From assembly GCA_000724175.1 (NCBI GenBank), contig JPGV01000027.1, positions 19,782 to 81,024 of the forward strand: DNA of 61,243 nt, in the 5' to 3' direction. The stretch's first letter is position 1, and each line of letters starts with the position of its first letter. The DNA is from [Candidatus Thermochlorobacteriaceae] bacterium GBChlB. GTDB taxonomy: Bacteria; Bacteroidota; Chlorobiia; Chlorobiales; Thermochlorobacteraceae. The translations under genes and the position numbers were made by a program. Positions 1 through 61,243 of this stretch are shown here, piece after piece. The notes under the pieces are model-generated. The model was not told where the DNA came from. It was given only the letters and a program-made list of their open reading frames with translations, and searched no databases.

Positions 1-20
1 CGACTTCGGTCGCCTTTTTT
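1..20 (+). terminator. Rho-independent terminator of an upstream plus-strand gene, cut by the window edge
   Basis: CGAC, a TTCG tetraloop and GTCG are followed by CC and a run of six T. The stem probably continues to the left of the window. It would end a plus-strand unit that lies outside the window and converges on petB. Confidence 0.6.
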
Positions 21-44
21 ATTTGTGTCTCGGCTGGTCGAAAT

Positions 45-75
45 AAAAAAGTCCGGGTCGTCGCCGGACTTTTTT
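45..75 (-). terminator. Bidirectional terminator after petB
   Basis: Six A, then GTCCGG, a 7-base loop (57–63), CCGGAC and six T form a perfect 12-bp inverted repeat when the A and T runs are included. It lies 20 bases beyond the petB stop and would work in both directions, ending the crtC-petC-petB unit. Confidence 0.8.
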
Positions 76-94
76 CGCCTGATGTCAAGGTCGT

Positions 95-1273
95 TTAGAA
101 CCAAGGGCCATGCTTGTGCGTGAGCGAGTAGTTGTAATAAACCAAGAACGACTCAAAGAGGAAGAACGCAAGCGTCAGGACGCCGAAGATGGTCCATTTC
201 ACATCTTTTTCTTCGTTGCTGGCTTTCTTATCGAGGAATGGCACTGCTGCCCACACAACAACCGCAATGCCCAGCAGCACGGCAGCCATCCAGCCTGGCA
301 CTTGCTTTAAGAATTGGAACTGCGCCCAGAAATACCATTCGGGCTTGATTTCCGGACTTGGAATTGAATTAACTGGGTCAAGTTTGACACCAATTTCCCA
401 AGGATACATCACGGCAAGGAAGATGAGCAACGCAAAGCCGAGCATCCAGCCGATGAAATCTTTCATCAAAAAGTTCGGGAAGAACGGCTCTTCGCCTTTG
501 ACCAAACCTTTTTCGCGGAAACCAATCGGAACGGACGTGCCGAGTGTCTGCATCAGAATCAAGTGCGCCGACATCACCAAGAGCGTAATGCCCGGCAGGA
601 GAACCACATGGAAACCGAACATTCTCGTCAGGGTTTCGCCAGTTACTTGCGGAATCGGCTTGCCATCGAGCATGATGATGTCTGCGCCGAGAATCTTGCC
701 TGTGATTTCGATAATCGGTGGCCCGATAAGGTCGCCGATGAGCGGCATACCGCCGATGGAACCCGGAATCGAGATGCCGATTTGCGTAGCGAAGAACGCA
801 AGTTCGTTCCAAGGGAGCAAGTATCCGGTGAAGCCAAGACCGAGAGTCAGGAGACACAAGACAAAGCCCGTAAGCCACATCAACTCGCGCGGCTTGCGAT
901 AGGCTTTCATGAAGTATGCGCTGAACATGTGGATAAACATCATCAGCGTCATCAGGTTTGCTGACCAGCTATGCACTTGGCGGATGAGCCAGCCAAACGC
1001 GACGTCTTTTTGGATGTAGACGAATGAATCGAAGGCTTCTTTCTCGGTCGGTTTGTAGTAAAGTAAAAGCAGCAAACCGGTAACGATTTGAATGATGAAG
1101 AAAAACATCGTCAAGCCGCCGAAGTAATACCAAATCGAGGCACGGTGCATCGGCACAGTTTTCTTGCTGGCGTAATCGACGACGTATTTGAGTGAGCCGA
1201 TGCGTGTATCGACCCACTCTTGCAAAGCGCCGTTTTTAGCGCCTGCGGTGAGCTTTGCAATGAGTTCTGCCAT
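95..1273 (-). CDS. petB: Cytochrome b subunit of a Rieske/cytochrome b quinol oxidase
   Basis: Membrane cytochrome b of 392 residues that would oxidise menaquinol together with the Rieske protein encoded just upstream (35-base gap). Histidine pairs 101/115 and 222/237 are the expected haem ligands. The second pair is 15 residues apart, the spacing of b6f-type proteins. PEWY, the quinol-site motif, is at 311–314. The N-terminal b6-like and C-terminal subunit-IV-like parts are fused in one chain, as known for green sulfur bacteria. A segment of about 25 residues (roughly 187–210, with GKPIPQ) between helices looks like an insertion. Initiation is supported by AGGAG six bases before the ATG. No cytochrome c1 gene is adjacent. 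Confidence 0.95.
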
Positions 1274-1308
1274 AAGTTACTCCTGAGATAATTGTTATGT
1301 GAAAAAGT

Positions 1309-1857
1309 TTATGCTTTTGAAATGACCAAGTTGTCGTCTTGGACTTTGATGTTGAACTTGCCAAGGCCAGAAGGCTGCGGGCCGCTAATTTTTTCGCCGT
1401 CGGTGGAATATTTCGCGTTATGACAAGCGCACCAAACAAGCTGCTCATCTTTCTTCCATTGCACGATGCACTGCAAGTGCGTGCAGACAGCAGAGATAGC
1501 TTTGTATTCGCCGCCAACATTGGTAACGAGCAATTTCTGCCCGTTGAAAACGACGATTTTACCGCTGTTTGGCGGCACGTCGGACGTTTTGCCGACGACG
1601 AGGCTCGATTCCTCTTTCTTTTGCTTTGGCGGCGGCAAAATAAACCGCACAACAGGATAAAGAGTCGCGAGCGTCAGCAGGCCGCCGAAGAAGCTAACAA
1701 CAATAGTTAGAAAGTCGCGGCGGTTGTCAGCGATTTCAGTTTGATTGGCGATTGCCGATTGAGTCGCTTCAATAGCGTTGCGGCGTTCTTGGTCGGCTTC
1801 GGTGAGAACTTCAAGGCGTTTGGAACGGTCATACTCGCCCCTGACAATTTGCGCCAT
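1309..1857 (-). CDS. petC: Rieske iron–sulfur protein
   Basis: 182 residues: a charged N-terminal arm (1–47), one membrane anchor (about 49–74), then the Rieske domain. C125-T-H127-L-Q-C130 and C143-A-C145-H146 give the cluster ligands C125, H127, C143 and H146 and the disulfide pair C130/C145. Gln129 replaces the more usual Gly of CTHLGC. The long N-terminal arm before the anchor is longer than in mitochondrial-type proteins. The gene precedes petB on the same strand, the petC-petB order known from Chlorobium. It takes electrons from quinol and passes them to a soluble or membrane cytochrome. Confidence 0.95.
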   Translation of the reverse strand: MAQIVRGEYDRSKRLEVLTEADQERRNAIEATQSAIANQTEIADNRRDFLTIVVSFFGGLLTLATLYPVVRFILPPPKQKKEESSLVVGKTSDVPPNSGKIVVFNGQKLLVTNVGGEYKAISAVCTHLQCIVQWKKDEQLVWCACHNAKYSTDGEKISGPQPSGLGKFNIKVQDDNLVISKA

Positions 1858-1955
1858 AGTCGTTATAGTCTACTTGTTGAAAAAAGGTATTGCTGAAACT
1901 TCAATTTTTGACAGTTTTTGAAAAACGGGTGAATGTCTCTGTGCTTTCTTCAAAG

Positions 1956-3107
1956 CTACTTATGAACCGATGCTTGTCTAACAGCAAGTTCGTTTCGTTT
2001 CGTTCCGAGTTCCCACAATCGATTGAAAAAATTGTAGAGCGTGTACATCACCGACCATTCGTCTTCGCGCCAGATTTTGCTTTTAATCAGGTTCAATACC
2101 AAACTTGAATTGATGCGTTCAGGGTGGAGAAATTCCGAGATGCCGCTCATCTGGAAGCACGCTCCGTCAAGCAAAAGGTCAAATTCGGAGTTGAAGCGCA
2201 GATAGAACGGGCCGGTGTCTAAAATTTTAACCTGTTCGGCGGCAAAGTGAACGCGGGCATTGGAGAGGCAGAGCCTTGTAGCGTAGCGCGGCGTGAAGAG
2301 AAGTCCTGCTTGCGCACGCTCGACCGTGTTCAAGCGGTGTTCCGCAGCCAAAACGCGGTCTTGTCTCGTGAGCAATAAAAACGAGAACGGCTCTTTGGCT
2401 TGGTCTTTGTAGGAAATGGTGTAGTAGACTAAATCGAGGTCGCGCGAGTGCGCCCGTCCCCAATACCAACTGTGAATATCGGCGCTCATTGGCACGCGCC
2501 CGAAGTTGTGGTCGTGGTAGCCTCTGCCGTTGAAGGAAACGCGCTCGGTTTTGCTGCCATCAAAAATTTCAAAGTCGCCAGCAACGCTGTTGGAAGGCGA
2601 TGCCAGCACCCACGAGTGTGCGCCTGCGCCGGACGACAGGCTGGCTAAATCGACCGACGAGTCAATCGGGCGCACGCTGAAATGGAGTTCCGCTTTGACT
2701 GTTTTGCGGCGCAGCGGCATGTCAAAATCCAATCGAAGGGTAAATCGGTTGTGCGCGTGGTCGTAGAAAAATTCGTTTTTCTCGAATCGGGCAAATGGCG
2801 CTTTGGTCGAGGCGGCGAAGAGCGGTGCGTCGCCTTCTTTGATAAAATTGATGACCTCTTTGCCGTTTTCATAAAAGTTGAAACTGAACGCAGCGTGTTC
2901 GAGTGGAAATGGCTGCTCGCTGCCGTGCTTCTGCCAGTCGTTGTAGCGTTTGAGGTAGTAAGGCGAGAATGGAAATCCCGAATACCAAATGGCGACGAAG
3001 GAATACGTTTCGCTCTCGTCTTGCGCATCGAAATACCACCATTCGTAAGAGCCTGCGTCGCGGAGATTGTGCCAAACGTCTTCTTTAAGCGAAGCGGAAA
3101 TCTGCAT
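1956..3107 (-). CDS. crtC: Carotenoid 1,2-hydratase (CrtC family)
   Basis: Adds water to the 1,2 double bond of acyclic carotenoid ends; in green sulfur bacteria this makes hydroxychlorobactene-type pigments. The family signature SYEWWYFDA lies near the N terminus and YHDHNFG in the middle. The fold is a two-lobed lipocalin-like (AttH) barrel. The first ATG in good alignment is at 3107 (383 residues); an in-frame ATG 69 bases upstream would add a basic, unalignable tail. No clear ribosome site is seen. The gene lies 98 bases upstream of petC on the same strand. AttH-like proteins of other function share the fold, so the exact substrate is inferred from the lineage. Confidence 0.82.
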   Translation of the reverse strand: MQISASLKEDVWHNLRDAGSYEWWYFDAQDESETYSFVAIWYSGFPFSPYYLKRYNDWQKHGSEQPFPLEHAAFSFNFYENGKEVINFIKEGDAPLFAASTKAPFARFEKNEFFYDHAHNRFTLRLDFDMPLRRKTVKAELHFSVRPIDSSVDLASLSSGAGAHSWVLASPSNSVAGDFEIFDGSKTERVSFNGRGYHDHNFGRVPMSADIHSWYWGRAHSRDLDLVYYTISYKDQAKEPFSFLLLTRQDRVLAAEHRLNTVERAQAGLLFTPRYATRLCLSNARVHFAAEQVKILDTGPFYLRFNSEFDLLLDGACFQMSGISEFLHPERINSSLVLNLIKSKIWREDEWSVMYTLYNFFNRLWELGTKRNELAVRQASVHK

Positions 3108-3324
3108 GGTTTTTTTACGGAGACTCGTTTTGCGTTGAGCGTTTGCTATCGGCGGGTTGAAACATCTGCGCCGCAATGTTGGTTGTTATGCCGAACTGCA
3201 CTGGTAAAATTCGTCGCAGTGTAAAAGCGTTTTTCGTGCAAGAAAGTTCCGTTTCAAGTCAGGTTTGAAAAGCAAGGCAGGTTGTTATACCTTTGAAGCA
3301 TTTTTTCACGCAAGGCTTTAGCGA

Positions 3325-5394
3325 ATGTCGACACGCACATTCATTTTGAAATCCGATGATGCGCCCTCGAGCGAGGCGTCCGTTGCTGTTTCCCTCGAGA
3401 AATATCGCCGCGACTTAAACGACGCGCAATTCGACGCTGTTACGACAACAGAAGGGGCGATTTTGGTCGTTGCGGGCGCTGGCACAGGCAAAACAAAGAC
3501 GCTCACCTACCGCGCCGCTTACCTTGTCGAGTCGGGCGTTGCGCCCACGTCGATTTTGCTGCTCACCTTTACCCGCCGCGCCGCGCAAGAAATGCTGAAC
3601 CGTGCCGCGATGCTCGGCGACGGACGCTGCGCGAGCATTTTGGGAGGCACGTTTCACAGCTACGCGCATCGCTTGCTTCGGCAATACGGCACGAGCATTG
3701 GGCTTGCCGATAACTTCATCGTGCTTGACCAAGCCGACAGCGAAGACGCCATCGAAATCGTTAGAACCGCACTTGGCTTTCACAAAAAAGAAAAACGCTT
3801 TCCGAAAAAAGGCACACTCCAACACATCATTAGCGCGGCGGCAAACAAACAACTGCCCATTGAGACGATTCTCGACCATTCCTATCCGCACTTTCAATCG
3901 CTCGTTGCGGACATCGAGAAACTCGCTGTGGCTTACCAAGAGTATAAACGCGCTAATTCGCTGCTCGATTTCGACGATTTGCTCACGCGCCTGAAAGAAC
4001 TGCTGCTCGAGCAGCCGAGCGCAAGGCACAAAATTTCCTCGACACTGCGCTATATCATGGTCGATGAGTATCAAGACACCAATGTTGTTCAAGCGGAACT
4101 TGTGCGACTGCTGTCCGAAGTGCATGGAAATGTGATGGCAGTTGGCGACGATGCGCAAAGCATCTACTCGTTTCGCGGCGCGAACTATCGAAACATTCTC
4201 GACTTTCCAAAGCAGTATGAGAACTGCAAACTCATCAAGCTCGAAGAAAACTATCGCAGCACCGAGCGCATTTTGAACATGACGAATGCGGTCATCAATC
4301 AAGCCAAAGAAAAATTTGCGAAAACGCTTTTCACAACGCAGAAATTGGGCGGCGAGTATCCCGCCGTTGTCTCCGCGCCCGACGAGCGATTTCAGTCGCG
4401 ATTTATCTCGCAACGCATTTTGGAGCTGCGCGAAGAAGGCGTGCCGCTGCATCAGGTCGCTGTCTTGATGCGTAACAGCCGAGACTCGTTTGACCTCGAG
4501 CTCGAGCTCAGAAAGCGAAATCTTCCGTTTGTTAAATACGGCGGACAGAAAATTGTTGAAGCCGCCCACATCAAGGATTTCGTCGCGTATCTCAAGCTCT
4601 TGCATAATCCGAAAGACGCTCTGTCTTGGAACAGGGTGCTCAAACTCTTGTCGGGCATCGGACCGAAAACAGCGCAAGAGGTGATTGAGTGGATTCGCAC
4701 CGCCGAACAGCCCTACCGACTTGAAACGGCGACCGTCTCGCCCAAGTATTTGGAATCGCTGCGAAAACTGGGCGACTTGCTCGCCTTGCTCTCGCACAAT
4801 GTCCAAACGCAACCGCTCATCTCGATTGCCGAGGCGATTTACGAGTATTACAAACCGATTTTGCGCGAACAGTATTTCGAAGATTATCCAAAGCGCGAAA
4901 AAGACATTGAGAATTTTTTAGCGATTATGCTCAACTACACTACGCTTCAAAGCCTGCTGGCGGATTTGGCGTTGGAGCCGCTCGACTTTTCGGCGATTGA
5001 AACGAAGGCAACGCTGAAAGATGAATCGCCGCTGACGCTCTCGACGATTCACTCGGCAAAGGGCTTGGAATGGCACACCGTTTTTCTCATCAACGCGCTC
5101 GATGGCGTCTTGCCGTCGCGCTATTCGGCGGCGGATTCGGCACAGTTGGACGAGGAACTGCGGCTGTTGTATGTGGCGCTCACGCGAGCGAAAAATTTGC
5201 TTTATATCTCGTATCCGATTATCTGCAGTGGCTATGGCGCGGACGATTACTTTGGAAACCCGTCGCGCTTTATTTCCAACGTGCCAGAGGAGGTGTATGA
5301 AAAACTCTTACTGGTTCAAGAGAGGGCCGCGCAAAAACAGCTGGCTGCGCCGAAAAAAGAACTCCCGCCCGCCAAAGACGACTTGGCGTTTTAG
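3325..5394 (+). CDS. UvrD/PcrA/Rep-family superfamily 1A DNA helicase
   Basis: 689 residues. In order: Q motif LNDAQFDAV (31–39), Walker A GAGTGKT (51–57), motif Ia LLTFTRRAA, motif II DEYQDT, motif III GDDAQSIYSFRGA, motif IV NYRST, motif V TIHSAKGLEW and motif VI YVALTRAK. This is a full ATP-driven 3'-5' helicase of the type used in repair and replication restart. The C terminus is slightly short compared with PcrA. It stops directly against the convergent gene at 5395. Whether it is the UvrD or a Rep-like paralogue cannot be decided here, so no symbol is given. Confidence 0.92.
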   Translation: MSTRTFILKSDDAPSSEASVAVSLEKYRRDLNDAQFDAVTTTEGAILVVAGAGTGKTKTLTYRAAYLVESGVAPTSILLLTFTRRAAQEMLNRAAMLGDGRCASILGGTFHSYAHRLLRQYGTSIGLADNFIVLDQADSEDAIEIVRTALGFHKKEKRFPKKGTLQHIISAAANKQLPIETILDHSYPHFQSLVADIEKLAVAYQEYKRANSLLDFDDLLTRLKELLLEQPSARHKISSTLRYIMVDEYQDTNVVQAELVRLLSEVHGNVMAVGDDAQSIYSFRGANYRNILDFPKQYENCKLIKLEENYRSTERILNMTNAVINQAKEKFAKTLFTTQKLGGEYPAVVSAPDERFQSRFISQRILELREEGVPLHQVAVLMRNSRDSFDLELELRKRNLPFVKYGGQKIVEAAHIKDFVAYLKLLHNPKDALSWNRVLKLLSGIGPKTAQEVIEWIRTAEQPYRLETATVSPKYLESLRKLGDLLALLSHNVQTQPLISIAEAIYEYYKPILREQYFEDYPKREKDIENFLAIMLNYTTLQSLLADLALEPLDFSAIETKATLKDESPLTLSTIHSAKGLEWHTVFLINALDGVLPSRYSAADSAQLDEELRLLYVALTRAKNLLYISYPIICSGYGADDYFGNPSRFISNVPEEVYEKLLLVQERAAQKQLAAPKKELPPAKDDLAF

Positions 5395-5838
5395 TTAGTT
5401 CTGCGGAAAATTGCCGTGTTGCTGCGCGTGTATCTCTTTGTCGTAGTCAATCATTTTCTGCACGGCGTCATACTCGACGACAAACGCAATTACAGTGGAT
5501 TTGACTAACTCGAAAGTTGGCTCGACGTCTTTGAAGTTTTTGCAACTGAAGCGTTGGTGTTCGCAGTAGGTCTCTAAGAAGTAGCCGATGTAGGTTTCCT
5601 CCGAGCCGTCTTCTCTGTCGCGCAAGGCTTCGCGCATCTCGAGGGCATAGCTTAGGAGATATTGATTATCGCGGTTGAAGATGGCAAAGGCATAAAGAAC
5701 CGGCGGCTCTTGAAGATACTTCTCGCGCAGCGTCTCGGGTTCAATCGGACAGGAATAGACGTCGATGAAGTATTTGTCGGTCTCGATTTCCTCCACCTTG
5801 ACAAGCCGCGCCCAGCGTGGGCTTTGTGAATCAGGCAT
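5395..5838 (-). CDS. Conserved-looking hypothetical protein, 147 residues
   Basis: I do not recognise a family. The chosen ATG at 5838 (MPDSQSPRWARL) avoids a 15-residue hydrophobic extension from an upstream alternative start at 5883. The product is acidic, rich in aromatic residues and probably cytoplasmic, with two Cys close together in the middle (YCEHQRFSCKNF). No signal peptide or membrane segment is seen with the chosen start. It converges on the helicase with adjacent stop codons. The codon use looks like that of the neighbours. Confidence 0.6.
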   Translation of the reverse strand: MPDSQSPRWARLVKVEEIETDKYFIDVYSCPIEPETLREKYLQEPPVLYAFAIFNRDNQYLLSYALEMREALRDREDGSEETYIGYFLETYCEHQRFSCKNFKDVEPTFELVKSTVIAFVVEYDAVQKMIDYDKEIHAQQHGNFPQN

Positions 5839-5961
5839 CGTTTCAAATGTTAAGTGGAAAAAGAACGCAAATATAACAGCCAAACCGCGAGAAGAAAAGG
5901 CTTGGCGAATGATGGGTGTAATGCTATTTTTGCCAACTTTTTCGCAGCATAAATAGCAGTT

Positions 5962-6047
5962 GCCGAAGTGGCGGAATTGGTAGACGCCCAGGACTTAAAA
6001 TCCTGTGTTCAGCAATGAACGTGCGGGTTCGATTCCCGCCTTCGGCA
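5962..6047 (+). tRNA. tRNA-Leu, anticodon UAA
   Basis: The acceptor stem GCCGAAG (5962–5968) pairs with CTTCGGC (6040–6046), with A6047 as discriminator. The anticodon arm is CAGGA, loop CTTAAAA, TCCTG, with anticodon TAA at 5996–5998. A long variable arm (TGTTCAGCAATGAACG region) and T-loop GGTTCGATTCC mark a class II leucine tRNA. CCA is not encoded. Confidence 0.97.
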
Positions 6048-6060
6048 CAGCAAGTCATTC

Positions 6061-6174
6061 TTACCTGTGAAGGTGTCCGCCGAAACCAGCGGCACAGTAG
6101 GGCAAAGAAGGTGCTTGAAAATTCAGGTGAGAAGGGCTAAATTCCCCGCCTTGACGAACCACTGTCGATGACAG
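6061..6174 (+). other. Possible structured leader RNA between tRNA-Leu and uppS
   Basis: This 160-base gap has more pairing than expected. GTG-T-CCGC (6073–6080) pairs with GCGGCAC (6089–6095). ACCTG (6063–6067) can close with CAGGT (6124–6128). CTGTC (6162–6166) pairs with GACAG (6170–6174) around a 3-base loop. No known riboswitch consensus (FMN, TPP, SAM, cobalamin) fits. It could be a uppS-bamA leader, a tRNA trailer or a small RNA. Comparison with the Chlorobi-specific RNA families in Rfam would be the obvious test. Confidence 0.3.
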
Positions 6175-6208
6175 CAATTTATCGGAAGATTTCAACCGAC
6201 CGACGCGA

Positions 6209-7084
6209 GTGAAAGCGCTGACCAAACCAAATCCGCCATTGAAACCTGCTCTGGCTCATCGTGAACCGCTTCGCGCCGCACACACGCCGAAAGACGCGCG
6301 CGACCGAGCAGTGCAAGAGTCGCTCAAAGCCACTGGCGCCATTCCTGTTCATATTGCCATCATCATGGACGGCAACGGACGCTGGGCGGAACGGCGTGGA
6401 AAGTTGCGCGTCTATGGACATAACGCCGGCATTGAGTCGGTGCGCGATACCGTCGAAGCCTCCGCTGAATTGGGCGTTGAATACCTCACGCTCTATGCGT
6501 TCTCAACCGAAAATTGGAAACGCCCGAAGCACGAAGTCTCCGCGCTAATGCAGCTCTTGATTCAAGCTATTCGCAAAGAGACCAAAACGCTGCACGACAA
6601 CGATGTGCGGCTCAATGCCATTGGCGACACATCCGCCCTACCGCCAAGCGTGCGCGACGAACTCGCCGAGGCAATAGAGTTAACCAAAAATAACCGACGC
6701 ATGACGCTCTCGCTGGCGCTGAGTTATAGCGGGCGCTGGGAGATTATGCAAGCCACGCGCCATATTGCTGAAGCCGTCAAACGTGGCGAACTCGACCCGT
6801 CCGAAATCACGGACGACGTGTTCGAAAAACACTTGGTAACCTACGGCATGCCGCATCCTGAACTGCTCATTCGCACAAGCGGCGAATTTCGCATCAGCAA
6901 TTTTCTGCTCTGGCAACTGGCATACACCGAAATTCACATTACTGACTGTTATTGGCCTGATTTTCGGCGCGATAAACTCTATGCAGCAATTCTTGATTTT
7001 CAGCGCCGTGAGCGCCGCTTCGGTATGACGAGCGAGCAACTTGCCGCGCTGCCGGACTCAACGATGCAAGAGCCAAAACCGTAA
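6209..7084 (+). CDS. uppS: Isoprenyl (undecaprenyl) diphosphate synthase
   Basis: Cis-prenyltransferase that builds the C55 lipid carrier for peptidoglycan and other glycans. The catalytic block IIMDGNGRWA has Asp54 in this numbering. The C-terminal signature runs from RTSGEFRISN to NFLLWQLAYTE. The open frame begins with GTG at 6209 and carries about 43 residues before the catalytic block, more than most family members. An in-frame GTG at 6311 would remove 34 of them; no ribosome site decides between the two. Only 4 bases separate its stop from bamA, so both are probably co-transcribed and serve envelope assembly. Confidence 0.93.
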   Translation: MKALTKPNPPLKPALAHREPLRAAHTPKDARDRAVQESLKATGAIPVHIAIIMDGNGRWAERRGKLRVYGHNAGIESVRDTVEASAELGVEYLTLYAFSTENWKRPKHEVSALMQLLIQAIRKETKTLHDNDVRLNAIGDTSALPPSVRDELAEAIELTKNNRRMTLSLALSYSGRWEIMQATRHIAEAVKRGELDPSEITDDVFEKHLVTYGMPHPELLIRTSGEFRISNFLLWQLAYTEIHITDCYWPDFRRDKLYAAILDFQRRERRFGMTSEQLAALPDSTMQEPKP

Positions 7085-7088
7085 TACG

Positions 7089-9551
7089 ATGACTGCCCAT
7101 AGACCATCGAACGCACTGCTGGCGCGACTTGTCTGTATTTCTGCGCTGCTTATCAACGCCCCGCTGTTGGCGCAAACCGATTCGCTGAAGTTCAAAGAGC
7201 CCGACTTCGAACAGCGCGAACCGCGCTCCTATAAAGTCGTCGACATTAAGGTCGCTGGACTCTCGACAATTGAGGAAAAAGACGTCTTGGCGCGATTCCC
7301 AATTCAAGTCGGCAGAGAGATTACGATTCCCGGACAAGAAATTCCCGATGCCATCAAGCGGCTTTGGCGGCAAAAACTCTTCAGCGACATCAAGGTCGAG
7401 ATTGAAGAAAAAACGCTTGAAGGTGGCGTCTCACTGCTCGTCAGCGTCAGAGAATACCCTGTGCTGGCAGGCATCGAGATTGAAGGCAATCGGCAATACA
7501 GCAGTGAAGACTTGCTGAAAAAAATTCAACTGGTGCGCGGCGCCACCATCACCGAACAAGCCGCCGCCGCCGCCTATCAACGGCTTAAAAAATACTACGA
7601 AGAAGAAGGCTACCTGCTCACCAGCATTCGATACGAGCTCAAAGAGACAACAGGTGGAAAGGCGATTCTCTATTTCTACATCACCGAGAGCACGTATGTA
7701 ACCATCGAAGAAATTCGTTGGCATGGCAACAAAGCCTACGACAACTGGGGGCTGAACTGGTATCTGGAAGAAACTAAAGAAAACAACTGGCTGCGAAATA
7801 TCTTCGGACGCCCACGCTTAGACCGCAAAAAATTTGAAGAAGATAAAACGAAGCTCATCAATAATGTCTATCGCGCCAACGGCTACCGCGACGCGCGCAT
7901 TCTCTCGGACAGCGTGAGCTATTCGCCCGATAAAACCAAACTCTACCTCGACATCTACGTCTCCGAAGGCCCGAAGTATATTATTCGCAACGTGAAGTTC
8001 GAAGGCAATACGCTCTATCCAACCGAAGCATTAGAACAAGTTTTCGGCATCAAAAAAGGCGATGTCTATAATCAAAAGAAAATTCAGGAACGCCTGTCGT
8101 TTTCGCAAGAGGGGGGCGACATCAGTTCGCTTTATTTGGACAGAGGCTATCTCGGCTTCCGCACCGATTTGGAAGAAACTGTGGTTGCAGGCGACTCGGT
8201 GGATTTGAAAATTTTTATGAACGAAGGCAATCAATTTCGCATTCGGCAAGTCGCCATCAAGGGCAACACGAAAACAAAAGACCATGTGATTCGGCGCGAA
8301 CTCTACACGGTGCCGGGCGACCTATTCAGCCGTGAGAACATTATCCGCAGTATCAGGCAGCTGGCGCAGTTGAACTATTTCGATGCGGAAAAAATCAATC
8401 CCGATGTGCAACCGCGTCCGCAAACCGACGAAGTGGATTTAACCTACGAACTCGCCGAAAAACAAACCGACACGTTTAATGCGTCGGCAGGTTACAGCGC
8501 GGCAATTGGCTTGACAGGTGCGTTGGGCTTTACGTTCAACAATTTTTCGCTGCGCGACATCACGCGCGGCGACGCCTACACCCCGCTTCCGCATGGCGAT
8601 GGACAACGGCTCGATTTGCAATGGCAATTCGGAAACTTCAATTTCCAAACGCTCTCATTAAGCTTCACCGAACCGTGGGCGTTTGGTTCGCCAACGACGC
8701 TCGGGTTCAGCATTTTCGACACGCGCCAAAACTTCGGCATCGCCAGCCAACAAACTGGCGCAACGCTCTCGCTTGGTCGACGGCTGTCGTTTCCCGACGA
8801 TTACTTCCGAATCGATTACACCTTTCGCTATCAGCGCGTGCAGGGCGGATTCATCAGTCTCAACGCAACAATACCCGGACAGCCCGACGTCGCCGATGAG
8901 TTCTCAATCACGCAAATTATCTCACGCAACAGTTTAGACAATCCAATCTTTGCGCGGCGCGGCAGTGATGTCTCGCTCACGGCGCAATTGTCTGGCGGTC
9001 CGTTCCTGCCCGGTTCGATTGACTTTTACCGATTCGTGTTCAGAAACTCGTGGTATACGCCCGTCGTTGGAAACTTGGTCTTGCTGCTCAGCTCCGAGTT
9101 CGGCTTCTTGGGCAAGTTCAATGAAAACGATTTTATTCCGTTCCAAAATTTGTTCTTCATGGGCGGAAGCGGCATCTCGTTCATTCCGACGATCCCCTTG
9201 CGCGGCTACGACGACCAAGCTATCGGACCGTTCTCGACGGAACTGCAACGTGCGACGGGAAATTTCTATACGAAATTCGTCTCCGAGATTCGCTATCCGA
9301 TTTCGCTCAACCCGCAGGCGACCGTGTTTGCATTGGCGTTCATTGAGGGCGGCAACATTTGGGCGCGCGCTGGCGACGTGAATTTCGCCGACCTCAAACG
9401 CTCGGCAGGCGTTGGCGTGCGGCTCTTCTTGCCGATTATCGGTCTCGTCGGTCTGGATTACGGCTTTGGCTTCGACCGCACGCTCTTGCGTCCCGACCTG
9501 CCGAATCAAGGCTGGAAATTTATCTTCACGTTTGGTCAGTTCGCGCGCTAA
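7089..9551 (+). CDS. bamA: Outer-membrane protein assembly factor BamA
   Basis: 820 residues: signal peptide (about 1–29, ending PLLAQ), a series of POTRA repeats over roughly the first half (each with the beta-alpha-alpha-beta-beta pattern, for example the segments beginning VVDIKVAGL, IRNVKFEGN and IRQVAIKGN), then an Omp85 barrel ending in the aromatic KFIFTFGQFAR. It inserts beta-barrel proteins into the outer membrane. The ATG at 7089, 4 bases after the uppS stop, is preferred over the upstream start at 7041, which overlaps uppS and puts 16 basic residues before the signal peptide. Confidence 0.95.
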   Translation: MTAHRPSNALLARLVCISALLINAPLLAQTDSLKFKEPDFEQREPRSYKVVDIKVAGLSTIEEKDVLARFPIQVGREITIPGQEIPDAIKRLWRQKLFSDIKVEIEEKTLEGGVSLLVSVREYPVLAGIEIEGNRQYSSEDLLKKIQLVRGATITEQAAAAAYQRLKKYYEEEGYLLTSIRYELKETTGGKAILYFYITESTYVTIEEIRWHGNKAYDNWGLNWYLEETKENNWLRNIFGRPRLDRKKFEEDKTKLINNVYRANGYRDARILSDSVSYSPDKTKLYLDIYVSEGPKYIIRNVKFEGNTLYPTEALEQVFGIKKGDVYNQKKIQERLSFSQEGGDISSLYLDRGYLGFRTDLEETVVAGDSVDLKIFMNEGNQFRIRQVAIKGNTKTKDHVIRRELYTVPGDLFSRENIIRSIRQLAQLNYFDAEKINPDVQPRPQTDEVDLTYELAEKQTDTFNASAGYSAAIGLTGALGFTFNNFSLRDITRGDAYTPLPHGDGQRLDLQWQFGNFNFQTLSLSFTEPWAFGSPTTLGFSIFDTRQNFGIASQQTGATLSLGRRLSFPDDYFRIDYTFRYQRVQGGFISLNATIPGQPDVADEFSITQIISRNSLDNPIFARRGSDVSLTAQLSGGPFLPGSIDFYRFVFRNSWYTPVVGNLVLLLSSEFGFLGKFNENDFIPFQNLFFMGGSGISFIPTIPLRGYDDQAIGPFSTELQRATGNFYTKFVSEIRYPISLNPQATVFALAFIEGGNIWARAGDVNFADLKRSAGVGVRLFLPIIGLVGLDYGFGFDRTLLRPDLPNQGWKFIFTFGQFAR

Positions 9552-9566
9552 GGCGTTGTGAGTTGA

Positions 9567-9881
9567 TTACGACGGACGGTTTTTCGAGTCCACACGAAAT
9601 CCCATTGGCTCTTGAATCGGCTCGCCGACAATTTTTATCGTCCCGAAAGAGGTTTCGTATTTCTCAATGTTGTCTTGCAAGGCGATGAGCAGCGATTTGG
9701 CATGTTGTGGCGTCATAATAATCCGCGCGCTTATCCGTGCCTTCTGAACGCCGGGCAAAATTTTCGTAAAGTCAATCACAAACTCCGCCGGCGAGTGGTT
9801 GATAAGCACAAAGTTCGAGTAAATGCCCTCCGCCGTTTTGTCATCCAACTCGATGTTGATTTGAACTTGCTGTTCGTTCAT
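9567..9881 (-). CDS. DUF3467 family protein
   Basis: 104 residues, matching the DUF3467 pattern: an acidic start, then GIYSNFVLINHSPAEFVIDF, RISARIIMTPQHAK and an amphipathic C-terminal helix (LLIALQDNIEKYE). Members are small cytoplasmic proteins of unknown function that are common in Bacteroidota/Chlorobiota. It converges on bamA with 15 bases between the stops, and lies 20 bases downstream of the PLP enzyme gene on the same strand, with which it may be transcribed. Confidence 0.85.
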   Translation of the reverse strand: MNEQQVQINIELDDKTAEGIYSNFVLINHSPAEFVIDFTKILPGVQKARISARIIMTPQHAKSLLIALQDNIEKYETSFGTIKIVGEPIQEPMGFRVDSKNRPS

Positions 9882-9901
9882 ATTTGTCTGATGGTTCGTG
9901 A

Positions 9902-11089
9902 TTACTTCGCCACCGCAACTTGTTCAATTGCGGCGTCGAGCGCCGTTTTCAAGTCGGTTATCAAATCGTCTTTTTCTTCAATGCCGATGGAAAGCCGCAC
10001 GACGCCTTCGGTGAGCCCAAGTTGCAGCCGTCGCTCTTTTGGCACGGCAGCGTGCGTCATTTCCCAAGGGTAGCAGACTAAGCTCTCCACGCAGCCCAAG
10101 CTCTCTGCAAACGTAAAAATGTTGAGCTGCCGAATGAAGCCCTCCACTCGTTCACGCGAGCCTAAATCGACGGTTACAATGCCGCCGAAGCCTTTGGGCA
10201 TTTGGCGTTGGGCAAGCGCATGCTGTGGGTGCGACGCAAGTCCGGGATAATAGACTTTCTCGACCGCGTGATGTGATTGCAGAAAGTCGGCGACGGCTTG
10301 CGCATTCTCGCAGTGCCGCTCCATTCGAATCGACAGCGTTTTAATCGAGCGCATCAGCAGCCAGCAGTCAAACGGGCTTGGGACAGCACCGACGGCTTTC
10401 TGATGAAACTTGAATTTTTCGTAGAGGTCTTTTCGAGTGGTCATCAATGCGCCGCCCACAATGTCGGAGTGTCCGCCCAAGTATTTTGTGGTGCTGTGCA
10501 AAGAGACATCAATGCCCAACTCGATCGGCTGCTGCAAATACGGGCTTGCAAATGTGTTATCAACGACGGTCAAGATGTTCTTCGCGCGCGCAAGTGCAGA
10601 GACGGCACGAAGGTCGCAAAGCCGAAGCATCGGGTTCGTTGGCGACTCTAAATAAATGAGTTTGGTTTTCGGAGTGATGGCGTTTTCCAACGCGCCAAGG
10701 TCGGCAGGATTGACAAACGTGAACACAATTCCGTATTTTGAGAGGACTTGGGTGAAGTAGCGCACCGTTCCGCCGTAGAGGTCGTCGCCAGCAACGATAT
10801 GGTCGCCGGGCTCGAGGAGGCTCATCACGCCCGCAAGTGCGGCAAGTCCCGATGAAAACGCATTGGCATACGCAGCGTTCTCCAGGGCGGCGAGAACGGT
10901 CTCCAATTGTTGGCGCGTCGGATTTTGCGCCCGCGAGTATTCAAAGCCGCCGCGCGGCTGATTGATGTCGTCCTGTTTGTAAGTCGTAGCAAGCGAGAGC
11001 ATTGGCACAACGGCACCCGTTGCCTCGTCGGCCTCTTGCCCGTGATGAATCGACTTGGTTGTAAATCCGAACTGTTTTGACTCCGTCAT
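9902..11089 (-). CDS. Cys/Met metabolism PLP enzyme (cystathionine gamma-synthase or gamma-lyase)
   Basis: 395 residues of fold-type I PLP enzyme. Asp177 (VVDNTF) would bind the pyridine nitrogen, and Lys202 in STTKYLGGH forms the Schiff base. YSRAQNPTRQ near residue 51–60 supplies the phosphate-binding Tyr/Arg of the neighbouring subunit. The ATG at 11089 is used; an open frame runs upstream to 11272 but encodes a Cys/Arg-rich tail that overlaps the divergent cyclase gene. Synthase, gamma-lyase and methionine gamma-lyase cannot be told apart by eye, so no symbol is given. No other methionine genes are adjacent. Confidence 0.88.
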   Translation of the reverse strand: MTESKQFGFTTKSIHHGQEADEATGAVVPMLSLATTYKQDDINQPRGGFEYSRAQNPTRQQLETVLAALENAAYANAFSSGLAALAGVMSLLEPGDHIVAGDDLYGGTVRYFTQVLSKYGIVFTFVNPADLGALENAITPKTKLIYLESPTNPMLRLCDLRAVSALARAKNILTVVDNTFASPYLQQPIELGIDVSLHSTTKYLGGHSDIVGGALMTTRKDLYEKFKFHQKAVGAVPSPFDCWLLMRSIKTLSIRMERHCENAQAVADFLQSHHAVEKVYYPGLASHPQHALAQRQMPKGFGGIVTVDLGSRERVEGFIRQLNIFTFAESLGCVESLVCYPWEMTHAAVPKERRLQLGLTEGVVRLSIGIEEKDDLITDLKTALDAAIEQVAVAK

Positions 11090-11181
11090 GGCTGTAAGTG
11101 TTGCGGTGTTTTCAAAAAGCGGCTTTGTTCGGCAAGTTATCGTAAATTCAACAAGGTAAAAAATCCAACAATACGCCATCG

Positions 11182-12162
11182 ATGAGCAGTCGTAACAAAC
11201 ATCTTGAGAACGCAAAAGAAGTCTTTCAAGCAGAGTTTGAGATTTCCGCGCACGCCGACGCAGTCGCCGCAAACGATGCGCTCTCCAAAGCCGAATTGCT
11301 GAACGAGTACAAAATACTAGCGAAGGAATACAAAATTCTGCTCCGACAAGCGGTCAAGATTACAAGCATCGGCGACTCGACACAGGAAAAACTTGTAACG
11401 AATCAAGAGAAACTCAAAGAGTTGAATCTCAAAGTGCGTTCTGCCTACAAAGAACTCAGCGAGAAAGCGATGCAGCTTGCCGACGCCTACAAGATGCTCA
11501 AAGAGGCACAGCAAAAATCGGACGTCTTGCTGCTCAATATCTTGCCCGAAGCCATCGCCAATCGGCTCAAAAAAGGCGAGACGCTCATCGCTGATAATTT
11601 TAAGGAAGTAACGGTTCTCTTTGCGGACATCGTCGGCTTTACGGCAATGTCGTCGAAAATTCCGCCCGAAGAGTTGATTGCGTTGCTGCAAGAAGTCTTT
11701 ACGCTCTTCGATGATTTATGCGACGAGCTGGCGCTTGAAAAAATTAAAACCATCGGCGATTCGTATATGGTCGTCGGCGGCTTGCCCGAAGCGCGTCCCG
11801 ACCATGCCGAAGCCGTCGCTGAAATGGCGTTGGGTATGATAGAGGGATTAAAAACCCTCAAAGCCGCACAGCAGCACTCGTTAGCGATTCGCATCGGCAT
11901 TCACAGTGGCGAGGTCATTGCAGGCGTGATTGGCAAAAAGAAATTTGTGTATGATTTGTGGGGCGATACGGTCAACACTGCCGCGCGTATGGAGTCGCAA
12001 GGCATGACAGGACAAATTCATGTCTCCAGCGCGACATTTGAGCTGCTCAAAGAAAAATATGTGTTCGGCACGCGCGGCGCCGTAACGATAAAAGGCAAAG
12101 GCGATATGCAAACCTATTTCCTCACGGGCAGAAAAGTGGAACAACGCATTATGATTGTGTAA
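11182..12162 (+). CDS. Class III adenylate cyclase, cytoplasmic
   Basis: 326 residues. The N-terminal half (about 35–120) is charged and helical, probably a coiled coil that leads into the catalytic domain through SDVLLLNILPE. Metal-binding Asp149 (FADIVGF) and Asp193 (TIGDSYM) are present. Lys189 and Asp258 (YDLWGD) occupy the base-recognition sites and predict ATP, not GTP. Asn265 and Arg269 (NTAARM) complete the active site. No membrane segment or recognisable sensor domain is present, so the input signal is unknown. It is divergent from the PLP enzyme. Confidence 0.9.
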   Translation: MSSRNKHLENAKEVFQAEFEISAHADAVAANDALSKAELLNEYKILAKEYKILLRQAVKITSIGDSTQEKLVTNQEKLKELNLKVRSAYKELSEKAMQLADAYKMLKEAQQKSDVLLLNILPEAIANRLKKGETLIADNFKEVTVLFADIVGFTAMSSKIPPEELIALLQEVFTLFDDLCDELALEKIKTIGDSYMVVGGLPEARPDHAEAVAEMALGMIEGLKTLKAAQQHSLAIRIGIHSGEVIAGVIGKKKFVYDLWGDTVNTAARMESQGMTGQIHVSSATFELLKEKYVFGTRGAVTIKGKGDMQTYFLTGRKVEQRIMIV

Positions 12163-12216
12163 CGAAGCCCGAAGAATAGCATGTCGAGATGCTGTTTTGG
12201 TTAAACGCTTTATCTG

Positions 12217-15200
12217 TCAGCGCAAGATGCCCGCAAAGGCGTTGCGCGCGCCGTCGGCAAGGAAGTTGAAATCGAATAGCACGCCGAAATGAAAACGCCA
12301 TTCGCGTCCGTAGGTAACAAAGTTGCGTCCATCGGGCGTAAAGAATTGGCTGCGCAGCGGCTGCGAAAATTCATCGAGCCCATAAGTGGCGCTGAAAAAG
12401 ACGCGCGTCGGGAAGAGATAAAACGACGGTGCTTCGAGCCGCAGCTCAACGCCGATGTCGCGCCGCCACTCGGAAAACGCCGGAACGCGCCACTGATTCC
12501 ATGCTGCACCCACATCGAAAAACGTCGAGAGGTAAAGTTTATCGAAATAAAATTGCATGAACTGCACATTGATATTCTCGACGATAGGGAATCGATACTC
12601 GAGGTGCAGGAACGTGGCTTGGTCTCCGCCGATGGCAAAGTATTCATAGCCGCGCATGCCGAGCAAGCCTGAAATAAAATTGTTGAAAAAGAGGTCGGTT
12701 TCTTTCGGCGTAAAGTTGAATGCGGAGTAAGAGCGCACCGTGAGCGTGTGTCGAAAGCGCGAACTCCATGTCGGGAGCGGCAGATGAAAATTCAAGTCCG
12801 TGATGAGCCGCGCAAACGAGAAATTTTCATACACGGGTCGAAAGGTGCTGCTGCCTTGGTCAAATTTCAAATCGCGTTGCAAGCTGCTGTTCTCGTAGTC
12901 GAGGCGAATGCGCGAGAAAAAGCCGACGGGGTTGATGGCAGTGTGAATCGTGCGAGCGCGCAAGTCCATGTTCCAAACGAAAGAAACTGTTCGCCCGATG
13001 AAATATGTGTCGGAGCTGGCTGGCACAAGTTGGTTGATTGGCTCCCAAAAAAACGAGCCGATTTTTGAAGCATAAGGGCTGAGCGAAAATGTGAGCCTGA
13101 ACATACTCGCCTGAAAGAGCCAGAACTCAATCGGCATACGAAAGCGGAACGACAAATCGAACTGCGTGAGCGTGTAAAACACATTTGCCGACGCGCTATC
13201 AAGACCCACATTGATGCGTGCGCCGTCCGTAACATTGCGCGTTTGGTGAAATACATCGAGCGTAAATTTCGGCAACATGGAGGCGGGCAGAAAATTTTGG
13301 TCAGTGTATTCAAACGAGAGGAAAGCGTCGCGCTCTAAATCCAAGATGCTGGCTAAGCCGCCTGCACCGCCCGACTGTCCCGACCCAGGCGCAAGGGCAA
13401 CCGAGCCGAAAAACCCCAGTCTGCCCAAGAGTTCGGACGAGCCAAAGGCAACGCCGAGCTTCGTCGCCCGCCATGTATCTTTGAGAAAACTGCCTTGCGA
13501 TTTGGCATACGCATCAAAGCGAAGAATGGGCAGAACCTGAAAGCCTGAGAACGTTTGTGAATACTCGCGTTCCGGGAAGGTCGGATAAGTTGAATCGTCG
13601 AATGTCGCCAGCGATAAAAGCGTCGGCGAAAGCACTTTGCTCGAGTCAATCGTCGCGCCAGCATTGAGCGATGCTAATTCGGGCGATGAGAGTGTGAGCG
13701 ACGAGGTTTTCGGTGAAACGGGCCGGCGCACATATGTTGCATTCGGATGTTGAAGCGGTTGCGCGTTTTTGAGCAGCGAAATTTTGTATCCGTCCGATGT
13801 GAAGTTCGCAAACGCCAAGTCGCCTGATGGACTCGATGACGGCATGAACGCGCCGCCAACGACGTTGGTGAGCTGCTCGACGAGATGGGTTTCTAAATTG
13901 GCGCGGTAAATGTTGAAAATGCCTGTGCGATTGCTTGCGAAGTAAAGATATTTTCCGTCGGGCGAATAGGACGCGTCGCGCTCATCGAGGTCGTCGCGGT
14001 CGAGCAGCGAGTCGCCATAGACGACGGGAAACATTGTCCAAACGGCGTCTTGTCCGCGATGGTAAATCATGAGTTTGCGCCGCCCGTTTAGGCCGAGCGA
14101 GAAAACGATGCTTTTTCCATCGGGCGAATACGACGGCAAGTGAACCTGTTCGCCGTTTGAAAAATTGGTCAGGCGACGAAGCGATGTTTGCGCTGAATCC
14201 AGAACGCCCTCGACCACGTTTTGTGTGCCGTCTTTTTGCTCGACGGCGACGAAGTGTTTGGCGTCGGGCGAGAGCGCGGGCGTTTCAAGTCGAAGTTGTG
14301 TCGTTAGGCGCATCTCCTGTTTTGAATCGAGGTCGAAGACGAATAGGTCGTTATACTTTTGAATTTGAAAGGTTGTGCCAACGTATTTGGAGTAATAAAG
14401 TTTCTTTCCGTCGGGCGAGACGGTGATGCGCGACGTCGCGCCAGCAAGTAAGACGCCCTGATGCGATGCGCCGAAGTGAAACCCGCAGACGCGGCATTGA
14501 TTGCCGCCTTCCTGCGCTTTGCCAAGCGCAAAGAGGTCGCGCACCGTTGGTCGATAACCCGATGCTTCGGGCTTGAGCGAATCGCCTTGCAGGTCTCGTT
14601 CCAAAACAACATGTCCGCCGAAATCTGCGCCGAGATTGGAGATGTAGTAGAGCTTCTTGCCGTCGGGCGAAAATGCGGGATAGGCATTGGCGTAGCCGCG
14701 AGTTTCAATAAGTTTTCCCTCAACGCGGTTCGCCAACACATTTGAAATTCTCGATTGATAATCACGCTCGACATAGGTTCGCCACTCGCGGTAAATGTCG
14801 TCGGAGGATTTTTGATACGTGGCTTCAAGCGCGTGATGAACATTTAACTGAGCAAGCGACGCAAAATTTTTGCACAACTGCTCCAACTTTTCCTCGCCGT
14901 AGCGCTCCGCCAAAAATCTTGTCAGTGCGTAGCCCGAATTGTAGGTGAACTCGAACTCAATGCCTTTTTTGGACGCATAGTTCGAGAGTTCATCGAGCGA
15001 GAAGATTTTTTTATCGAGCGCAAGCGAGCGCAAAATCATATCGCGGTGGCTGTCCCACGTGTCGTAGCCAAGTTCGGGACGCTGATACTGCGCAACGCCT
15101 TCCGCGAGCCAAAACGGGAGATTAACGCCCGCAACAGGATACGAGACCAACACATTTGGAAATCCATACAAAATATCAGGACGGCGCACCGGCTCATAGC

Positions 15201-15663
15201 CAAAACCCTGTAAATACACGGCAGGAACGCCAGTGCCGAACTTCATCGCTGCCGTCAGCGTAACAATGTGCGTGAATTCATGCGTAATGACGTTGCGTAG
15301 CCAATTGTGCTGACCGCGCAAGCCGAATTCCAACGCGGGCGCCCAGATTTCAATTTTATTCTCGAAAAAATAGGCTCCGCCGTTGGAGTAGTCGTCAGTG
15401 TCTTTAATGATGATATTGACCTTGCCCGGCTCGTGGTGGTAGAGTGAGGTGAGGGGCGCGTAAATTTCTTCGGCGATTTTAGCGGCGACGCGTGCGGAGC
15501 GTTCCGCGCCCTCATGAAAATTTACTGTGAAGTGCGCCGTCTCAATCGTTTTCCATTTGAGTTCGGGGTGGCTGTATGCCTCGGGCTGCGCGTAGAGCCG
15601 TGCCGACGCAGCGCACAAAAATAGCAGCAGTAAAAAAGCAGCGCGGTTCAGCACAAGAGGCAT
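12217..15663 (-). CDS. Secreted metalloprotease with PD40 propeller and Omp85-like barrel
   Basis: 1148 residues in three parts. A signal peptide (about 1–26, ending RLYAQ) leads into a peptidase-MA-like domain with HEFTH (128–132) and a downstream WLAEGVAQY that could give the third zinc ligand. A long middle part repeats the PD40/TolB-type strand motif FSPDGKKLYY or YSPDGKYLYF at least six times, a beta-propeller. The last 400 or so residues are rich in alternating hydrophobic strands and contain LGMRGYEYFAIGGDQ, like the bacterial surface antigen barrel. I infer an outer-membrane-anchored surface or periplasmic enzyme. The start at 15663 gives a clean signal peptide; the upstream in-frame start at 15738 does not. 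Its substrate is unknown. Confidence 0.8.
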   Translation of the reverse strand: MPLVLNRAAFLLLLFLCAASARLYAQPEAYSHPELKWKTIETAHFTVNFHEGAERSARVAAKIAEEIYAPLTSLYHHEPGKVNIIIKDTDDYSNGGAYFFENKIEIWAPALEFGLRGQHNWLRNVITHEFTHIVTLTAAMKFGTGVPAVYLQGFGYEPVRRPDILYGFPNVLVSYPVAGVNLPFWLAEGVAQYQRPELGYDTWDSHRDMILRSLALDKKIFSLDELSNYASKKGIEFEFTYNSGYALTRFLAERYGEEKLEQLCKNFASLAQLNVHHALEATYQKSSDDIYREWRTYVERDYQSRISNVLANRVEGKLIETRGYANAYPAFSPDGKKLYYISNLGADFGGHVVLERDLQGDSLKPEASGYRPTVRDLFALGKAQEGGNQCRVCGFHFGASHQGVLLAGATSRITVSPDGKKLYYSKYVGTTFQIQKYNDLFVFDLDSKQEMRLTTQLRLETPALSPDAKHFVAVEQKDGTQNVVEGVLDSAQTSLRRLTNFSNGEQVHLPSYSPDGKSIVFSLGLNGRRKLMIYHRGQDAVWTMFPVVYGDSLLDRDDLDERDASYSPDGKYLYFASNRTGIFNIYRANLETHLVEQLTNVVGGAFMPSSSPSGDLAFANFTSDGYKISLLKNAQPLQHPNATYVRRPVSPKTSSLTLSSPELASLNAGATIDSSKVLSPTLLSLATFDDSTYPTFPEREYSQTFSGFQVLPILRFDAYAKSQGSFLKDTWRATKLGVAFGSSELLGRLGFFGSVALAPGSGQSGGAGGLASILDLERDAFLSFEYTDQNFLPASMLPKFTLDVFHQTRNVTDGARINVGLDSASANVFYTLTQFDLSFRFRMPIEFWLFQASMFRLTFSLSPYASKIGSFFWEPINQLVPASSDTYFIGRTVSFVWNMDLRARTIHTAINPVGFFSRIRLDYENSSLQRDLKFDQGSSTFRPVYENFSFARLITDLNFHLPLPTWSSRFRHTLTVRSYSAFNFTPKETDLFFNNFISGLLGMRGYEYFAIGGDQATFLHLEYRFPIVENINVQFMQFYFDKLYLSTFFDVGAAWNQWRVPAFSEWRRDIGVELRLEAPSFYLFPTRVFFSATYGLDEFSQPLRSQFFTPDGRNFVTYGREWRFHFGVLFDFNFLADGARNAFAGILR

Positions 15664-15746
15664 CTCCGTTTTTTTTAAGTTGAGAACGCAAGATAGCGCG
15701 GGCGTAACGAAGAAATCAAGGTGCAACACTTGCCACACCGCCGCAA

Positions 15747-17462
15747 TTATTTCTGCTCCTTAAACTGCACGGTTTTCCATTGCTTGAAGAGGTCTTTCGC
15801 CTTGTTGCGCTGATACTTGCCTGTCGATGTTACGGGGATGTCGTCGCTAAACACGACCGCTTTGGGCTGCTTCGGAAACGGCAATTTCTCGGCGCAGTGT
15901 TTCAGGACATCGGCTTCCGAGAGCCTAACGCCATCTTTTAGTTGAACCAATGCGCCAACCTCTTCGCCATACCAATCATTCTCGAAGCCAACGGCGATGG
16001 CGCATTTGACACCAGCAATGCCGTTCAAGACTTCATCAATTTCGAGCGGTGAGAGATTGACGCCGCCACGAATGATGAGTTCTTTCAATCGCCCAGTGAT
16101 GAAAAAATACTTTCTGCCCTGCGCGTCCGTTTTGAAAAAGCCTTCGTCGCCCGAATGAAACCAGCCATGTTCAAAGGCTTTCATATTGGCGTCGTGATTT
16201 TGGTAATAGCCTTTCATCACGTTGTGTCCGCGAATCACAATTTCGCCGCGCCAGCCTTCACGCACTTTCTCGCCGCGCGTGTTGACAATGGCCATTTCAT
16301 TCGGCGGAATCGGCGTGCCAATCGAGGGAAATCCAAACTCGCTCATCCACTTTTGATGCTCATCGTCGGCAAGGTCGGTCGGCAAAAAGCATGAGTAGCA
16401 AGTCGTTTCCGAAAGCCCATAGCCGTGAACGATTTTTAACCCATAGCGCTTCTCGAAGTTCATGGCAAGCTCGACCGTGAGCGGTCCGGCGCCGCAAATA
16501 AAGTGTTTGAAGTTGGCAAGATTGTATCTCGAGATGTCGATATCAGCGTGCAGCAAAAATTGCAACAGCGTCGGCACTACGCTCACGATTTTGACAGTCT
16601 CTGCCGCAAGCCGTTCAAAAAAAACGTCGGTCTGAAATTTTTGGTTCAAGACGACACGCCCGCCGCAGACCATTGGCGTGATGAGCGTTACAACAATGCC
16701 ATTGACATGATGAATCGGTAAGACGCACATCATGGCGTCGCAGTTGCTTAAACCATGCCACCGCGAAATCGCGTCGGCATCGACGAGCAAATTATACTGC
16801 GTGAGAACAACGCCCTTCGGCAGCCCAGTGGTGCCAGAGGTATAGACAATCAACGCTTCGGTTTCGAGGTCGGCGTAGGTGGCGCGTTCTGCGTTGGTGT
16901 TTTTTTGTGCGACGCGCGTATCAGTGATCTGTGCTTGCCCGAACTCGTCGGAATAGGCGGAAATCGTTGAGTCGAATTCGCTCGAAGGAAGCAGGGTGAT
17001 ATCGAGTCCTAAATTTGAAATCGTCTCCATGAACTCGTCTCGCACGAAAGCGAGTTTCGTCTCGGAGTGTTCCAAAATGTATTTGATGCGCTCGGCGCCT
17101 TCGCCAATGTTGATAGGCACAACGGTCATGCCTGCGCACCACGCGGCGAAGTATTGCACAACTGTATCGATGTGGTTATATGACACGGTGGCCACACGGC
17201 TTTCCTCAATCAATCCCTGCGCGCGCAAATAGCTCGCCGTTTGAAATACCTTGCGACGAAACTCGTCGTAAGTGTAGCTGACAGCAACGCCGCCTTGGGC
17301 GTAGTAAGTGATAAATGGGTCGTTTTTATTTTCTTTCACACGCTGTTCCAGCAAGTCAAGAATGTTGATGTAATCGACGAAATAATTGGTCGGCATAAAT
17401 GTTTGCCCGTCAATCATGACGGCGTGCGCCTGATGCATTTGATAAATGAGCTGCTTATCCAT
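15747..17462 (-). CDS. AMP-forming acyl-CoA synthetase/ligase
   Basis: 571 residues of the ANL superfamily. P-loop YTSGTTGLPKGV, the aromatic segment GYGLSETT, the adenine-binding HSGDEG followed by ITGRLKELIIRGG (hinge), and the C-terminal catalytic Lys in STGKYQRNK are all present. It would activate a carboxylic acid as an acyl-adenylate and transfer it to CoA or a carrier. The substrate cannot be read from sequence. It lies 83 bases upstream of the metalloprotease on the same strand, with no functional link evident. Confidence 0.88.
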   Translation of the reverse strand: MDKQLIYQMHQAHAVMIDGQTFMPTNYFVDYINILDLLEQRVKENKNDPFITYYAQGGVAVSYTYDEFRRKVFQTASYLRAQGLIEESRVATVSYNHIDTVVQYFAAWCAGMTVVPINIGEGAERIKYILEHSETKLAFVRDEFMETISNLGLDITLLPSSEFDSTISAYSDEFGQAQITDTRVAQKNTNAERATYADLETEALIVYTSGTTGLPKGVVLTQYNLLVDADAISRWHGLSNCDAMMCVLPIHHVNGIVVTLITPMVCGGRVVLNQKFQTDVFFERLAAETVKIVSVVPTLLQFLLHADIDISRYNLANFKHFICGAGPLTVELAMNFEKRYGLKIVHGYGLSETTCYSCFLPTDLADDEHQKWMSEFGFPSIGTPIPPNEMAIVNTRGEKVREGWRGEIVIRGHNVMKGYYQNHDANMKAFEHGWFHSGDEGFFKTDAQGRKYFFITGRLKELIIRGGVNLSPLEIDEVLNGIAGVKCAIAVGFENDWYGEEVGALVQLKDGVRLSEADVLKHCAEKLPFPKQPKAVVFSDDIPVTSTGKYQRNKAKDLFKQWKTVQFKEQK

Positions 17463-17537
17463 ATCGAGATGTTGTTTAAGGAGAAAATATAGCGCAGTGG
17501 CTCTGATGCGGAAAATCGTGTGCGAGACCCTAACGGA

Positions 17538-17705
17538 TTAGTTTAGGCGCGACTTGTCATTGAGTACATCGCCGAAAAACTCATTGAGCGTGTTGACGCG
17601 CCGCTCATCACGACGAAATTTCCAAACACCGTAAATCGTGAACGCCAGCGAAGACGCCGTGATGAGCAACATACATACGAGCATGACAAGTTCAATCGTC
17701 GTCAT
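17538..17705 (-). CDS. 55-residue single-pass membrane protein downstream of the BchH N-terminal gene
   Basis: MTTIELVMLVCMLLITASSLAFTI forms one hydrophobic helix (about 5–28), followed by a basic patch (WKFRRDERR) and a short polar tail, so the topology is probably N-out/C-in. AAAGGAG five bases before the ATG is one of the best ribosome sites in the window, which argues for a real gene despite its size. It starts 62 bases after the BchH N-terminal stop, on the same strand. I recognise no family. A longer in-frame start at 17768 would overlap the BchH stop and is less likely. Confidence 0.65.
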   Translation of the reverse strand: MTTIELVMLVCMLLITASSLAFTIYGVWKFRRDERRVNTLNEFFGDVLNDKSRLN

Positions 17706-17767
17706 ATCATCTCCTTTCCGTGTAAAATCGTCGCTCATGAAAATGCCGAATTGAGCGACAGGTTGCA

Positions 17768-20185
17768 TTACATCTCCACAGTGAACGCAGTGGGTTCGAG
17801 CGGTTTTCCGCCAACGATGTAATCCGAGACAATTTGAGCGCAGAAGGCGTCGACGCGTTGCTTTGCTGCCAGTGCTGCGTCATCGCCCTCGCGCGATTTT
17901 TTCACTAAAAGCGAATACGGTTCAGTGTGCAAGAGGTCGCTCGCCAAATTCAAGAACGCCAATTCGGATTGATTTTTTAATGTCTCGGCAACAAGCTCCG
18001 TTTGTGTTTCCTTGTCGGGATTTGCGCCGAGCGTATGCAGGTCGCCGCAGATGAGTCGGTTCTCCATTTCTTTCAGGCAGTTCATCAGGTCGCAGGCGTA
18101 ACGCTCAAAGTCGCTTTGAGGCGGCACATCGTCGTTGAGATTCAGCAACGCGGCTTTTTGCAGAATCGCCTCGCGCAGGTCGGCGGAGTCTCTGCCCGTC
18201 CGGTAATCGTCGAGAAGGTCGCGCAACGCTTGAAACTCTTTGTAGAGACCCGCTCTGGCGTAAGGCGGAATCGCATGCGAGATGATGGTGGCATAGCCGC
18301 GCCGCTTGGCGATGTTCGCCTCCGACGGGTTGTTCATCGGATAAACATAAAACTGCGGTAAGTCGCCAAGCAGCACGTCCGACCAACAGTCGTCCGTCAA
18401 GCCTAACTGCAAACCCGGCATCCATTCTGCCGTGCCGTGCATGCCGAAGTGAATCAACGCATCTGCGCCGAAGCCATTTGTAATCCATTTGTAGAACATC
18501 ACGAATTGGTGATGTGGCGTGTTTTCTTTATCGAACAGGAGCCGCATCGGGTCGCCTTGAATGAACAGCTGCGGTTGTGCGCCAATGTAGATGTTCCCGA
18601 ATTGCAGCCCGCCGATGATGAATGTCTCGCTGTTCGCCACCGAAATATCGCCGGGCGCGTTTCCCCAGCGCGCCTCGATACGCTCTTGCGCTTTCGGCGA
18701 CACCCATTGATGATACTGGCGCATCGTTGCGGTTATCGGCTTGCCGTCAATGCTAAGTGTTGCAGCAAGGTCGCGTGTGAGTTGTTCAGGCTCAACGGCG
18801 TAGCGCAAAAAGAAATCGCCGACATTGTAGCCCTCTTGTTGCAGCGACTTCATTGTATTGACGAGGCTTTGCGGCACGTTGAGCAACGCCGCCGTTCCAA
18901 GTTTGCCTTGATTCGGCGGATAATTGTAAAGCACAATCGCTACTTTTTTATCACGATTGGCTTTATGTTTCAAGGCAACCCATCGTTTGACGAGTTTGGT
19001 CAATCGGTTCAATCTCGTCGATTCCGTTTTCAGTTTATCGCTCTCTAATGCGCCCAAGACGACGGGACAAATCGCGCCGTCCATTTCAGGCAGCGAGTAG
19101 ACAATCATCGACTGAATCGGGTTCACGCCGTGTTCGCGCCAGCTGTCTTTGGTTTGAATGAAAAGCGGTTGCGAGACGATATACGGCGCGTTCATAGACG
19201 ACAAAATGTCGGACGCGGCGGGATTTGCAATGCCTGTGCTGGTCGAGCCAGCAGGTCCGCCAACGAGCGGAAAGCCGAATAAATTAATCAGCGCTTCAAC
19301 GCCTGCTTCTTTGAGCCAACTGCGCGTAACAATGTGCAACTCAATTCCCATGGCGAAACACGGATAGACGCGCAAACCCTCGGCTTCCATCGCTCGAATC
19401 ACATCGGCGGCGTAGCCCGTCCCAGAGAGCAAGTGCTTCCGCGGCAAGAGCAAGCCGACTTTGGGTTTATCGCCTTTGTCGCGTCCGGTTTTCTTTTCCC
19501 ACTTTTGAAAACTGTGCAGGTCGGGAAAAAACGATGTGGTTTGCGCAAAGTAGTCGGGGTGATAAAATCCCATTGTGGCAATTTCCTTTGGCGCGTCGTG
19601 CGTGGTGTTAATGTGAAACAGTTTATCAGCGATGTAGAGCAGCATATTGAGGATATTTTCCTCGCCGCTGTTCGACCAATAGGAACTAACGGTCATCCAT
19701 GTTCTGGCGTCGCGCACTTTTTCGCCGCCGAAACTCTCGGGCAAAAATTTCATCACGCGGTTAGCAAGTTTTTGCATTTGGACATAGCCGTAGAATGCGT
19801 CCTCGTCTTTGCCGCCGCCGAGCATTTTGCCCAACGCTTTGACGGGCTTCGGCATCTCGCCTTTTTCGGAAAAGTGATACGCGCCGACTTTATTGCGCTT
19901 CATTAACGCAGGCAGCGACTCAAACGAAAACACAAACTCAGGCGAATGCTTGTTAAGCAGTTCTAAAAGCGCGGACGCCGAGTCGTCGATGACCATCAGC
20001 GCGGAAAAGACTGCGTCGCACTGCGCGATTGCCGCGTCGACGGCGGCGTAGTTATCGAGCAACTCTTGATCGTAAAACACATCGAGCGCGACAGCAGGGC
20101 AGAGCGATTCAAATTTTTTTTTGATGGAATAAAAAAACTCGGCGTTGTAGGGTTCCATGCCAAGCACGAAGACGAGGCGTTTCAT
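17768..20185 (-). CDS. bchH: Magnesium chelatase subunit H, N-terminal two thirds (split gene)
   Basis: 805 residues matching the N-terminal and central parts of the porphyrin-binding H subunit (BchH/BchS/BchT type), which holds protoporphyrin IX while the BchI/BchD motor drives Mg insertion. The central block GMHGTAEWMP (581–590), DVLLGDLP (603–610), NNPSEANIAKRRGY (618–631) and PPYARAGLY (640–648) is of the chlorophyll type, not CobN. The chain stops at a natural TAA after VGGKPLEPTAF. The C-terminal domain of about 460 residues is missing here and is encoded at 43762–45153. AAGGAG seven bases before the ATG supports the start. cobC and cobS lie upstream on the same strand. BchS or BchT identity is equally possible. 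Confidence 0.88.
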   Translation of the reverse strand: MKRLVFVLGMEPYNAEFFYSIKKKFESLCPAVALDVFYDQELLDNYAAVDAAIAQCDAVFSALMVIDDSASALLELLNKHSPEFVFSFESLPALMKRNKVGAYHFSEKGEMPKPVKALGKMLGGGKDEDAFYGYVQMQKLANRVMKFLPESFGGEKVRDARTWMTVSSYWSNSGEENILNMLLYIADKLFHINTTHDAPKEIATMGFYHPDYFAQTTSFFPDLHSFQKWEKKTGRDKGDKPKVGLLLPRKHLLSGTGYAADVIRAMEAEGLRVYPCFAMGIELHIVTRSWLKEAGVEALINLFGFPLVGGPAGSTSTGIANPAASDILSSMNAPYIVSQPLFIQTKDSWREHGVNPIQSMIVYSLPEMDGAICPVVLGALESDKLKTESTRLNRLTKLVKRWVALKHKANRDKKVAIVLYNYPPNQGKLGTAALLNVPQSLVNTMKSLQQEGYNVGDFFLRYAVEPEQLTRDLAATLSIDGKPITATMRQYHQWVSPKAQERIEARWGNAPGDISVANSETFIIGGLQFGNIYIGAQPQLFIQGDPMRLLFDKENTPHHQFVMFYKWITNGFGADALIHFGMHGTAEWMPGLQLGLTDDCWSDVLLGDLPQFYVYPMNNPSEANIAKRRGYATIISHAIPPYARAGLYKEFQALRDLLDDYRTGRDSADLREAILQKAALLNLNDDVPPQSDFERYACDLMNCLKEMENRLICGDLHTLGANPDKETQTELVAETLKNQSELAFLNLASDLLHTEPYSLLVKKSREGDDAALAAKQRVDAFCAQIVSDYIVGGKPLEPTAFTVEM

Positions 20186-20202
20186 AGCGATACTCCTTTT
20201 TG

Positions 20203-20216
20203 CTCAAATGTTTGAG
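20203..20216 (-). promoter_or_regulatory. Palindrome in the leader of the BchH N-terminal gene
   Basis: CTCAAA, TG, TTTGAG is a perfect 6-2-6 inverted repeat only 17 bases before the start codon and just upstream of the Shine–Dalgarno sequence. A regulator bound here would block initiation. It does not match PpsR (TGT-N12-ACA) or FNR (TTGAT-N4-ATCAA) consensus. A second inverted repeat, TTCTGC/GCAGAA (20230–20251), lies further upstream in the same leader. Function is not proven. Confidence 0.35.
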
Positions 20217-20364
20217 ATACTCTGTTCACTTCTGCAAGAAAGTTAGCAGAAATCGCGCCGCCAAGCAAATGGAACGACCAACACGCTGAGCTTAACTCGA
20301 TGAACGATTGCAAGGGAACAGCCTTGTATGTCAAACAAAAGTGAGCCGCTGAGGGTCAAGTAAA

Positions 20365-20949
20365 TCAATTTCGAAGCTCGGTGAGTGTCCAATTGCCAGC
20401 GTCGTAGTGCAGATGTGCCATTCCGCCGTAAGTGATGTCGACGGAAAACGCTTTGACGAGCGGTAGTCCAATCGTATGGCAAATGGCGGCGCGAATCGGA
20501 CCGGCGTGCGTGATGACGACGAACCGCTGCTCCGGTCGCTGAATGAGCAAATCGACTTGCAAGCCGATGCGACTGTAAAGACGTTCAAAGGATTCGCCGT
20601 CGGGCGGTGTAACGCGGACAATGTCCTTCATCCATGCTTGAAGCGCAATGCTGTCGGTGATTTCTATGTCGCGCCATCGTCGCTCTTCCCATCGCCCGAA
20701 ATAAATTTCGCGCCACGACGCGCTGAACTCCGACTCGATGCCCACTATCTTACCGACGGCTTTCGCCAAGACCGCACAGCGCTGAAGGTCGCTCGAAATC
20801 ACGCACTCTGGCTTAAGTTCTGCCAAGAAGTTAGCCATATCGGCAACAGCGGATTGTCCTTTTGACGAGAGCGGCACGTCGGTTTGTCCGATGCACTTAT
20901 TTTCGGCGGCGGTCTCAATGTCGAGATGGCGAACCAGATATAAATCCAT
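20365..20949 (-). CDS. cobC: Histidine phosphatase, probable alpha-ribazole phosphatase
   Basis: 194 residues of the phosphoglycerate-mutase/histidine phosphatase superfamily. The N-terminal VRH supplies the phosphorylated His (VRHLDIE in place of the common RHGET), SSDLQRC the second Arg, and ITHAGPIR the second catalytic His. It would remove the 5'-phosphate of alpha-ribazole phosphate in the last steps of cobalamin assembly; this specificity is inferred from the neighbouring cobS, 40 bases upstream. The ATG at 20949 starts directly at the catalytic strand; an alternative start 30 bases upstream is possible. Confidence 0.75.
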   Translation of the reverse strand: MDLYLVRHLDIETAAENKCIGQTDVPLSSKGQSAVADMANFLAELKPECVISSDLQRCAVLAKAVGKIVGIESEFSASWREIYFGRWEERRWRDIEITDSIALQAWMKDIVRVTPPDGESFERLYSRIGLQVDLLIQRPEQRFVVITHAGPIRAAICHTIGLPLVKAFSVDITYGGMAHLHYDAGNWTLTELRN

Positions 20950-20989
20950 AGTAGAGCGCAAGGTTTTTCGTAGTGTCAAGATAGGATTT

Positions 20990-21784
20990 TTACAGCCAAT
21001 CTATGAAGGCTTTTTGACCGACAACGGAAGCACATAAAAGATTAGCAAAATACGACATAAGTTCTGTCGTTTGGTTTGCCGCGCCGAGTGCATCGCCTGT
21101 AATGCCTCCGATGCGTTTGTGAAAATACGCGCCGCACAAAAATATCACGCCTGCCGAAAATGCGTGTAAAATCAAGGCGTTCCAGCCGAAGAGCGCAACT
21201 GAAACCGCCAAAGAAAATCCCGTTCCGACGCTCAATCGCATCGGCGTAACGCTTTCGGCGAATGGCTTGGACGTCGATGATTCAGAACGCACATAAGGGT
21301 ATCGATAGATCAGCCACAGGCTTGAGGCGCGACCAAGTGTGTGTGCAACGACCAGCGTTTTTATGGCAAGCCAACGGTCTATGGCAATGAGTTCCACCAA
21401 GGCGTAAAACTTCATCGTGAAAGCAAACCAGAGCGCAACCGCGCCGTAGGTCCCGATGCGGCTGTCCTTCATAATATCTAAAACGCGCTCTTTTGTTGTG
21501 CCGCCGCCGAAGCCGTCCGCGCTGTCGGCGAGTCCGTCTTCATGAAATGCACCTGTGAGCAAAACAGTGGTGAGCATCGAGAAGAGAACCGCGAGCGCGG
21601 GAGAAAAAACGTTGAGCGCAAGCCAAAGTGCGAGGCTTCCGAGAGCGCCAACAAGTGCGCCGACGATGGGGAAATACACGGTGGACGCGGCAAGGTAATG
21701 CGGTTCATAAACGACAAAACGCGAGACGGGCAAGCGCGTCAGAAACATCACTGCCGCCAGAAAAATTTGAACCTGCGCTTTCAC
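20990..21784 (-). CDS. cobS: Adenosylcobinamide-GDP ribazoletransferase (cobalamin synthase)
   Basis: Integral membrane enzyme of 264 residues that joins adenosylcobinamide-GDP with alpha-ribazole. The signature GAFHEDGLADSADGFGGG follows the third or fourth helix, with DSRIGTYG shortly after. At least six hydrophobic helices are visible. The best start is GTG at 21784, whose GTGA overlaps the stop of the amidotransferase gene, giving VKAQVQIFLAAVMFLTRLPV; the open frame extends to 21862 with a basic, unalignable tail. The translational overlap links it to the amidotransferase. Confidence 0.9.
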   Translation of the reverse strand: MKAQVQIFLAAVMFLTRLPVSRFVVYEPHYLAASTVYFPIVGALVGALGSLALWLALNVFSPALAVLFSMLTTVLLTGAFHEDGLADSADGFGGGTTKERVLDIMKDSRIGTYGAVALWFAFTMKFYALVELIAIDRWLAIKTLVVAHTLGRASSLWLIYRYPYVRSESSTSKPFAESVTPMRLSVGTGFSLAVSVALFGWNALILHAFSAGVIFLCGAYFHKRIGGITGDALGAANQTTELMSYFANLLCASVVGQKAFIDWL

Positions 21785-22575
21785 GGCGCTGGTAATGATT
21801 TTTTTTCGGCGACGCGCTCCAAGAATCCTTTGAGCAGATTTTCCGAAAACGCATTGTCCCATTCAGGCTTGCCGTCGCGCAAACTTTCCAAACGCATTCT
21901 TTCAGGGTGCCACTGCACGAGCAACAGCAGTTTCTCGGACGTGTCAGATTCCATTGCCTCAACAATGCCATCGGGCGACGTGCCAACAACGCGCAAGCCG
22001 TTGCCGATTTTATTCACCGCTTGATGATGCCGCGTGCTGACATAGTCGCTTCGCTCTTCGCCAATGATGTCGTATAGCAGCGAATTTTTATCGAGCGTAA
22101 TTGGGTGAAATCGGCTGTGGTCTTTGTCGAATTTTTTATGCGTGGCGGCACCTGCGATTTGTTTTTCAATATCAAGGTAAAGCGTGCCGCCCATCACGAC
22201 GTTGATGAACTGCAAGCCGCGACAAATGCCCAATATCGGCACGTTGTCGGTTAGACTTTTTTCCGCAATGCGCCATTCCATGTCGTCGCGCTTCGGCTCG
22301 GTCTCGACTTCCAAGCGCTCAAGTTCAGACGGCGGCAAGTGAACGCCAAAACGATGTGGCTCGACGTCCCAGCCACCTGTAAACACCACTGCATCAAGGG
22401 TATCCAGCAGGTTGAGATTGTCATCAAAGAGCGACTGTGGTTGCGACCCGTCCTTTTCCTGATACGGCAGCTCGATAATTTCCACCGCATAGCCGAAGCG
22501 GTCAGCAGATGTGAGCCAGTCAATATACTGCGGCATGGCGCTGCAAACGGTCAACCCAATTCTAAGTTTGGTCAT
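21781..22575 (-). CDS. Class I glutamine amidotransferase-like hydrolase (peptidase C26)
   Basis: 264 residues of the gamma-glutamyl hydrolase/PuuD type. Nucleophile Cys118 in GICRG, His223 and Glu225 in QWHPE, and TGGWDVEP as the oxyanion strand are all intact, so it should be active. Members cleave gamma-glutamyl bonds, for example of gamma-glutamyl-GABA or folate-like tails. Its stop overlaps the cobS start, which hints at a role in the same pathway, but no known cobalamin step needs this family and the overlap may be only operon packing. No synthetase domain is fused. Confidence 0.85.
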   Translation of the reverse strand: MTKLRIGLTVCSAMPQYIDWLTSADRFGYAVEIIELPYQEKDGSQPQSLFDDNLNLLDTLDAVVFTGGWDVEPHRFGVHLPPSELERLEVETEPKRDDMEWRIAEKSLTDNVPILGICRGLQFINVVMGGTLYLDIEKQIAGAATHKKFDKDHSRFHPITLDKNSLLYDIIGEERSDYVSTRHHQAVNKIGNGLRVVGTSPDGIVEAMESDTSEKLLLLVQWHPERMRLESLRDGKPEWDNAFSENLLKGFLERVAEKKSLPAP

Positions 22576-22601
22576 ATGAAAATAAAAAAAAGCGTTTGGA
22601 A

Positions 22602-23240
22602 TTATTTACTGCCCGATGTAACAATGTCTTGAATGCCGACGCGAATCATCATCACGGCAATGGCGGCGAGAAGCAGCGATGCGATTTTAGCAATTGCCTT
22701 TGCGCCATTGGGACCGATGAACCGCTCCAACGCGCCCGAAAAATAAAATATCAAAAAAGCGACAGCGAGGTTGAGCAAAATCGAGAGCGTGGTTAAAATC
22801 CAGCCGTAGGTTTCGCCTAAAATCAAAATGGTCGTTAGCGACCCGGGTCCGATGATGAGCGGAATGCCCAACGGGACAATGCCGATGCTCGACGGGTCAG
22901 CGGGCTGTTTGGACTCATCGACGCCCGATTGCGTCAGGTCTTTGACCGCAAGCAAGAGCAAAATAATTCCGCCCGCAATGCGAAAATCCGAAATGGTGAT
23001 GCCCAAAAAACTAAACAACGATTTGCCGGCTACCATCACAACAAGCGCAATGCTCAGTGCGGTTAAGACGGCTTGAACGGTGAGTTTTCGCTTGACTTTT
23101 TCGGGCAAACTTTGTGTCAATCCGATGAAAAGCGGCAGCGTGCCGGGCGCATCAATGGCAACGAAAAGCGGAATGAACGTGAGCAAAAAATTCTCGGCGC
23201 TGAACTCGGCGTTGGTGGTTAGCAGAAGAAACTCATGCAT
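22602..23240 (-). CDS. MarC-family integral membrane protein
   Basis: 212 residues with six hydrophobic helices, the UPF0056/MarC pattern: AIDAPGTLPLFIGLT in helix 1–2, GITISDFRIAGGIIL in the middle and PLGIPLIIGPGS before helix 4. MarC proteins have no settled transport function despite their name (multiple antibiotic resistance). The start ATG at 23240 overlaps the end of the hydrolase gene by 8 bases, so the two are translationally coupled. An open frame upstream to 23375 is not part of the protein. Confidence 0.85.
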   Translation of the reverse strand: MHEFLLLTTNAEFSAENFLLTFIPLFVAIDAPGTLPLFIGLTQSLPEKVKRKLTVQAVLTALSIALVVMVAGKSLFSFLGITISDFRIAGGIILLLLAVKDLTQSGVDESKQPADPSSIGIVPLGIPLIIGPGSLTTILILGETYGWILTTLSILLNLAVAFLIFYFSGALERFIGPNGAKAIAKIASLLLAAIAVMMIRVGIQDIVTSGSK

Positions 23241-24036
23241 GGGTAGGCAGCGTTTCCAGATGCAGTCGCAATGCCTCGTTGAATGCTTCGGGCGTCTCGA
23301 GATTCGGCAAGTGCCCTGCGTTGGGCAGCACAACCAATTTTGATGCTTGAATACCGTGATGAATCGCACGCGCAAGGTCGGGCGGCGTCAAGACATCTTC
23401 TTCACCGACGACGACCAGCGTCGGAACAGAGATGCGCCCAAGCAACTCAACTGAATCTGCTCGTCCCGCAAGGGCTTTCAACTGGTCAATGACCGCAGTG
23501 GCTGTGTTCCCGCGAATGATGGTCGAGGCAAGTTCAGTGAGTTGCGGCTTAGTCTGCTTGGTCGTTTCGCCGAACAGTTTCGGGACCATTCGAGTTACGG
23601 CTTCCTCAACGCCGTTTTTTTCTATGGCGGCGATAAACTCCATGCGCGATTGGCGAGCTGTGTCAGTATCGGCTTCGGCGCGGGTGTCGGAGAGAACAAG
23701 CGAGCGCGTCGCGTGCGGATACTGTCGATAAAACGCAAAGGCTTGGTAGCCGCCCATCGAGACGCCGACGAGCGTTGCTTGTGTAAATCCTAACGATGAA
23801 ATTAAGTCGTAAAGCGCATCGGCATAATCCGACATCGACCAATTTTGTTTTTCAGGAGAGCCACCGACGCCGAAGACATTCGGCGCAACGACGGGAACGC
23901 CTGCACGATGCAGCGCGTCTAACTGCGGTTGCCACATTGCCGCCGAAAGCGGAAACGCATGGAGCAAAACAACAACTGACCGAGGCCTCGATTCAAGAGG
24001 TGAGTCAAGGGAATGTCCGACGAATGAAAGGCTCAT
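23233..24036 (-). CDS. Alpha/beta hydrolase
   Basis: 267 residues. LLHAFPLSAAMW gives the oxyanion strand, GVSMGGY the nucleophile Ser, VVVGEEDVLTPP the acidic residue and PNAGHLPNLE the catalytic His: the full triad of the fold. It is of the general esterase/lactonase type similar to 3-oxoadipate enol-lactonase, but the substrate is not known. No signal peptide is present, so it is cytoplasmic. It overlaps marC by 8 bases. Confidence 0.85.
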   Translation of the reverse strand: MSLSFVGHSLDSPLESRPRSVVVLLHAFPLSAAMWQPQLDALHRAGVPVVAPNVFGVGGSPEKQNWSMSDYADALYDLISSLGFTQATLVGVSMGGYQAFAFYRQYPHATRSLVLSDTRAEADTDTARQSRMEFIAAIEKNGVEEAVTRMVPKLFGETTKQTKPQLTELASTIIRGNTATAVIDQLKALAGRADSVELLGRISVPTLVVVGEEDVLTPPDLARAIHHGIQASKLVVLPNAGHLPNLETPEAFNEALRLHLETLPTHA

Positions 24037-24077
24037 TTGAGCAGGCGTTTATAGTAATCGGTGTAGCCATGTTCAAA

Positions 24078-24461
24078 TCAAGTTGCGCCGTTTTGTTTGG
24101 CGACGTTCTTGGCTTCTTTGAGAATCGTGTTGGCTTCTTTGAGCAAGCGGCGGACTTCTTCTTCAGCGGCATCGACGATTTTTTCAGCACGCGCGCGCGC
24201 CTCGTTTTCAATGTCCGGCGCAACAGCCCCTTCCTTCGGAGGCACAGAGTTAGGATACGGCATTTCCTGCGACGGCTCTTGCACATCTTTTGACTCAATC
24301 GTCGCACCCGTTTTACTTAACGCATAACTGAGCTGTTCGAGCAAAATGCGCCGCGTGGTCTCGCCTTTGCGTGGCGCGAACAAAATGCCTAATGTTGCGC
24401 CTGCTGCTGCGCCAATCAGCGTTCCCCAGAAAAGCCCTTTGTAAAATTCATCCTTTTGCAT
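24078..24461 (-). CDS. YtxH-domain membrane-associated protein
   Basis: 127 residues. A short N terminus (MQKDEFYKG) precedes one glycine/alanine-rich hydrophobic helix (about 10–29) ending in FAPRKGETTRR, the YtxH signature. The rest is a charged helix with likely coiled coil (about 85–125). These small proteins are tied to envelope stress in other bacteria; the mechanism is unknown. The ATG at 24461 lies 13 bases after the preceding HMA lipoprotein gene. Confidence 0.8.
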   Translation of the reverse strand: MQKDEFYKGLFWGTLIGAAAGATLGILFAPRKGETTRRILLEQLSYALSKTGATIESKDVQEPSQEMPYPNSVPPKEGAVAPDIENEARARAEKIVDAAEEEVRRLLKEANTILKEAKNVAKQNGAT

Positions 24462-24474
24462 GACCGTTGTTCGA

Positions 24475-24801
24475 TTATTGTTTTGCTGTCGGGGTCTCTG
24501 TTTGGATATGCGCTTTGTAACCGAGCGATTCAATTGCCGCAATAACGTCTTTTTCGCTCACTTTGGAATTATCAAACTCGACCGATGCCGTGCCGTCTTT
24601 TTGACTGGCGACAACCGACTTGACCCCGTCTAACTTGGCGACTTTCGTCGAGATAGATTTCTCGCAACTCGTGCAAACCATGCCGCTCACGCTAACATTG
24701 ATTTTCTGAACCGTCGATTCGGCTTTCTTTGCCTCGTCTTTTCGATTGACCGATGAACAGCCGACCACCAACGCGAGCAGCGCAATGACCATATACCGCA
24801 T
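24475..24801 (-). CDS. Heavy-metal-associated (HMA) domain lipoprotein
   Basis: 108 residues. A lipoprotein signal ends at Cys15 (LVVGC), a short linker follows, then an HMA ferredoxin-like domain with C43-T-S-C46 (GMVCTSCEKS) for a Cu(I)- or Zn-type ion. The fold ends with VIAAIESLGYKAHI. It is probably a membrane-anchored periplasmic metal carrier, like the MerP/CopZ group but lipidated. AGGAG four bases before the ATG at 24801 fixes the start. No metal ATPase or copper oxidase is nearby, so the partner is not in this window. Confidence 0.85.
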   Translation of the reverse strand: MRYMVIALLALVVGCSSVNRKDEAKKAESTVQKINVSVSGMVCTSCEKSISTKVAKLDGVKSVVASQKDGTASVEFDNSKVSEKDVIAAIESLGYKAHIQTETPTAKQ

Positions 24802-24844
24802 ACTTCTCCTAAAATTTTGAATGAAATAAAACTTACCTTGCAAT

Positions 24845-25978
24845 TTACTTTAACTCGTTGAGACTTTCAATCACCGCATTGTGCAGAAGTTGCCGCACCT
24901 TTCGAATTTTGATGTTCGCCGACGTTGGATACACTCGATTGGTAAGAAAGACGACAGCAAGCGAGCGGTTCGGGTCAATCCAAATGCTGGTGCCAGTGTA
25001 GCCAGTATGTCCGAAGGAGCGCATAGACAGTAACTCTCCTGCCGAGCTTTCTTTTGCAGAGCGCGTGTCCCAGCCAAGCGCGCGCGTGCTTTTCTCCGAA
25101 TCGCGTTGCGTAAAGAGCGCAATCGTTTGTGGTTTAATCATCCGCTTGCCATTGACGATGCCACCGTTAAGCATCAGTCGAGCCAGAACGAGAATATCGG
25201 ACGACGACGAAAACAGTCCGGCATGTCCAGCGACGCCTTCAGCAAGTGCGGCTCTGGGGTCATGCACGCGCGGACGCTTCCATTGAAAACGCCAGAGTAA
25301 ATCTGCTTCGACAGGCGGAATCCGCACATAGAGCGACTCGGGCGGATTGAACATCGTGCTTTTCAAACCAAGCGGGTCGACAAATGCTTCTTTGTAAAAC
25401 TGATCCAACGCTTTCCCCGAAATACGCTCGATGAGTTCGCCGAGTAAAATGAAATTGACGTCGCTGTAAATCGTCGTATCGCCGATGGGCGCGCGGAGCG
25501 TATCATTGAAAATGTGCGCGAGCATTTGAGCGCGGTTGTCGCAAAATTTTTCGTATTGCTGAAACGCCACCAAGCCCGAATTGTGGAGCAAGAGGTTTTT
25601 AATGGTGATGCCTGCCTTGCCGCGCTTGCCAAATTCGGGAATGAACTTAGTCAGGCTGTCTTCCAACCGCAATTTCCCGTCGTCATACAGTTTCATCACG
25701 CACATCGTCGTTGCCAACACTTTGGTCAGCGACGCCATATCGTAAATCGCGTTAGTGTCGGTTTTGGTCGAGTGCTTGTCGTAAGTAAATGAGCCGAAGG
25801 CGTCGTGAAAGAGAACGTGGTCGTCTTTCATAATTGCCACCACTGCCGACGGAAACGCGCCATCTTTGATAGCGGTGAGGATAACTTTTCGCACTTTTTC
25901 AAACGGCGGCTTTTCGCGGGCACCCGCGCTGGCGACGAAAAAAGCGATGCTAAAAAAACAAATCAACCACTGATGCAT
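24845..25978 (-). CDS. Serine hydrolase, beta-lactamase class C / penicillin-binding-protein-like
   Basis: 377 residues with a signal peptide (about 1–20, ending ASAGA). SLTK is the SxxK nucleophile motif, YSDVN stands at the Tyr-x-Asn site and HTGYTG at the third (KTG-like) site: the order of class C serine hydrolases. It is a periplasmic esterase, D-peptidase or beta-lactamase relative; most chromosomal members of this kind act on peptidoglycan-like or ester substrates. The ATG at 25978 removes a 21-residue tail that would overlap the preceding gene. Confidence 0.87.
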   Translation of the reverse strand: MHQWLICFFSIAFFVASAGAREKPPFEKVRKVILTAIKDGAFPSAVVAIMKDDHVLFHDAFGSFTYDKHSTKTDTNAIYDMASLTKVLATTMCVMKLYDDGKLRLEDSLTKFIPEFGKRGKAGITIKNLLLHNSGLVAFQQYEKFCDNRAQMLAHIFNDTLRAPIGDTTIYSDVNFILLGELIERISGKALDQFYKEAFVDPLGLKSTMFNPPESLYVRIPPVEADLLWRFQWKRPRVHDPRAALAEGVAGHAGLFSSSSDILVLARLMLNGGIVNGKRMIKPQTIALFTQRDSEKSTRALGWDTRSAKESSAGELLSMRSFGHTGYTGTSIWIDPNRSLAVVFLTNRVYPTSANIKIRKVRQLLHNAVIESLNELK

Positions 25979-26007
25979 TTTCCTTAGTTCATAAATTTGA
26001 AAAGGCT

Positions 26008-27183
26008 TTACGGGTGATACGCGATGCTGGCGCCGACCCAAGTGTTGTCGCGGTTATACGACGCGCCGAGCAATTTTCCTCGGCTCATTCGCACGAGATT
26101 GTTCACCAACATTGGCTTTTCATGCCAAAGGAACATCATACGTACTTCGGCTTTCGTGCCGCCCTCGGGCGTTTGCACGGCGGGCGCATAGGTTACTTTG
26201 CGCTGCAAAATATAGTTCTCGCGGTCGGCAACGGCGTCCAGAATATCTGTCGTTACATCTACTTCAACGCCCGCGCCCGAAAATGAAAAAAGCGGCTTGA
26301 GAACATAGTTTTCCAAATCGTCGGGATAAGCGTCCAACGCATGGAGAAAAAACGCTGGCGGCGCATAACGGCTTTTCAGGAGCGGCAAACAATACTTGCT
26401 GATTTTCATAAACCAATTCGGGTGATTGAGCCAAACTACATCGAGGTCGTCTTGAAAGCGAAATCCGAATTGAATGTCTTTTTTAACGAGTTCGTCAAAG
26501 ATGACGCGGTTGTAAATGCGCTCGATGGGAATTTCTTTGCCGCCCGATTTGTAAAACAGTTTTCGCCCGCGTTTAATCACATCGCACAGGTCGACGGTTT
26601 TGATGCCTGCTACCTGTTCGGTGCAAATAAAATCAATCATCGTTTTTTGTTTCTGCGGCTCGATTTCGAGCAAGACGACATGGTCGGGTGCAGCGTCGCC
26701 AAGCAATGAGCGTCGGAGTAGCTCGAGATACGTCTGCTCATTGAGTCCGCTAAAATACGGCGTTAGGGTGTCGGGAATCTGAAAGTGTTTTCGAATTTTG
26801 GAATCGAGCAGCCATTGAAACGCATAGAGCGTAGGGAAGCCTTGCAGTTCAATAAGTTGCGGTATGTAGCCGCCGTTTGGCGATTCGGCGACGGCAAAGT
26901 CAAGTTGTAAAAAAAGCGGGTGTGCGTCTTCATTCGGCACATAGAGGTCGGGCGGAACGGCGGCATCGAGGCGTTTCAAAAAAGCGGCATCGAGAAACGG
27001 CGCGACAAGTTCGGTGGCGGCGGCAACGAGTTCATCGGAAAACGCTTGCGATAAAAAGAGCGGTGTCTCGCATAGCCGAAACAATAGTTCGCCGCCAGCG
27101 ACGGCAAAGACATCTTTGGTGAAGGCGTCGTAAGCCTCCTGTGTGAAATTTTGATTGAAGGCAGCGCGAAAGGCGTGTTCCAT
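26008..27183 (-). CDS. Putative ATP-grasp-like protein of unknown function
   Basis: 391 residues with no family I can name. Features that resemble (circularly permuted) ATP-grasp enzymes are IERIYNRVIFDEL (220–232), a nucleotide-type VLKPLFSFSGAGVEV (294–308, Lys296) and an E-x-R-x-M-F segment (346–351) near the C terminus. ATP-grasp enzymes join a carboxylate to an amine or thiol. It is predicted soluble. It sits 18 bases after the symporter and 29 before the serine hydrolase, so an amino-acid or peptide ligation role is a fair guess but not shown. Confidence 0.55.
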   Translation of the reverse strand: MEHAFRAAFNQNFTQEAYDAFTKDVFAVAGGELLFRLCETPLFLSQAFSDELVAAATELVAPFLDAAFLKRLDAAVPPDLYVPNEDAHPLFLQLDFAVAESPNGGYIPQLIELQGFPTLYAFQWLLDSKIRKHFQIPDTLTPYFSGLNEQTYLELLRRSLLGDAAPDHVVLLEIEPQKQKTMIDFICTEQVAGIKTVDLCDVIKRGRKLFYKSGGKEIPIERIYNRVIFDELVKKDIQFGFRFQDDLDVVWLNHPNWFMKISKYCLPLLKSRYAPPAFFLHALDAYPDDLENYVLKPLFSFSGAGVEVDVTTDILDAVADRENYILQRKVTYAPAVQTPEGGTKAEVRMMFLWHEKPMLVNNLVRMSRGKLLGASYNRDNTWVGASIAYHP

Positions 27184-27201
27184 TATCGTGTGGTCATCGA
27201 G

Positions 27202-28587
27202 TTATCGAATCGATAAAACGTCGTTTGGTTTTGATGCGCGTTTTTCCCAAATCGCAATCAGAATGTAAGCAAGAACGGCGGAAAATATAGACAGCGTGTA
27301 AGCGTATTTCAGGTCAAACGCAAATTGAGCGATTGCCCAAACGCCTGCGCCAAAGACGAGTGCCGCCGCCGCGCTCTTGGCGCCGCCAAACGAGGTGAAA
27401 AGTCCAAACATAAGAAGCGCAAAAATGCCCGCGCTGCCAAATGTCGACGCCGTTTTGACAAGTTCATAAACGCTTCCGCCGTAAAGCGCGAACAAATACG
27501 CCATGATGCCAAACGCGACAACCCCAGCTCGATTCAACCGCACTTTTTGCGCTTCGGTCAAGGTCAAGCGCGGAATAAGAATGTTATGGCAAAGCAGCGA
27601 ACTGGCTGCCAATAGTGTGCTATCGACTGTGGAGAGAATCGCCGAGACCAGCGCGCCTGCAAACAACACATACATCGCGTCGTTCAAATGTGTTTTAGCA
27701 AGCACTGGCAAAAGTTGTTCGGCGTCATTAAGGGTCGGCAACAATGCAACGCCGACAAGACCGATGAAGGCGGGAATGAGTCCAATGAACAAATACAGTC
27801 CGCTGGCTGCAAACGATGCCTGTTGCGCCACTGCCGCCGAGCGAGAGGCGCTAACGCGGGTAATCAATTCCTGCGCGACCACCGACCCGCAAATCGGCAC
27901 AAGCCATGCATCAAGTGTCTCCAAAAACGGCGCATCTCCAAACAGCCGCACGCGCTCTGGTGCAAGCGACATCGTGAGCGCCTCGCTGGTTAAACTGTCC
28001 GATACGGCAACAAGCAGCGCAATCAATCCGATGATGAGCGCGATGCCTTGAACAAAATCAGTAACGGCGTCTGCCCAAAACCCGCCAAGCACCGTATAGG
28101 TAATGACGATAACGGCAGCAATGCTGATGGTGAAGGTGAGGCTCAAATCGGACGACGCCGACAAGACTTGCCCAAACGCCCGTAGCTGCGACGCCGCCCA
28201 AAGCGCTGATGTAGGCAGCATCAAGAGAACGGCAAACTGCTCGATTTGTTTAGAATAGCGCTCTCGAAACAAATCGGCGACTGTGGTGAGTTTGCGTTTC
28301 CAGAGCGGTGCTGCAAAGACGCTGGCCATCAGAAGCAAACACAGCGTATAGCCAAACGGGTCGGACGATGCGCCAGAGAGGCCATTTTTGTAAATCATGC
28401 CTGCTGCGCCGACACAACTTTCCGCGCCAAACCATGTGGCAAATATCGTGAAGCTCGACAGCCGCAGTCCGAGCGAACGTCCGGCGAGCAGATAATCGTC
28501 TTCAGTCTCAATACGGCGAGCAACGACCACGCCGATAAGGAATTGAACCGCGATGTATCCAAAAACGCCGACAAGGGCTGGTGTCAT
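27202..28587 (-). CDS. Sodium:solute symporter family transporter
   Basis: 461 residues with about 13 hydrophobic helices. The family features are DDYLLAGRS in the first loop, FATWFGAESCVGA in the second helix, and VSAILSTVDSTLLAASSLL, the Na2-site helix 8 with its Ser pair. It imports a small organic solute with sodium; the solute (amino acid, carboxylate, sugar or other) cannot be read. It is the first gene of the long minus-strand run that ends at BchH. The start ATG at 28587 is followed directly by the first helix. Confidence 0.88.
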   Translation of the reverse strand: MTPALVGVFGYIAVQFLIGVVVARRIETEDDYLLAGRSLGLRLSSFTIFATWFGAESCVGAAGMIYKNGLSGASSDPFGYTLCLLLMASVFAAPLWKRKLTTVADLFRERYSKQIEQFAVLLMLPTSALWAASQLRAFGQVLSASSDLSLTFTISIAAVIVITYTVLGGFWADAVTDFVQGIALIIGLIALLVAVSDSLTSEALTMSLAPERVRLFGDAPFLETLDAWLVPICGSVVAQELITRVSASRSAAVAQQASFAASGLYLFIGLIPAFIGLVGVALLPTLNDAEQLLPVLAKTHLNDAMYVLFAGALVSAILSTVDSTLLAASSLLCHNILIPRLTLTEAQKVRLNRAGVVAFGIMAYLFALYGGSVYELVKTASTFGSAGIFALLMFGLFTSFGGAKSAAAALVFGAGVWAIAQFAFDLKYAYTLSIFSAVLAYILIAIWEKRASKPNDVLSIR

Positions 28588-28883
28588 TGACGGAATCGGA
28601 GAAGTTAAATGGTTGTCAAGTTGGCTTGATAAACTGTGCTGCTCGGCATTGCACGTCTGATATTACGCAAATATGCGCATCGACTTTGACGTGCTCGTTA
28701 GCCGCTAAGCTAATCAAAACTCCCGCGAGTTCTGAAGCGGCGACATAGCGGTCGGATTTACCTAAGAGATGTATCGCTACACACTGTCGTCGTTGGCACA
28801 TGGAGACAAATTGAATACAAAGAGTGATGAGTGTTATATTCTACGGCATAATTTTGCTCGATAACTCAATCGTATGTGTTCAA
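28588..28883. other. 296-base divergent intergenic region between the symporter and yajQ
   Basis: Apart from the yajQ promoter candidate I see no gene, repeat or RNA here. A 61-codon open frame on the minus strand (28616–28801) has no ribosome site, no recognisable motif and unlikely composition, so I do not call it. Confidence 0.6.
28811..28840 (+). promoter_or_regulatory. Candidate sigma-70-type promoter of yajQ
   Basis: TTGAAT (28811–28816), an 18-base spacer and TATATT (28835–28840) lie 44 bases before the yajQ ATG. It could also drive the GH3 and ABC-F genes behind yajQ. Confidence 0.45.
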
Positions 28884-29381
28884 ATGGCGTCCGACCATTC
28901 ATTCGACATCGTCTCGAAAATCAATATGCAGGAACTTGACAACGCGCTCAATCAGGCGCGGAAAGAACTTTTGCAACGTTACGACTTGAAAGACAGTAAT
29001 TCAAACATCTTGTTCAATCAAAAGGAGATGGAACTGACGCTCGAATCGGCAAGTGACTTTACGCTCAAATCGGTCGTTGATGTCTTGCAGTCGAAGCTCA
29101 TCAAGCGCGGCATTTCGGTGCAGGCGTTGGACTACGGCAAAATCGAGCCAGCGACGCAGAACAGCGTGCGTCAAAAAGTAAAATTGAAACAAGGTATCGA
29201 TAAAGAAACGGCGAAAAAAATTACGACCGCGATTAAGGACATGAAACTCAAAGTGCAGGCGAGCGTTCAGGGCGATGAGGTGCGCGTCGTCGGCAAACAG
29301 CTCGATGACCTTCAAGCGGTGCAGAAACACCTGCTCGCAAGTGATTTTGGCGTGCCGCTTCAGTTTGTAAACTACCGCTAA
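28884..29381 (+). CDS. yajQ: YajQ family nucleotide-binding protein
   Basis: 165 residues of the DUF520/YajQ family: two RRM-like halves starting MASDHSFDIVSKINMQEL and containing NSNILFNQKEMELTLESA, KLIKRGISVQALDYG and VRVVGKQLDDLQAV, ending FGVPLQFVNYR. Relatives in Xanthomonas bind cyclic di-GMP and act as regulators; in other species the role is unclear. The ATG at 28884 matches the family start; an upstream frame to 28824 adds an unrelated hydrophobic stretch. The GH3 gene follows 26 bases after the stop. Confidence 0.93.
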   Translation: MASDHSFDIVSKINMQELDNALNQARKELLQRYDLKDSNSNILFNQKEMELTLESASDFTLKSVVDVLQSKLIKRGISVQALDYGKIEPATQNSVRQKVKLKQGIDKETAKKITTAIKDMKLKVQASVQGDEVRVVGKQLDDLQAVQKHLLASDFGVPLQFVNYR

Positions 29382-29407
29382 TCAACTGTTTGACCAACAC
29401 CGCCGTG

Positions 29408-31234
29408 ATGAACCGTTATATGCTCCTGCTTTGCGTCATGATGCTGTGCCGCGCGGCAGTAGCTCAACCGTCGAAAGAACTCACTGTTGAACTCGCACCC
29501 GCGCATGAGCGCCACTCGGCGCAAGTTGATATGGCAACGTTCTTTTCGCGCCCGTCTCCGTGGGCAGATTCGGTATTGGCGACGCTCACGCTCGAAGAAA
29601 AAATCGGGCAGATGCTTGTGCCGCAAAGCTCGAGTTATTACCAAAGCGCGGACAATCCCGATTTTGAATACCATGCCAAACTCGTCCGCGACGGCAAAGT
29701 CGGCGGCATTATTTTCTCGCGCGGCGATGTCTATGAACTGGCGATGCTCAGCAATCGATTTCAGAAACTGGCGAAACTGCCGTTGCTCATCAGCGCAGAT
29801 ATGGAATGGGGCGTCTCGATGCGCATCAATCGCACAACGGAATTTCCGTTCAATATGGCCATCGCAGCAACGCGAAAGCCCGACTACGCTTACAAAATTG
29901 CCCGTGTGATTGCCGCTGAAGCCAGAGCGCTGGGCATTCACCAGAACTTTGCGCCGTCCGTCGACCTCAACAATAATCCGCGCAACCCCATCATCAACAC
30001 GCGCTCGTTCAGCGAGAGCATTATGCTCACGAATCAATTTTCGGCGGCGTTCATCAAGGGCTTGCAGTCGTCGGGAATGATTGCCACCGCGAAACACTTT
30101 CCCGGACACGGCGACACCGACATCGACAGCCATAAAGATTTGCCCGTTCTGACGTTTGAAAAATCGCGCTTGAAAGCATTGGAATTAAAGCCGTTCAAAC
30201 ACGCGATTGAGCAAGGCGTGATGAGCGTGATGACCGGACACTTGGCGCTGCCGAAAATCACCGCGTCGGAAAAATTGCCGGCAACGCTCTCGCCCGATGT
30301 GGTCGGAAAAATGTTGCGCGACGAATTGGGCTTCAAAGGGTTAATCGTAACGGACGCAATGGAAATGCGCGGCGTCAAGAAAAATTTCACAACGGGCGAT
30401 GCCGCGATTCAAGCGGTGCTGGCAGGCAACGACGTGATTTTAATGTCGCCTGATGTTGAGGCAGCACATGCAGCGATTGTGGGCGCCGTGCAAACCGCGA
30501 CGATTTCAATCGAGAAAATTGACCGCGCCGTGCGAAAAATTTTGGTCTTAAAAGAATGGCTGGGCATTCATCGCAATCGCCTCGTGAGCATTGACAGCAT
30601 TGAGTCGCGAGTTGGGCTTGCCGTAAATGCGCTCTTGGCGCAGGAAGTTGCCGATAAATCCGTAACGCTGCTGCGCAATCAAAACAGTATCTTGCCGCTC
30701 AAACTTGCCGATGAAAAAGACCGCGTCCTGAATATCTCCCTGCAAACATCGGAAGTCTGCACCGTCGGCAAAAATTTTTACGACCAACTTGAGAAAAAAT
30801 ACCGCAACACGCTGCGCCTGCAAATGACGCCAAAGAGCAACGAGATGAACTTTAAATTCGCGTTACAGACAGCAGAAAAATCAGCGGCGGTGGTGGTCTC
30901 GTGCTACGCTGACATTCGAGCGTTTGAAGGAAAGTTCGGGCTGGACGTCGACCAAGCCAAGTTTTTAAAGCGGCTCATTGAGCTGACGAAAACCAAAAAC
31001 ATTCCGCTGGTGCTGATTTCCTTCGGCACGCCATATTTGGTGATGGAGTTTCCCGACGTGCCTGTCTACCTTTGCACCTACGGCGCGGCGCGCGTCTCGG
31101 AAACGGCGGCGCTGAAAGTGGTGGTTGGCGAACTGGAGCCGAAAGGCAAACTGCCGATTACGATTCCGAAACTCTTCAAACTTGGCGACGGTCTGCAAGG
31201 CTTCGCGCCCAAAGAAACCTCTGCCGCACAATGA
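29408..31234 (+). CDS. Glycoside hydrolase family 3, beta-N-acetylhexosaminidase-like
   Basis: 608 residues. The signal peptide ends near AAVAQ (residue 20). The GH3 N-terminal domain holds KHFPGHGDTDIDSH (229–242), the NagZ-type loop with the acid/base His–Asp dyad, and nucleophile Asp316 in IVTDAMEMRGV. A C-terminal GH3-like domain follows to the end. It should release N-acetylglucosamine from muropeptides or glycans in the periplasm. Single-domain NagZ enzymes are about 340 residues, so this is the longer two-domain type. The stop overlaps the ABC-F start (ATGA). Confidence 0.9.
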   Translation: MNRYMLLLCVMMLCRAAVAQPSKELTVELAPAHERHSAQVDMATFFSRPSPWADSVLATLTLEEKIGQMLVPQSSSYYQSADNPDFEYHAKLVRDGKVGGIIFSRGDVYELAMLSNRFQKLAKLPLLISADMEWGVSMRINRTTEFPFNMAIAATRKPDYAYKIARVIAAEARALGIHQNFAPSVDLNNNPRNPIINTRSFSESIMLTNQFSAAFIKGLQSSGMIATAKHFPGHGDTDIDSHKDLPVLTFEKSRLKALELKPFKHAIEQGVMSVMTGHLALPKITASEKLPATLSPDVVGKMLRDELGFKGLIVTDAMEMRGVKKNFTTGDAAIQAVLAGNDVILMSPDVEAAHAAIVGAVQTATISIEKIDRAVRKILVLKEWLGIHRNRLVSIDSIESRVGLAVNALLAQEVADKSVTLLRNQNSILPLKLADEKDRVLNISLQTSEVCTVGKNFYDQLEKKYRNTLRLQMTPKSNEMNFKFALQTAEKSAAVVVSCYADIRAFEGKFGLDVDQAKFLKRLIELTKTKNIPLVLISFGTPYLVMEFPDVPVYLCTYGAARVSETAALKVVVGELEPKGKLPITIPKLFKLGDGLQGFAPKETSAAQ

Positions 31235-33123
31235 ACATCGTCTCGCTTGAAAACATCAGCAAAACGGTCGGCATAAAGACGCTGTTCGAGAACGTGTCGT
31301 TTGGAATTGACGAGAAAGAAAAAGTTGGCGTTATCGGCGCAAACGGAAGCGGCAAATCGACGCTGCTCAAAATCATTGCAGGAGAAGAACCCGCCGACGC
31401 GGGCAAGGTGATGTTCGCCAATGGAAAAACAGTAACATTTCTCTCGCAAAATCCACCGTTCAACCCGGAGTCTACTGTTCTCGAGGCCGTTCTGGAGGCG
31501 AAACACCCGACGCTGAGGCTCATTCTCGACTATGAAAAAATCTGTTTGGAAATTGAACGCCATGCAAGCGACGAACTCATCGAGAAAATGACATCGCTCG
31601 CGCACCGCATTGATGAAGCAAACGCATGGGGAATTGAATCAACAGCGAAGTCCGCCTTAGCCAAACTGGGCATCACGGCTCTGGAGGCGAAAATGAAAAC
31701 ATTATCGGGCGGGCAGCGTAAGCGCGTCGCGCTTGCTCACGCACTCGTTATGCCAAGCGACTTGCTCATTCTCGATGAACCGACGAACCATCTCGACGCC
31801 GAAAGCACCAGTTGGCTTGAAGAGTATTTGCAAACCTTCACGGGCGCATTGCTCTTGGTAACGCACGACCGCTACTTTCTCGACCGTGTTGCCGATAAAA
31901 TCGTCGAACTCGACCGCGCCACATTGCAAACCTTCTACGGCGGCTACGCTTACTACTTGGAGAAAAAAGCCGAAGAAGAAGAACGCCGCGCCGTCGAGGG
32001 ACACAAGCGCAATCAACTGCGGAAACAAGAACTCGAGTGGCTCAAAAAAGGTGCGAAGGCTCGGACAACCAAACAAAAAGCCCGCATCGACCGTGCCGCC
32101 GAACTGCTCAGCGAACCCAAAGAAACCGCAAAAGAAAAACTCGATATGTTGCTCACCACATCGCGCTTGGGCAAAAAGACCGTCGAGTTTCACAGCGTTA
32201 CAAAGTCTTATGGCGAGAGAACGCTGATCAAGGACTTCACCTATCTGCTTGAGCCGCAAGACCGCATCGGCATTATTGGTTCAAACGGAAGCGGAAAAAC
32301 AACGCTGCTTGAGATGATTGCCGGAAAAGTTGCGCCCGATGCAGGCACGATTGAACTCGGCGAAACAGTTGTCTTGGGTTACTACGACCAAGAAAGCCGC
32401 GACCTTGCTCCCGACCAACGTGTGATTGACTACATCAAACAAACCGCAGAGCATCTGAAAACCAAAGACGGCGGGACGATTTCGGCAAGTCAGATGTTAG
32501 AGCGATTTCTGTTTTCGCCGCAAGCCCAATACGCGCCGATTGCTAAACTCTCCGGCGGCGAAAAACGCCGACTCTATCTTTTGAAAATTCTGATGTCCGC
32601 GCCTAACGTGCTGCTGCTCGATGAACCGACCAACGACCTCGATATTCCAACGCTTGCCGTGCTGGAAGACTACCTCGATTCGTTTTCAGGCTGTCTCATC
32701 GTCGTCAGCCATGACCGATATTTTCTCGACCGAACCGTCGAGCATCTGTTTCGAGTCGAGAAAAACGGTGCGCTCAAACGCTACAACGGCGGCTACGCCG
32801 ATTTTCTCGCGGCAAAAGAGCGCGAAGAAAAAGACGCATTGCTCAAAGATATGGTCAAGAAACCTGCCGCGAAGCCCAATGAAATCAAGGCTGCAGAGAC
32901 TGTCGGCGCACGAAAATTGACGGGCAAAGAACGTAAAGAGTTAGAGAAACTCGAAGCAGACATCGCCAAAGCAGAGGCGCGAAAAGCGGAACTTGCCACA
33001 ACGCTCTCCGAGCTTGCCGCCAATTACGAAAAATCAAAACCGATTTACGCCGAACTGGACGCGCTCGAAAAAAAGTTGGACGCCGATATGGCGCGCTGGG
33101 CAGAACTCGCCGAACTGGCGTGA
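31231..33123 (+). CDS. ABC-F family ATPase (Uup-like)
   Basis: 630 residues, two ABC domains in one soluble chain without membrane segments. First domain: Walker A GANGSGKST, signature LSGGQRKRVA and Walker B LLILDEPTNHLD. Second domain: GSNGSGKTT, LSGGEKRRL and LLLDEPTNDLD. A charged linker with a helical arm (EEEERRAVEGHKRNQ region) separates them, and the last 70 or so residues are a coiled coil, which points to Uup more than to EttA. ABC-F proteins act on ribosomes or in DNA-structure handling. The start overlaps the GH3 stop; the longer open frame upstream lies inside the GH3 gene. Confidence 0.9.
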   Translation: MNIVSLENISKTVGIKTLFENVSFGIDEKEKVGVIGANGSGKSTLLKIIAGEEPADAGKVMFANGKTVTFLSQNPPFNPESTVLEAVLEAKHPTLRLILDYEKICLEIERHASDELIEKMTSLAHRIDEANAWGIESTAKSALAKLGITALEAKMKTLSGGQRKRVALAHALVMPSDLLILDEPTNHLDAESTSWLEEYLQTFTGALLLVTHDRYFLDRVADKIVELDRATLQTFYGGYAYYLEKKAEEEERRAVEGHKRNQLRKQELEWLKKGAKARTTKQKARIDRAAELLSEPKETAKEKLDMLLTTSRLGKKTVEFHSVTKSYGERTLIKDFTYLLEPQDRIGIIGSNGSGKTTLLEMIAGKVAPDAGTIELGETVVLGYYDQESRDLAPDQRVIDYIKQTAEHLKTKDGGTISASQMLERFLFSPQAQYAPIAKLSGGEKRRLYLLKILMSAPNVLLLDEPTNDLDIPTLAVLEDYLDSFSGCLIVVSHDRYFLDRTVEHLFRVEKNGALKRYNGGYADFLAAKEREEKDALLKDMVKKPAAKPNEIKAAETVGARKLTGKERKELEKLEADIAKAEARKAELATTLSELAANYEKSKPIYAELDALEKKLDADMARWAELAELA

Positions 33124-33611
33124 TTCAAAACGGCAGGTCATCATCTGATACGCAAATACTTTAAGCAATCGTCGATTTTAAAACCGCCATTGCGAGCGAA
33201 GCGAAGCAATCCATCTTTGACCAACTTTGTCTTGAGGTTGGATTGCCACGCTTATCACGCAAGCGTGATTTCACTCGCAAACAAACCTTATACGGCTAAA
33301 GTATCAGCGCGAGTAGAGTTCAACAGTGTCATTCCGACGACGTTTGCACCGTTGCGAAATAATTTTTGCAAGGCGCGGGTTTGCGGCGCACTCTTTTCCG
33401 CCGCCTCTTTTGTGAGCCGTTGTCGGCGCAACCAGTCCATCAGCTTGAAATGCGTTTCGCCCATGAACTCGGTGCATCGGCGACAGCATGACGGGCGCAG
33501 GTATTGAAAGCGGCGACATCCTGCTCGTCGAGAAAGAGCGCGAGGTTCAATCCGGCAAGGTCGCGCTCGTGCAGCTCAACGGCAATGAGTTGTATGCGAT
33601 GGCGTTCAAAG
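33124..33611. other. 488-base non-coding stretch with a repeat and gene debris
   Basis: The region between abcF and the DUF4249 gene contains the palindromic repeat at 33190–33280 and most of the S24 peptidase remnant at 33479–33634. The stretch 33281–33478 has a GTCATTCCGACG-like sequence typical of short dispersed repeats, but no intact gene. Confidence 0.6.
33190..33280. repeat. Palindromic intergenic repeat with nested stems
   Basis: Four nested or side-by-side stems are exact. TTGCGAG (33190–33196) pairs with CTCGCAA (33274–33280). GCAATCCA (33206–33213) pairs with TGGATTGC (33239–33246). CCAAC (33221–33225) pairs with GTTGG (33237–33241), competing with the previous stem. ATCACGC (33254–33260) pairs with GCGTGAT (33263–33269). 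The segment ATTGCGAGCGAAGCGAAGCA is the core of a repeat type seen between genes in many unrelated bacteria. Confidence 0.8.
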
Positions 33612-33634
33612 CTATGGCTGACGCGGCACAATGA
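33479..33634 (+). pseudogene. Remnant of a LexA/UmuD-type peptidase S24 gene
   Basis: One frame reads GDSMTGAGIESGDILLVEK and continues for about 30 residues to a stop at 33632. GDSM with the following GAGI..GD is the catalytic-Ser block of UmuD and LexA-like autoproteases. In the same frame a stop lies 15 bases upstream of it, and the region after the Ser block is only about half the normal length, ending before the catalytic Lys segment can be aligned. I read it as a decayed fragment. Its 3' end overlaps the DUF4249 stop on the other strand. Confidence 0.65.
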
Positions 33635-34496
33635 GCGTGCGCTGCGAGGTAGACCCGACGCCGAAGTACCCAAGTGGAAAGCGGTCGCGTCGCGTGGTGT
33701 TAATCACGTTCGAGCGCACCGGTGCAGGAGGCGGATTGAATGTCCCGCCGCCACCTTGTCCAGTCTGAATGAAAAGTGCGCGCAGATACTCGAAGAGCGA
33801 CTCGCCAATAGAAATGACTTTGACGAGGGCGGTATCGCCGGGCTGAAAAATAATATCGTCTTCGGGTTCAAGTCCGCGCAGCGTCTGTCCGTTGAAAAAT
33901 TCGTCGGAGCGAATCGTGGCGAATTGATTACCGGGTTTGATTTCGAGTGCATTGCGTCCATTGCGGAACAAGTTGATGAAGTAGAAGTTTCTTGTCTCAC
34001 GCGGGTCAGTGAAGTCGACGGCAATGGTAAGTCCGCGTGTGGTATCGAAGGCGTTGGTGCGGCGTTGGCGTGCGTAAATGGAATCAATCGTGCCGCCGCG
34101 TCGCGCGCTGTCAAACGCAGTTTCATAGATGTCGCCTTCGTATCGAATGCGCACGCGATACCCGACGCCTTCGCGCACGGAAAGGCTTGTGGTTACAAAT
34201 GCGCTGTCGCGCTCTGAAAACACAAACCGTGTTTCTTGTCCATCGGAACTAAGAACTGTTACATCAGCATCGCGCACGAGCGGCGGGCGCGCTCCTGCAA
34301 AAAACGAGATACTCTGTGTGAGCTTAATGCGTTGAAATGCCGAATCGCGCTCGCCAGCTTTGCGCTCAATAATGCCTTCAATCACCAAACGCGGCGGCTC
34401 GCTTGGCACAGCAACGGTAATGACATCTTGACACGCCGAGAGTCCAAGCGTGAATGCGAGAACACAGAGTAGTTGAATCTTCAAGGTCAATTTCAT
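33612..34496 (-). CDS. DUF4249 outer-membrane lipoprotein
   Basis: 294 residues. The signal ends at a lipobox Cys (TLGLSAC, about residue 21). The body has the DUF4249 pattern: PRLVIEGII early, then beta-rich segments with DADVTVLSSDGQE and FYFINLFRNG. Such lipoproteins pair with TonB receptors in Bacteroidota-type organisms, as here: the receptor gene lies 32 bases upstream on the same strand. The start ATG at 34496 fits the signal peptide; the open frame upstream overlaps the receptor gene in another frame. Confidence 0.85.
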   Translation of the reverse strand: MKLTLKIQLLCVLAFTLGLSACQDVITVAVPSEPPRLVIEGIIERKAGERDSAFQRIKLTQSISFFAGARPPLVRDADVTVLSSDGQETRFVFSERDSAFVTTSLSVREGVGYRVRIRYEGDIYETAFDSARRGGTIDSIYARQRRTNAFDTTRGLTIAVDFTDPRETRNFYFINLFRNGRNALEIKPGNQFATIRSDEFFNGQTLRGLEPEDDIIFQPGDTALVKVISIGESLFEYLRALFIQTGQGGGGTFNPPPAPVRSNVINTTRRDRFPLGYFGVGSTSQRTLIVPRQP

Positions 34497-34528
34497 CGGT
34501 AAAGTATTGGTTGAATGCTGGTTGAGGC

Positions 34529-36922
34529 TCAAAACCGAAATTCCCACGACACACTCGGCACAATGCCGAAGAACGCCAGTCGCACGGCTTCGCCCTGAAA
34601 GCGGTTGTTGCTGTTTTGACGAAAGTTGATGGACGCGGCGTTGCGGTTGTTGTAGAGGTTGTAAAGCCCGAACACCCACGCGGATTTGAACCGCGCGTCG
34701 AGCGCGCTGGCTTCCCAACGCGCCGAGACATCTAAACGATTGTAAAGCGGCAAGCGCTCGGCGTTGCGCGTATCGGGAAACTGTCGCACAATCGCGCCGG
34801 AAATTTCATACGCACCAATCGGAAAGTTCGTTGGAATGCCTGTTTGCAATACAAAATCGGCGGAGAGCGTCCAATACTCGTTGATTTTATAGATGCCGAC
34901 AATGTTCAAGTTGTGCGTGCGGTCGAACGGCGAAAGATACCAATTACCGCCGTTGATGCCCGGACCGCCATCGACGCCTGCGACCTGCCGCTCGGAGCGC
35001 GCAAGCGTGTAGCTAACCCAGCCCGTGAGTTTCCCTGTGTTTTTCCTAACGAAAAGTTCTACGCCGTAGGCTCTGCCAATGCCGCGCAGGACTTCGGTCT
35101 CAATGTTATTGTTGCCGAAAAGGTCTGCGCCGTCGACGAAATCGAAGAGATTGCGAAAATCTTTGTAGTAGGCTTCGAGAGAAACTTCAACGTCGTTGTT
35201 GAGGAAATTCTTGAAGAAGCCGATGGAAATTTGGTCGGCGATTTGCGGCTCGAAAAATGGTCCGCTCGGCGTGTATAAATCGAGCGGCGTCGGCGAGGCA
35301 GTGTTTGAAATGAGGTGCAAATTTTGCCGTGTGCGGTTATAGCTGGCTTTGAGCGACGTAGCGTCGTCGAGCAAAAGCCGCAGTGCGATGCGCGGTTCGA
35401 GTCCGAAGAACGAGCTAATCACCGAGCCGCGAGCGACATCAGTGGTGCGAAGCGGCGTTCCATTCTCGTAGCGCCCCGTTGTTTGGCTGAAGACAACCGG
35501 CTTGCCGTCGACATAGTCGCGAATCGGTTCGGGACCGAGTCGGTAAAAGAAATTTAACCTAACGCCGTAATCAAGGCTGAATGCTTTGGTAATTGGAAAC
35601 TCGTGCCGAATATAAAAGGCTGGTTCAAGCGCATATTTTTCATCGAGCGCGGCGGGACGAATCGGCGAATCGCGCAGCGGTGCAATTCTGCCCGGCACAA
35701 ATTGATAGTAAATGGCTTCGACGCCGAAATCAATTTGGTTGTCCTCACTGAAAATGTAGGAGAAATCGGCTTTGAATGTGGGCGTGATGATATTGGACGT
35801 AATCTCAACTTCGGAGCCGGGCGCAAGAATGCGCAGTTCGTAGTCGTAGTTGCTGTAAAGCGCGGTGAAGTTCGAGAAGAGGCTTTTGCTGAACAGGTGA
35901 TTCCAGCGCAGCGTAACCGCGCCGTTGCCGTAGCCGTTGCCGAAGGCGTCGGGAATGCCGAAGTCATCGCGCCCAAAGTAGCCTGATAAGAACAGCCGGT
36001 CGTTCTCGCCCAATGTATAATTGGCTTTCAGGTTAAGGTCGTAGAAATACAGCACCGTGCCGCGAAAATCAGGCGAAAAGTTCAAAAACAAATCGGCGTA
36101 GGAGCGTCTGCCTGCAATCATAAATGAACCTTTTTCGGAGACAATCGGCGCCTCAATGAGCAAGCGGCTGCTGAGCAGCCCGATTCCGCCGTTGAATCCA
36201 AATTCATTCGAATTGCCGTCGCGCTGCCGCACATCAAGCACCGACGAGAGCCTGCCGCCGAAGTTAGCGGGAATCGCGGCTTTGTAAAGTTTGAAATCTT
36301 TGACCGCATCGGAATTGAAGACAGAGAAAAATCCGAGCAAGTGCGAGGCGTTGTAAATGGTGGCTTCATCGAGCAGAATAAGGTTTTGGTCAGCGCTGCC
36401 GCCGCGCACGCTAAAGCCCGTCGAGCCTTCGGGCGCAGAGACACCGGGCAAGAGTTGCAGGGTCTTCAAAATATCCGTTTCGCCTAAAATGACCGGCACG
36501 CGCTTTGAGGTCTCAATATCGAGTTTGACCGCGCCCATTTCCGTGTTGGTTACATTCGACGACGGTTTTTCGGCGGAGACAATCACTTCATCGACCTCGC
36601 GCGGCGCAAGCTCCAGCAGAAAGTTTCGGGTAAGATTGGCTGTAAGGCTAATCGTTTGTTGAAGTTCTTTGTAGCCGACGCTGCGCACGACAACGGTGTA
36701 AGTCCCCGCTTCAACCGTGACGGAATAAAATCCATACACATTTGCCGCAGCCCCTTTGGAAATTTCTTTGAGCAAGACCGTCGCGCCGATGAGGTCTTCG
36801 CCAGTTTTCGCGTCGCGCACATAGCCGCTCAGCGTAACGGATTGCGCAAAACTTTGTTCTGAAATCAAGAAAAGGATAGCCAAAAAAAAGCCGATACAAC
36901 GCCGTAAGCGTGATAAACGCAT
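34529..36922 (-). CDS. TonB-dependent receptor with carboxypeptidase-regulatory-like domain
   Basis: 797 residues. Signal peptide (about 1–26, ending QSFAQ); a CarboxypepD_reg-like domain (VTLSGYVRDAKTGEDLIGA to about 110); a plug with GSTGFSVRGGSADQNLILLDE; then a 22-strand-type barrel ending in aromatic WEFRF. It takes up an unknown ligand across the outer membrane with TonB energy. The partner lipoprotein is DUF4249. The ATG at 36922 begins the signal peptide; an earlier in-frame start at 36955 is possible. No transporter for the inner membrane is adjacent. Confidence 0.92.
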   Translation of the reverse strand: MRLSRLRRCIGFFLAILFLISEQSFAQSVTLSGYVRDAKTGEDLIGATVLLKEISKGAAANVYGFYSVTVEAGTYTVVVRSVGYKELQQTISLTANLTRNFLLELAPREVDEVIVSAEKPSSNVTNTEMGAVKLDIETSKRVPVILGETDILKTLQLLPGVSAPEGSTGFSVRGGSADQNLILLDEATIYNASHLLGFFSVFNSDAVKDFKLYKAAIPANFGGRLSSVLDVRQRDGNSNEFGFNGGIGLLSSRLLIEAPIVSEKGSFMIAGRRSYADLFLNFSPDFRGTVLYFYDLNLKANYTLGENDRLFLSGYFGRDDFGIPDAFGNGYGNGAVTLRWNHLFSKSLFSNFTALYSNYDYELRILAPGSEVEITSNIITPTFKADFSYIFSEDNQIDFGVEAIYYQFVPGRIAPLRDSPIRPAALDEKYALEPAFYIRHEFPITKAFSLDYGVRLNFFYRLGPEPIRDYVDGKPVVFSQTTGRYENGTPLRTTDVARGSVISSFFGLEPRIALRLLLDDATSLKASYNRTRQNLHLISNTASPTPLDLYTPSGPFFEPQIADQISIGFFKNFLNNDVEVSLEAYYKDFRNLFDFVDGADLFGNNNIETEVLRGIGRAYGVELFVRKNTGKLTGWVSYTLARSERQVAGVDGGPGINGGNWYLSPFDRTHNLNIVGIYKINEYWTLSADFVLQTGIPTNFPIGAYEISGAIVRQFPDTRNAERLPLYNRLDVSARWEASALDARFKSAWVFGLYNLYNNRNAASINFRQNSNNRFQGEAVRLAFFGIVPSVSWEFRF

Positions 36923-37072
36923 AGCTGATGTGTTGTGGAATTGAAGAAATAGCAACTTCGACCTAAAACAGTTGCTTAATCGTAATAAAAAGGTAAATTG
37001 TTCCAGAAAAAGTGAGGCGGAGCAAAAATTTTTCCCTACAAAAATGAGGGCGAAGGGCTTGGGGGATGTGTG

Positions 37073-37333
37073 TCAGAGCAAAATGACGCCGTCAATGGCG
37101 GAGGCGGCGCGGTAAATGGAAATAATCTCTGAACTGGAGTGCATTTCAAGTTCCGCCGTTACGCTGATGTAATTGCCGTTGCGCGATGATTTGGTGGTAA
37201 CAGGGCTGGGGTTGAAAATTTTAATGACGTCGTTCACCCGTTCCAAAGGGGCGATGAACTTAAACACAAACGGGCTTGGATATTTTTCCTCGTCTAAACG
37301 GGCTTGTAGGCGGTCGAAGGATATGTCTTTCAT
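37073..37333 (-). CDS. DUF493 family protein (YbeD-like)
   Basis: 86 residues in one ferredoxin-like ACT-type fold: YPSPFVFKFIAP, a middle helix, then SRNGNYISVTAELEMHS and a final helix with IYRAASAIDGVILL. The family is present in many bacteria with unknown biochemical function and is often linked to lipoate or small-molecule binding by structural analogy. It is transcribed away from gyrA. The full-length ATG at 37333 is used. Confidence 0.82.
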   Translation of the reverse strand: MKDISFDRLQARLDEEKYPSPFVFKFIAPLERVNDVIKIFNPSPVTTKSSRNGNYISVTAELEMHSSSEIISIYRAASAIDGVILL

Positions 37334-37508
37334 GTAGTGTTGGTCTGTCGTCTCAAAAACTTTCGAGAAAGGTAAGCACCTCTGGGTAGAGAAACAACTC
37401 TTTTGCGTGAAAAAAATTTCGTGGCGCGGGTTATATTAGGCGTTCACGGGTCGCCGTAACCCGAAAGAACTTAGGCATCTCTAAACAACCGCTTTTGGCA
37501 AGGCATCT

Positions 37509-39980
37509 ATGCAGCGAGAAAGAATAGTCCCCATAAACATTGAGGACGAGATGCGCGATTCTTACATCGACTATTCGATGTCGGTGATTGTGAGTCGTGC
37601 ATTGCCAGATGTGCGAGACGGCTTAAAGCCGGTGCATCGGCGTGTGCTCTTTGGCATGAGCGAATTGGGTTTGCAAGCTGGCCGGGCTTACAAAAAATCC
37701 GCCCGTGTCGTTGGCGAAGTGCTTGGAAAATATCACCCACACGGCGACACTGCGGTCTATGACACGATTGTCAGAATGGTGCAAGACTTCTCGCTGCGCT
37801 ATCCGCTCGTCGATGGTCAAGGCAATTTCGGCTCAATCGATGGTGATGCGCCCGCTGCGATGCGTTACACCGAAGTGCGATTGATGAAAATCGCCAGCGA
37901 GATGCTCAAAGACCTTGAAAAAAACACCGTCGATTTCACGCCCAATTTCGATGACTCGCTCGAGGAGCCGACCGTAATGCCCTCGGCGTTTCCAAACCTG
38001 CTCGTCAACGGGTCGTCGGGCATTGCCGTCGGTATGGCAACAAACATTCCGCCGCACAATTTGTCGGAAGTCATTGACGGACTCGTAGCTTACATTGACA
38101 ATCCCGACATCACGATTGAACAATTGATGAAGCATGTCAAAGCGCCCGATTTTCCGACCGCCGGTCTCATCTACGGCTACGACGGCGTTAAAGAGGCTTA
38201 CTTAACAGGGCGCGGGAAATTGACCATTCGTGCCAAAGTAAACATCGAAGTTAATCCGAAGAACGACCGCGAGACCATCGTCGTTACCGAACTGCCTTAT
38301 CAAGTCAATAAAGCCAGGCTGCAAGAGCGCATCGCCGAGCTGGTGAATGAGAAAAAAATCGAGGGCATTTCCGATGTGCGCGACGAATCGGACCGAGACG
38401 GCATGCGGCTAATGATTCACCTCAAAAAAGACGCCGTAACGAAAGTTGTCTTGAACAATCTCTTCAAATACACGCAGATGCAAGAGACCTTCGGCGTGAT
38501 TATGCTGGCGCTGGTGGACGGACAGCCACGCATTTTGAATTTGAAAGAGATGATGAAGTATTACATCGAGCATCGGCACGAGGTCGTCATTCGCCGCACG
38601 AAGTTCGATCTCGCCGAAGCCGAAAAACGCGCGCATATTCTCGAGGGCTTGAAAATTTGTTTGGACAATCTCGACGAGGTCATTCAAACCATTCGGAAAG
38701 CTGCCGACGGCGACACCGCGCGTGAACGGTTGATGTCGAAATTCAAGCTCTCGGAAATTCAGGCGAAGGCGGTTTTGGATATGCGTCTGCAACGGCTCAC
38801 GGGATTGGAACGACAAAAAATTGAAGACGAATACAAAGAGGTCATCAAGACGATTGAGCAGCTCAACGCAATTTTGGGCAGCGAGAAGTTGCAGTATAAA
38901 ATCATCAAAGACGAGTTCAAGCAAATCAAGAAAGACTACGGCGACGAGCGCAGAACGGAAATTGTATATGAGACCACCGAACTCTCGCTTGAAAGCATGA
39001 TTAAAGAAGAAGACGTCGTGATTACCATTACGCACGAAGGCTTCATCAAGCGGATTCGCGTCAACGATTATCGCCGTCAAGGACGAGGCGGCAAAGGCGT
39101 CGCTGGCGCGGCGACAAAAGACGAAGATTTCGTCGAACACATGTTCATCGCCTCGACGCATCACTATATTTTATTTTTCACAACCTTCGGCAAATGCTAC
39201 TGGCTGAAAGTTCACGAGATTCCCGAAGCTGGGCGCGCTGCGCGGGGGCGCTCGCTTAATAACCTGATGGAGCTAGAATCGGGCGAGAAAATTCGTGCCT
39301 ATATCAACGTCAAAGAGTTCAGCGAATCGCTCTATGTGGTGATGGCGACGAAAAACGGCATGATTAAAAAAACCGCACTCTCGGAATACTCGAACCCGCG
39401 CAAAACAGGCATCATTGCGGTCAATATCGAGAAAGGCGATGAGCTCATCGAGGCGAAACTGACCGACGGCTCGCACCAAATTGTTTTAGCAAAGAACTCC
39501 GGCTACGCGGTTCGATTTATGGAAAGCGACGTGCGCCCGATGGGCAGAAGCGCGACGGGCGTTAAAGGCGCAGAAGTGGAGAAAGGCGAAGAAGTGGTAT
39601 CTATGGTTACAACGCGGCGCAATGACATTACCTTGCTCACCATCACCGATTCAGGCTACGGCAAGCGCAGCGACCTTGAAGAATATCGTATGACCAAACG
39701 CGGCGCAGCAGGTGTCATTACGCTCAAAGCCAACGAAAAAGTCGGCAACCTCGTCGCCATGATTGAAGTAGCAGATACAGACGACTTGATTTTAATCACA
39801 AAGAACGGTATCGTCAATCGGCAGCATGTCTCGGACATTCGCGTGATGGGACGAAACACGTCGGGCGTGCGGCTCATTCGCCTGCAAGAAGGCGACGCGG
39901 TCAGTGCCGTAGCTCGCGTGCCAAAAGAAGAGGATGACGAGGGCAGCGAAGATACAAAGGCAACAAACGGCAAAGCATAA
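37509..39980 (+). CDS. gyrA: DNA gyrase subunit A
   Basis: 823 residues. The winged-helix/tower core has active-site Tyr120 ([12 protein letters not shown]), and the C-terminal domain has the GyrA box RQGRGGKGV, which separates it from ParC. The quinolone-determining segment has Thr81 and Asp85 where E. coli has Ser83 and Asp87. With GyrB it introduces negative supercoils. The start ATG is at the usual distance from the first conserved block ([21 protein letters not shown]). The C-terminal tail ([14 protein letters not shown]) is acidic and low in complexity, as is common. Confidence 0.97.
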
Positions 39981-40010
39981 CCTTGTTCAGCTCTTGACAT
40001 GGTCTGTATG

Positions 40011-40043
40011 GCGTCATTGTAAGCGTAGCGACGCAGTTTATTG
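40011..40043. repeat. Degenerate copy of the GCATTGCGAGCGAAG-type repeat
   Basis: GTCATTGTAAGCGTAGCGACGCAGT matches 19 of 25 positions of the left arm of the repeat at 33188–33212. Only the left arm is seen; the right arm is missing. Confidence 0.4.
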
Positions 40044-40059
40044 TTCAGCTGTGCTGGCA

Positions 40060-40077
40060 GTGTTGGAGCGTCAACAC
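40060..40077 (+). terminator. Possible gyrA terminator hairpin
   Basis: GTGTTG, a 6-base loop and CAACAC form a perfect 6-bp stem 80 bases after the gyrA stop, followed by only a short T run (CACTTTTGACG). It may be a weak terminator between the convergent gyrA and [2Fe-2S] gene. Confidence 0.35.
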
Positions 40078-40108
40078 CACTTTTGACGTACGACCGAAGA
40101 TGCCTTGT

Positions 40109-40456
40109 TTAGACGGGCTGTTTCGGCGAATGCACGGCGCTCTCTGAAAATGTGTAATGAGGATTAAGTTCTCGTACCATCAGGCGTTCAACGGGTTTGC
40201 CGCCGATGATGTGCTGTTGCAAAACAAGCTCTGCATCTTGTTCTGTCGCTAAACGATACCAAATCCCTTCGGGATAGATAACCGTTATAGGGCTGTGTTC
40301 GCAGGCATCGAGACAACCGGATTTATTCGCACGGACGTCGGCTTTCAAGCCAAGCTCGCGCAATCGACCTTTGAGGTATTTTTGAATTTCTTCGGAGTTA
40401 TGTCGCGCGCAACTCGACGTGTTGGTGCAGACAAACAAGTGCTGCTTGTATCTCAT
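40109..40456 (-). CDS. Thioredoxin-like [2Fe-2S] ferredoxin
   Basis: 115 residues. Cys10, Cys16, Cys48 and Cys52 (FVCTN, SSCAR, GCLDAC) match the C-x5..12-C and C-x3-C ligand pattern of thioredoxin-fold [2Fe-2S] proteins (the Aquifex-type ferredoxin and NuoE-like fold). PITVIYPEGIWY forms the strand next to the cluster. It probably carries one electron to or from a soluble partner not present in this window. ATG at 40456 is chosen because it is closest to the first ligand; the upstream start at 40471 adds only five residues. No strong ribosome site. Confidence 0.88.
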   Translation of the reverse strand: MRYKQHLFVCTNTSSCARHNSEEIQKYLKGRLRELGLKADVRANKSGCLDACEHSPITVIYPEGIWYRLATEQDAELVLQQHIIGGKPVERLMVRELNPHYTFSESAVHSPKQPV

Positions 40457-40553
40457 AGAAATGTAGAGCATTAAAGCGGGTTTTTGAAAACTTCCACTGG
40501 CAAACTACAATTTTTTTTGATACTCAAAAACGTTGCAAATCACACATCAGCAA

Positions 40554-42104
40554 ATGTCGCCCACCGCAATTGAATTCAAAGGTATCACCAAACGCTTCGG
40601 CGATTTTTACGCCAATCGCAGCGTCAGTTTTTCCGTCGAGCGTGGCTCGATTCACGCAGTCGTGGGCGAAAACGGCGCGGGCAAAAGCACCCTGATGAAA
40701 ATTCTTTACGGACTTTACAGACCCGACGCGGGCGACCTTGTCATCAACGGCGAGAAACGGCGTATTGCCTCGCCTGCGCACGCGATTGAATTGGGCATCG
40801 GAATGGTGCATCAGCATTTTATGCTTGTCGAGCCGCTGACGGTTGTCGAGAACATTATGCTCGGCGACGAGCCGGTGAAAAACCGCGTGTTGATTGACCG
40901 ACAAAAAACTGTCGTTAGACTGTTTGAACTGTCGGAAAAATTCGGGTTGTCTATTTCGCCCTACGAAACGGTCGGGTCGCTCTCGGTCGGCTTGCAGCAG
41001 CGCGTTGAAATTTTGAAACTGCTGTATCGAGACGCAACGATTCTAATTCTTGATGAACCCACCGCCGTCTTGACGCCAATTGAAACCGAGCAACTCTTCA
41101 AGACGCTGAAATCATTAGCGAAGGTGGGCAATACGATTCTCATCATCACGCACAAACTCGATGAGGTTTTGCGATTGGCAGACAGGGTGAGCGTGATGCG
41201 TCAAGGCGAACTGATTGACACGCTGCCTGCGGCGAGCGCAACGAAAGAAACATTAGCGCGCTTAATGGTCGGGCGCGATGTGCTACTGCATGTTGAAAAA
41301 AACGACGCGCGACCTAACGATGAAATTTTATCGATAAAAAATATCACTTACACCGACGCCAAAGGTGTAAAGCGCCTCGATGGCTTATCCTTGTCGGTTC
41401 GAGCGGGCGAAATTTACGGCATTGCGGGTGTCGAGGGCAATGGGCAATCGGAACTGCTGAAACTACTCTGGGGAATGCCAGAAGAGGGCGCGACTGTCTC
41501 GGGCAGTGTCGCATTCTCTGAAACGCCGATACTGGGAAAGACACCGCGAGAAATTGCGGCGCTTGGCGTTTCGCATGTCCCAGAAGACCGCTTGAAATAT
41601 GCCGTGATTAACTCATTTTCAATTTCAGACAACATCATTTTCGGCCGGCATTACGAGCGCGATTTTTTATCGGCGGTTGGATTTAATCTCAAAAAATTGT
41701 GGGCGTTCTGCGCAGAAATGCTGAGCCTCTTTGATGTGCGTTCCGCCAAGGGCGTGTCGCCGAATGAGCGCATTGGGAACTTATCGGGCGGCAACCAACA
41801 AAAAGTGGTAACTGCGCGCGAACTGACGCGCCCGAACTTGAAACTCTTAATTTTGGCGCAACCAACACGCGGCGTCGACATCGGCGCGATTGAGTTCATT
41901 CACCGCAAAGTGATTGACGCGCGCGATAAAAACATTGCTGTCTTGCTCATCTCAGCGGAACTCGGTGAAATCATCTCTCTGGCTGACCGCATCGGCTGCA
42001 TTTACAAAGGCGCGATACGCAAAGAGTTTTCACAAACTGAGGTGGCAAAAAGACGCGAAACGCCAAATGAGTTTGAAAAACAACTCGGTCAATTCATCAC
42101 ATAA
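40554..42104 (+). CDS. ABC transporter ATP-binding protein, BMP/nucleoside type, two domains
   Basis: 516 residues with two fused ABC domains. First: Walker A GENGAGKST, signature LSVGLQQRVE and Walker B ILILDEPTAVL. Second: GVEGNGQSE, LSGGNQQKV and LLILAQPTRGVDIGAIEFI. The LAQPTRG in the second domain is the normal, inactive form in this family (YufO/NupO). It would energise uptake of a nucleoside or related solute with the membrane protein encoded 37 bases later. The ATG at 40554 is preferred to the TTG at 40533. Confidence 0.87.
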   Translation: MSPTAIEFKGITKRFGDFYANRSVSFSVERGSIHAVVGENGAGKSTLMKILYGLYRPDAGDLVINGEKRRIASPAHAIELGIGMVHQHFMLVEPLTVVENIMLGDEPVKNRVLIDRQKTVVRLFELSEKFGLSISPYETVGSLSVGLQQRVEILKLLYRDATILILDEPTAVLTPIETEQLFKTLKSLAKVGNTILIITHKLDEVLRLADRVSVMRQGELIDTLPAASATKETLARLMVGRDVLLHVEKNDARPNDEILSIKNITYTDAKGVKRLDGLSLSVRAGEIYGIAGVEGNGQSELLKLLWGMPEEGATVSGSVAFSETPILGKTPREIAALGVSHVPEDRLKYAVINSFSISDNIIFGRHYERDFLSAVGFNLKKLWAFCAEMLSLFDVRSAKGVSPNERIGNLSGGNQQKVVTARELTRPNLKLLILAQPTRGVDIGAIEFIHRKVIDARDKNIAVLLISAELGEIISLADRIGCIYKGAIRKEFSQTEVAKRRETPNEFEKQLGQFIT

Positions 42105-42141
42105 ACTGTAACGCTGCGGCTTGGACAAAAACCAAACTCGA

Positions 42142-43170
42142 ATGAACACCTCAAAATACCTTGAAGCGTCGCGCCCAATACTCGCCGTGCTGGCAGCGTT
42201 TCTCTTGGGCGGTGTCTTGATTATCGCTATCGGCAAAAACCCCGTTGAGATTTACGGAAAAATGTTCAGTATGACGCTCGGCACGGGTTACGGCGTTGGA
42301 CAAGTCTTATTTCGAGCGACGCCGCTGGTGCTGACAGGACTCGCCGTTGCCTTGCCGTTCAAAGCTGGACTCTTCAACATCGGCGGGGAAGGGCAAGCAG
42401 CCATCGGCACGATTGTGTGTGCAGCAATTGGTGCAGCGTTGTCGCCGTCGCTCTCTCCGATGCTGGCAATTCCAATTGGGTTAATAGCCGCGATGCTTGG
42501 CGGCGCAAGTTGGGCGAGCATCATCGCGCTGCTCAAAACGCGCTTCGGCGTCAGCGAAGTGATTACATCGATTATGCTCAACTTCACCGCCTACGCGCTG
42601 GTTGGGTATTTAATCACCTACCAATTTGGCATCGAAGGCACAATGCGCACGGTTGAAATTTCGCATGGTGCATTTATGCCGCGCCTCGACGCACTGACCG
42701 GGCTCTTTCCGCGCTCGCCCGTAAACCTCTCGCTCTTTCTGGCGCTTGCGCTTGCGACAGCAGTGTATGCGGTCGTCTATAAAACAAAATACGGTTATGA
42801 ACTTCGCGCGGTCGGGCTGAACCTTGAAGCAGCTCGATACGCAGGCATCAACACAAATTTTCACGTAATGACGTCGCTTATAGCGGCAGGCGCGCTAGCG
42901 GGACTTGTCGGCGCCAACTATGTGATGGGCTATAAACACTACTACGAAGCGGGCGGCGTGAACGGCGTCGGCTTTTTGGGAATTGCAGTGGCAATGCTGG
43001 TCAACTCCCACCCGCTTTGGATTTTGGCGTCGGCGTTGCTGTTCGGACTGCTCGATTACGGCGGACTGACCATCAATGCCGACGTGTCGAAAGAAATTTT
43101 CCTTGTTGTGCAAGCTGCCGTGATTTTATTCGTCATCGCCTCGCAAAAGGCGTTCAAGCAAATGGAGTGA
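42142..43170 (+). CDS. ABC transporter permease, BMP/nucleoside type
   Basis: 342 residues with 9 to 10 hydrophobic helices, of the BPD_transp_2 family. The characteristic segment FNIGGEGQAAIG is near residue 80, and GYELRAVGLNLEAARYAGIN is the coupling region near the middle. Normally two different permeases and a lipoprotein (BMP) accompany the ATPase, but only one permease is here and the next gene is unrelated. The second permease and the binding protein must be elsewhere, or the system is incomplete. The ATG at 42142 is used; a TTG at 42121 would add seven residues. Confidence 0.87.
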   Translation: MNTSKYLEASRPILAVLAAFLLGGVLIIAIGKNPVEIYGKMFSMTLGTGYGVGQVLFRATPLVLTGLAVALPFKAGLFNIGGEGQAAIGTIVCAAIGAALSPSLSPMLAIPIGLIAAMLGGASWASIIALLKTRFGVSEVITSIMLNFTAYALVGYLITYQFGIEGTMRTVEISHGAFMPRLDALTGLFPRSPVNLSLFLALALATAVYAVVYKTKYGYELRAVGLNLEAARYAGINTNFHVMTSLIAAGALAGLVGANYVMGYKHYYEAGGVNGVGFLGIAVAMLVNSHPLWILASALLFGLLDYGGLTINADVSKEIFLVVQAAVILFVIASQKAFKQME

Positions 43171-43171
43171 G

Positions 43172-43747
43172 TTACTTCAGGTCGGAGAGAACGAGTTCGA
43201 AATCAACCAGCACGTCTTCGCCAGAGAGCGTTTTATCGAACCCCTTGACGATGATGCGCTCGCCATTGGCGCGATAAATGTAAGATGTTTGTTCCTTTGG
43301 GTCAATGAGCCAAGCGAGTTTGACGTTGTTCTCCATCCATCGTTCCATCTTTTCTTGAAGCGGTTTTACGGAATCGCTCGTCGAGCGCAGCTCGGCAACG
43401 AAGTCGGGCGGAATGGGAACGAACTTTTCTCTTTGTTCCGTCGTCAGCGCGTTCCATCGGTCGAGCCGAATCCATGCCACGTCGGGCTGACGCATGGCGC
43501 CGTGTTTCAAGAGAAATCCTGTCGTGGGGCTGAAAGCGACGCCTAACTTATATTGATGGTTCCAGTTTGCCACCTGTCGCTGAAGTTCTATTTCGCGCGC
43601 GCCAGTGTCTCCTCCTGCCGCTGCCATGAGTTCAATTTCTCCTTGTTCGTTGCGCTCGATTTGCACTTGTTGATTCGACAGACAAAACAAGTAAAACTCC
43701 TCATCCGTCATATCGGGGAAATTATTGATGACGATTTTGTCAATCAT
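43172..43747 (-). CDS. Uma2-family restriction endonuclease-like protein (copy 1)
   Basis: 191 residues of the DUF820/Uma2 family, a PD-(D/E)xK nuclease fold. PDVAWI supplies the catalytic Asp, PDFVAELRS the acidic strand, and the following KPLQEKMERW the Lys side; YIYR comes near the end. Members are found in many copies in cyanobacteria and related phyla with no known role. The ATG at 43747 lies 14 bases after the stop of the BchH C-terminal gene on the same strand. The nuclease activity is untested. Confidence 0.85.
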   Translation of the reverse strand: MIDKIVINNFPDMTDEEFYLFCLSNQQVQIERNEQGEIELMAAAGGDTGAREIELQRQVANWNHQYKLGVAFSPTTGFLLKHGAMRQPDVAWIRLDRWNALTTEQREKFVPIPPDFVAELRSTSDSVKPLQEKMERWMENNVKLAWLIDPKEQTSYIYRANGERIIVKGFDKTLSGEDVLVDFELVLSDLK

Positions 43748-43761
43748 AGCGTTCAACGATG

Positions 43762-45153
43762 TTACGATGATGTTTGAATGCCCTCGAGTCGGTCTTCCAA
43801 ATCGGCGTAGATGTCGCGCAGTTGAGTGAGCGTGTCGGTGTCGGCTTGCCAGAGTCCGCGACCGGCGGCTTCGAGCAGGCGTCCGGCGATGTTCTTCAAG
43901 GCTTCGGGATTGAGCTGTTGCAGCCGCTCGCGCATGTGTTTATCAAGCACAAAGGTTTTCGTGGCTTCATCAAATACCCATTTATCCACGGCTTTTGTGG
44001 TGGCCGACCAGCCGAGCAGGTAAGTAAATCGCGCCGAAATTTCCGCCGCGCCGCTTTGCCCATGTTTGAGCATGCCCTCATGCCATTTCGGGTTCAAGAG
44101 CTTCGTGCGTGCCTCCAAACGCAGGGTCGATTCCAGACTGCGCACCGATGTGTCTGCTGTGTAAGACTCAATGTAATTAACCTGCACCTGTTTGCCGCCG
44201 CGTTTAGCTATGGCTTGACGCATCGCGCCCGATTCGGCAAAGTAGTGTTGGTGGTCGGTCAGTCCATACTCGACGGAATCGATTTCCTGAGAGATGCGGT
44301 CGACTTTTGCCATCAAAGATTCCAGCACGGCGCTGCACAGCTTGCCTTGCTTTTTGCCGCCGTAGGCATAGCCATTGCGTTTCATAAACATATCGCCGAG
44401 TTCATCGTCGCTCTGCCAGTTAGAGTTTTCAATCATATCATCGACATAGCTGCCGTAGTCGCCTTCGCGCTGCGTAAAGACGCGGGCGGTTGCTTCTTCA
44501 AACGACACGTTTTTGTCGCGCATAACTTCCGCCACATGCTTCTTGATGAAATTTTGCTCAACGGGTTCATCGGCGGCGGCGGCGTCCTTGACGAGTTTAT
44601 CGAGGAAATCGATTTGCATGGCAAACGTGTCGCGAAAAATTCCCGACGCGGTCATCAATACATCAACGCGCGGTCGACCAAGTTCGGCAAGCGGAATGAG
44701 CTTGTAGGCAGAGATTTTTCCTTGACCGTCTTTCTCGGGGCGCGCGCCCATCAAGCCCAACGCAATCGCAACAGGTTCGCCTTTGGTTTTAATCGTGTCC
44801 ATTCCCCACAGCACTTGCGCGATGGTTTCAGGAAACTGCCCTGTTTCGGCGTGGTGCAGCTCAATGAGCTGGCGCGCGATGCGCTCGCCGCGCTGCATCG
44901 CAAGTTCAGACGGCACGCGCCATGGATCCATTGCATGAATGTTGCGTCCGGTCGGCAAAACACGGGCGCCATCTCGAATGACATCGCCGCCAAATTGCGG
45001 CGCGACATAGCCGCCATTTAAGCCATTTATCAGCGACGTTAATTCCGCGTCATTGGTCAGCAATTTTGAAAGCAACTCTTTGCCTGCATTGACGATGCGA
45101 GAAAGGCGTTTGAATTGTTCCGGCGATAATTGATGCTCTGGCGTGCGACTCAT
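43762..45153 (-). CDS. bchH: Magnesium chelatase subunit H, C-terminal third (split gene)
   Basis: 463 residues with the C-terminal blocks of the H subunit: INGLNGGYVAPQFGGD (42–57), LPTGRNIHAMDP (66–77), VLWGMDTIKTKGE (114–126) and ELGRPRVDVLMTASGIFRD (157–175). No N-terminal domain precedes it. The stop of folK lies 60 bases upstream, so it is not a recent truncation with debris. GGGAG seven bases before ATG supports independent translation. The N-terminal part is at 17768–20185 and none of the conserved blocks is shared, so the two products would have to assemble to make one H subunit. CobN has a related C-terminal domain but the N-terminal partner is of chlorophyll type. Confidence 0.88.
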   Translation of the reverse strand: MSRTPEHQLSPEQFKRLSRIVNAGKELLSKLLTNDAELTSLINGLNGGYVAPQFGGDVIRDGARVLPTGRNIHAMDPWRVPSELAMQRGERIARQLIELHHAETGQFPETIAQVLWGMDTIKTKGEPVAIALGLMGARPEKDGQGKISAYKLIPLAELGRPRVDVLMTASGIFRDTFAMQIDFLDKLVKDAAAADEPVEQNFIKKHVAEVMRDKNVSFEEATARVFTQREGDYGSYVDDMIENSNWQSDDELGDMFMKRNGYAYGGKKQGKLCSAVLESLMAKVDRISQEIDSVEYGLTDHQHYFAESGAMRQAIAKRGGKQVQVNYIESYTADTSVRSLESTLRLEARTKLLNPKWHEGMLKHGQSGAAEISARFTYLLGWSATTKAVDKWVFDEATKTFVLDKHMRERLQQLNPEALKNIAGRLLEAAGRGLWQADTDTLTQLRDIYADLEDRLEGIQTSS

Positions 45154-45213
45154 AGTGTTACTCCCAAATGTTTTAATGGATGTTCATTTTCCTGCAAGGA
45201 AGTTACGCCAAGT

Positions 45214-45720
45214 TTAGAAAACTTCCAGCAGCCGTTCTGGCAATTGACGAAGGTCGGAGCGGTCGGTCGTTTCGGCGAGCAACTCAGACATTGGCTTTTT
45301 CAAAACAGGGTGAACAGGATTGGCAATATCGAGAAGCGGCACAAGGACGAATTTTCGATTCGGTAACTCGGGGTGCGGAATCGAGACCGCGTCGTTTTGA
45401 ACAACAAGCGCGTCGTATAGCAAAATATCAAGGTCAATCGGGCGTGGACGCCAGCGTTCATATTTTTCGGGGCGTCCGAGTGTGCGCTCAATGGATTTTA
45501 ACTCGTGCAGCAGCGCAAGCGGGTCGAGCGTCGTGTCAATTTGGCAAACGGCGTTGTAGAAACTTTCCTGTTCGGTGAAGCCAAGCGGCGGCGTCTCGTA
45601 AAGGCTTGAGACCGCAACGAGCGTTGTCGATTCCAAACGGTGAATTAAATGCAGCGCGCTGCGCAGATGTTGAAGGCGATTGCCGATGTTCGAGCCAAGC
45701 CCGATGAAAACGTTGCTCAC
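45214..45720 (-). CDS. folK: 6-hydroxymethyl-dihydropterin pyrophosphokinase
   Basis: 168 residues. It transfers pyrophosphate from ATP to hydroxymethyl-dihydropterin in folate synthesis. The motifs are GLGSNIGNR (N-terminal pterin strand), LYETPPLGFTEQ, and RWRPRPIDLDILLYD with the two metal-binding Asp, then PHPELPNRKFVLVPL. All are intact and the length is normal. It starts with GTG at 45720; the GTGA overlaps the stop of the upstream Uma2 gene. Folate synthesis genes do not otherwise appear in this window. Confidence 0.94.
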   Translation of the reverse strand: MSNVFIGLGSNIGNRLQHLRSALHLIHRLESTTLVAVSSLYETPPLGFTEQESFYNAVCQIDTTLDPLALLHELKSIERTLGRPEKYERWRPRPIDLDILLYDALVVQNDAVSIPHPELPNRKFVLVPLLDIANPVHPVLKKPMSELLAETTDRSDLRQLPERLLEVF

Positions 45721-46265
45721 GAGGTTCGAAAAATCTCGTCAAGGTTTACCTCAACGCCCGTTGCGTCATCTTTCACAATGCCGCGCGTGTGCGTGTCAGG
45801 TTTAGCGTTTCGCTTCATCACCGTCAGCGTTTGAAGCGAGGGAATGACGACCCATGCTGCGCCCGCGCCCGCATTGAGATAAGCGTTAGCTTTCTTCATC
45901 AATTGTTCGACGGTCTGGGTTTGGGACATAATTTCAACGGCGATGAGCGGCGGGTCGGTAATCGGCTGTTCGACTTCCGCCGTCCAGTTAATCGAGCGTT
46001 TGGGGTAAAGGCAGATGTCGGGCGTGTAAGGCTTGCCGTCGGCGACAATGTCAATCTCGGAAAGAACGGTGTATTGTGAACGGTAGGTGTATAGCTGCCC
46101 AATGATATTTGCTTGAACAAGGCTGTGTCTTTCTCGCGGCACGGGCTTTCCCCTTTCTAACTCGTATTGCGAAACGGTTTCTACGATTTCTGAGGGTGTT
46201 CTAGTTGCTATGGGCTCCATAATTTTCTTTGATATGTTAGACATCTCAATAACGCTGACGCACAT
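45717..46265 (-). CDS. Uma2-family restriction endonuclease-like protein (copy 2)
   Basis: 182 residues. YTPDICLYPKR gives the catalytic Asp strand, PPLIAVEIMS the Glu strand and the following QTVEQLMKKANAY the Lys helix; AAWVVIP is the last strand. It is only distantly like copy 1. The ATG at 46265 shares its A with the TAA stop of gltX (TAATG), and its stop overlaps the folK start, so it is translationally coupled on both sides. Shorter starts at inner Met codons are possible. Confidence 0.84.
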   Translation of the reverse strand: MCVSVIEMSNISKKIMEPIATRTPSEIVETVSQYELERGKPVPRERHSLVQANIIGQLYTYRSQYTVLSEIDIVADGKPYTPDICLYPKRSINWTAEVEQPITDPPLIAVEIMSQTQTVEQLMKKANAYLNAGAGAAWVVIPSLQTLTVMKRNAKPDTHTRGIVKDDATGVEVNLDEIFRTS

Positions 46266-47797
46266 TAGCGTCTCTCCCCAACGCTTTCTGGCGCAATGCG
46301 CTGCACGGCTCTCTCGATGCGGCGCAGCACAGCGTCTTTGCCTAAAATTTCAAGCGTGTGATACAAACTTGCGCCGATGCTAATGCCCGTCGTTGCCAAG
46401 CGAATCGGATGAACGAGCGCGGCAGCTTTCAAGCCTTTGGAGTGGGCAAACTCGTTGAGCGCCTGTTCAATCGTGGCCGCTGAAAATTCTGGCAGCGCCC
46501 GCAGCCGCTCACAAAATTCCAAAAGCAACGGATTGGTTTGTTCCGTCCAGCGTTTCTTGACGGATTCTTCTTCGTACTGTTCAGGCTCGAAGAAAAAGTA
46601 TCCGCCGAAAGAAACATAGTCTTTAATGACATCGACGCGCTCGCGCAAGAGTTCGCCAATTGCCGACAAGTATCCGTCGCTGGTAATAGCGTCAATAGAA
46701 AACACCGTTTGTTTTGTTTTGAGCTCCTCCATCAAAATCGGCTTAATTCTCGCGGCAAGTTCCGCGCCGTTGAGCCGACGCAAGTGTTGCTTTTCAATCC
46801 ATTGGAGTTTTTCAATGTTGAACACTGCGCCCGCCTTGCCGACATGGTCGAGCGAAAATTGTTCCTCCAACTCTGCCATCGTGAAAATTTCCTGTTCGCT
46901 TCCGCTTCCCGGATTCCAGCCAAGCAAGGCGACGAAATTCACCAAGGCTTCTTTGCTGTATCCTTTGGCGACATAGTCTTCAACGGCAACATCGCCTTGT
47001 CGCTTCGAGAGCTTTGTGCGGTCAGGGTTCAAGAGAAGTGGCACATGGGCGAAGACGGGCTTTTCCCAACCAAAAAAATCATACAGCACCACGTGTTTCG
47101 GCGTTGAGGAAAGCCACTCTTCGCCGCGAATGACATGCGAAATGCGCATCAAATGGTCATCGACGACGACGGCAAGATGATATGTCGGAAATCCGTCGGC
47201 TTTGAGCAAGACTTGGTCATCGAGCGTTGAAGACTCAAACTCGACGCCGCCGCGAATCACATCGTTTACGTGAATCGTAAGGCCGTCGGGAATTTTCATC
47301 CGAACCACGCGCGGCGCGCCCGATGCCAACGCTTCTTTGATTTTGCTTTCAGGCATTGAGCCACCCATTGATTCAGGCAACCATTTGCGATTATACTTCG
47401 GCTGCAACCCTTGTTTCATTTGGAGTTTGCGCATCTCCTCAAGTTCCTCGGGCGTCTCGAAGGCGTAGTAAGCGCAGCCTTTGGCAAGCAGTTCATCGCA
47501 GTATTTTTTGTAGAGTTCCAGCCGCTGGGATTGAATGTAGGGACCAAATTCGCCGCCATGTTTCGGACTTTCGTCAGGCACAATGCCCGCCCATTCCAAG
47601 ACGCGAATAATGCCCTCGGTCGCGCCTGCAACGAGGCGTGTTTGGTCGGTGTCTTCAATGCGAAGTAAAAATTTTCCGCTGTGTTTTTTGGCATAAAGAT
47701 AATTATACAATGCGGTGCGAAGTCCGCCGACATGCACATACCCCGTAGGCGAAGGCGCAAAACGAGTACGAACCGTTGAATGGGATAACCCTGACAT
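46265..47797 (-). CDS. gltX: Glutamyl-tRNA synthetase
   Basis: 510 residues. Class I aminoacyl-tRNA synthetase: [11 protein letters not shown] carries the HIGH-type motif, RIEDTDQTR binds glutamate, and TKLSKRQG is the KMSKS-type loop. It charges tRNA-Glu, which also feeds tetrapyrrole synthesis through glutamyl-tRNA reductase in this lineage. The ATG at 47797 is preferred to a GTG four codons upstream. It is the first gene of gltX-Uma2-folK-bchH(C)-Uma2. Confidence 0.95.
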
Positions 47798-48052
47798 TGT
47801 GATAGGCACAGTTTATCGAAAAGTTTCTAAGACGATTTATATTGAAACCAACAACGCCGAAAAAAAGCGTAAGAAGTAGTTTGACAATAAGGCGCAAATG
47901 TAACGCATTTCACCGACTTTCCATACCCGACTCATTCGTCTGAAGGCTTGACGGTAAAGGGCGAAAAACAATGGCTCGTCGTTTACTCACCTTATCCAGA
48001 CCAGCACAGTGAGCCGACCATAAAGCCTCGAAAATACAGGGAGACGTGAGCG

Positions 48053-48328
48053 ATGAAAGAAAAGCCAATTGTTGATTTGAAAGAGGCGGCGCAAAAAGCG
48101 CTCGACCATTTTTATCATGTCTCTAAAGACGCGGGCTATCAAAACGTCGCCATCGAGGAAATTGAAAAATCGGAGAACGGCGAGTTTTGGAACGTAACCA
48201 TCGGCTACGATGCGCCGACGACCGACTCCGTCTACTCGCTCTCGGCGACCGCACGTCGATTCAAAATTTTGAAAGTCGATATCCTCACCGAGGAAGTCGT
48301 CTCAATGAAAATTCGCACGTTCGGTTAA
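48053..48328 (+). CDS. Small conserved-looking hypothetical protein
   Basis: 91 residues, one alpha/beta domain: an N-terminal helix (VDLKEAAQKALDHF), a strand with EEIEKSENGEFWNVTIGYD, and a C-terminal RRFKILKVDILTEEVVSMKIR. There is no signal peptide. AGGGAG nine bases before ATG makes it a credible gene. I do not recognise the family. The stop overlaps the stop of the convergent glycosyltransferase gene by four bases. Confidence 0.7.
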   Translation: MKEKPIVDLKEAAQKALDHFYHVSKDAGYQNVAIEEIEKSENGEFWNVTIGYDAPTTDSVYSLSATARRFKILKVDILTEEVVSMKIRTFG

Positions 48329-49665
48329 GCGGCTTGTCTGAGTTGCTGTCGCTCAACTACAAACACCCCAAACACAACAACATACTCAATCACCGTCAGC
48401 CATGCCTGTTCTTGATAAGGCGGGCTTTGATAAGCTGCGTAGCTGAGCGCGGCGGCGCCCGACCAACCTATTCCAAAACGATAGCGCGAAAATGCCGACA
48501 ACGCAACGAGCGTTGTCAGATACCAAGGGTGAACCGTCGTGGCGAAAACAAAATATGTGGCGAGCGAAAAGAGCATCGTTTCCGCGCATTGAAGCATTGT
48601 CAATGCTGGTCGACGAAGCGCAAGAACAACAATGATGAGCGCCGATACCAACGCCAACGCCGTGCCGAATTTGGAGACGACGGCATACTCAAAAAAGCGA
48701 TTGCCGACATATCGCGCAGCAGCATATAAACTCGCATTAAATTCAAACGTTTGGAAATAAAGTTTCACGCTTGAAAAGAAATTCTCGATGATGGAAAGCG
48801 GAACAACCAGCGCGAGAAAGAGGAGTGTCAGTGAAAGCGTCGCCGCGCTGAACCAAACACCCCTGCGCCAACCGAGTCGGCGTGTCAAAAGCGGCAAAAA
48901 CATCAACGGCAAGAGTTTCGCTGAGGCAGAGAGCGACAGAGTCAATGCCGCAAGCCAACTGTTTTTCGTCGGTGCAGCGTCAATGCTGCGCAGCAGATAG
49001 AGTGTCAGAACAAGAAAAAAAATCATCACGGCTTCGAAGTGCAAATTGCCGCAAAGCTCAATGATGACAAGGGGATTGAGCGCATAGACCAGTGTGTTTT
49101 TTTTGTCGATGCCCGCAGCCGCACACAACGCTGGCAACAAAAAAAGGGTGCCGCACTCGAACAGAAAGAGATATAACTTCATCACCACGACGCTGCCGAA
49201 CACGCTCGACGGCGAAAGACTGGCGCCAAGCCAAAACCCTAATTGGCACAGCGCTGGATACACTGAAAAGTAATTCGGTGAATTGAGTTTTGAGAGCAGG
49301 TCTGCGTCTAAGCCAAATGCGGCGAGGTCGTCGGGCGAATACACCGATGGAAGTTTTGCAAACGGGCTTTCGCCATGCGCGAGCAACCTGCCATCCCAAA
49401 TAAAACGATAAAAATCATCAGAGAGATTTGGAACAGAAAACAGCAGCGCGGCTCGAGTGCCTATGGATATTCCAAACGCAATTTTATAGTCTTGTTCCGT
49501 ATGAGCAGTGCGGATTATCCAGATGTAAAGCGCGAAGAGCAATGTAAAGAGCGAGATGACGGCCGTGAAATTCGCGCGCTCAACGGTGTAAGAAAGCCAA
49601 AGATGTGCAAGAGCCGACAGCACAAGAAGCGACCAAAGCAGCGGACGAGGCGGCGTCAAGGTCAA
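48325..49665 (-). CDS. Polytopic membrane glycosyltransferase of GT-C type
   Basis: 446 residues with about 10–12 hydrophobic helices. NLSDDFYRFIWDGRL in an early extracytoplasmic loop has the acidic pair used for catalysis in GT-C enzymes, and NPLVIIELCGNLHFE is typical of polyprenyl-phosphate mannosyl- and arabinosyl-transferase-like proteins. It should transfer a sugar from a lipid carrier in the periplasm. TTG at 49665 is the only in-frame start that leaves the first helix, so the exact start is uncertain. It is nine bases after the DUF547 gene. Confidence 0.75.
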   Translation of the reverse strand: MTLTPPRPLLWSLLVLSALAHLWLSYTVERANFTAVISLFTLLFALYIWIIRTAHTEQDYKIAFGISIGTRAALLFSVPNLSDDFYRFIWDGRLLAHGESPFAKLPSVYSPDDLAAFGLDADLLSKLNSPNYFSVYPALCQLGFWLGASLSPSSVFGSVVVMKLYLFLFECGTLFLLPALCAAAGIDKKNTLVYALNPLVIIELCGNLHFEAVMIFFLVLTLYLLRSIDAAPTKNSWLAALTLSLSASAKLLPLMFLPLLTRRLGWRRGVWFSAATLSLTLLFLALVVPLSIIENFFSSVKLYFQTFEFNASLYAAARYVGNRFFEYAVVSKFGTALALVSALIIVVLALRRPALTMLQCAETMLFSLATYFVFATTVHPWYLTTLVALSAFSRYRFGIGWSGAAALSYAAYQSPPYQEQAWLTVIEYVVVFGVFVVERQQLRQAA

Positions 49666-49674
49666 GTGAAGGGT

Positions 49675-50385
49675 TTAGTTGTTCAATCTCCAATCGTAAT
49701 CGAGATACTCGATTGTTACATCGGGCTGCATCAGCAAGGTTTTATCGGCGGCGTTTGCAAGATACGGCTCAATGAACGTTTGAACTGACCCTGCAACTCT
49801 GATGAAATCGGATTTATACCAATCGAAAATTTTTGAGAGAAAGACGGTTTTCTTTTCGGCATCGAAACGGTTACGCTGTGGGTTGTTCAAAAAAAGTGCG
49901 ACTTGTTCATCGAGCTGCTGTGAAAGTCTTGACGCTACATAGGCGTCGCTGCGGAGAATTGGGCAGGACTTTGCAGCGCAGACGAGCCCGAAATGCGCAC
50001 GAACTTCGCCGAGTTCGCCAAGGATAATGTTATGCTCAATGTGGTCGAGGGTGTACGGTTTCCCGCCGATGCTGAACTGCTGCTCTTTCCAAACGTTGGG
50101 CTTGATGTCTTTGATGCTCTTGATGTTAGAATGTTGATTGATGAAAAAAATCGTAATGGCGTTGTAAGCGTTTATCCAGAACGCCAATTTTTCTGCTCTC
50201 GTTTGAAGCGCATTTGGGTTTGCGTCTTGAAGTGATTTCAAATAAGTTTTGAAAGTATCATCGGCGCCAATGGCATCGTAATCAACACGCCCGTGCTTAA
50301 CATGCTTTTTCAAAACGGCGGTGAACGGCGCGTGGTCGAAGGGCGGTGCGGCGACAAGCAAGATGAGCAAGAGAAGTGAATTCAT
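49675..50385 (-). CDS. DUF547 protein, predicted secreted
   Basis: 236 residues. The signal peptide is short and weak (MNSLLLLILLVAAP). The DUF547 body has KLAFWINAYNAITI, GGKPYTLDHIEHNIILGEL and HFGLVCAAKSCPIL with the invariant Cys pair, then a C-terminal wing with LSKIFDWYKSDF. The family is found in many bacteria and may have a papain/transglutaminase-like fold; the activity is not established. It is encoded between two glycosyltransferase genes with gaps of 9 and 11 bases. Confidence 0.85.
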   Translation of the reverse strand: MNSLLLLILLVAAPPFDHAPFTAVLKKHVKHGRVDYDAIGADDTFKTYLKSLQDANPNALQTRAEKLAFWINAYNAITIFFINQHSNIKSIKDIKPNVWKEQQFSIGGKPYTLDHIEHNIILGELGEVRAHFGLVCAAKSCPILRSDAYVASRLSQQLDEQVALFLNNPQRNRFDAEKKTVFLSKIFDWYKSDFIRVAGSVQTFIEPYLANAADKTLLMQPDVTIEYLDYDWRLNN

Positions 50386-50396
50386 TTTATAGAGCG

Positions 50397-51869
50397 TTAG
50401 GATTTGGCAAGCCGAGCGTGGTAAATCGAGAGCATGGCGACGAGCGCAAAGCCAATTAAGAACAATACTTGAAATGGCAACAGGCTAAGTTCGGCGAAAT
50501 AAATCGCCACAGCTGCGCCGAAGACGTAGTAAAGCGCGAAGAGAATTTCAAAAAAGGTAATCGGCGTAAGTGTTGCAGTTAGGTAAGATTTTCGAACCCA
50601 TGTGTCGCCAAACTGTGCCAATCCGAATTTTGGGGTGCGCACGAAGGCAGATTTACGCCCTATCAATCCTTCAAGGACAGCAAGCGAGTTGTGCAGCGAC
50701 ATGCCCATCATAAAGGCGACGAAGAGCGAAAACCGTTTTCCAAACTCAACGCTGCCGTTGCTGGGCGATGCTGTGTTCGAGACAGAAAAGAGATAGAAAA
50801 GAAATGAGGAGATAAAGCTGATAAGAAACACCGTCATGACTTGAAAGTAAAGGTCGTAACCGCCCATCGTATTTTTGACAATCATAAGCGGCACTGTGAG
50901 CAGACCTGAAATGAAGATGAGCATAAAGAGCGCGTTGGCGCACAGGTGTAGCGTGGCGTAGATTTTCAGATGCAGTGAGAGAGATGATTTCCAAACGTCA
51001 GGCAAATTTTTCTTCGCTGTTTCAATCGCGCCTTTTGCCCAGCGAAACTGCTGCGACTTGTAAGAACTCATCTCGGCGGGCAGTTCGGACGGCGACTCGA
51101 TGTTGCCCAAAAACTTAAACTTCCAGCCTCTGAGTTGTGCGCGATAGCTTAAATCCAAGTCTTCGGTGAGCGTATCAGCGTGCCAGCCGCCAGCGTCCAC
51201 AATAGCAGCTTTGCGCCAAACACCGGCTGTCCCGTTGAAGTTAATGAAAAGCCCAGCCGCGTTTCGAGCTTCTTGCTCGACGCCGAAGTGCGCGTCAAGC
51301 CCAAAGGCTTGTAGCTCTGTAAGCACCGAATAGTCACGGTTAAGATGCGACCAGCGTGTTTGCACCATGCCAATCTTGTCGTTTTCAAATGATGGTAAAA
51401 CAGTTTTCAAAAACGAGGGCGGCGGCACAAAATCAGCGTCAAAGATGGCAATAAATTCGCCCGTAGCACGTTCAAGCCCATATTGCAACGCGCCTGCTTT
51501 GAAACCGCTTCGCTCGGCGCGCCGAAGATGATAAACGCGAAACCCTAATGCGCAAAGTTCTGTAACCTTTTTGGCGATGATGCGTGTGGTCTCGTCGGTC
51601 GAGTCGTCCAAGACTTGAATCTCGAGGCGGTCTTTCGGATAATCAAGTGCAGCAACAGCATTGAGCAAGCGCTCGACGACGTAACGCTCGTTGTAAATCG
51701 GAAGTTGAACCGTAACAAATGGAAGCGGCTGAGAAACGGCGTCAAGAGCGGGTGTGGCGCAGCGCCGACGTCTGAGAGCGTAATACACCAGCGTCAATTG
51801 CCCGATGCTGAACAAGAGAATGATGAGGTGCGAGACCATATAGACGCCGAAAAGAACGGGCTCGAGCAT
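50397..51869 (-). CDS. Processive family 2 glycosyltransferase (cellulose-synthase-like)
   Basis: 490 residues: an N-terminal helix, a cytoplasmic GT2 domain with D89/D92 (LDDSTDE), DAD (144–146), TED (235–237) and QQFRW (273–277), then at least four C-terminal helices. The D, DxD, TED, QxxRW order is that of polymerising synthases of cellulose, hyaluronan and glucomannan type. There is no PilZ domain, BcsB or BcsC nearby, so it is not a typical cellulose operon. It lies 30 bases after the histidine kinase gene, pointing to regulation by it. Confidence 0.85.
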   Translation of the reverse strand: MLEPVLFGVYMVSHLIILLFSIGQLTLVYYALRRRRCATPALDAVSQPLPFVTVQLPIYNERYVVERLLNAVAALDYPKDRLEIQVLDDSTDETTRIIAKKVTELCALGFRVYHLRRAERSGFKAGALQYGLERATGEFIAIFDADFVPPPSFLKTVLPSFENDKIGMVQTRWSHLNRDYSVLTELQAFGLDAHFGVEQEARNAAGLFINFNGTAGVWRKAAIVDAGGWHADTLTEDLDLSYRAQLRGWKFKFLGNIESPSELPAEMSSYKSQQFRWAKGAIETAKKNLPDVWKSSLSLHLKIYATLHLCANALFMLIFISGLLTVPLMIVKNTMGGYDLYFQVMTVFLISFISSFLFYLFSVSNTASPSNGSVEFGKRFSLFVAFMMGMSLHNSLAVLEGLIGRKSAFVRTPKFGLAQFGDTWVRKSYLTATLTPITFFEILFALYYVFGAAVAIYFAELSLLPFQVLFLIGFALVAMLSIYHARLAKS

Positions 51870-51899
51870 ATCGTTCAGGCGATTAGGTTTTTATGGTAT

Positions 51900-53390
51900 T
51901 CAGTTCAGAAACTCCGCTCCGACACTGAGCGTCGGCACAAATAGCGGCAACTTAAAAGAGAACGTCGTGCCTTTGTTTTCAATGCTTTGCACCTCGAGTG
52001 TCGCGCCATGCAGTTCCAGAATTTTTTTTGAAATGGCAAGTCCCAGCCCCAATCCCGAACCAGCTTTTTCGCGCACCGATGCACTGCGGTAAAAACGGTC
52101 GTAAATATACGGTAAATCTTGTTTAGGTATGCCTTTGCCCGTATCGGAGACAGCAAAAGTAACACCGTCTTTACTGTGTGAAACGGCGATGGCGATAGCG
52201 CCGCCTTCGGGCGTGTATTGAATCGCATTCTCAATCAAGTTTTGCAGCACGCGCTCAATCAGCCCAATATCGCCGAAGACAAACGGCGCATCGGATGCCA
52301 GCATTGTCGTCAGGGCGACGCGCTTCTCCATCGCCCTCGGTTGGAATTTCAATGTAACATCTTGCGCAAGTTCCGTCGGAGAGAACGGTTCTTTTTTAGC
52401 TTCAAGTTGCTTGGCTTCCAATTTCGAGAGTTCGAAAAGCGCGGCAACCAATCGAGTAAGGCTTCTGGCGTTTTTGAGAATGGTGCCGAGATACAATTTT
52501 TTTTCGTCGTCGGAAAGCAAACGTTCTTTCATCAAAATGGTCTCGGCATAGCCCTCGATGGAGGCGAGTGGCGTGCGAAGGTCGTGTGCGATGTTGGCGA
52601 CGAGGTCGCGTCGCAGTCGGTCGTTCTGTTTCAGCGTTTGAATCGAGCGGTCGATTTTTCCGGCCATGTCGTTGAAAACGCGCGCCAGTTCGCCGAGTTC
52701 ATCGTTGGTGATAATGGGCGCGCGCGCCGAAAAGTCTCCTTGTTCAATGCGATGTGCGGCGTTGGTAAGCAATTTGACATTACGCGTCAAAAGAAAAATC
52801 ATCACGACTGCAAACAGGCTCGCTGCAACGGTGGCAATGATGAGCGTGTGCGTGAGAACCGTTAGGATATAACTTTGGCGAACCATTTCTGCGCCCGAAC
52901 TCTGCTCTTTGAACGTGACATACAAGTAGCAATGAAGCGAGCCGTCGCTGCGTCGGAGCGGCGCAGCAGAAAAAATGCTTCTGCCGCGCTCGTCGCTCGG
53001 ATTATCGCAGTAAATCGGAAACGCGGTGGAACTATCGATGAAGGCGCGGATTTTGTCAATGTCAATTCGATTGCGCTTCAACGCGTTGGTCGTGGTAAAA
53101 ACTTCGCCGTCGTCATGCACCAAGTAAAGTTGGATACTTGGGTTGATAATCATTGCTGCGTCGAAGAGCTTCTGAAATCGCTCGCGCTCGACAAGGTCGG
53201 TCTGTTCGTTGATTCTCAATTCTTTTGCAATAGATGCGGCAAGGGTATAATTCGATTTTTGAACGACCTCGGCGGTATAGCGTTCTCCGGCGTCGAGCAG
53301 CACATAAAAAAATACGCCTGTCATCGTCGCAAATGATACAACGAACAGGAGCGAGAGTCGAAACGACAGCCCATAGAACCTTGTTGGCAT
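51900..53390 (-). CDS. Membrane sensor histidine kinase
   Basis: 496 residues. Two membrane helices (about 10–32 and 175–201) enclose a periplasmic sensor of about 140 residues with two Cys (128 and 154). A HAMP domain follows (to about 255), then HisKA with His269 (NIAHDLRTP) and HATPase with NLIENAIQYTP, DTGKGIP and GSGLGLGLAI. It phosphorylates the response regulator encoded upstream with an 11-base gap. The two periplasmic Cys and the adjacent thioredoxin gene make a disulfide or redox input plausible, which is inference. Confidence 0.92.
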   Translation of the reverse strand: MPTRFYGLSFRLSLLFVVSFATMTGVFFYVLLDAGERYTAEVVQKSNYTLAASIAKELRINEQTDLVERERFQKLFDAAMIINPSIQLYLVHDDGEVFTTTNALKRNRIDIDKIRAFIDSSTAFPIYCDNPSDERGRSIFSAAPLRRSDGSLHCYLYVTFKEQSSGAEMVRQSYILTVLTHTLIIATVAASLFAVVMIFLLTRNVKLLTNAAHRIEQGDFSARAPIITNDELGELARVFNDMAGKIDRSIQTLKQNDRLRRDLVANIAHDLRTPLASIEGYAETILMKERLLSDDEKKLYLGTILKNARSLTRLVAALFELSKLEAKQLEAKKEPFSPTELAQDVTLKFQPRAMEKRVALTTMLASDAPFVFGDIGLIERVLQNLIENAIQYTPEGGAIAIAVSHSKDGVTFAVSDTGKGIPKQDLPYIYDRFYRSASVREKAGSGLGLGLAISKKILELHGATLEVQSIENKGTTFSFKLPLFVPTLSVGAEFLN

Positions 53391-53401
53391 TGCGTCAAAT
53401 C

Positions 53402-54103
53402 TTACAGGTCATCATTAAATTTGTACCCAATTCCCCAAACGGTCAGGATATACTTCGGATTCGCCGCGTCTTTCTCAATTTTCATGCGTAATCGATTGAT
53501 GTGAGAATTGACCGTATGTTCATAGCCGTTGAAGTTGTGTCCCCAGACCAAATCCAACAGTTCGGCGCGTGAAAACGCGCGACCCGGATGGCGCATAAAA
53601 ACGGAGAGCAACTCAAATTCCTTCACGGTCAGGTTAAGCGATTTGCCGTTGAGCATGGCTTTGTGCGTCTCGATGTCGAGCATCAACCCATCGTAATGAA
53701 ACCGCGTTGGCGTCGACACAAATCCGGGTTCTTTATCGGGGTGATAGCGGCGAATGCGCGCCTTAACGCGCACAATCAACTCGCACACGCTGAATGGCTT
53801 AGTGATGTAATCATCTGCACCGACCTCAATGCCCGTTATTTTGTCGCCCTCTTCCGCCCGTGATGTGAGCATCAGAATCGGCGTCTCAATGCGATTTTGC
53901 CGAATACGCTTACATGCCTCAATCCCGTCGAGCTTCGGCAACATCACGTCGAGGATAATTGCGTCGTAATTATTTTGCGTTGCATACAGCACGCCGTCTT
54001 CGCCGTTATGAACGATGTCGGTTTTGCAATCTATATCCTGCAAGTTAATAGCAACAAGGTTGGCGATGTCATGGTCGTCCTCGATAATCAGAACTTTTTT
54101 CAT
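53402..54103 (-). CDS. OmpR-family response regulator
   Basis: 233 residues. The receiver has the acidic pair E8-D9-D10, phosphoacceptor Asp52 (ILDVMLP), Thr80 and Lys102 (TKPFS). The C-terminal winged helix (from about 130) ends with GYEHTVNSHINRLRMKIE and VWGIGYKF. It is the partner of the following histidine kinase gene. It is preceded by the thioredoxin-like gene with 18 bases between, so redox protein, regulator, sensor and glycosyltransferases appear to be one unit. Confidence 0.94.
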   Translation of the reverse strand: MKKVLIIEDDHDIANLVAINLQDIDCKTDIVHNGEDGVLYATQNNYDAIILDVMLPKLDGIEACKRIRQNRIETPILMLTSRAEEGDKITGIEVGADDYITKPFSVCELIVRVKARIRRYHPDKEPGFVSTPTRFHYDGLMLDIETHKAMLNGKSLNLTVKEFELLSVFMRHPGRAFSRAELLDLVWGHNFNGYEHTVNSHINRLRMKIEKDAANPKYILTVWGIGYKFNDDL

Positions 54104-54121
54104 AACAGTGGTTGGTGATGG

Positions 54122-54616
54122 TTAACTTTCGGCAAGCAATTTGGCGATAACACTGACGGTTTCGTCATACTTGCCCTCGCCAATAGGCACATAGCGGATA
54201 ATACCCTTTTTGTCAATCACATACACGCAGGGCCAATACTCTTGCTTGCATAGTCGCCACGTCTTGAACTCGTTGTCGGTCATGACAGCATACTCAATGC
54301 CAAGCGATTTTATTTCAGCTTTGACGTTTTCCAAGACTTTCTCGCGGGCAAATTCGGGCGTATGCACACCAATGAGCTGAAAATCGTCGCCTTTAAATTT
54401 TTCATGCCATGCTTTGACATAAGGAATCGTGTTGCGGCAGTTCCAACAGGCGAATGTCCAAAATTCAAGCACGACGACTTTGCCGCGCAACGCCGAGAGC
54501 GTCAGCGGCTTTGAATTTATCCAAACGCCGTCGGCGAGTTCGGGCGCAGGCTTTCCAATCCAATCGTTGGACGGCGCGATTGAAAAAAGCAGCAATGGCA
54601 TCAAAAACGCTTTCAT
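54122..54616 (-). CDS. Secreted thioredoxin-like protein (TlpA/redoxin type)
   Basis: 164 residues. A short signal peptide (about 1–15) precedes the fold. The active site is C57-W-N-C60 in FWTFACWNCRN, the DipZ/TlpA-like variant, followed by LIGVHTPEFA and the cis-Pro region (YWPCVYVIDKKG), which has another Cys. It would act as a periplasmic thiol reductase or oxidase. A third Cys (WRLCKQE) is present. It lies 46 bases after the OMP gene and 18 before the response regulator. Confidence 0.88.
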   Translation of the reverse strand: MKAFLMPLLLFSIAPSNDWIGKPAPELADGVWINSKPLTLSALRGKVVVLEFWTFACWNCRNTIPYVKAWHEKFKGDDFQLIGVHTPEFAREKVLENVKAEIKSLGIEYAVMTDNEFKTWRLCKQEYWPCVYVIDKKGIIRYVPIGEGKYDETVSVIAKLLAES

Positions 54617-54662
54617 CGATCAAAAAAATTAATATTGACGAAATTGTTCATTCAAAGGTTCT

Positions 54663-55598
54663 TTACAACTTCAAGTATAGGCTTGCAATCAACGTCGTGC
54701 CTTTGGCGACATTTCGACCAGAGACGTCCTGAAAAATCTCGCCGCTAAATCCGACCGTTTGGGAAAAATCGTAAGCAAGTCCTGCATTGACGCGGTTGAG
54801 CGTGTAGTTGTTGATTTGATTTGTGCCGCTCGATGGCAGACGAATCTCTCCGATGCTAATCGTACTGAACCACCCAAATTTCGCCGAGACGCCGCCGACG
54901 AGCGGTGCTCCGACTTGCACAAAGTAAAATGCTTCGTCGTTGAACACTTCGCCAAGGCGATAGCGGTAGCCGACGTCCGCCGTCGCATAGCCGAACCCGC
55001 CGAGGAACGGAAAAGCCACGCCGCCTTGCAGCGCCAGCTCAATGTCGGGCTGTCCTGTGCCGAATGGAATAGATGTCGACGCGCTGCCCGTCGGAATTTT
55101 TACGCCGCCTTGCAAAGCAACGACCCCAAACGGCAACTGCGCCAATTGAAACCGAGCCGAGAGCCGTGTGTCGCCCAAACCCGACACATTCATATTCATT
55201 GACACGGTGTCCAGAAATACGCCGTCGGAAGAAGCGCGTGCGTTGCAGAACGATTGCGAGAAATTCTGAAACGACGTAGCCACGATAATCGTCAGCCCGT
55301 CATCCAGACCGACCTCGCCGTAGAATGAGAGCGCATGTGCCGAGAAGCGACTGTCCAAAAGCTGCGACGCCTGCTGCAAATTAAATCCCGTATTGAGCGC
55401 AGCGTCCATTCCGTTGTTGAACAAAAACTCTCGGTCGGTCGAAAAGCGCAGAAACGAAAACTGAAGATACGATTTGCCTTTGGGCTGCGTCCAGCCGCCC
55501 GCGCGACTTTCGGCGCGGAAAAGCAGCAAGAGAGCTACCGTCAGCAGCGAGAACAGGCGAGAGCAAGCATACGTCGTTGTGGTCTTTAAGGTTGTCAT
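54663..55598 (-). CDS. Outer-membrane beta-barrel protein of unknown function
   Basis: 311 residues. The signal peptide ends near ESRAGG (about residue 34). The rest is alternating hydrophobic strands of barrel type with the repeat pattern GLTIIVATSFQNF, GVVALQGGVKIPTG and FGYATADVGYRYRLGE, ending in ASLYLKL with a terminal hydrophobic residue. It resembles the transporter-like proteins of the phenol-degradation MetA family, but I cannot name it. The ATG at 55598 fits the signal; a TTG at 55616 is an alternative. It lies upstream of the thioredoxin gene in the same run. Confidence 0.7.
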   Translation of the reverse strand: MTTLKTTTTYACSRLFSLLTVALLLLFRAESRAGGWTQPKGKSYLQFSFLRFSTDREFLFNNGMDAALNTGFNLQQASQLLDSRFSAHALSFYGEVGLDDGLTIIVATSFQNFSQSFCNARASSDGVFLDTVSMNMNVSGLGDTRLSARFQLAQLPFGVVALQGGVKIPTGSASTSIPFGTGQPDIELALQGGVAFPFLGGFGYATADVGYRYRLGEVFNDEAFYFVQVGAPLVGGVSAKFGWFSTISIGEIRLPSSGTNQINNYTLNRVNAGLAYDFSQTVGFSGEIFQDVSGRNVAKGTTLIASLYLKL

Positions 55599-55727
55599 AT
55601 TGGTTTGGTTTAGCAATGAAGTAAATATGAGTCCAAGACTTCACGAAAGAATCACGGCAAAGAAGAGCGTAGAAAATGTGGCAAGCATCGAATTAGACGT
55701 CGACTTGCACCTCGTCGTTGATGGTGT

Positions 55728-56462
55728 TCATTTGCTGCCGCTTGTCCCAGTTGAGAGGTGCTTTAGCGCGTCGAGGATGTCGGCGGGTTCAGCACGTTCG
55801 CGGAAGTCTGCACTCACAAACGCATAGCGGATCACGCCGCTTTTATCGATAAGATACGTCGCCGCAAGCGGCAATTCATCGCCATCGTTGCCGTTGTAAG
55901 TCGTGAGCCTTTTTTTGTAGTTGTCTTTGATTGAGGGTGGAAGTTTGTAAGCGACGCCATAAGCGCGCGCCACGCCGTTGTTAGTGTCGCTCAAGACCTC
56001 AAATGTCAACTGATGTTTTTCTTTGGTCGACATAGATTTATCGGGCAGTTCGGGCGAGAGCGCAAGCAAGGCGGCGCCGTTTGTCTTGAAATCGGGCAAC
56101 CGCTCTTGCAGCGCAGCAAGCGACAAATTGCAATACGGACACCAACCGCCGCGATACCATGTCAGTATCACCGCACCTTTTTTGAGATAGTCCGAGAGTT
56201 TGACGACTTGTCCCGTCGCGTTACCAAGCTCGAACTCTGGAGCGGTGTCGCCGACCTTCATCGCGCGCGCCAATATGCCCGAAGCGGCAATGTCGTCAAT
56301 CGCTTTTTGCGCGGCGGCGGCTCTTTCGGGCGGTGTCTTTTTAAGTGATTCCTCTTTGCGCGCATCAAGCTGCGATTTCAACGACGGCGCATTGTTGGAC
56401 TGCGCGACGGCAAGCGACATCGTCATCACAAGTGCTGCAAAAAAACAAACGAGATTTTTCAT
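55728..56462 (-). CDS. Secreted peroxiredoxin-like (AhpC/TSA) protein
   Basis: 244 residues. Signal peptide (about 1–20, ending SLAVAQ); a helical spacer of about 45 residues; then an AhpC/TSA fold with C108-P-Y-C111 (YRGGWCPYC) in the place of the peroxidatic site. LSPELPDKS and TYLIDKSGVIRYAF follow. The CxxC pattern points to the PrxQ/thiol-reductase-like group. The substrate is unknown; reduction of peroxides or disulfides in the periplasm is likely. It lies 17 bases after the GT2 gene. Confidence 0.86.
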   Translation of the reverse strand: MKNLVCFFAALVMTMSLAVAQSNNAPSLKSQLDARKEESLKKTPPERAAAAQKAIDDIAASGILARAMKVGDTAPEFELGNATGQVVKLSDYLKKGAVILTWYRGGWCPYCNLSLAALQERLPDFKTNGAALLALSPELPDKSMSTKEKHQLTFEVLSDTNNGVARAYGVAYKLPPSIKDNYKKRLTTYNGNDGDELPLAATYLIDKSGVIRYAFVSADFRERAEPADILDALKHLSTGTSGSK

Positions 56463-56479
56463 GGTCAAGCGAATTGGAA

Positions 56480-57169
56480 TTAAGTAACAAGCAGCTTGAA
56501 AATGGTGAAAAGAATTTTGTAGCCTGCCTTGACTGTGCCAGAAACCGTGCCAGTGATTTTCGACGTGCCAATGCGCTTGCGATAGCTGACAGGAATTTCA
56601 ACGCAATGCAGCTTCATCTTCGCCGCCTTGACCTGCATCTCAACCGTCCAGCCGAAGGTTTGGTCTTGCATCTGCATCGCCAAGAGTTTATCAAATTTCA
56701 CGGCGCGAAACGGACCTAAATCGGTGAATGTGTAATTCCAAAACAGACGAATAAGCCGCGTGGCGAGCCAGTTGCCGAACCGCGCCTGCGGCAAGAGCGC
56801 GCCCGGCTCGGCGTTGCCAATGATGCGAGAGCCGATGACCAAGTCGACATTCTGTTCCAAAATGGGGTTTACCAACGCCGTCATCTCGTTTGGAAAATCG
56901 GAATAGTCGCCGTCCAGAAACACGACCACATCGGGCTGTTTGGTTCGTGCGTAATCGATGCCTTTCAAGCACGCCGCGCCGTAGCCGCGCTTGGGTTCAT
57001 GTAATACAGTTGCGCCGCCGCGCCTTGCGTGGTCTGCCGTTGCGTCCGTCGAGCCGTTATCGACCACAACCACCTCGCTCACCAAATCTTCGGGAATATC
57101 ACCCATCACTTTTTCAATCGAGCCGGCTTCGTTGAACGCCGGAATGATGACGAGAATATGCGGGCGCAT
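56480..57169 (-). CDS. Family 2 glycosyltransferase, dolichyl-phosphate mannose synthase-like
   Basis: 229 residues. VIIPAFNEAGSIEKV opens the nucleotide-binding half, VVVDNGSTD follows, and VVFLDGDYSDFP carries the DxD for the metal; TDLGPFRAVKF is near the acceptor site. A C-terminal hydrophobic helix (YKILFTIFKLL) may anchor it. It would place a sugar on polyprenyl phosphate, providing donor for a GT-C enzyme such as the one at 48325. It is the first gene of the run. The ATG at 57169 is preferred over the TTG at 57175. Confidence 0.88.
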   Translation of the reverse strand: MRPHILVIIPAFNEAGSIEKVMGDIPEDLVSEVVVVDNGSTDATADHARRGGATVLHEPKRGYGAACLKGIDYARTKQPDVVVFLDGDYSDFPNEMTALVNPILEQNVDLVIGSRIIGNAEPGALLPQARFGNWLATRLIRLFWNYTFTDLGPFRAVKFDKLLAMQMQDQTFGWTVEMQVKAAKMKLHCVEIPVSYRKRIGTSKITGTVSGTVKAGYKILFTIFKLLVT

Positions 57170-57390
57170 GAACAATTGACAAATAAATTAACGGCAACCG
57201 GAAGATGCGGAATGAGTATCACGAAAGCATCACGACAAAAAAGTGCGCTTCAACAGTTATTCGCCCTGTTTCATCGTCGGTGTTGATTCACGGCGTGAAT
57301 GGCGAGATGTGCTTAGTGTAAAAAATAATTGCTAAAAATTAGCTGGACGCTGTGTCGGAAAAATTTGTTGTTTTTGAAAATAACGTTAAT

Positions 57391-57405
57391 TTAGACGTAG
57401 TCTAA
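57391..57405 (+). promoter_or_regulatory. Candidate DtxR-family-type operator before the TonB receptor
   Basis: TTAGAC, GTA, GTCTAA is a perfect 6-3-6 palindrome 43 bases before the ATG. DtxR-family metal repressors bind TTAGG..CCTAA-like palindromes, and the genes behind it look like iron uptake. A second palindrome, GCTAA-AAA-TTAGC, is at 57331–57343. No repressor gene is in the window; the match is by eye. Confidence 0.4.
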
Positions 57406-57448
57406 GTAAAGCAAAAATGCAATTAGATTTCAAAACCATCAGCAATTT

Positions 57449-59908
57449 ATGAAGCGTTTTATCTTTTTTCTCTTGCTCACAACGATGTGCCTCTGTATGT
57501 CGTTGTCCGTCGCCGTCGCACAGACGGGTGAAATTTCCGGTAGCGTCAAATCCGACAAGGGCGAACCGATTGTCGGCGCAAGCATGCAGCTTAAAGGCAC
57601 AACCCTCGGCGCGGCGAGCAACGCAAACGGCGTGTTCAAAATCGCAAACGTTGCGGCGGGAAATTACACGCTCGTCGTTAAGAGTCTCGGCTACAAAACA
57701 ACTTCGCGGGAGATAACCGTTGTCGCAGGCGAAGTTTTAGCGCAAAATTTTACGCTCGATGAGGATAAAATTTACGCGCAGGAAATCGAGGTCTTGGGCA
57801 GAAAAGCCCGCACGTACACGAGCGACATTAGTTTTGTCGGAACAAAAACGGGGACGGACATCCGAGAAACGCCGCAATCGATTTCCGTCGTAACCAAGGA
57901 GCTCATCGACGACCGACAAATGTATCGCATCGGCGAGGTCGCCAAAAACGTGAGCGGCGTTAACCAATTTTCGCACTACAACGATTTAACCATTCGCGGC
58001 TTTCGCAGTCAGGACGATGTCCGTCTCATCAACGGCTTACGGAGCGGCGCGTTCTTCTTTACGCAGCCGCTCTTGGTCAATATCGAGCGCGTTGAAGTTA
58101 TCAAGGGTCCGGCGTCGGCGCTGTTCGGCAACACATATCCGGGCGGCACGGTCAATATGGTTACAAAAAAGCCGCTCGCCGAAGAGCGTAAATCCATCGC
58201 CTTTACCACCGGCAGTTTCAACACGTATCGCGGCGCATTGGATTTTACAGGACCGATTCTCGAAAATAAATCGTTGCTTTACCGTGTTAATGTAGGCTAC
58301 GAAAACGCGCAGTCGTTTCGCAACCTGCAGTTCAACGAAGCCCTGACCGTCGCGCCGTCGGTTACATTTCTGCCGAGCGAACAGACATCGGTAAACTTTG
58401 ATTTGGTGTTCACCGACATCAACACGCGTTTGGACAGAGGACAGCCGATTTTCGGCGCAAGCGCCGGCACGCCGCTCTCCACCACGCCGACAAGCCTCGC
58501 GCTCGGCGCCGCCAACGACCACTATCGCGTGCGCGACCTGTATCTGACCATCGCTTTGAACCACCGCTTTGCGAGTTGGCTTTCGGCAAACATCGGCTAT
58601 ATGAAATTCGCATTTAGCGAAGACCTCTTCGAGCATCGCAACGCCCGCACCTTCACGCCCGATTCCGCCGGACGCCCAATCACCGACCTTGCACAAATGC
58701 AGGTATTTCAACGCATTCAACAGAGATTCGCCGATAACCTCTCGGCATATTTCGTGTCCAATTTCAAAACGGGCGATGTTGAACACGTTGCGCTCGTCGG
58801 ATACGACTACGTCCAGCGCACTCGTCCCATCGGCGGCGCGCAAAATACGGCGGACGGGTTTCGTAACGCCGCCAATACGGGAACGATTGCAACCTACAAT
58901 CCGGCAAATCGCGCCGCCTATCGCTTGGATGCACGCGGGAATCCTGTTCCAAATGTGCCGAGTTTCAGTCTTGGCTCGCAACAATATCTCATCGCCAATC
59001 CAAGCGATTACATTTTTAGGCGAGCGCAACTTGCAGCGACGTTTTTCGGCGCACACGGCATCTATGTTCAAGACCAACTGAAGTGGAACAATCTGAGCGT
59101 GTTGCTCGGACTGCGACAGGAGTTTTACAGCGACCTTGAAAACTTCCAAACGCCGACCGAGCGAACCGTTACTCAACGTGCCCTTCTGCCGCGTGTCGGC
59201 GCCGTCTATGAACTTAACCCAACGGTGAATGTTTATGCGACTTATACCCAAGGCTATTTGCCACAAACCGCGTCGACGCAGATTGAGCCAAACACCGGCG
59301 GACCGTTCGACCCGCTCATCAGCAATCTGGTCGAGGGCGGCGCAAAATTGAGTTTCCTCGAAGGCAATTTGCTCGCCAACGTCGCGCTGTATCGAATCGA
59401 GCAAAACAACGTGCTGATAAACGCCGGCGACCCAACAAATCCGAACCTCTTGCGTCAGCGCGGACAAGAGCGCTCGGTCGGCATTGAGATTGAACTCATC
59501 GGAAACATCTTGCCGAATTGGAGCGTGAACGCAGTCTATGCTTACAACGACGCTCGAATCACGCAAGGACTTGACGCGGAAATCGGGCGCATCAAAGAAA
59601 ACGCGCCGAATACATCGGCGGGCATTTGGACGAAGTATACAATTGATAACGGCGTGTTGAACGGCGTCGGATTCGGCTTGGGCGTCAATTATGTCGGCGT
59701 GCGTTTTCCGTCGCTTACGCGGCTGTTTCAATTGCCCGCCTACACGGTCGTCGATGCGTCGGTGTTTTACAACTTCAACAAGTTTAGAATCGCGGCGAAC
59801 TTCAACAACATCGCCAACGAAACTTATTGGGTCGGCGGCTACGACTTTCTCGCCATTTTTCCCGGCGCGCCGCGCAACTTTCTCGTCAACGTCGGCTATC
59901 AATTTTAA
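57449..59908 (+). CDS. TonB-dependent siderophore receptor
   Basis: 819 residues. Signal peptide (about 1–25, ending VAVAQ), a CarboxypepD_reg-like domain (GEISGSVKSDKGEPIVGA to about 100), a plug with DIRETPQSISVVTKELIDDRQ and LTIRGFRSQDDV, the RVEVIKGPASALFG block, then a barrel ending NVGYQF. The plug is of the FhuA/FpvA type, used for ferric siderophores. It is followed by a PepSY membrane protein and a second receptor, as in ferric siderophore loci. Confidence 0.93.
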   Translation: MKRFIFFLLLTTMCLCMSLSVAVAQTGEISGSVKSDKGEPIVGASMQLKGTTLGAASNANGVFKIANVAAGNYTLVVKSLGYKTTSREITVVAGEVLAQNFTLDEDKIYAQEIEVLGRKARTYTSDISFVGTKTGTDIRETPQSISVVTKELIDDRQMYRIGEVAKNVSGVNQFSHYNDLTIRGFRSQDDVRLINGLRSGAFFFTQPLLVNIERVEVIKGPASALFGNTYPGGTVNMVTKKPLAEERKSIAFTTGSFNTYRGALDFTGPILENKSLLYRVNVGYENAQSFRNLQFNEALTVAPSVTFLPSEQTSVNFDLVFTDINTRLDRGQPIFGASAGTPLSTTPTSLALGAANDHYRVRDLYLTIALNHRFASWLSANIGYMKFAFSEDLFEHRNARTFTPDSAGRPITDLAQMQVFQRIQQRFADNLSAYFVSNFKTGDVEHVALVGYDYVQRTRPIGGAQNTADGFRNAANTGTIATYNPANRAAYRLDARGNPVPNVPSFSLGSQQYLIANPSDYIFRRAQLAATFFGAHGIYVQDQLKWNNLSVLLGLRQEFYSDLENFQTPTERTVTQRALLPRVGAVYELNPTVNVYATYTQGYLPQTASTQIEPNTGGPFDPLISNLVEGGAKLSFLEGNLLANVALYRIEQNNVLINAGDPTNPNLLRQRGQERSVGIEIELIGNILPNWSVNAVYAYNDARITQGLDAEIGRIKENAPNTSAGIWTKYTIDNGVLNGVGFGLGVNYVGVRFPSLTRLFQLPAYTVVDASVFYNFNKFRIAANFNNIANETYWVGGYDFLAIFPGAPRNFLVNVGYQF

Positions 59909-59922
59909 ACCAACTTCTCGAT

Positions 59923-61080
59923 ATGAAATCACCAAAATTATCCAACAAAATTTTCTCAGTTCATTCGTGGCTCGGCTTGATTAGCGGCGCGTTCTTAATC
60001 GTCATCGGACTGACCGGCTCCATTTTGGCATTGACCGATGAACTGCACGCATGGCTCAATCCCGACCTGATGCGCGTCGAGCCGCAGGCAAAGACCGTCT
60101 CGCTTGACCAAATGCTCGCCAATGTCAAAGCTAAATTTCCCGACGCCAAGGTGTTCGGCATTCAACAGGGCGAAACGCCCGATGAATCGTATCGCGTGCG
60201 CATGGATTTGAACAATGAGTTTTATTACGCGCAGATCAATCCGTATTCGGGCGATGTTTTGGGCTGCGGCGACCTCAAACCGCGCAACAGTTACTTCGTT
60301 TATTTTTCCCGCGTGATGCACTACTCGCTCCTGATGCGCCCCGTCGGCGATTTGATGGTCGCGCTCATCGGCTTGATGTTTATTCTGCTCACGCTCACGG
60401 GACTTTACGTCAATCGCAAATCGCTCGTGCGCGTCTTTCGCGTCGGCGTGCGTTGGGAGAAAGGCGTTCAGAAAGCGTCGTCGGACGCGCATCAATGGAT
60501 TGGCGTGGCATCGCTCGCGTTCACGTTCGTAATGTCGGCAACGGGATTTTATCTGATGCTCTATGCGTTCTCGCCGGAGTTTTACACGCGCATCACCGAA
60601 AAGTCAAATCCGCCCGCCGTCGTGCTCTCCGCCGATTCGCTTATGGCGCAAGCCAAATTGCACTTGCCCGATTTCACGCCCGTGATGCTCCAACTGCCGC
60701 GCAAAGAGAATCAACCGATTACCGTGCGCGGACACATTGCCGGTTCGCTGTTTCTCTACAATCATTACAGTAGCTACGTGCAGTTCGATTCCAAAACCGG
60801 TGCGGTCAAAAAAACCTTCAATATCAACGGCGCCGGTTTCGGCGAGCAACTCCACGCTTGGCTTGTGGCACTGCACTACGGGCAGTTCGGCGGCTTTTGG
60901 CTGAAACTCATTTACTGCATCGGCGGCTTGACACCCGGCATTCTCTCGGTTACCGGCTTTGTGATTTGGTGGAAGAAAAAACGCCGTCAGGTTGCTCCGA
61001 TGCAAAAGACACTGCCGACCAAATCCGCTTATTCGAGCGCTTCAAGCGACGCGGCTGTATTGATGAACAACAATCAATGA
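59923..61080 (+). CDS. PepSY-associated transmembrane protein, iron-uptake type
   Basis: 385 residues with the PepSY-TM pattern: an N-terminal helix in IFSVHSWLGLISGAFLIVIGLTGS, a periplasmic stretch with two PepSY-like segments, LMRPVGDLMVALIGLMFILLTL, a third helix with WIGVASLAFTFVMSATGFYLM, and a last helix in WLKLIYCIGGLTPGILSVTGFVIWW. The His residues in helix 1 (HSW), in the AHQWIG segment and in the HAW/HYG segment resemble haem- or Fe-handling sites of siderophore reductases. The ATG at 59923 starts 14 bases after the receptor stop. Confidence 0.9.
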   Translation: MKSPKLSNKIFSVHSWLGLISGAFLIVIGLTGSILALTDELHAWLNPDLMRVEPQAKTVSLDQMLANVKAKFPDAKVFGIQQGETPDESYRVRMDLNNEFYYAQINPYSGDVLGCGDLKPRNSYFVYFSRVMHYSLLMRPVGDLMVALIGLMFILLTLTGLYVNRKSLVRVFRVGVRWEKGVQKASSDAHQWIGVASLAFTFVMSATGFYLMLYAFSPEFYTRITEKSNPPAVVLSADSLMAQAKLHLPDFTPVMLQLPRKENQPITVRGHIAGSLFLYNHYSSYVQFDSKTGAVKKTFNINGAGFGEQLHAWLVALHYGQFGGFWLKLIYCIGGLTPGILSVTGFVIWWKKKRRQVAPMQKTLPTKSAYSSASSDAAVLMNNNQ

Positions 61081-61086
61081 CGATGT

Positions 61087-61243
61087 ATGACTAACCTGTT
61101 TCGTTTGATTTTTTTAACGACTGCGCTCGCCGCTTCCGCGCTGGCACAAGCCGCAGCACTGTCGCTTAAAATCGATTCGCTCAAAACGGATTCGCTGAAA
61201 GTCTATCGCGCCAAAGAAACGGTGGTCACTGCCACACGCACCG
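61087..61243 (+). CDS. TonB-dependent receptor, N terminus only (runs off the window)
   Basis: Fifty-two residues are visible. A signal peptide ends near ASALAQ, and a duplicated KIDSLKTDSLK-like spacer follows before KETVVTATRT, the usual start of a TonB plug. The start at 61087 is 6 bases after the PepSY stop. It would be a second receptor in the same iron-uptake unit. Confidence 0.75.
   Translation, partial: MTNLFRLIFLTTALAASALAQAAALSLKIDSLKTDSLKVYRAKETVVTATRT

Follow-up and report, generated by a model that had tools for sequence, protein, structure and literature searches.

A predicted zinc protease joined to a TolB-like propeller and an Omp85-type barrel, and its co-occurrence with the inactivated M6-like protein of the type IX secretion system in Bacteroidota

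The window, that is, the whole stretch of 61,243 nucleotides analysed here (Candidatus Thermochlorobacteriaceae bacterium GBChlB, contig JPGV01000027.1, positions 19,782 to 81,024), carries on its reverse strand an open reading frame (12217-15663) whose translation gives 1148 amino acids without internal stop. The open frame reaches back to a GTG at 15738, and the ATG at 15663 sits before a typical signal peptide. As a reading of the sequence alone had proposed, the product is one chain in three parts: Pfam matches identify a Peptidase_MA_2 domain and a PD40 propeller, and a profile match to BamA identifies an Omp85-like barrel. The features are as follows.

12217..15663 (-), whole gene: 1148 amino acids and stop; ATG start, GTG start at 15738 possible
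15586..15663 (-), probable signal peptide, residues 1-26, without lipobox cysteine (from the sequence; boundary set by eye)
14704..15585 (-), peptidase MA domain, residues 27-320 (Pfam and conservation; boundaries approximate)
15268..15282 (-), HEFTH zinc-binding motif, residues 128-132 (alignment and homologues)
15100..15102 (-), E188 in WLAEGVAQY, presumed third zinc ligand (assigned from the gluzincin pattern)
13744..14703 (-), PD40 / TolB-like beta-propeller, residues 321-640 (Pfam, NCBIfam and PDB matches; boundaries approximate)
12262..13563 (-), Omp85-type barrel, residues 701-1134 (boundaries approximate; the profile match spans the C-terminal part)
12646..12654 (-), RGY within the RGYE block, corresponding to the VRGF/Y motif of Omp85 proteins (alignments)
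12220..12261 (-), 14-residue extension past the last barrel strand (alignment)

In the alignment of 40, the relatives mostly stop near residue 1135, the window protein being 14 residues longer. Two other genes of the window were noted: a BamA with POTRA and Omp85 domains is encoded at 7041-9551 (+), and a CobN/magnesium-chelatase-type gene (17768-20185 (-)) lies near the window gene, likewise in the Thermochlorobacter locus L004.

A HEFTH zinc-protease domain had been read in the chain, and it withstood comparison with the relatives. The window protein scores 48.4 bits against the Pfam model Peptidase_MA_2 (PF13485, cut-off 32.4), the best Pfam stretch covering residues 179-298 only, and the family model matches all 40 aligned members at E ≤ 0.1. 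The HEFTH motif occupies residues 128-132 and WLAEG residues 185-189; an HExxH motif followed by a glutamate 60 residues downstream, the third ligand, is conserved in 51/51 distinct homologues (from 53 distinct ORFs, of which two duplicate the window gene itself and were not counted), a looser pattern being needed for two of them. Alignments A1 and A2 consist of 39 homologues and the window protein; of the twelve homologues left out, a rule on start codons removed six and a more stringent BLAST setting five, and one was a near-duplicate. HExxH and the later glutamate are present in every one of them. In the 40-sequence alignment H128, E129, H132 and E188 are invariant, and so are R160, R161, D163, Y166 and G167, which lie between HExxH and the glutamate. 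The window protein is thus like PF13485 in passing the model cut-off and in having HExxH and a later conserved glutamate, but it differs in this stretch of invariant residues between the two. Apart from the signal peptide, the first 250 residues are the best conserved portion of the chain. Because the active-site residues are invariant and the N-terminal part is the best conserved, the alignments suggest that the window protein is a working zinc protease.

The propeller that follows reaches 89.5 bits with the Pfam model PD40 (cut-off 20.9) in the window protein. PD40 is recognized in 39 of the 40 members, the TolB propeller model in every one of them, and the top PDB matches are TolB structures; the NCBIfam TolB equivalog gives the window protein 76.2 bits, below its cut-off of 343.15. 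At least six SPDGK repeats had been counted from the sequence. Four copies are exact (residues 332, 416, 513 and 567), but the other two are degenerate (SPDAK at 465 and SPSGD at 611); shuffled proteins contain such motifs at a mean of 0.0075 per protein. A metal site formed by the cysteine pair near residues 390-393 was considered and rejected, since the two cysteines occur together only in sequences closely related to the window protein (7 of the 40 have C390).

As a single sequence, the window protein matches the NCBIfam model Omp85_fam at E 1.5e-3 (18.1 bits, cut-off 200), and the Pfam Omp85 model recognizes one of the 40 members (E 2.8e-4). When a barrel profile of the 40 relatives was compared with a profile of 31 BamA barrels, the match had a probability of 95.4% (E 2e-8) over 157 columns in the C-terminal part, with RGY aligned on RGY; the controls gave 0.3% for the reversed profile, 0.2% for PorV and 0.1% for the M6-like protein M6i described below. 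The same profile reached a probability of 3.4% only against the window's single BamA, and found no Omp85 structure at E ≤ 5 among PDB sequences. An Omp85-like barrel in the last 400 residues, as read earlier, is therefore borne out by the BamA profile match, and the RGYE block was found at residues 1004-1007. The position that aligns with the RGY of BamA, the VRGF/Y position, is in the family Y in 40/40 sequences, R in 32 and K in 8, and G in 21 and S in 19. AlphaFold run on two-sequence alignments (the window protein and its relative at L004) gave no usable fold (mean pLDDT 31.2 for the whole chain and 36.4 for the barrel), so the barrel rests on the profile comparison. A crude amphipathicity score counted 18 peaks in the family barrel against 16 in that of BamA, but with 13 peaks across the POTRA domains of BamA and 7 across the MA domain it lacks the specificity needed to count strands. 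In terms of profile similarity, the C-terminal part is shown to be related to Omp85, and a 16-strand barrel fold is likely. No POTRA match was found with Pfam in the window protein (E ≤ 1), nor for the 40 members among the best 25 of 31 families, and the propeller occupies the POTRA place. In part of the family, many relatives (e.g. L015 and L020 in A2) share in the barrel region an EEFPCTxC segment that is conserved and contains two cysteines.

This architecture is not new. In 2014 Heinz and Lithgow described 'WD40-Omp85' proteins, with an N-terminal TolB-like propeller and an Omp85-type barrel without POTRA, among Omp85 subfamilies whose N-terminal domains are of another kind or absent (PMC4104836). 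The window protein is like them in the order of its parts, in its lack of POTRA and in a propeller most similar to TolB; it differs from their description in its peptidase domain and T9SS link, neither of which is named in the passages on this subfamily, the word 'peptidase' occurring 0 times in the main text (PMC4104836). A paralogue with the same N-terminal domains also exists in the window's genome (L035:3280-6774 (-), contig C28, 1165 amino acids). It passes the cut-offs of Peptidase_MA_2 and PD40 and has a weak C-terminal TamL match (E 8.9e-4), but it is only about 24% identical to the window protein, over residues 8-591 only. Relatives of the paralogue also occur in genomes without the window-protein family, for example G003, G018 and G030, and 58 of the 61 genomes searched contain a sequence that matches it at E ≤ 0.001.

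On which side of the membrane the N-terminal domains lie can be approached through PlpD. Among Omp85 proteins that carry an enzyme at the N-terminus this one has been studied best, and its enzyme domain was located in the periplasm (PMC11116518); in the parts of this source that bear on them, metalloprotease-like and WD40-like Omp85 proteins are called little characterised. PlpD-type patatins resemble the window protein in combining an enzyme, at the N-terminus, with an Omp85 barrel in one chain, but there the enzyme is a phospholipase and a POTRA domain separates it from the barrel, whereas the window protein has a protease and a propeller (PMC11116518). The sequence-only reading had spoken of a self-anchored surface protease, with a propeller that might bind or feed substrate. 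For this the N-terminal domains would have to cross or bypass the barrel and act outside. The signal peptide, the barrel and the kept active site are compatible with this, and the neighbour genes of the family are cell-surface sorting genes. We nevertheless consider it improbable: nothing places the N-terminal domains outside, no passenger-transport feature was found, and these domains stand at the POTRA place, the corresponding enzyme domain of PlpD being periplasmic (PMC11116518). For these last two reasons we prefer the periplasmic side, and by analogy with PlpD the N-terminal domains most likely face the periplasm.

We then looked at the distribution of the family in 296 Bacteroidota genomes, the best two candidates per genome being scored in the searches for the window family, PorU and M6i. 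A match to the window protein at E ≤ 0.001 was obtained in 252/296 genomes, which is more than chance would give, and 114 genomes had a strong match (E about 1e-80, a cut that we chose). The family thus occurs in other Bacteroidota lineages as well. The family-rank group f3, of the same order as the window, has weak matches only; the nearest named relative, Candidatus Thermochlorobacter aerophilum, is 67% identical. A single contig scan of genomes, run with relatives outside Bacteroidota in view, returned one locus in all, and four plasmid records match the window protein at 17-48% cover. In a deeper recheck of 32 of the 182 negative genomes, the best window-protein match (4.2e-21) was partial. 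Two proteins of 973 and 990 amino acids (G164:C15:782474-783994 and G208:C1:423375-424661), without a strong full-length match, are 43-47% identical to the window protein across about 110-130 N-terminal residues.

The window's genome has SprA, PorU and PorV, and the type A sorting domain is matched 45 times in it. It also has a member of NCBIfam NF052323 (M6i), the T9SS-dependent M6-like inactivated metalloprotease, with 800 bits for a cut-off of 600. M6i is a neighbour of the window-protein family and not a homologue. Strong M6i matches occur in exactly the same 114 of the 296 genomes as the window family, with no genome having one alone, and M6i is above cut-off in none of the 32 rechecked negative genomes, where the sorting domain accounts for most of its best matches. 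The two genes are also close to each other: distances were typed for 112 of the 114 genomes (G001 and G011 being left out), and family gene and M6i are at most 3 kb apart in 98 of them. One genome has them at a distance of 859 kb, and 13 have them on separate contigs, where draft assemblies may hide links. The usual gene order is porU-porV-M6i-family gene. Around the loci of the 40 relatives the cluster contains DUF5683-like genes (29), M6i (28), PorV-family genes (26) and PorU-like genes (24); in two loci taken as representative, the neighbouring genes score above the NCBIfam thresholds of PorU, PorV and NF052323, and their DUF5683 matches stay below the Pfam cut-off. In the window's order the arrangement is looser, all ten family-positive genomes keeping M6i, on different contigs in nine and 859 kb away in the tenth. 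In the window's own genome porV adjoins M6i on another contig than the window gene, and no T9SS gene adjoins the window's own copy.

Joint losses were found in two lineages (loci L120-L123 and L119, compared with L124 and L125). In four genomes of one genus (G151, G227, G250 and G286) M6i and the family gene are both gone and porV is in place, followed directly by DUF5683 or by the next gene after it; the congeners G081 and G274 have both genes. The G250 junction has a stretch of 16 residues similar to the family C-terminus (E 0.035), which is no more than suggestive. In G239, from another family, the order is porU-porV-TlpA, and in its congener G085 it is porU-porV-M6i-family gene-TlpA. The clear joint losses thus amount to five genomes in two lineages, and the co-occurrence does not represent 296 independent events, since most of the agreement can be vertical inheritance. 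For the same reason the pair could be old neighbour genes of one lineage that are inherited together and have no common function. Vertical inheritance accounts for much of the agreement, and the distances correlate with PorV too: over 23 loci the mirror-tree correlation is 0.936 for family and M6i and 0.909 for family and PorV, and as the M6i value is only slightly above the PorV value we give it little weight. Yet both genes are kept in the ten genomes in which their adjacency has been lost, and both vanish in two lineages while porV remains, which makes such a coincidence of inheritance quite unlikely in our view.

The family is not a general part of the T9SS, because PorU passes its cut-off in 196/296 genomes and the family is strong in 114/296; a core component was considered and ruled out by the many PorU-bearing genomes that lack the family. 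Conversely, nine of the 114 genomes (G061, G081, G108, G119, G171, G203, G235, G266 and G274) have no convincing PorU, with best E values from 1.5e-5 to 6.5e-10 among the two candidates scored. These nine keep the family, M6i, SprA, PorV-family genes and 7 to 32 sorting-domain matches, and the pair therefore does not depend on the presence of PorU.

M6i itself appears to be a kept pseudo-enzyme. HExxH is absent in 28/28 aligned sequences, the former zinc site reads like NGLLCASIGSHLGLPDL in the ten sequences shown, and the type A sorting domain was found in all three that were scanned. Its conservation suggests a part in binding or in regulation, and not a catalytic one. The tie to this T9SS-exported pseudo-protease is the strongest clue to the role of the window protein, and we tentatively favour the view that the latter is an outer-membrane-anchored protease working with, or on, M6i, for which we infer the activity, the periplasmic location, the contact and its direction. 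The Omp85-type barrel would sit in the outer membrane and anchor the protein, and the TolB-like propeller and the gluzincin domain would be suspended from it at the POTRA place, most likely on the periplasmic side. M6i, a T9SS passenger that is M6-protease-like and has lost its zinc site, would be the dedicated partner; protease and propeller may handle it on its delivery to PorV and the T9SS, either for maturation, as a substrate, or for assembly, as a partner. The family gene and the M6i gene would then work as a single unit joined to the porU-porV locus. A possible model is E. coli BepA, a periplasmic zinc peptidase that either helps LptD to mature or degrades it, probably while at the BAM complex (PMC8423444).

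BepA is also the model for another reading, which we find rather doubtful though less so than the surface protease. The protein would serve general outer-membrane protein quality control as a self-anchored BepA analogue: the periplasmic protease would cut misfolded barrel proteins, the propeller would act like BamB, and M6i would be a neighbour or one of several clients. The Omp85 barrel, the TolB-like propeller and the kept active site are all consistent with it, as is the action of BepA on LptD. BepA and BamB on BAM likewise bring a periplasmic zinc peptidase and a propeller to an Omp85 barrel (PMC8423444, PMC4104836), the difference being that in E. coli they are separate proteins. However, a general factor should not track one passenger so exactly, with the same 114 genomes and joint losses, and BepA is an M48 peptidase (PMC7950410), a type for which the window protein has no Pfam match at E ≤ 1.

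Two further readings keep M6i as the partner and place it outside the cell. It may be an accessory protein or regulator rather than a substrate, capping the extracellular loops of the barrel in the way that, in the BAM complex of F. johnsoniae, a member of the Bacteroidota, the BamA barrel is covered on the outside by a canopy of lipoproteins (PMC12611786). The conservation of M6i as a pseudo-enzyme with a surface export signal and this canopy speak for such a cap; as an argument by analogy it seems to us unlikely. In a bolder version, to which we attach a small probability, the pair would be a device spanning the outer membrane, with the live protease and the propeller inside and the dead protease M6i, brought by the T9SS, on the barrel loops outside, the arrival of M6i controlling proteolysis or the reverse.

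In the literature covered, from which subscription journals are mostly absent, we found no report of a protein of the window type with the T9SS or with M6i, and it is the M6i partner that looks new. A fixed partner and a place beside PorU and PorV give this Omp85 group a first concrete and testable context. They suggest an extra two-gene module on the T9SS of Bacteroidota lineages outside the best studied ones, and also that some genomes keep this module after the loss of PorU. Finally, in five loci a TlpA/DsbE-like thioredoxin gene adjoins the family gene or lies inside the cluster.
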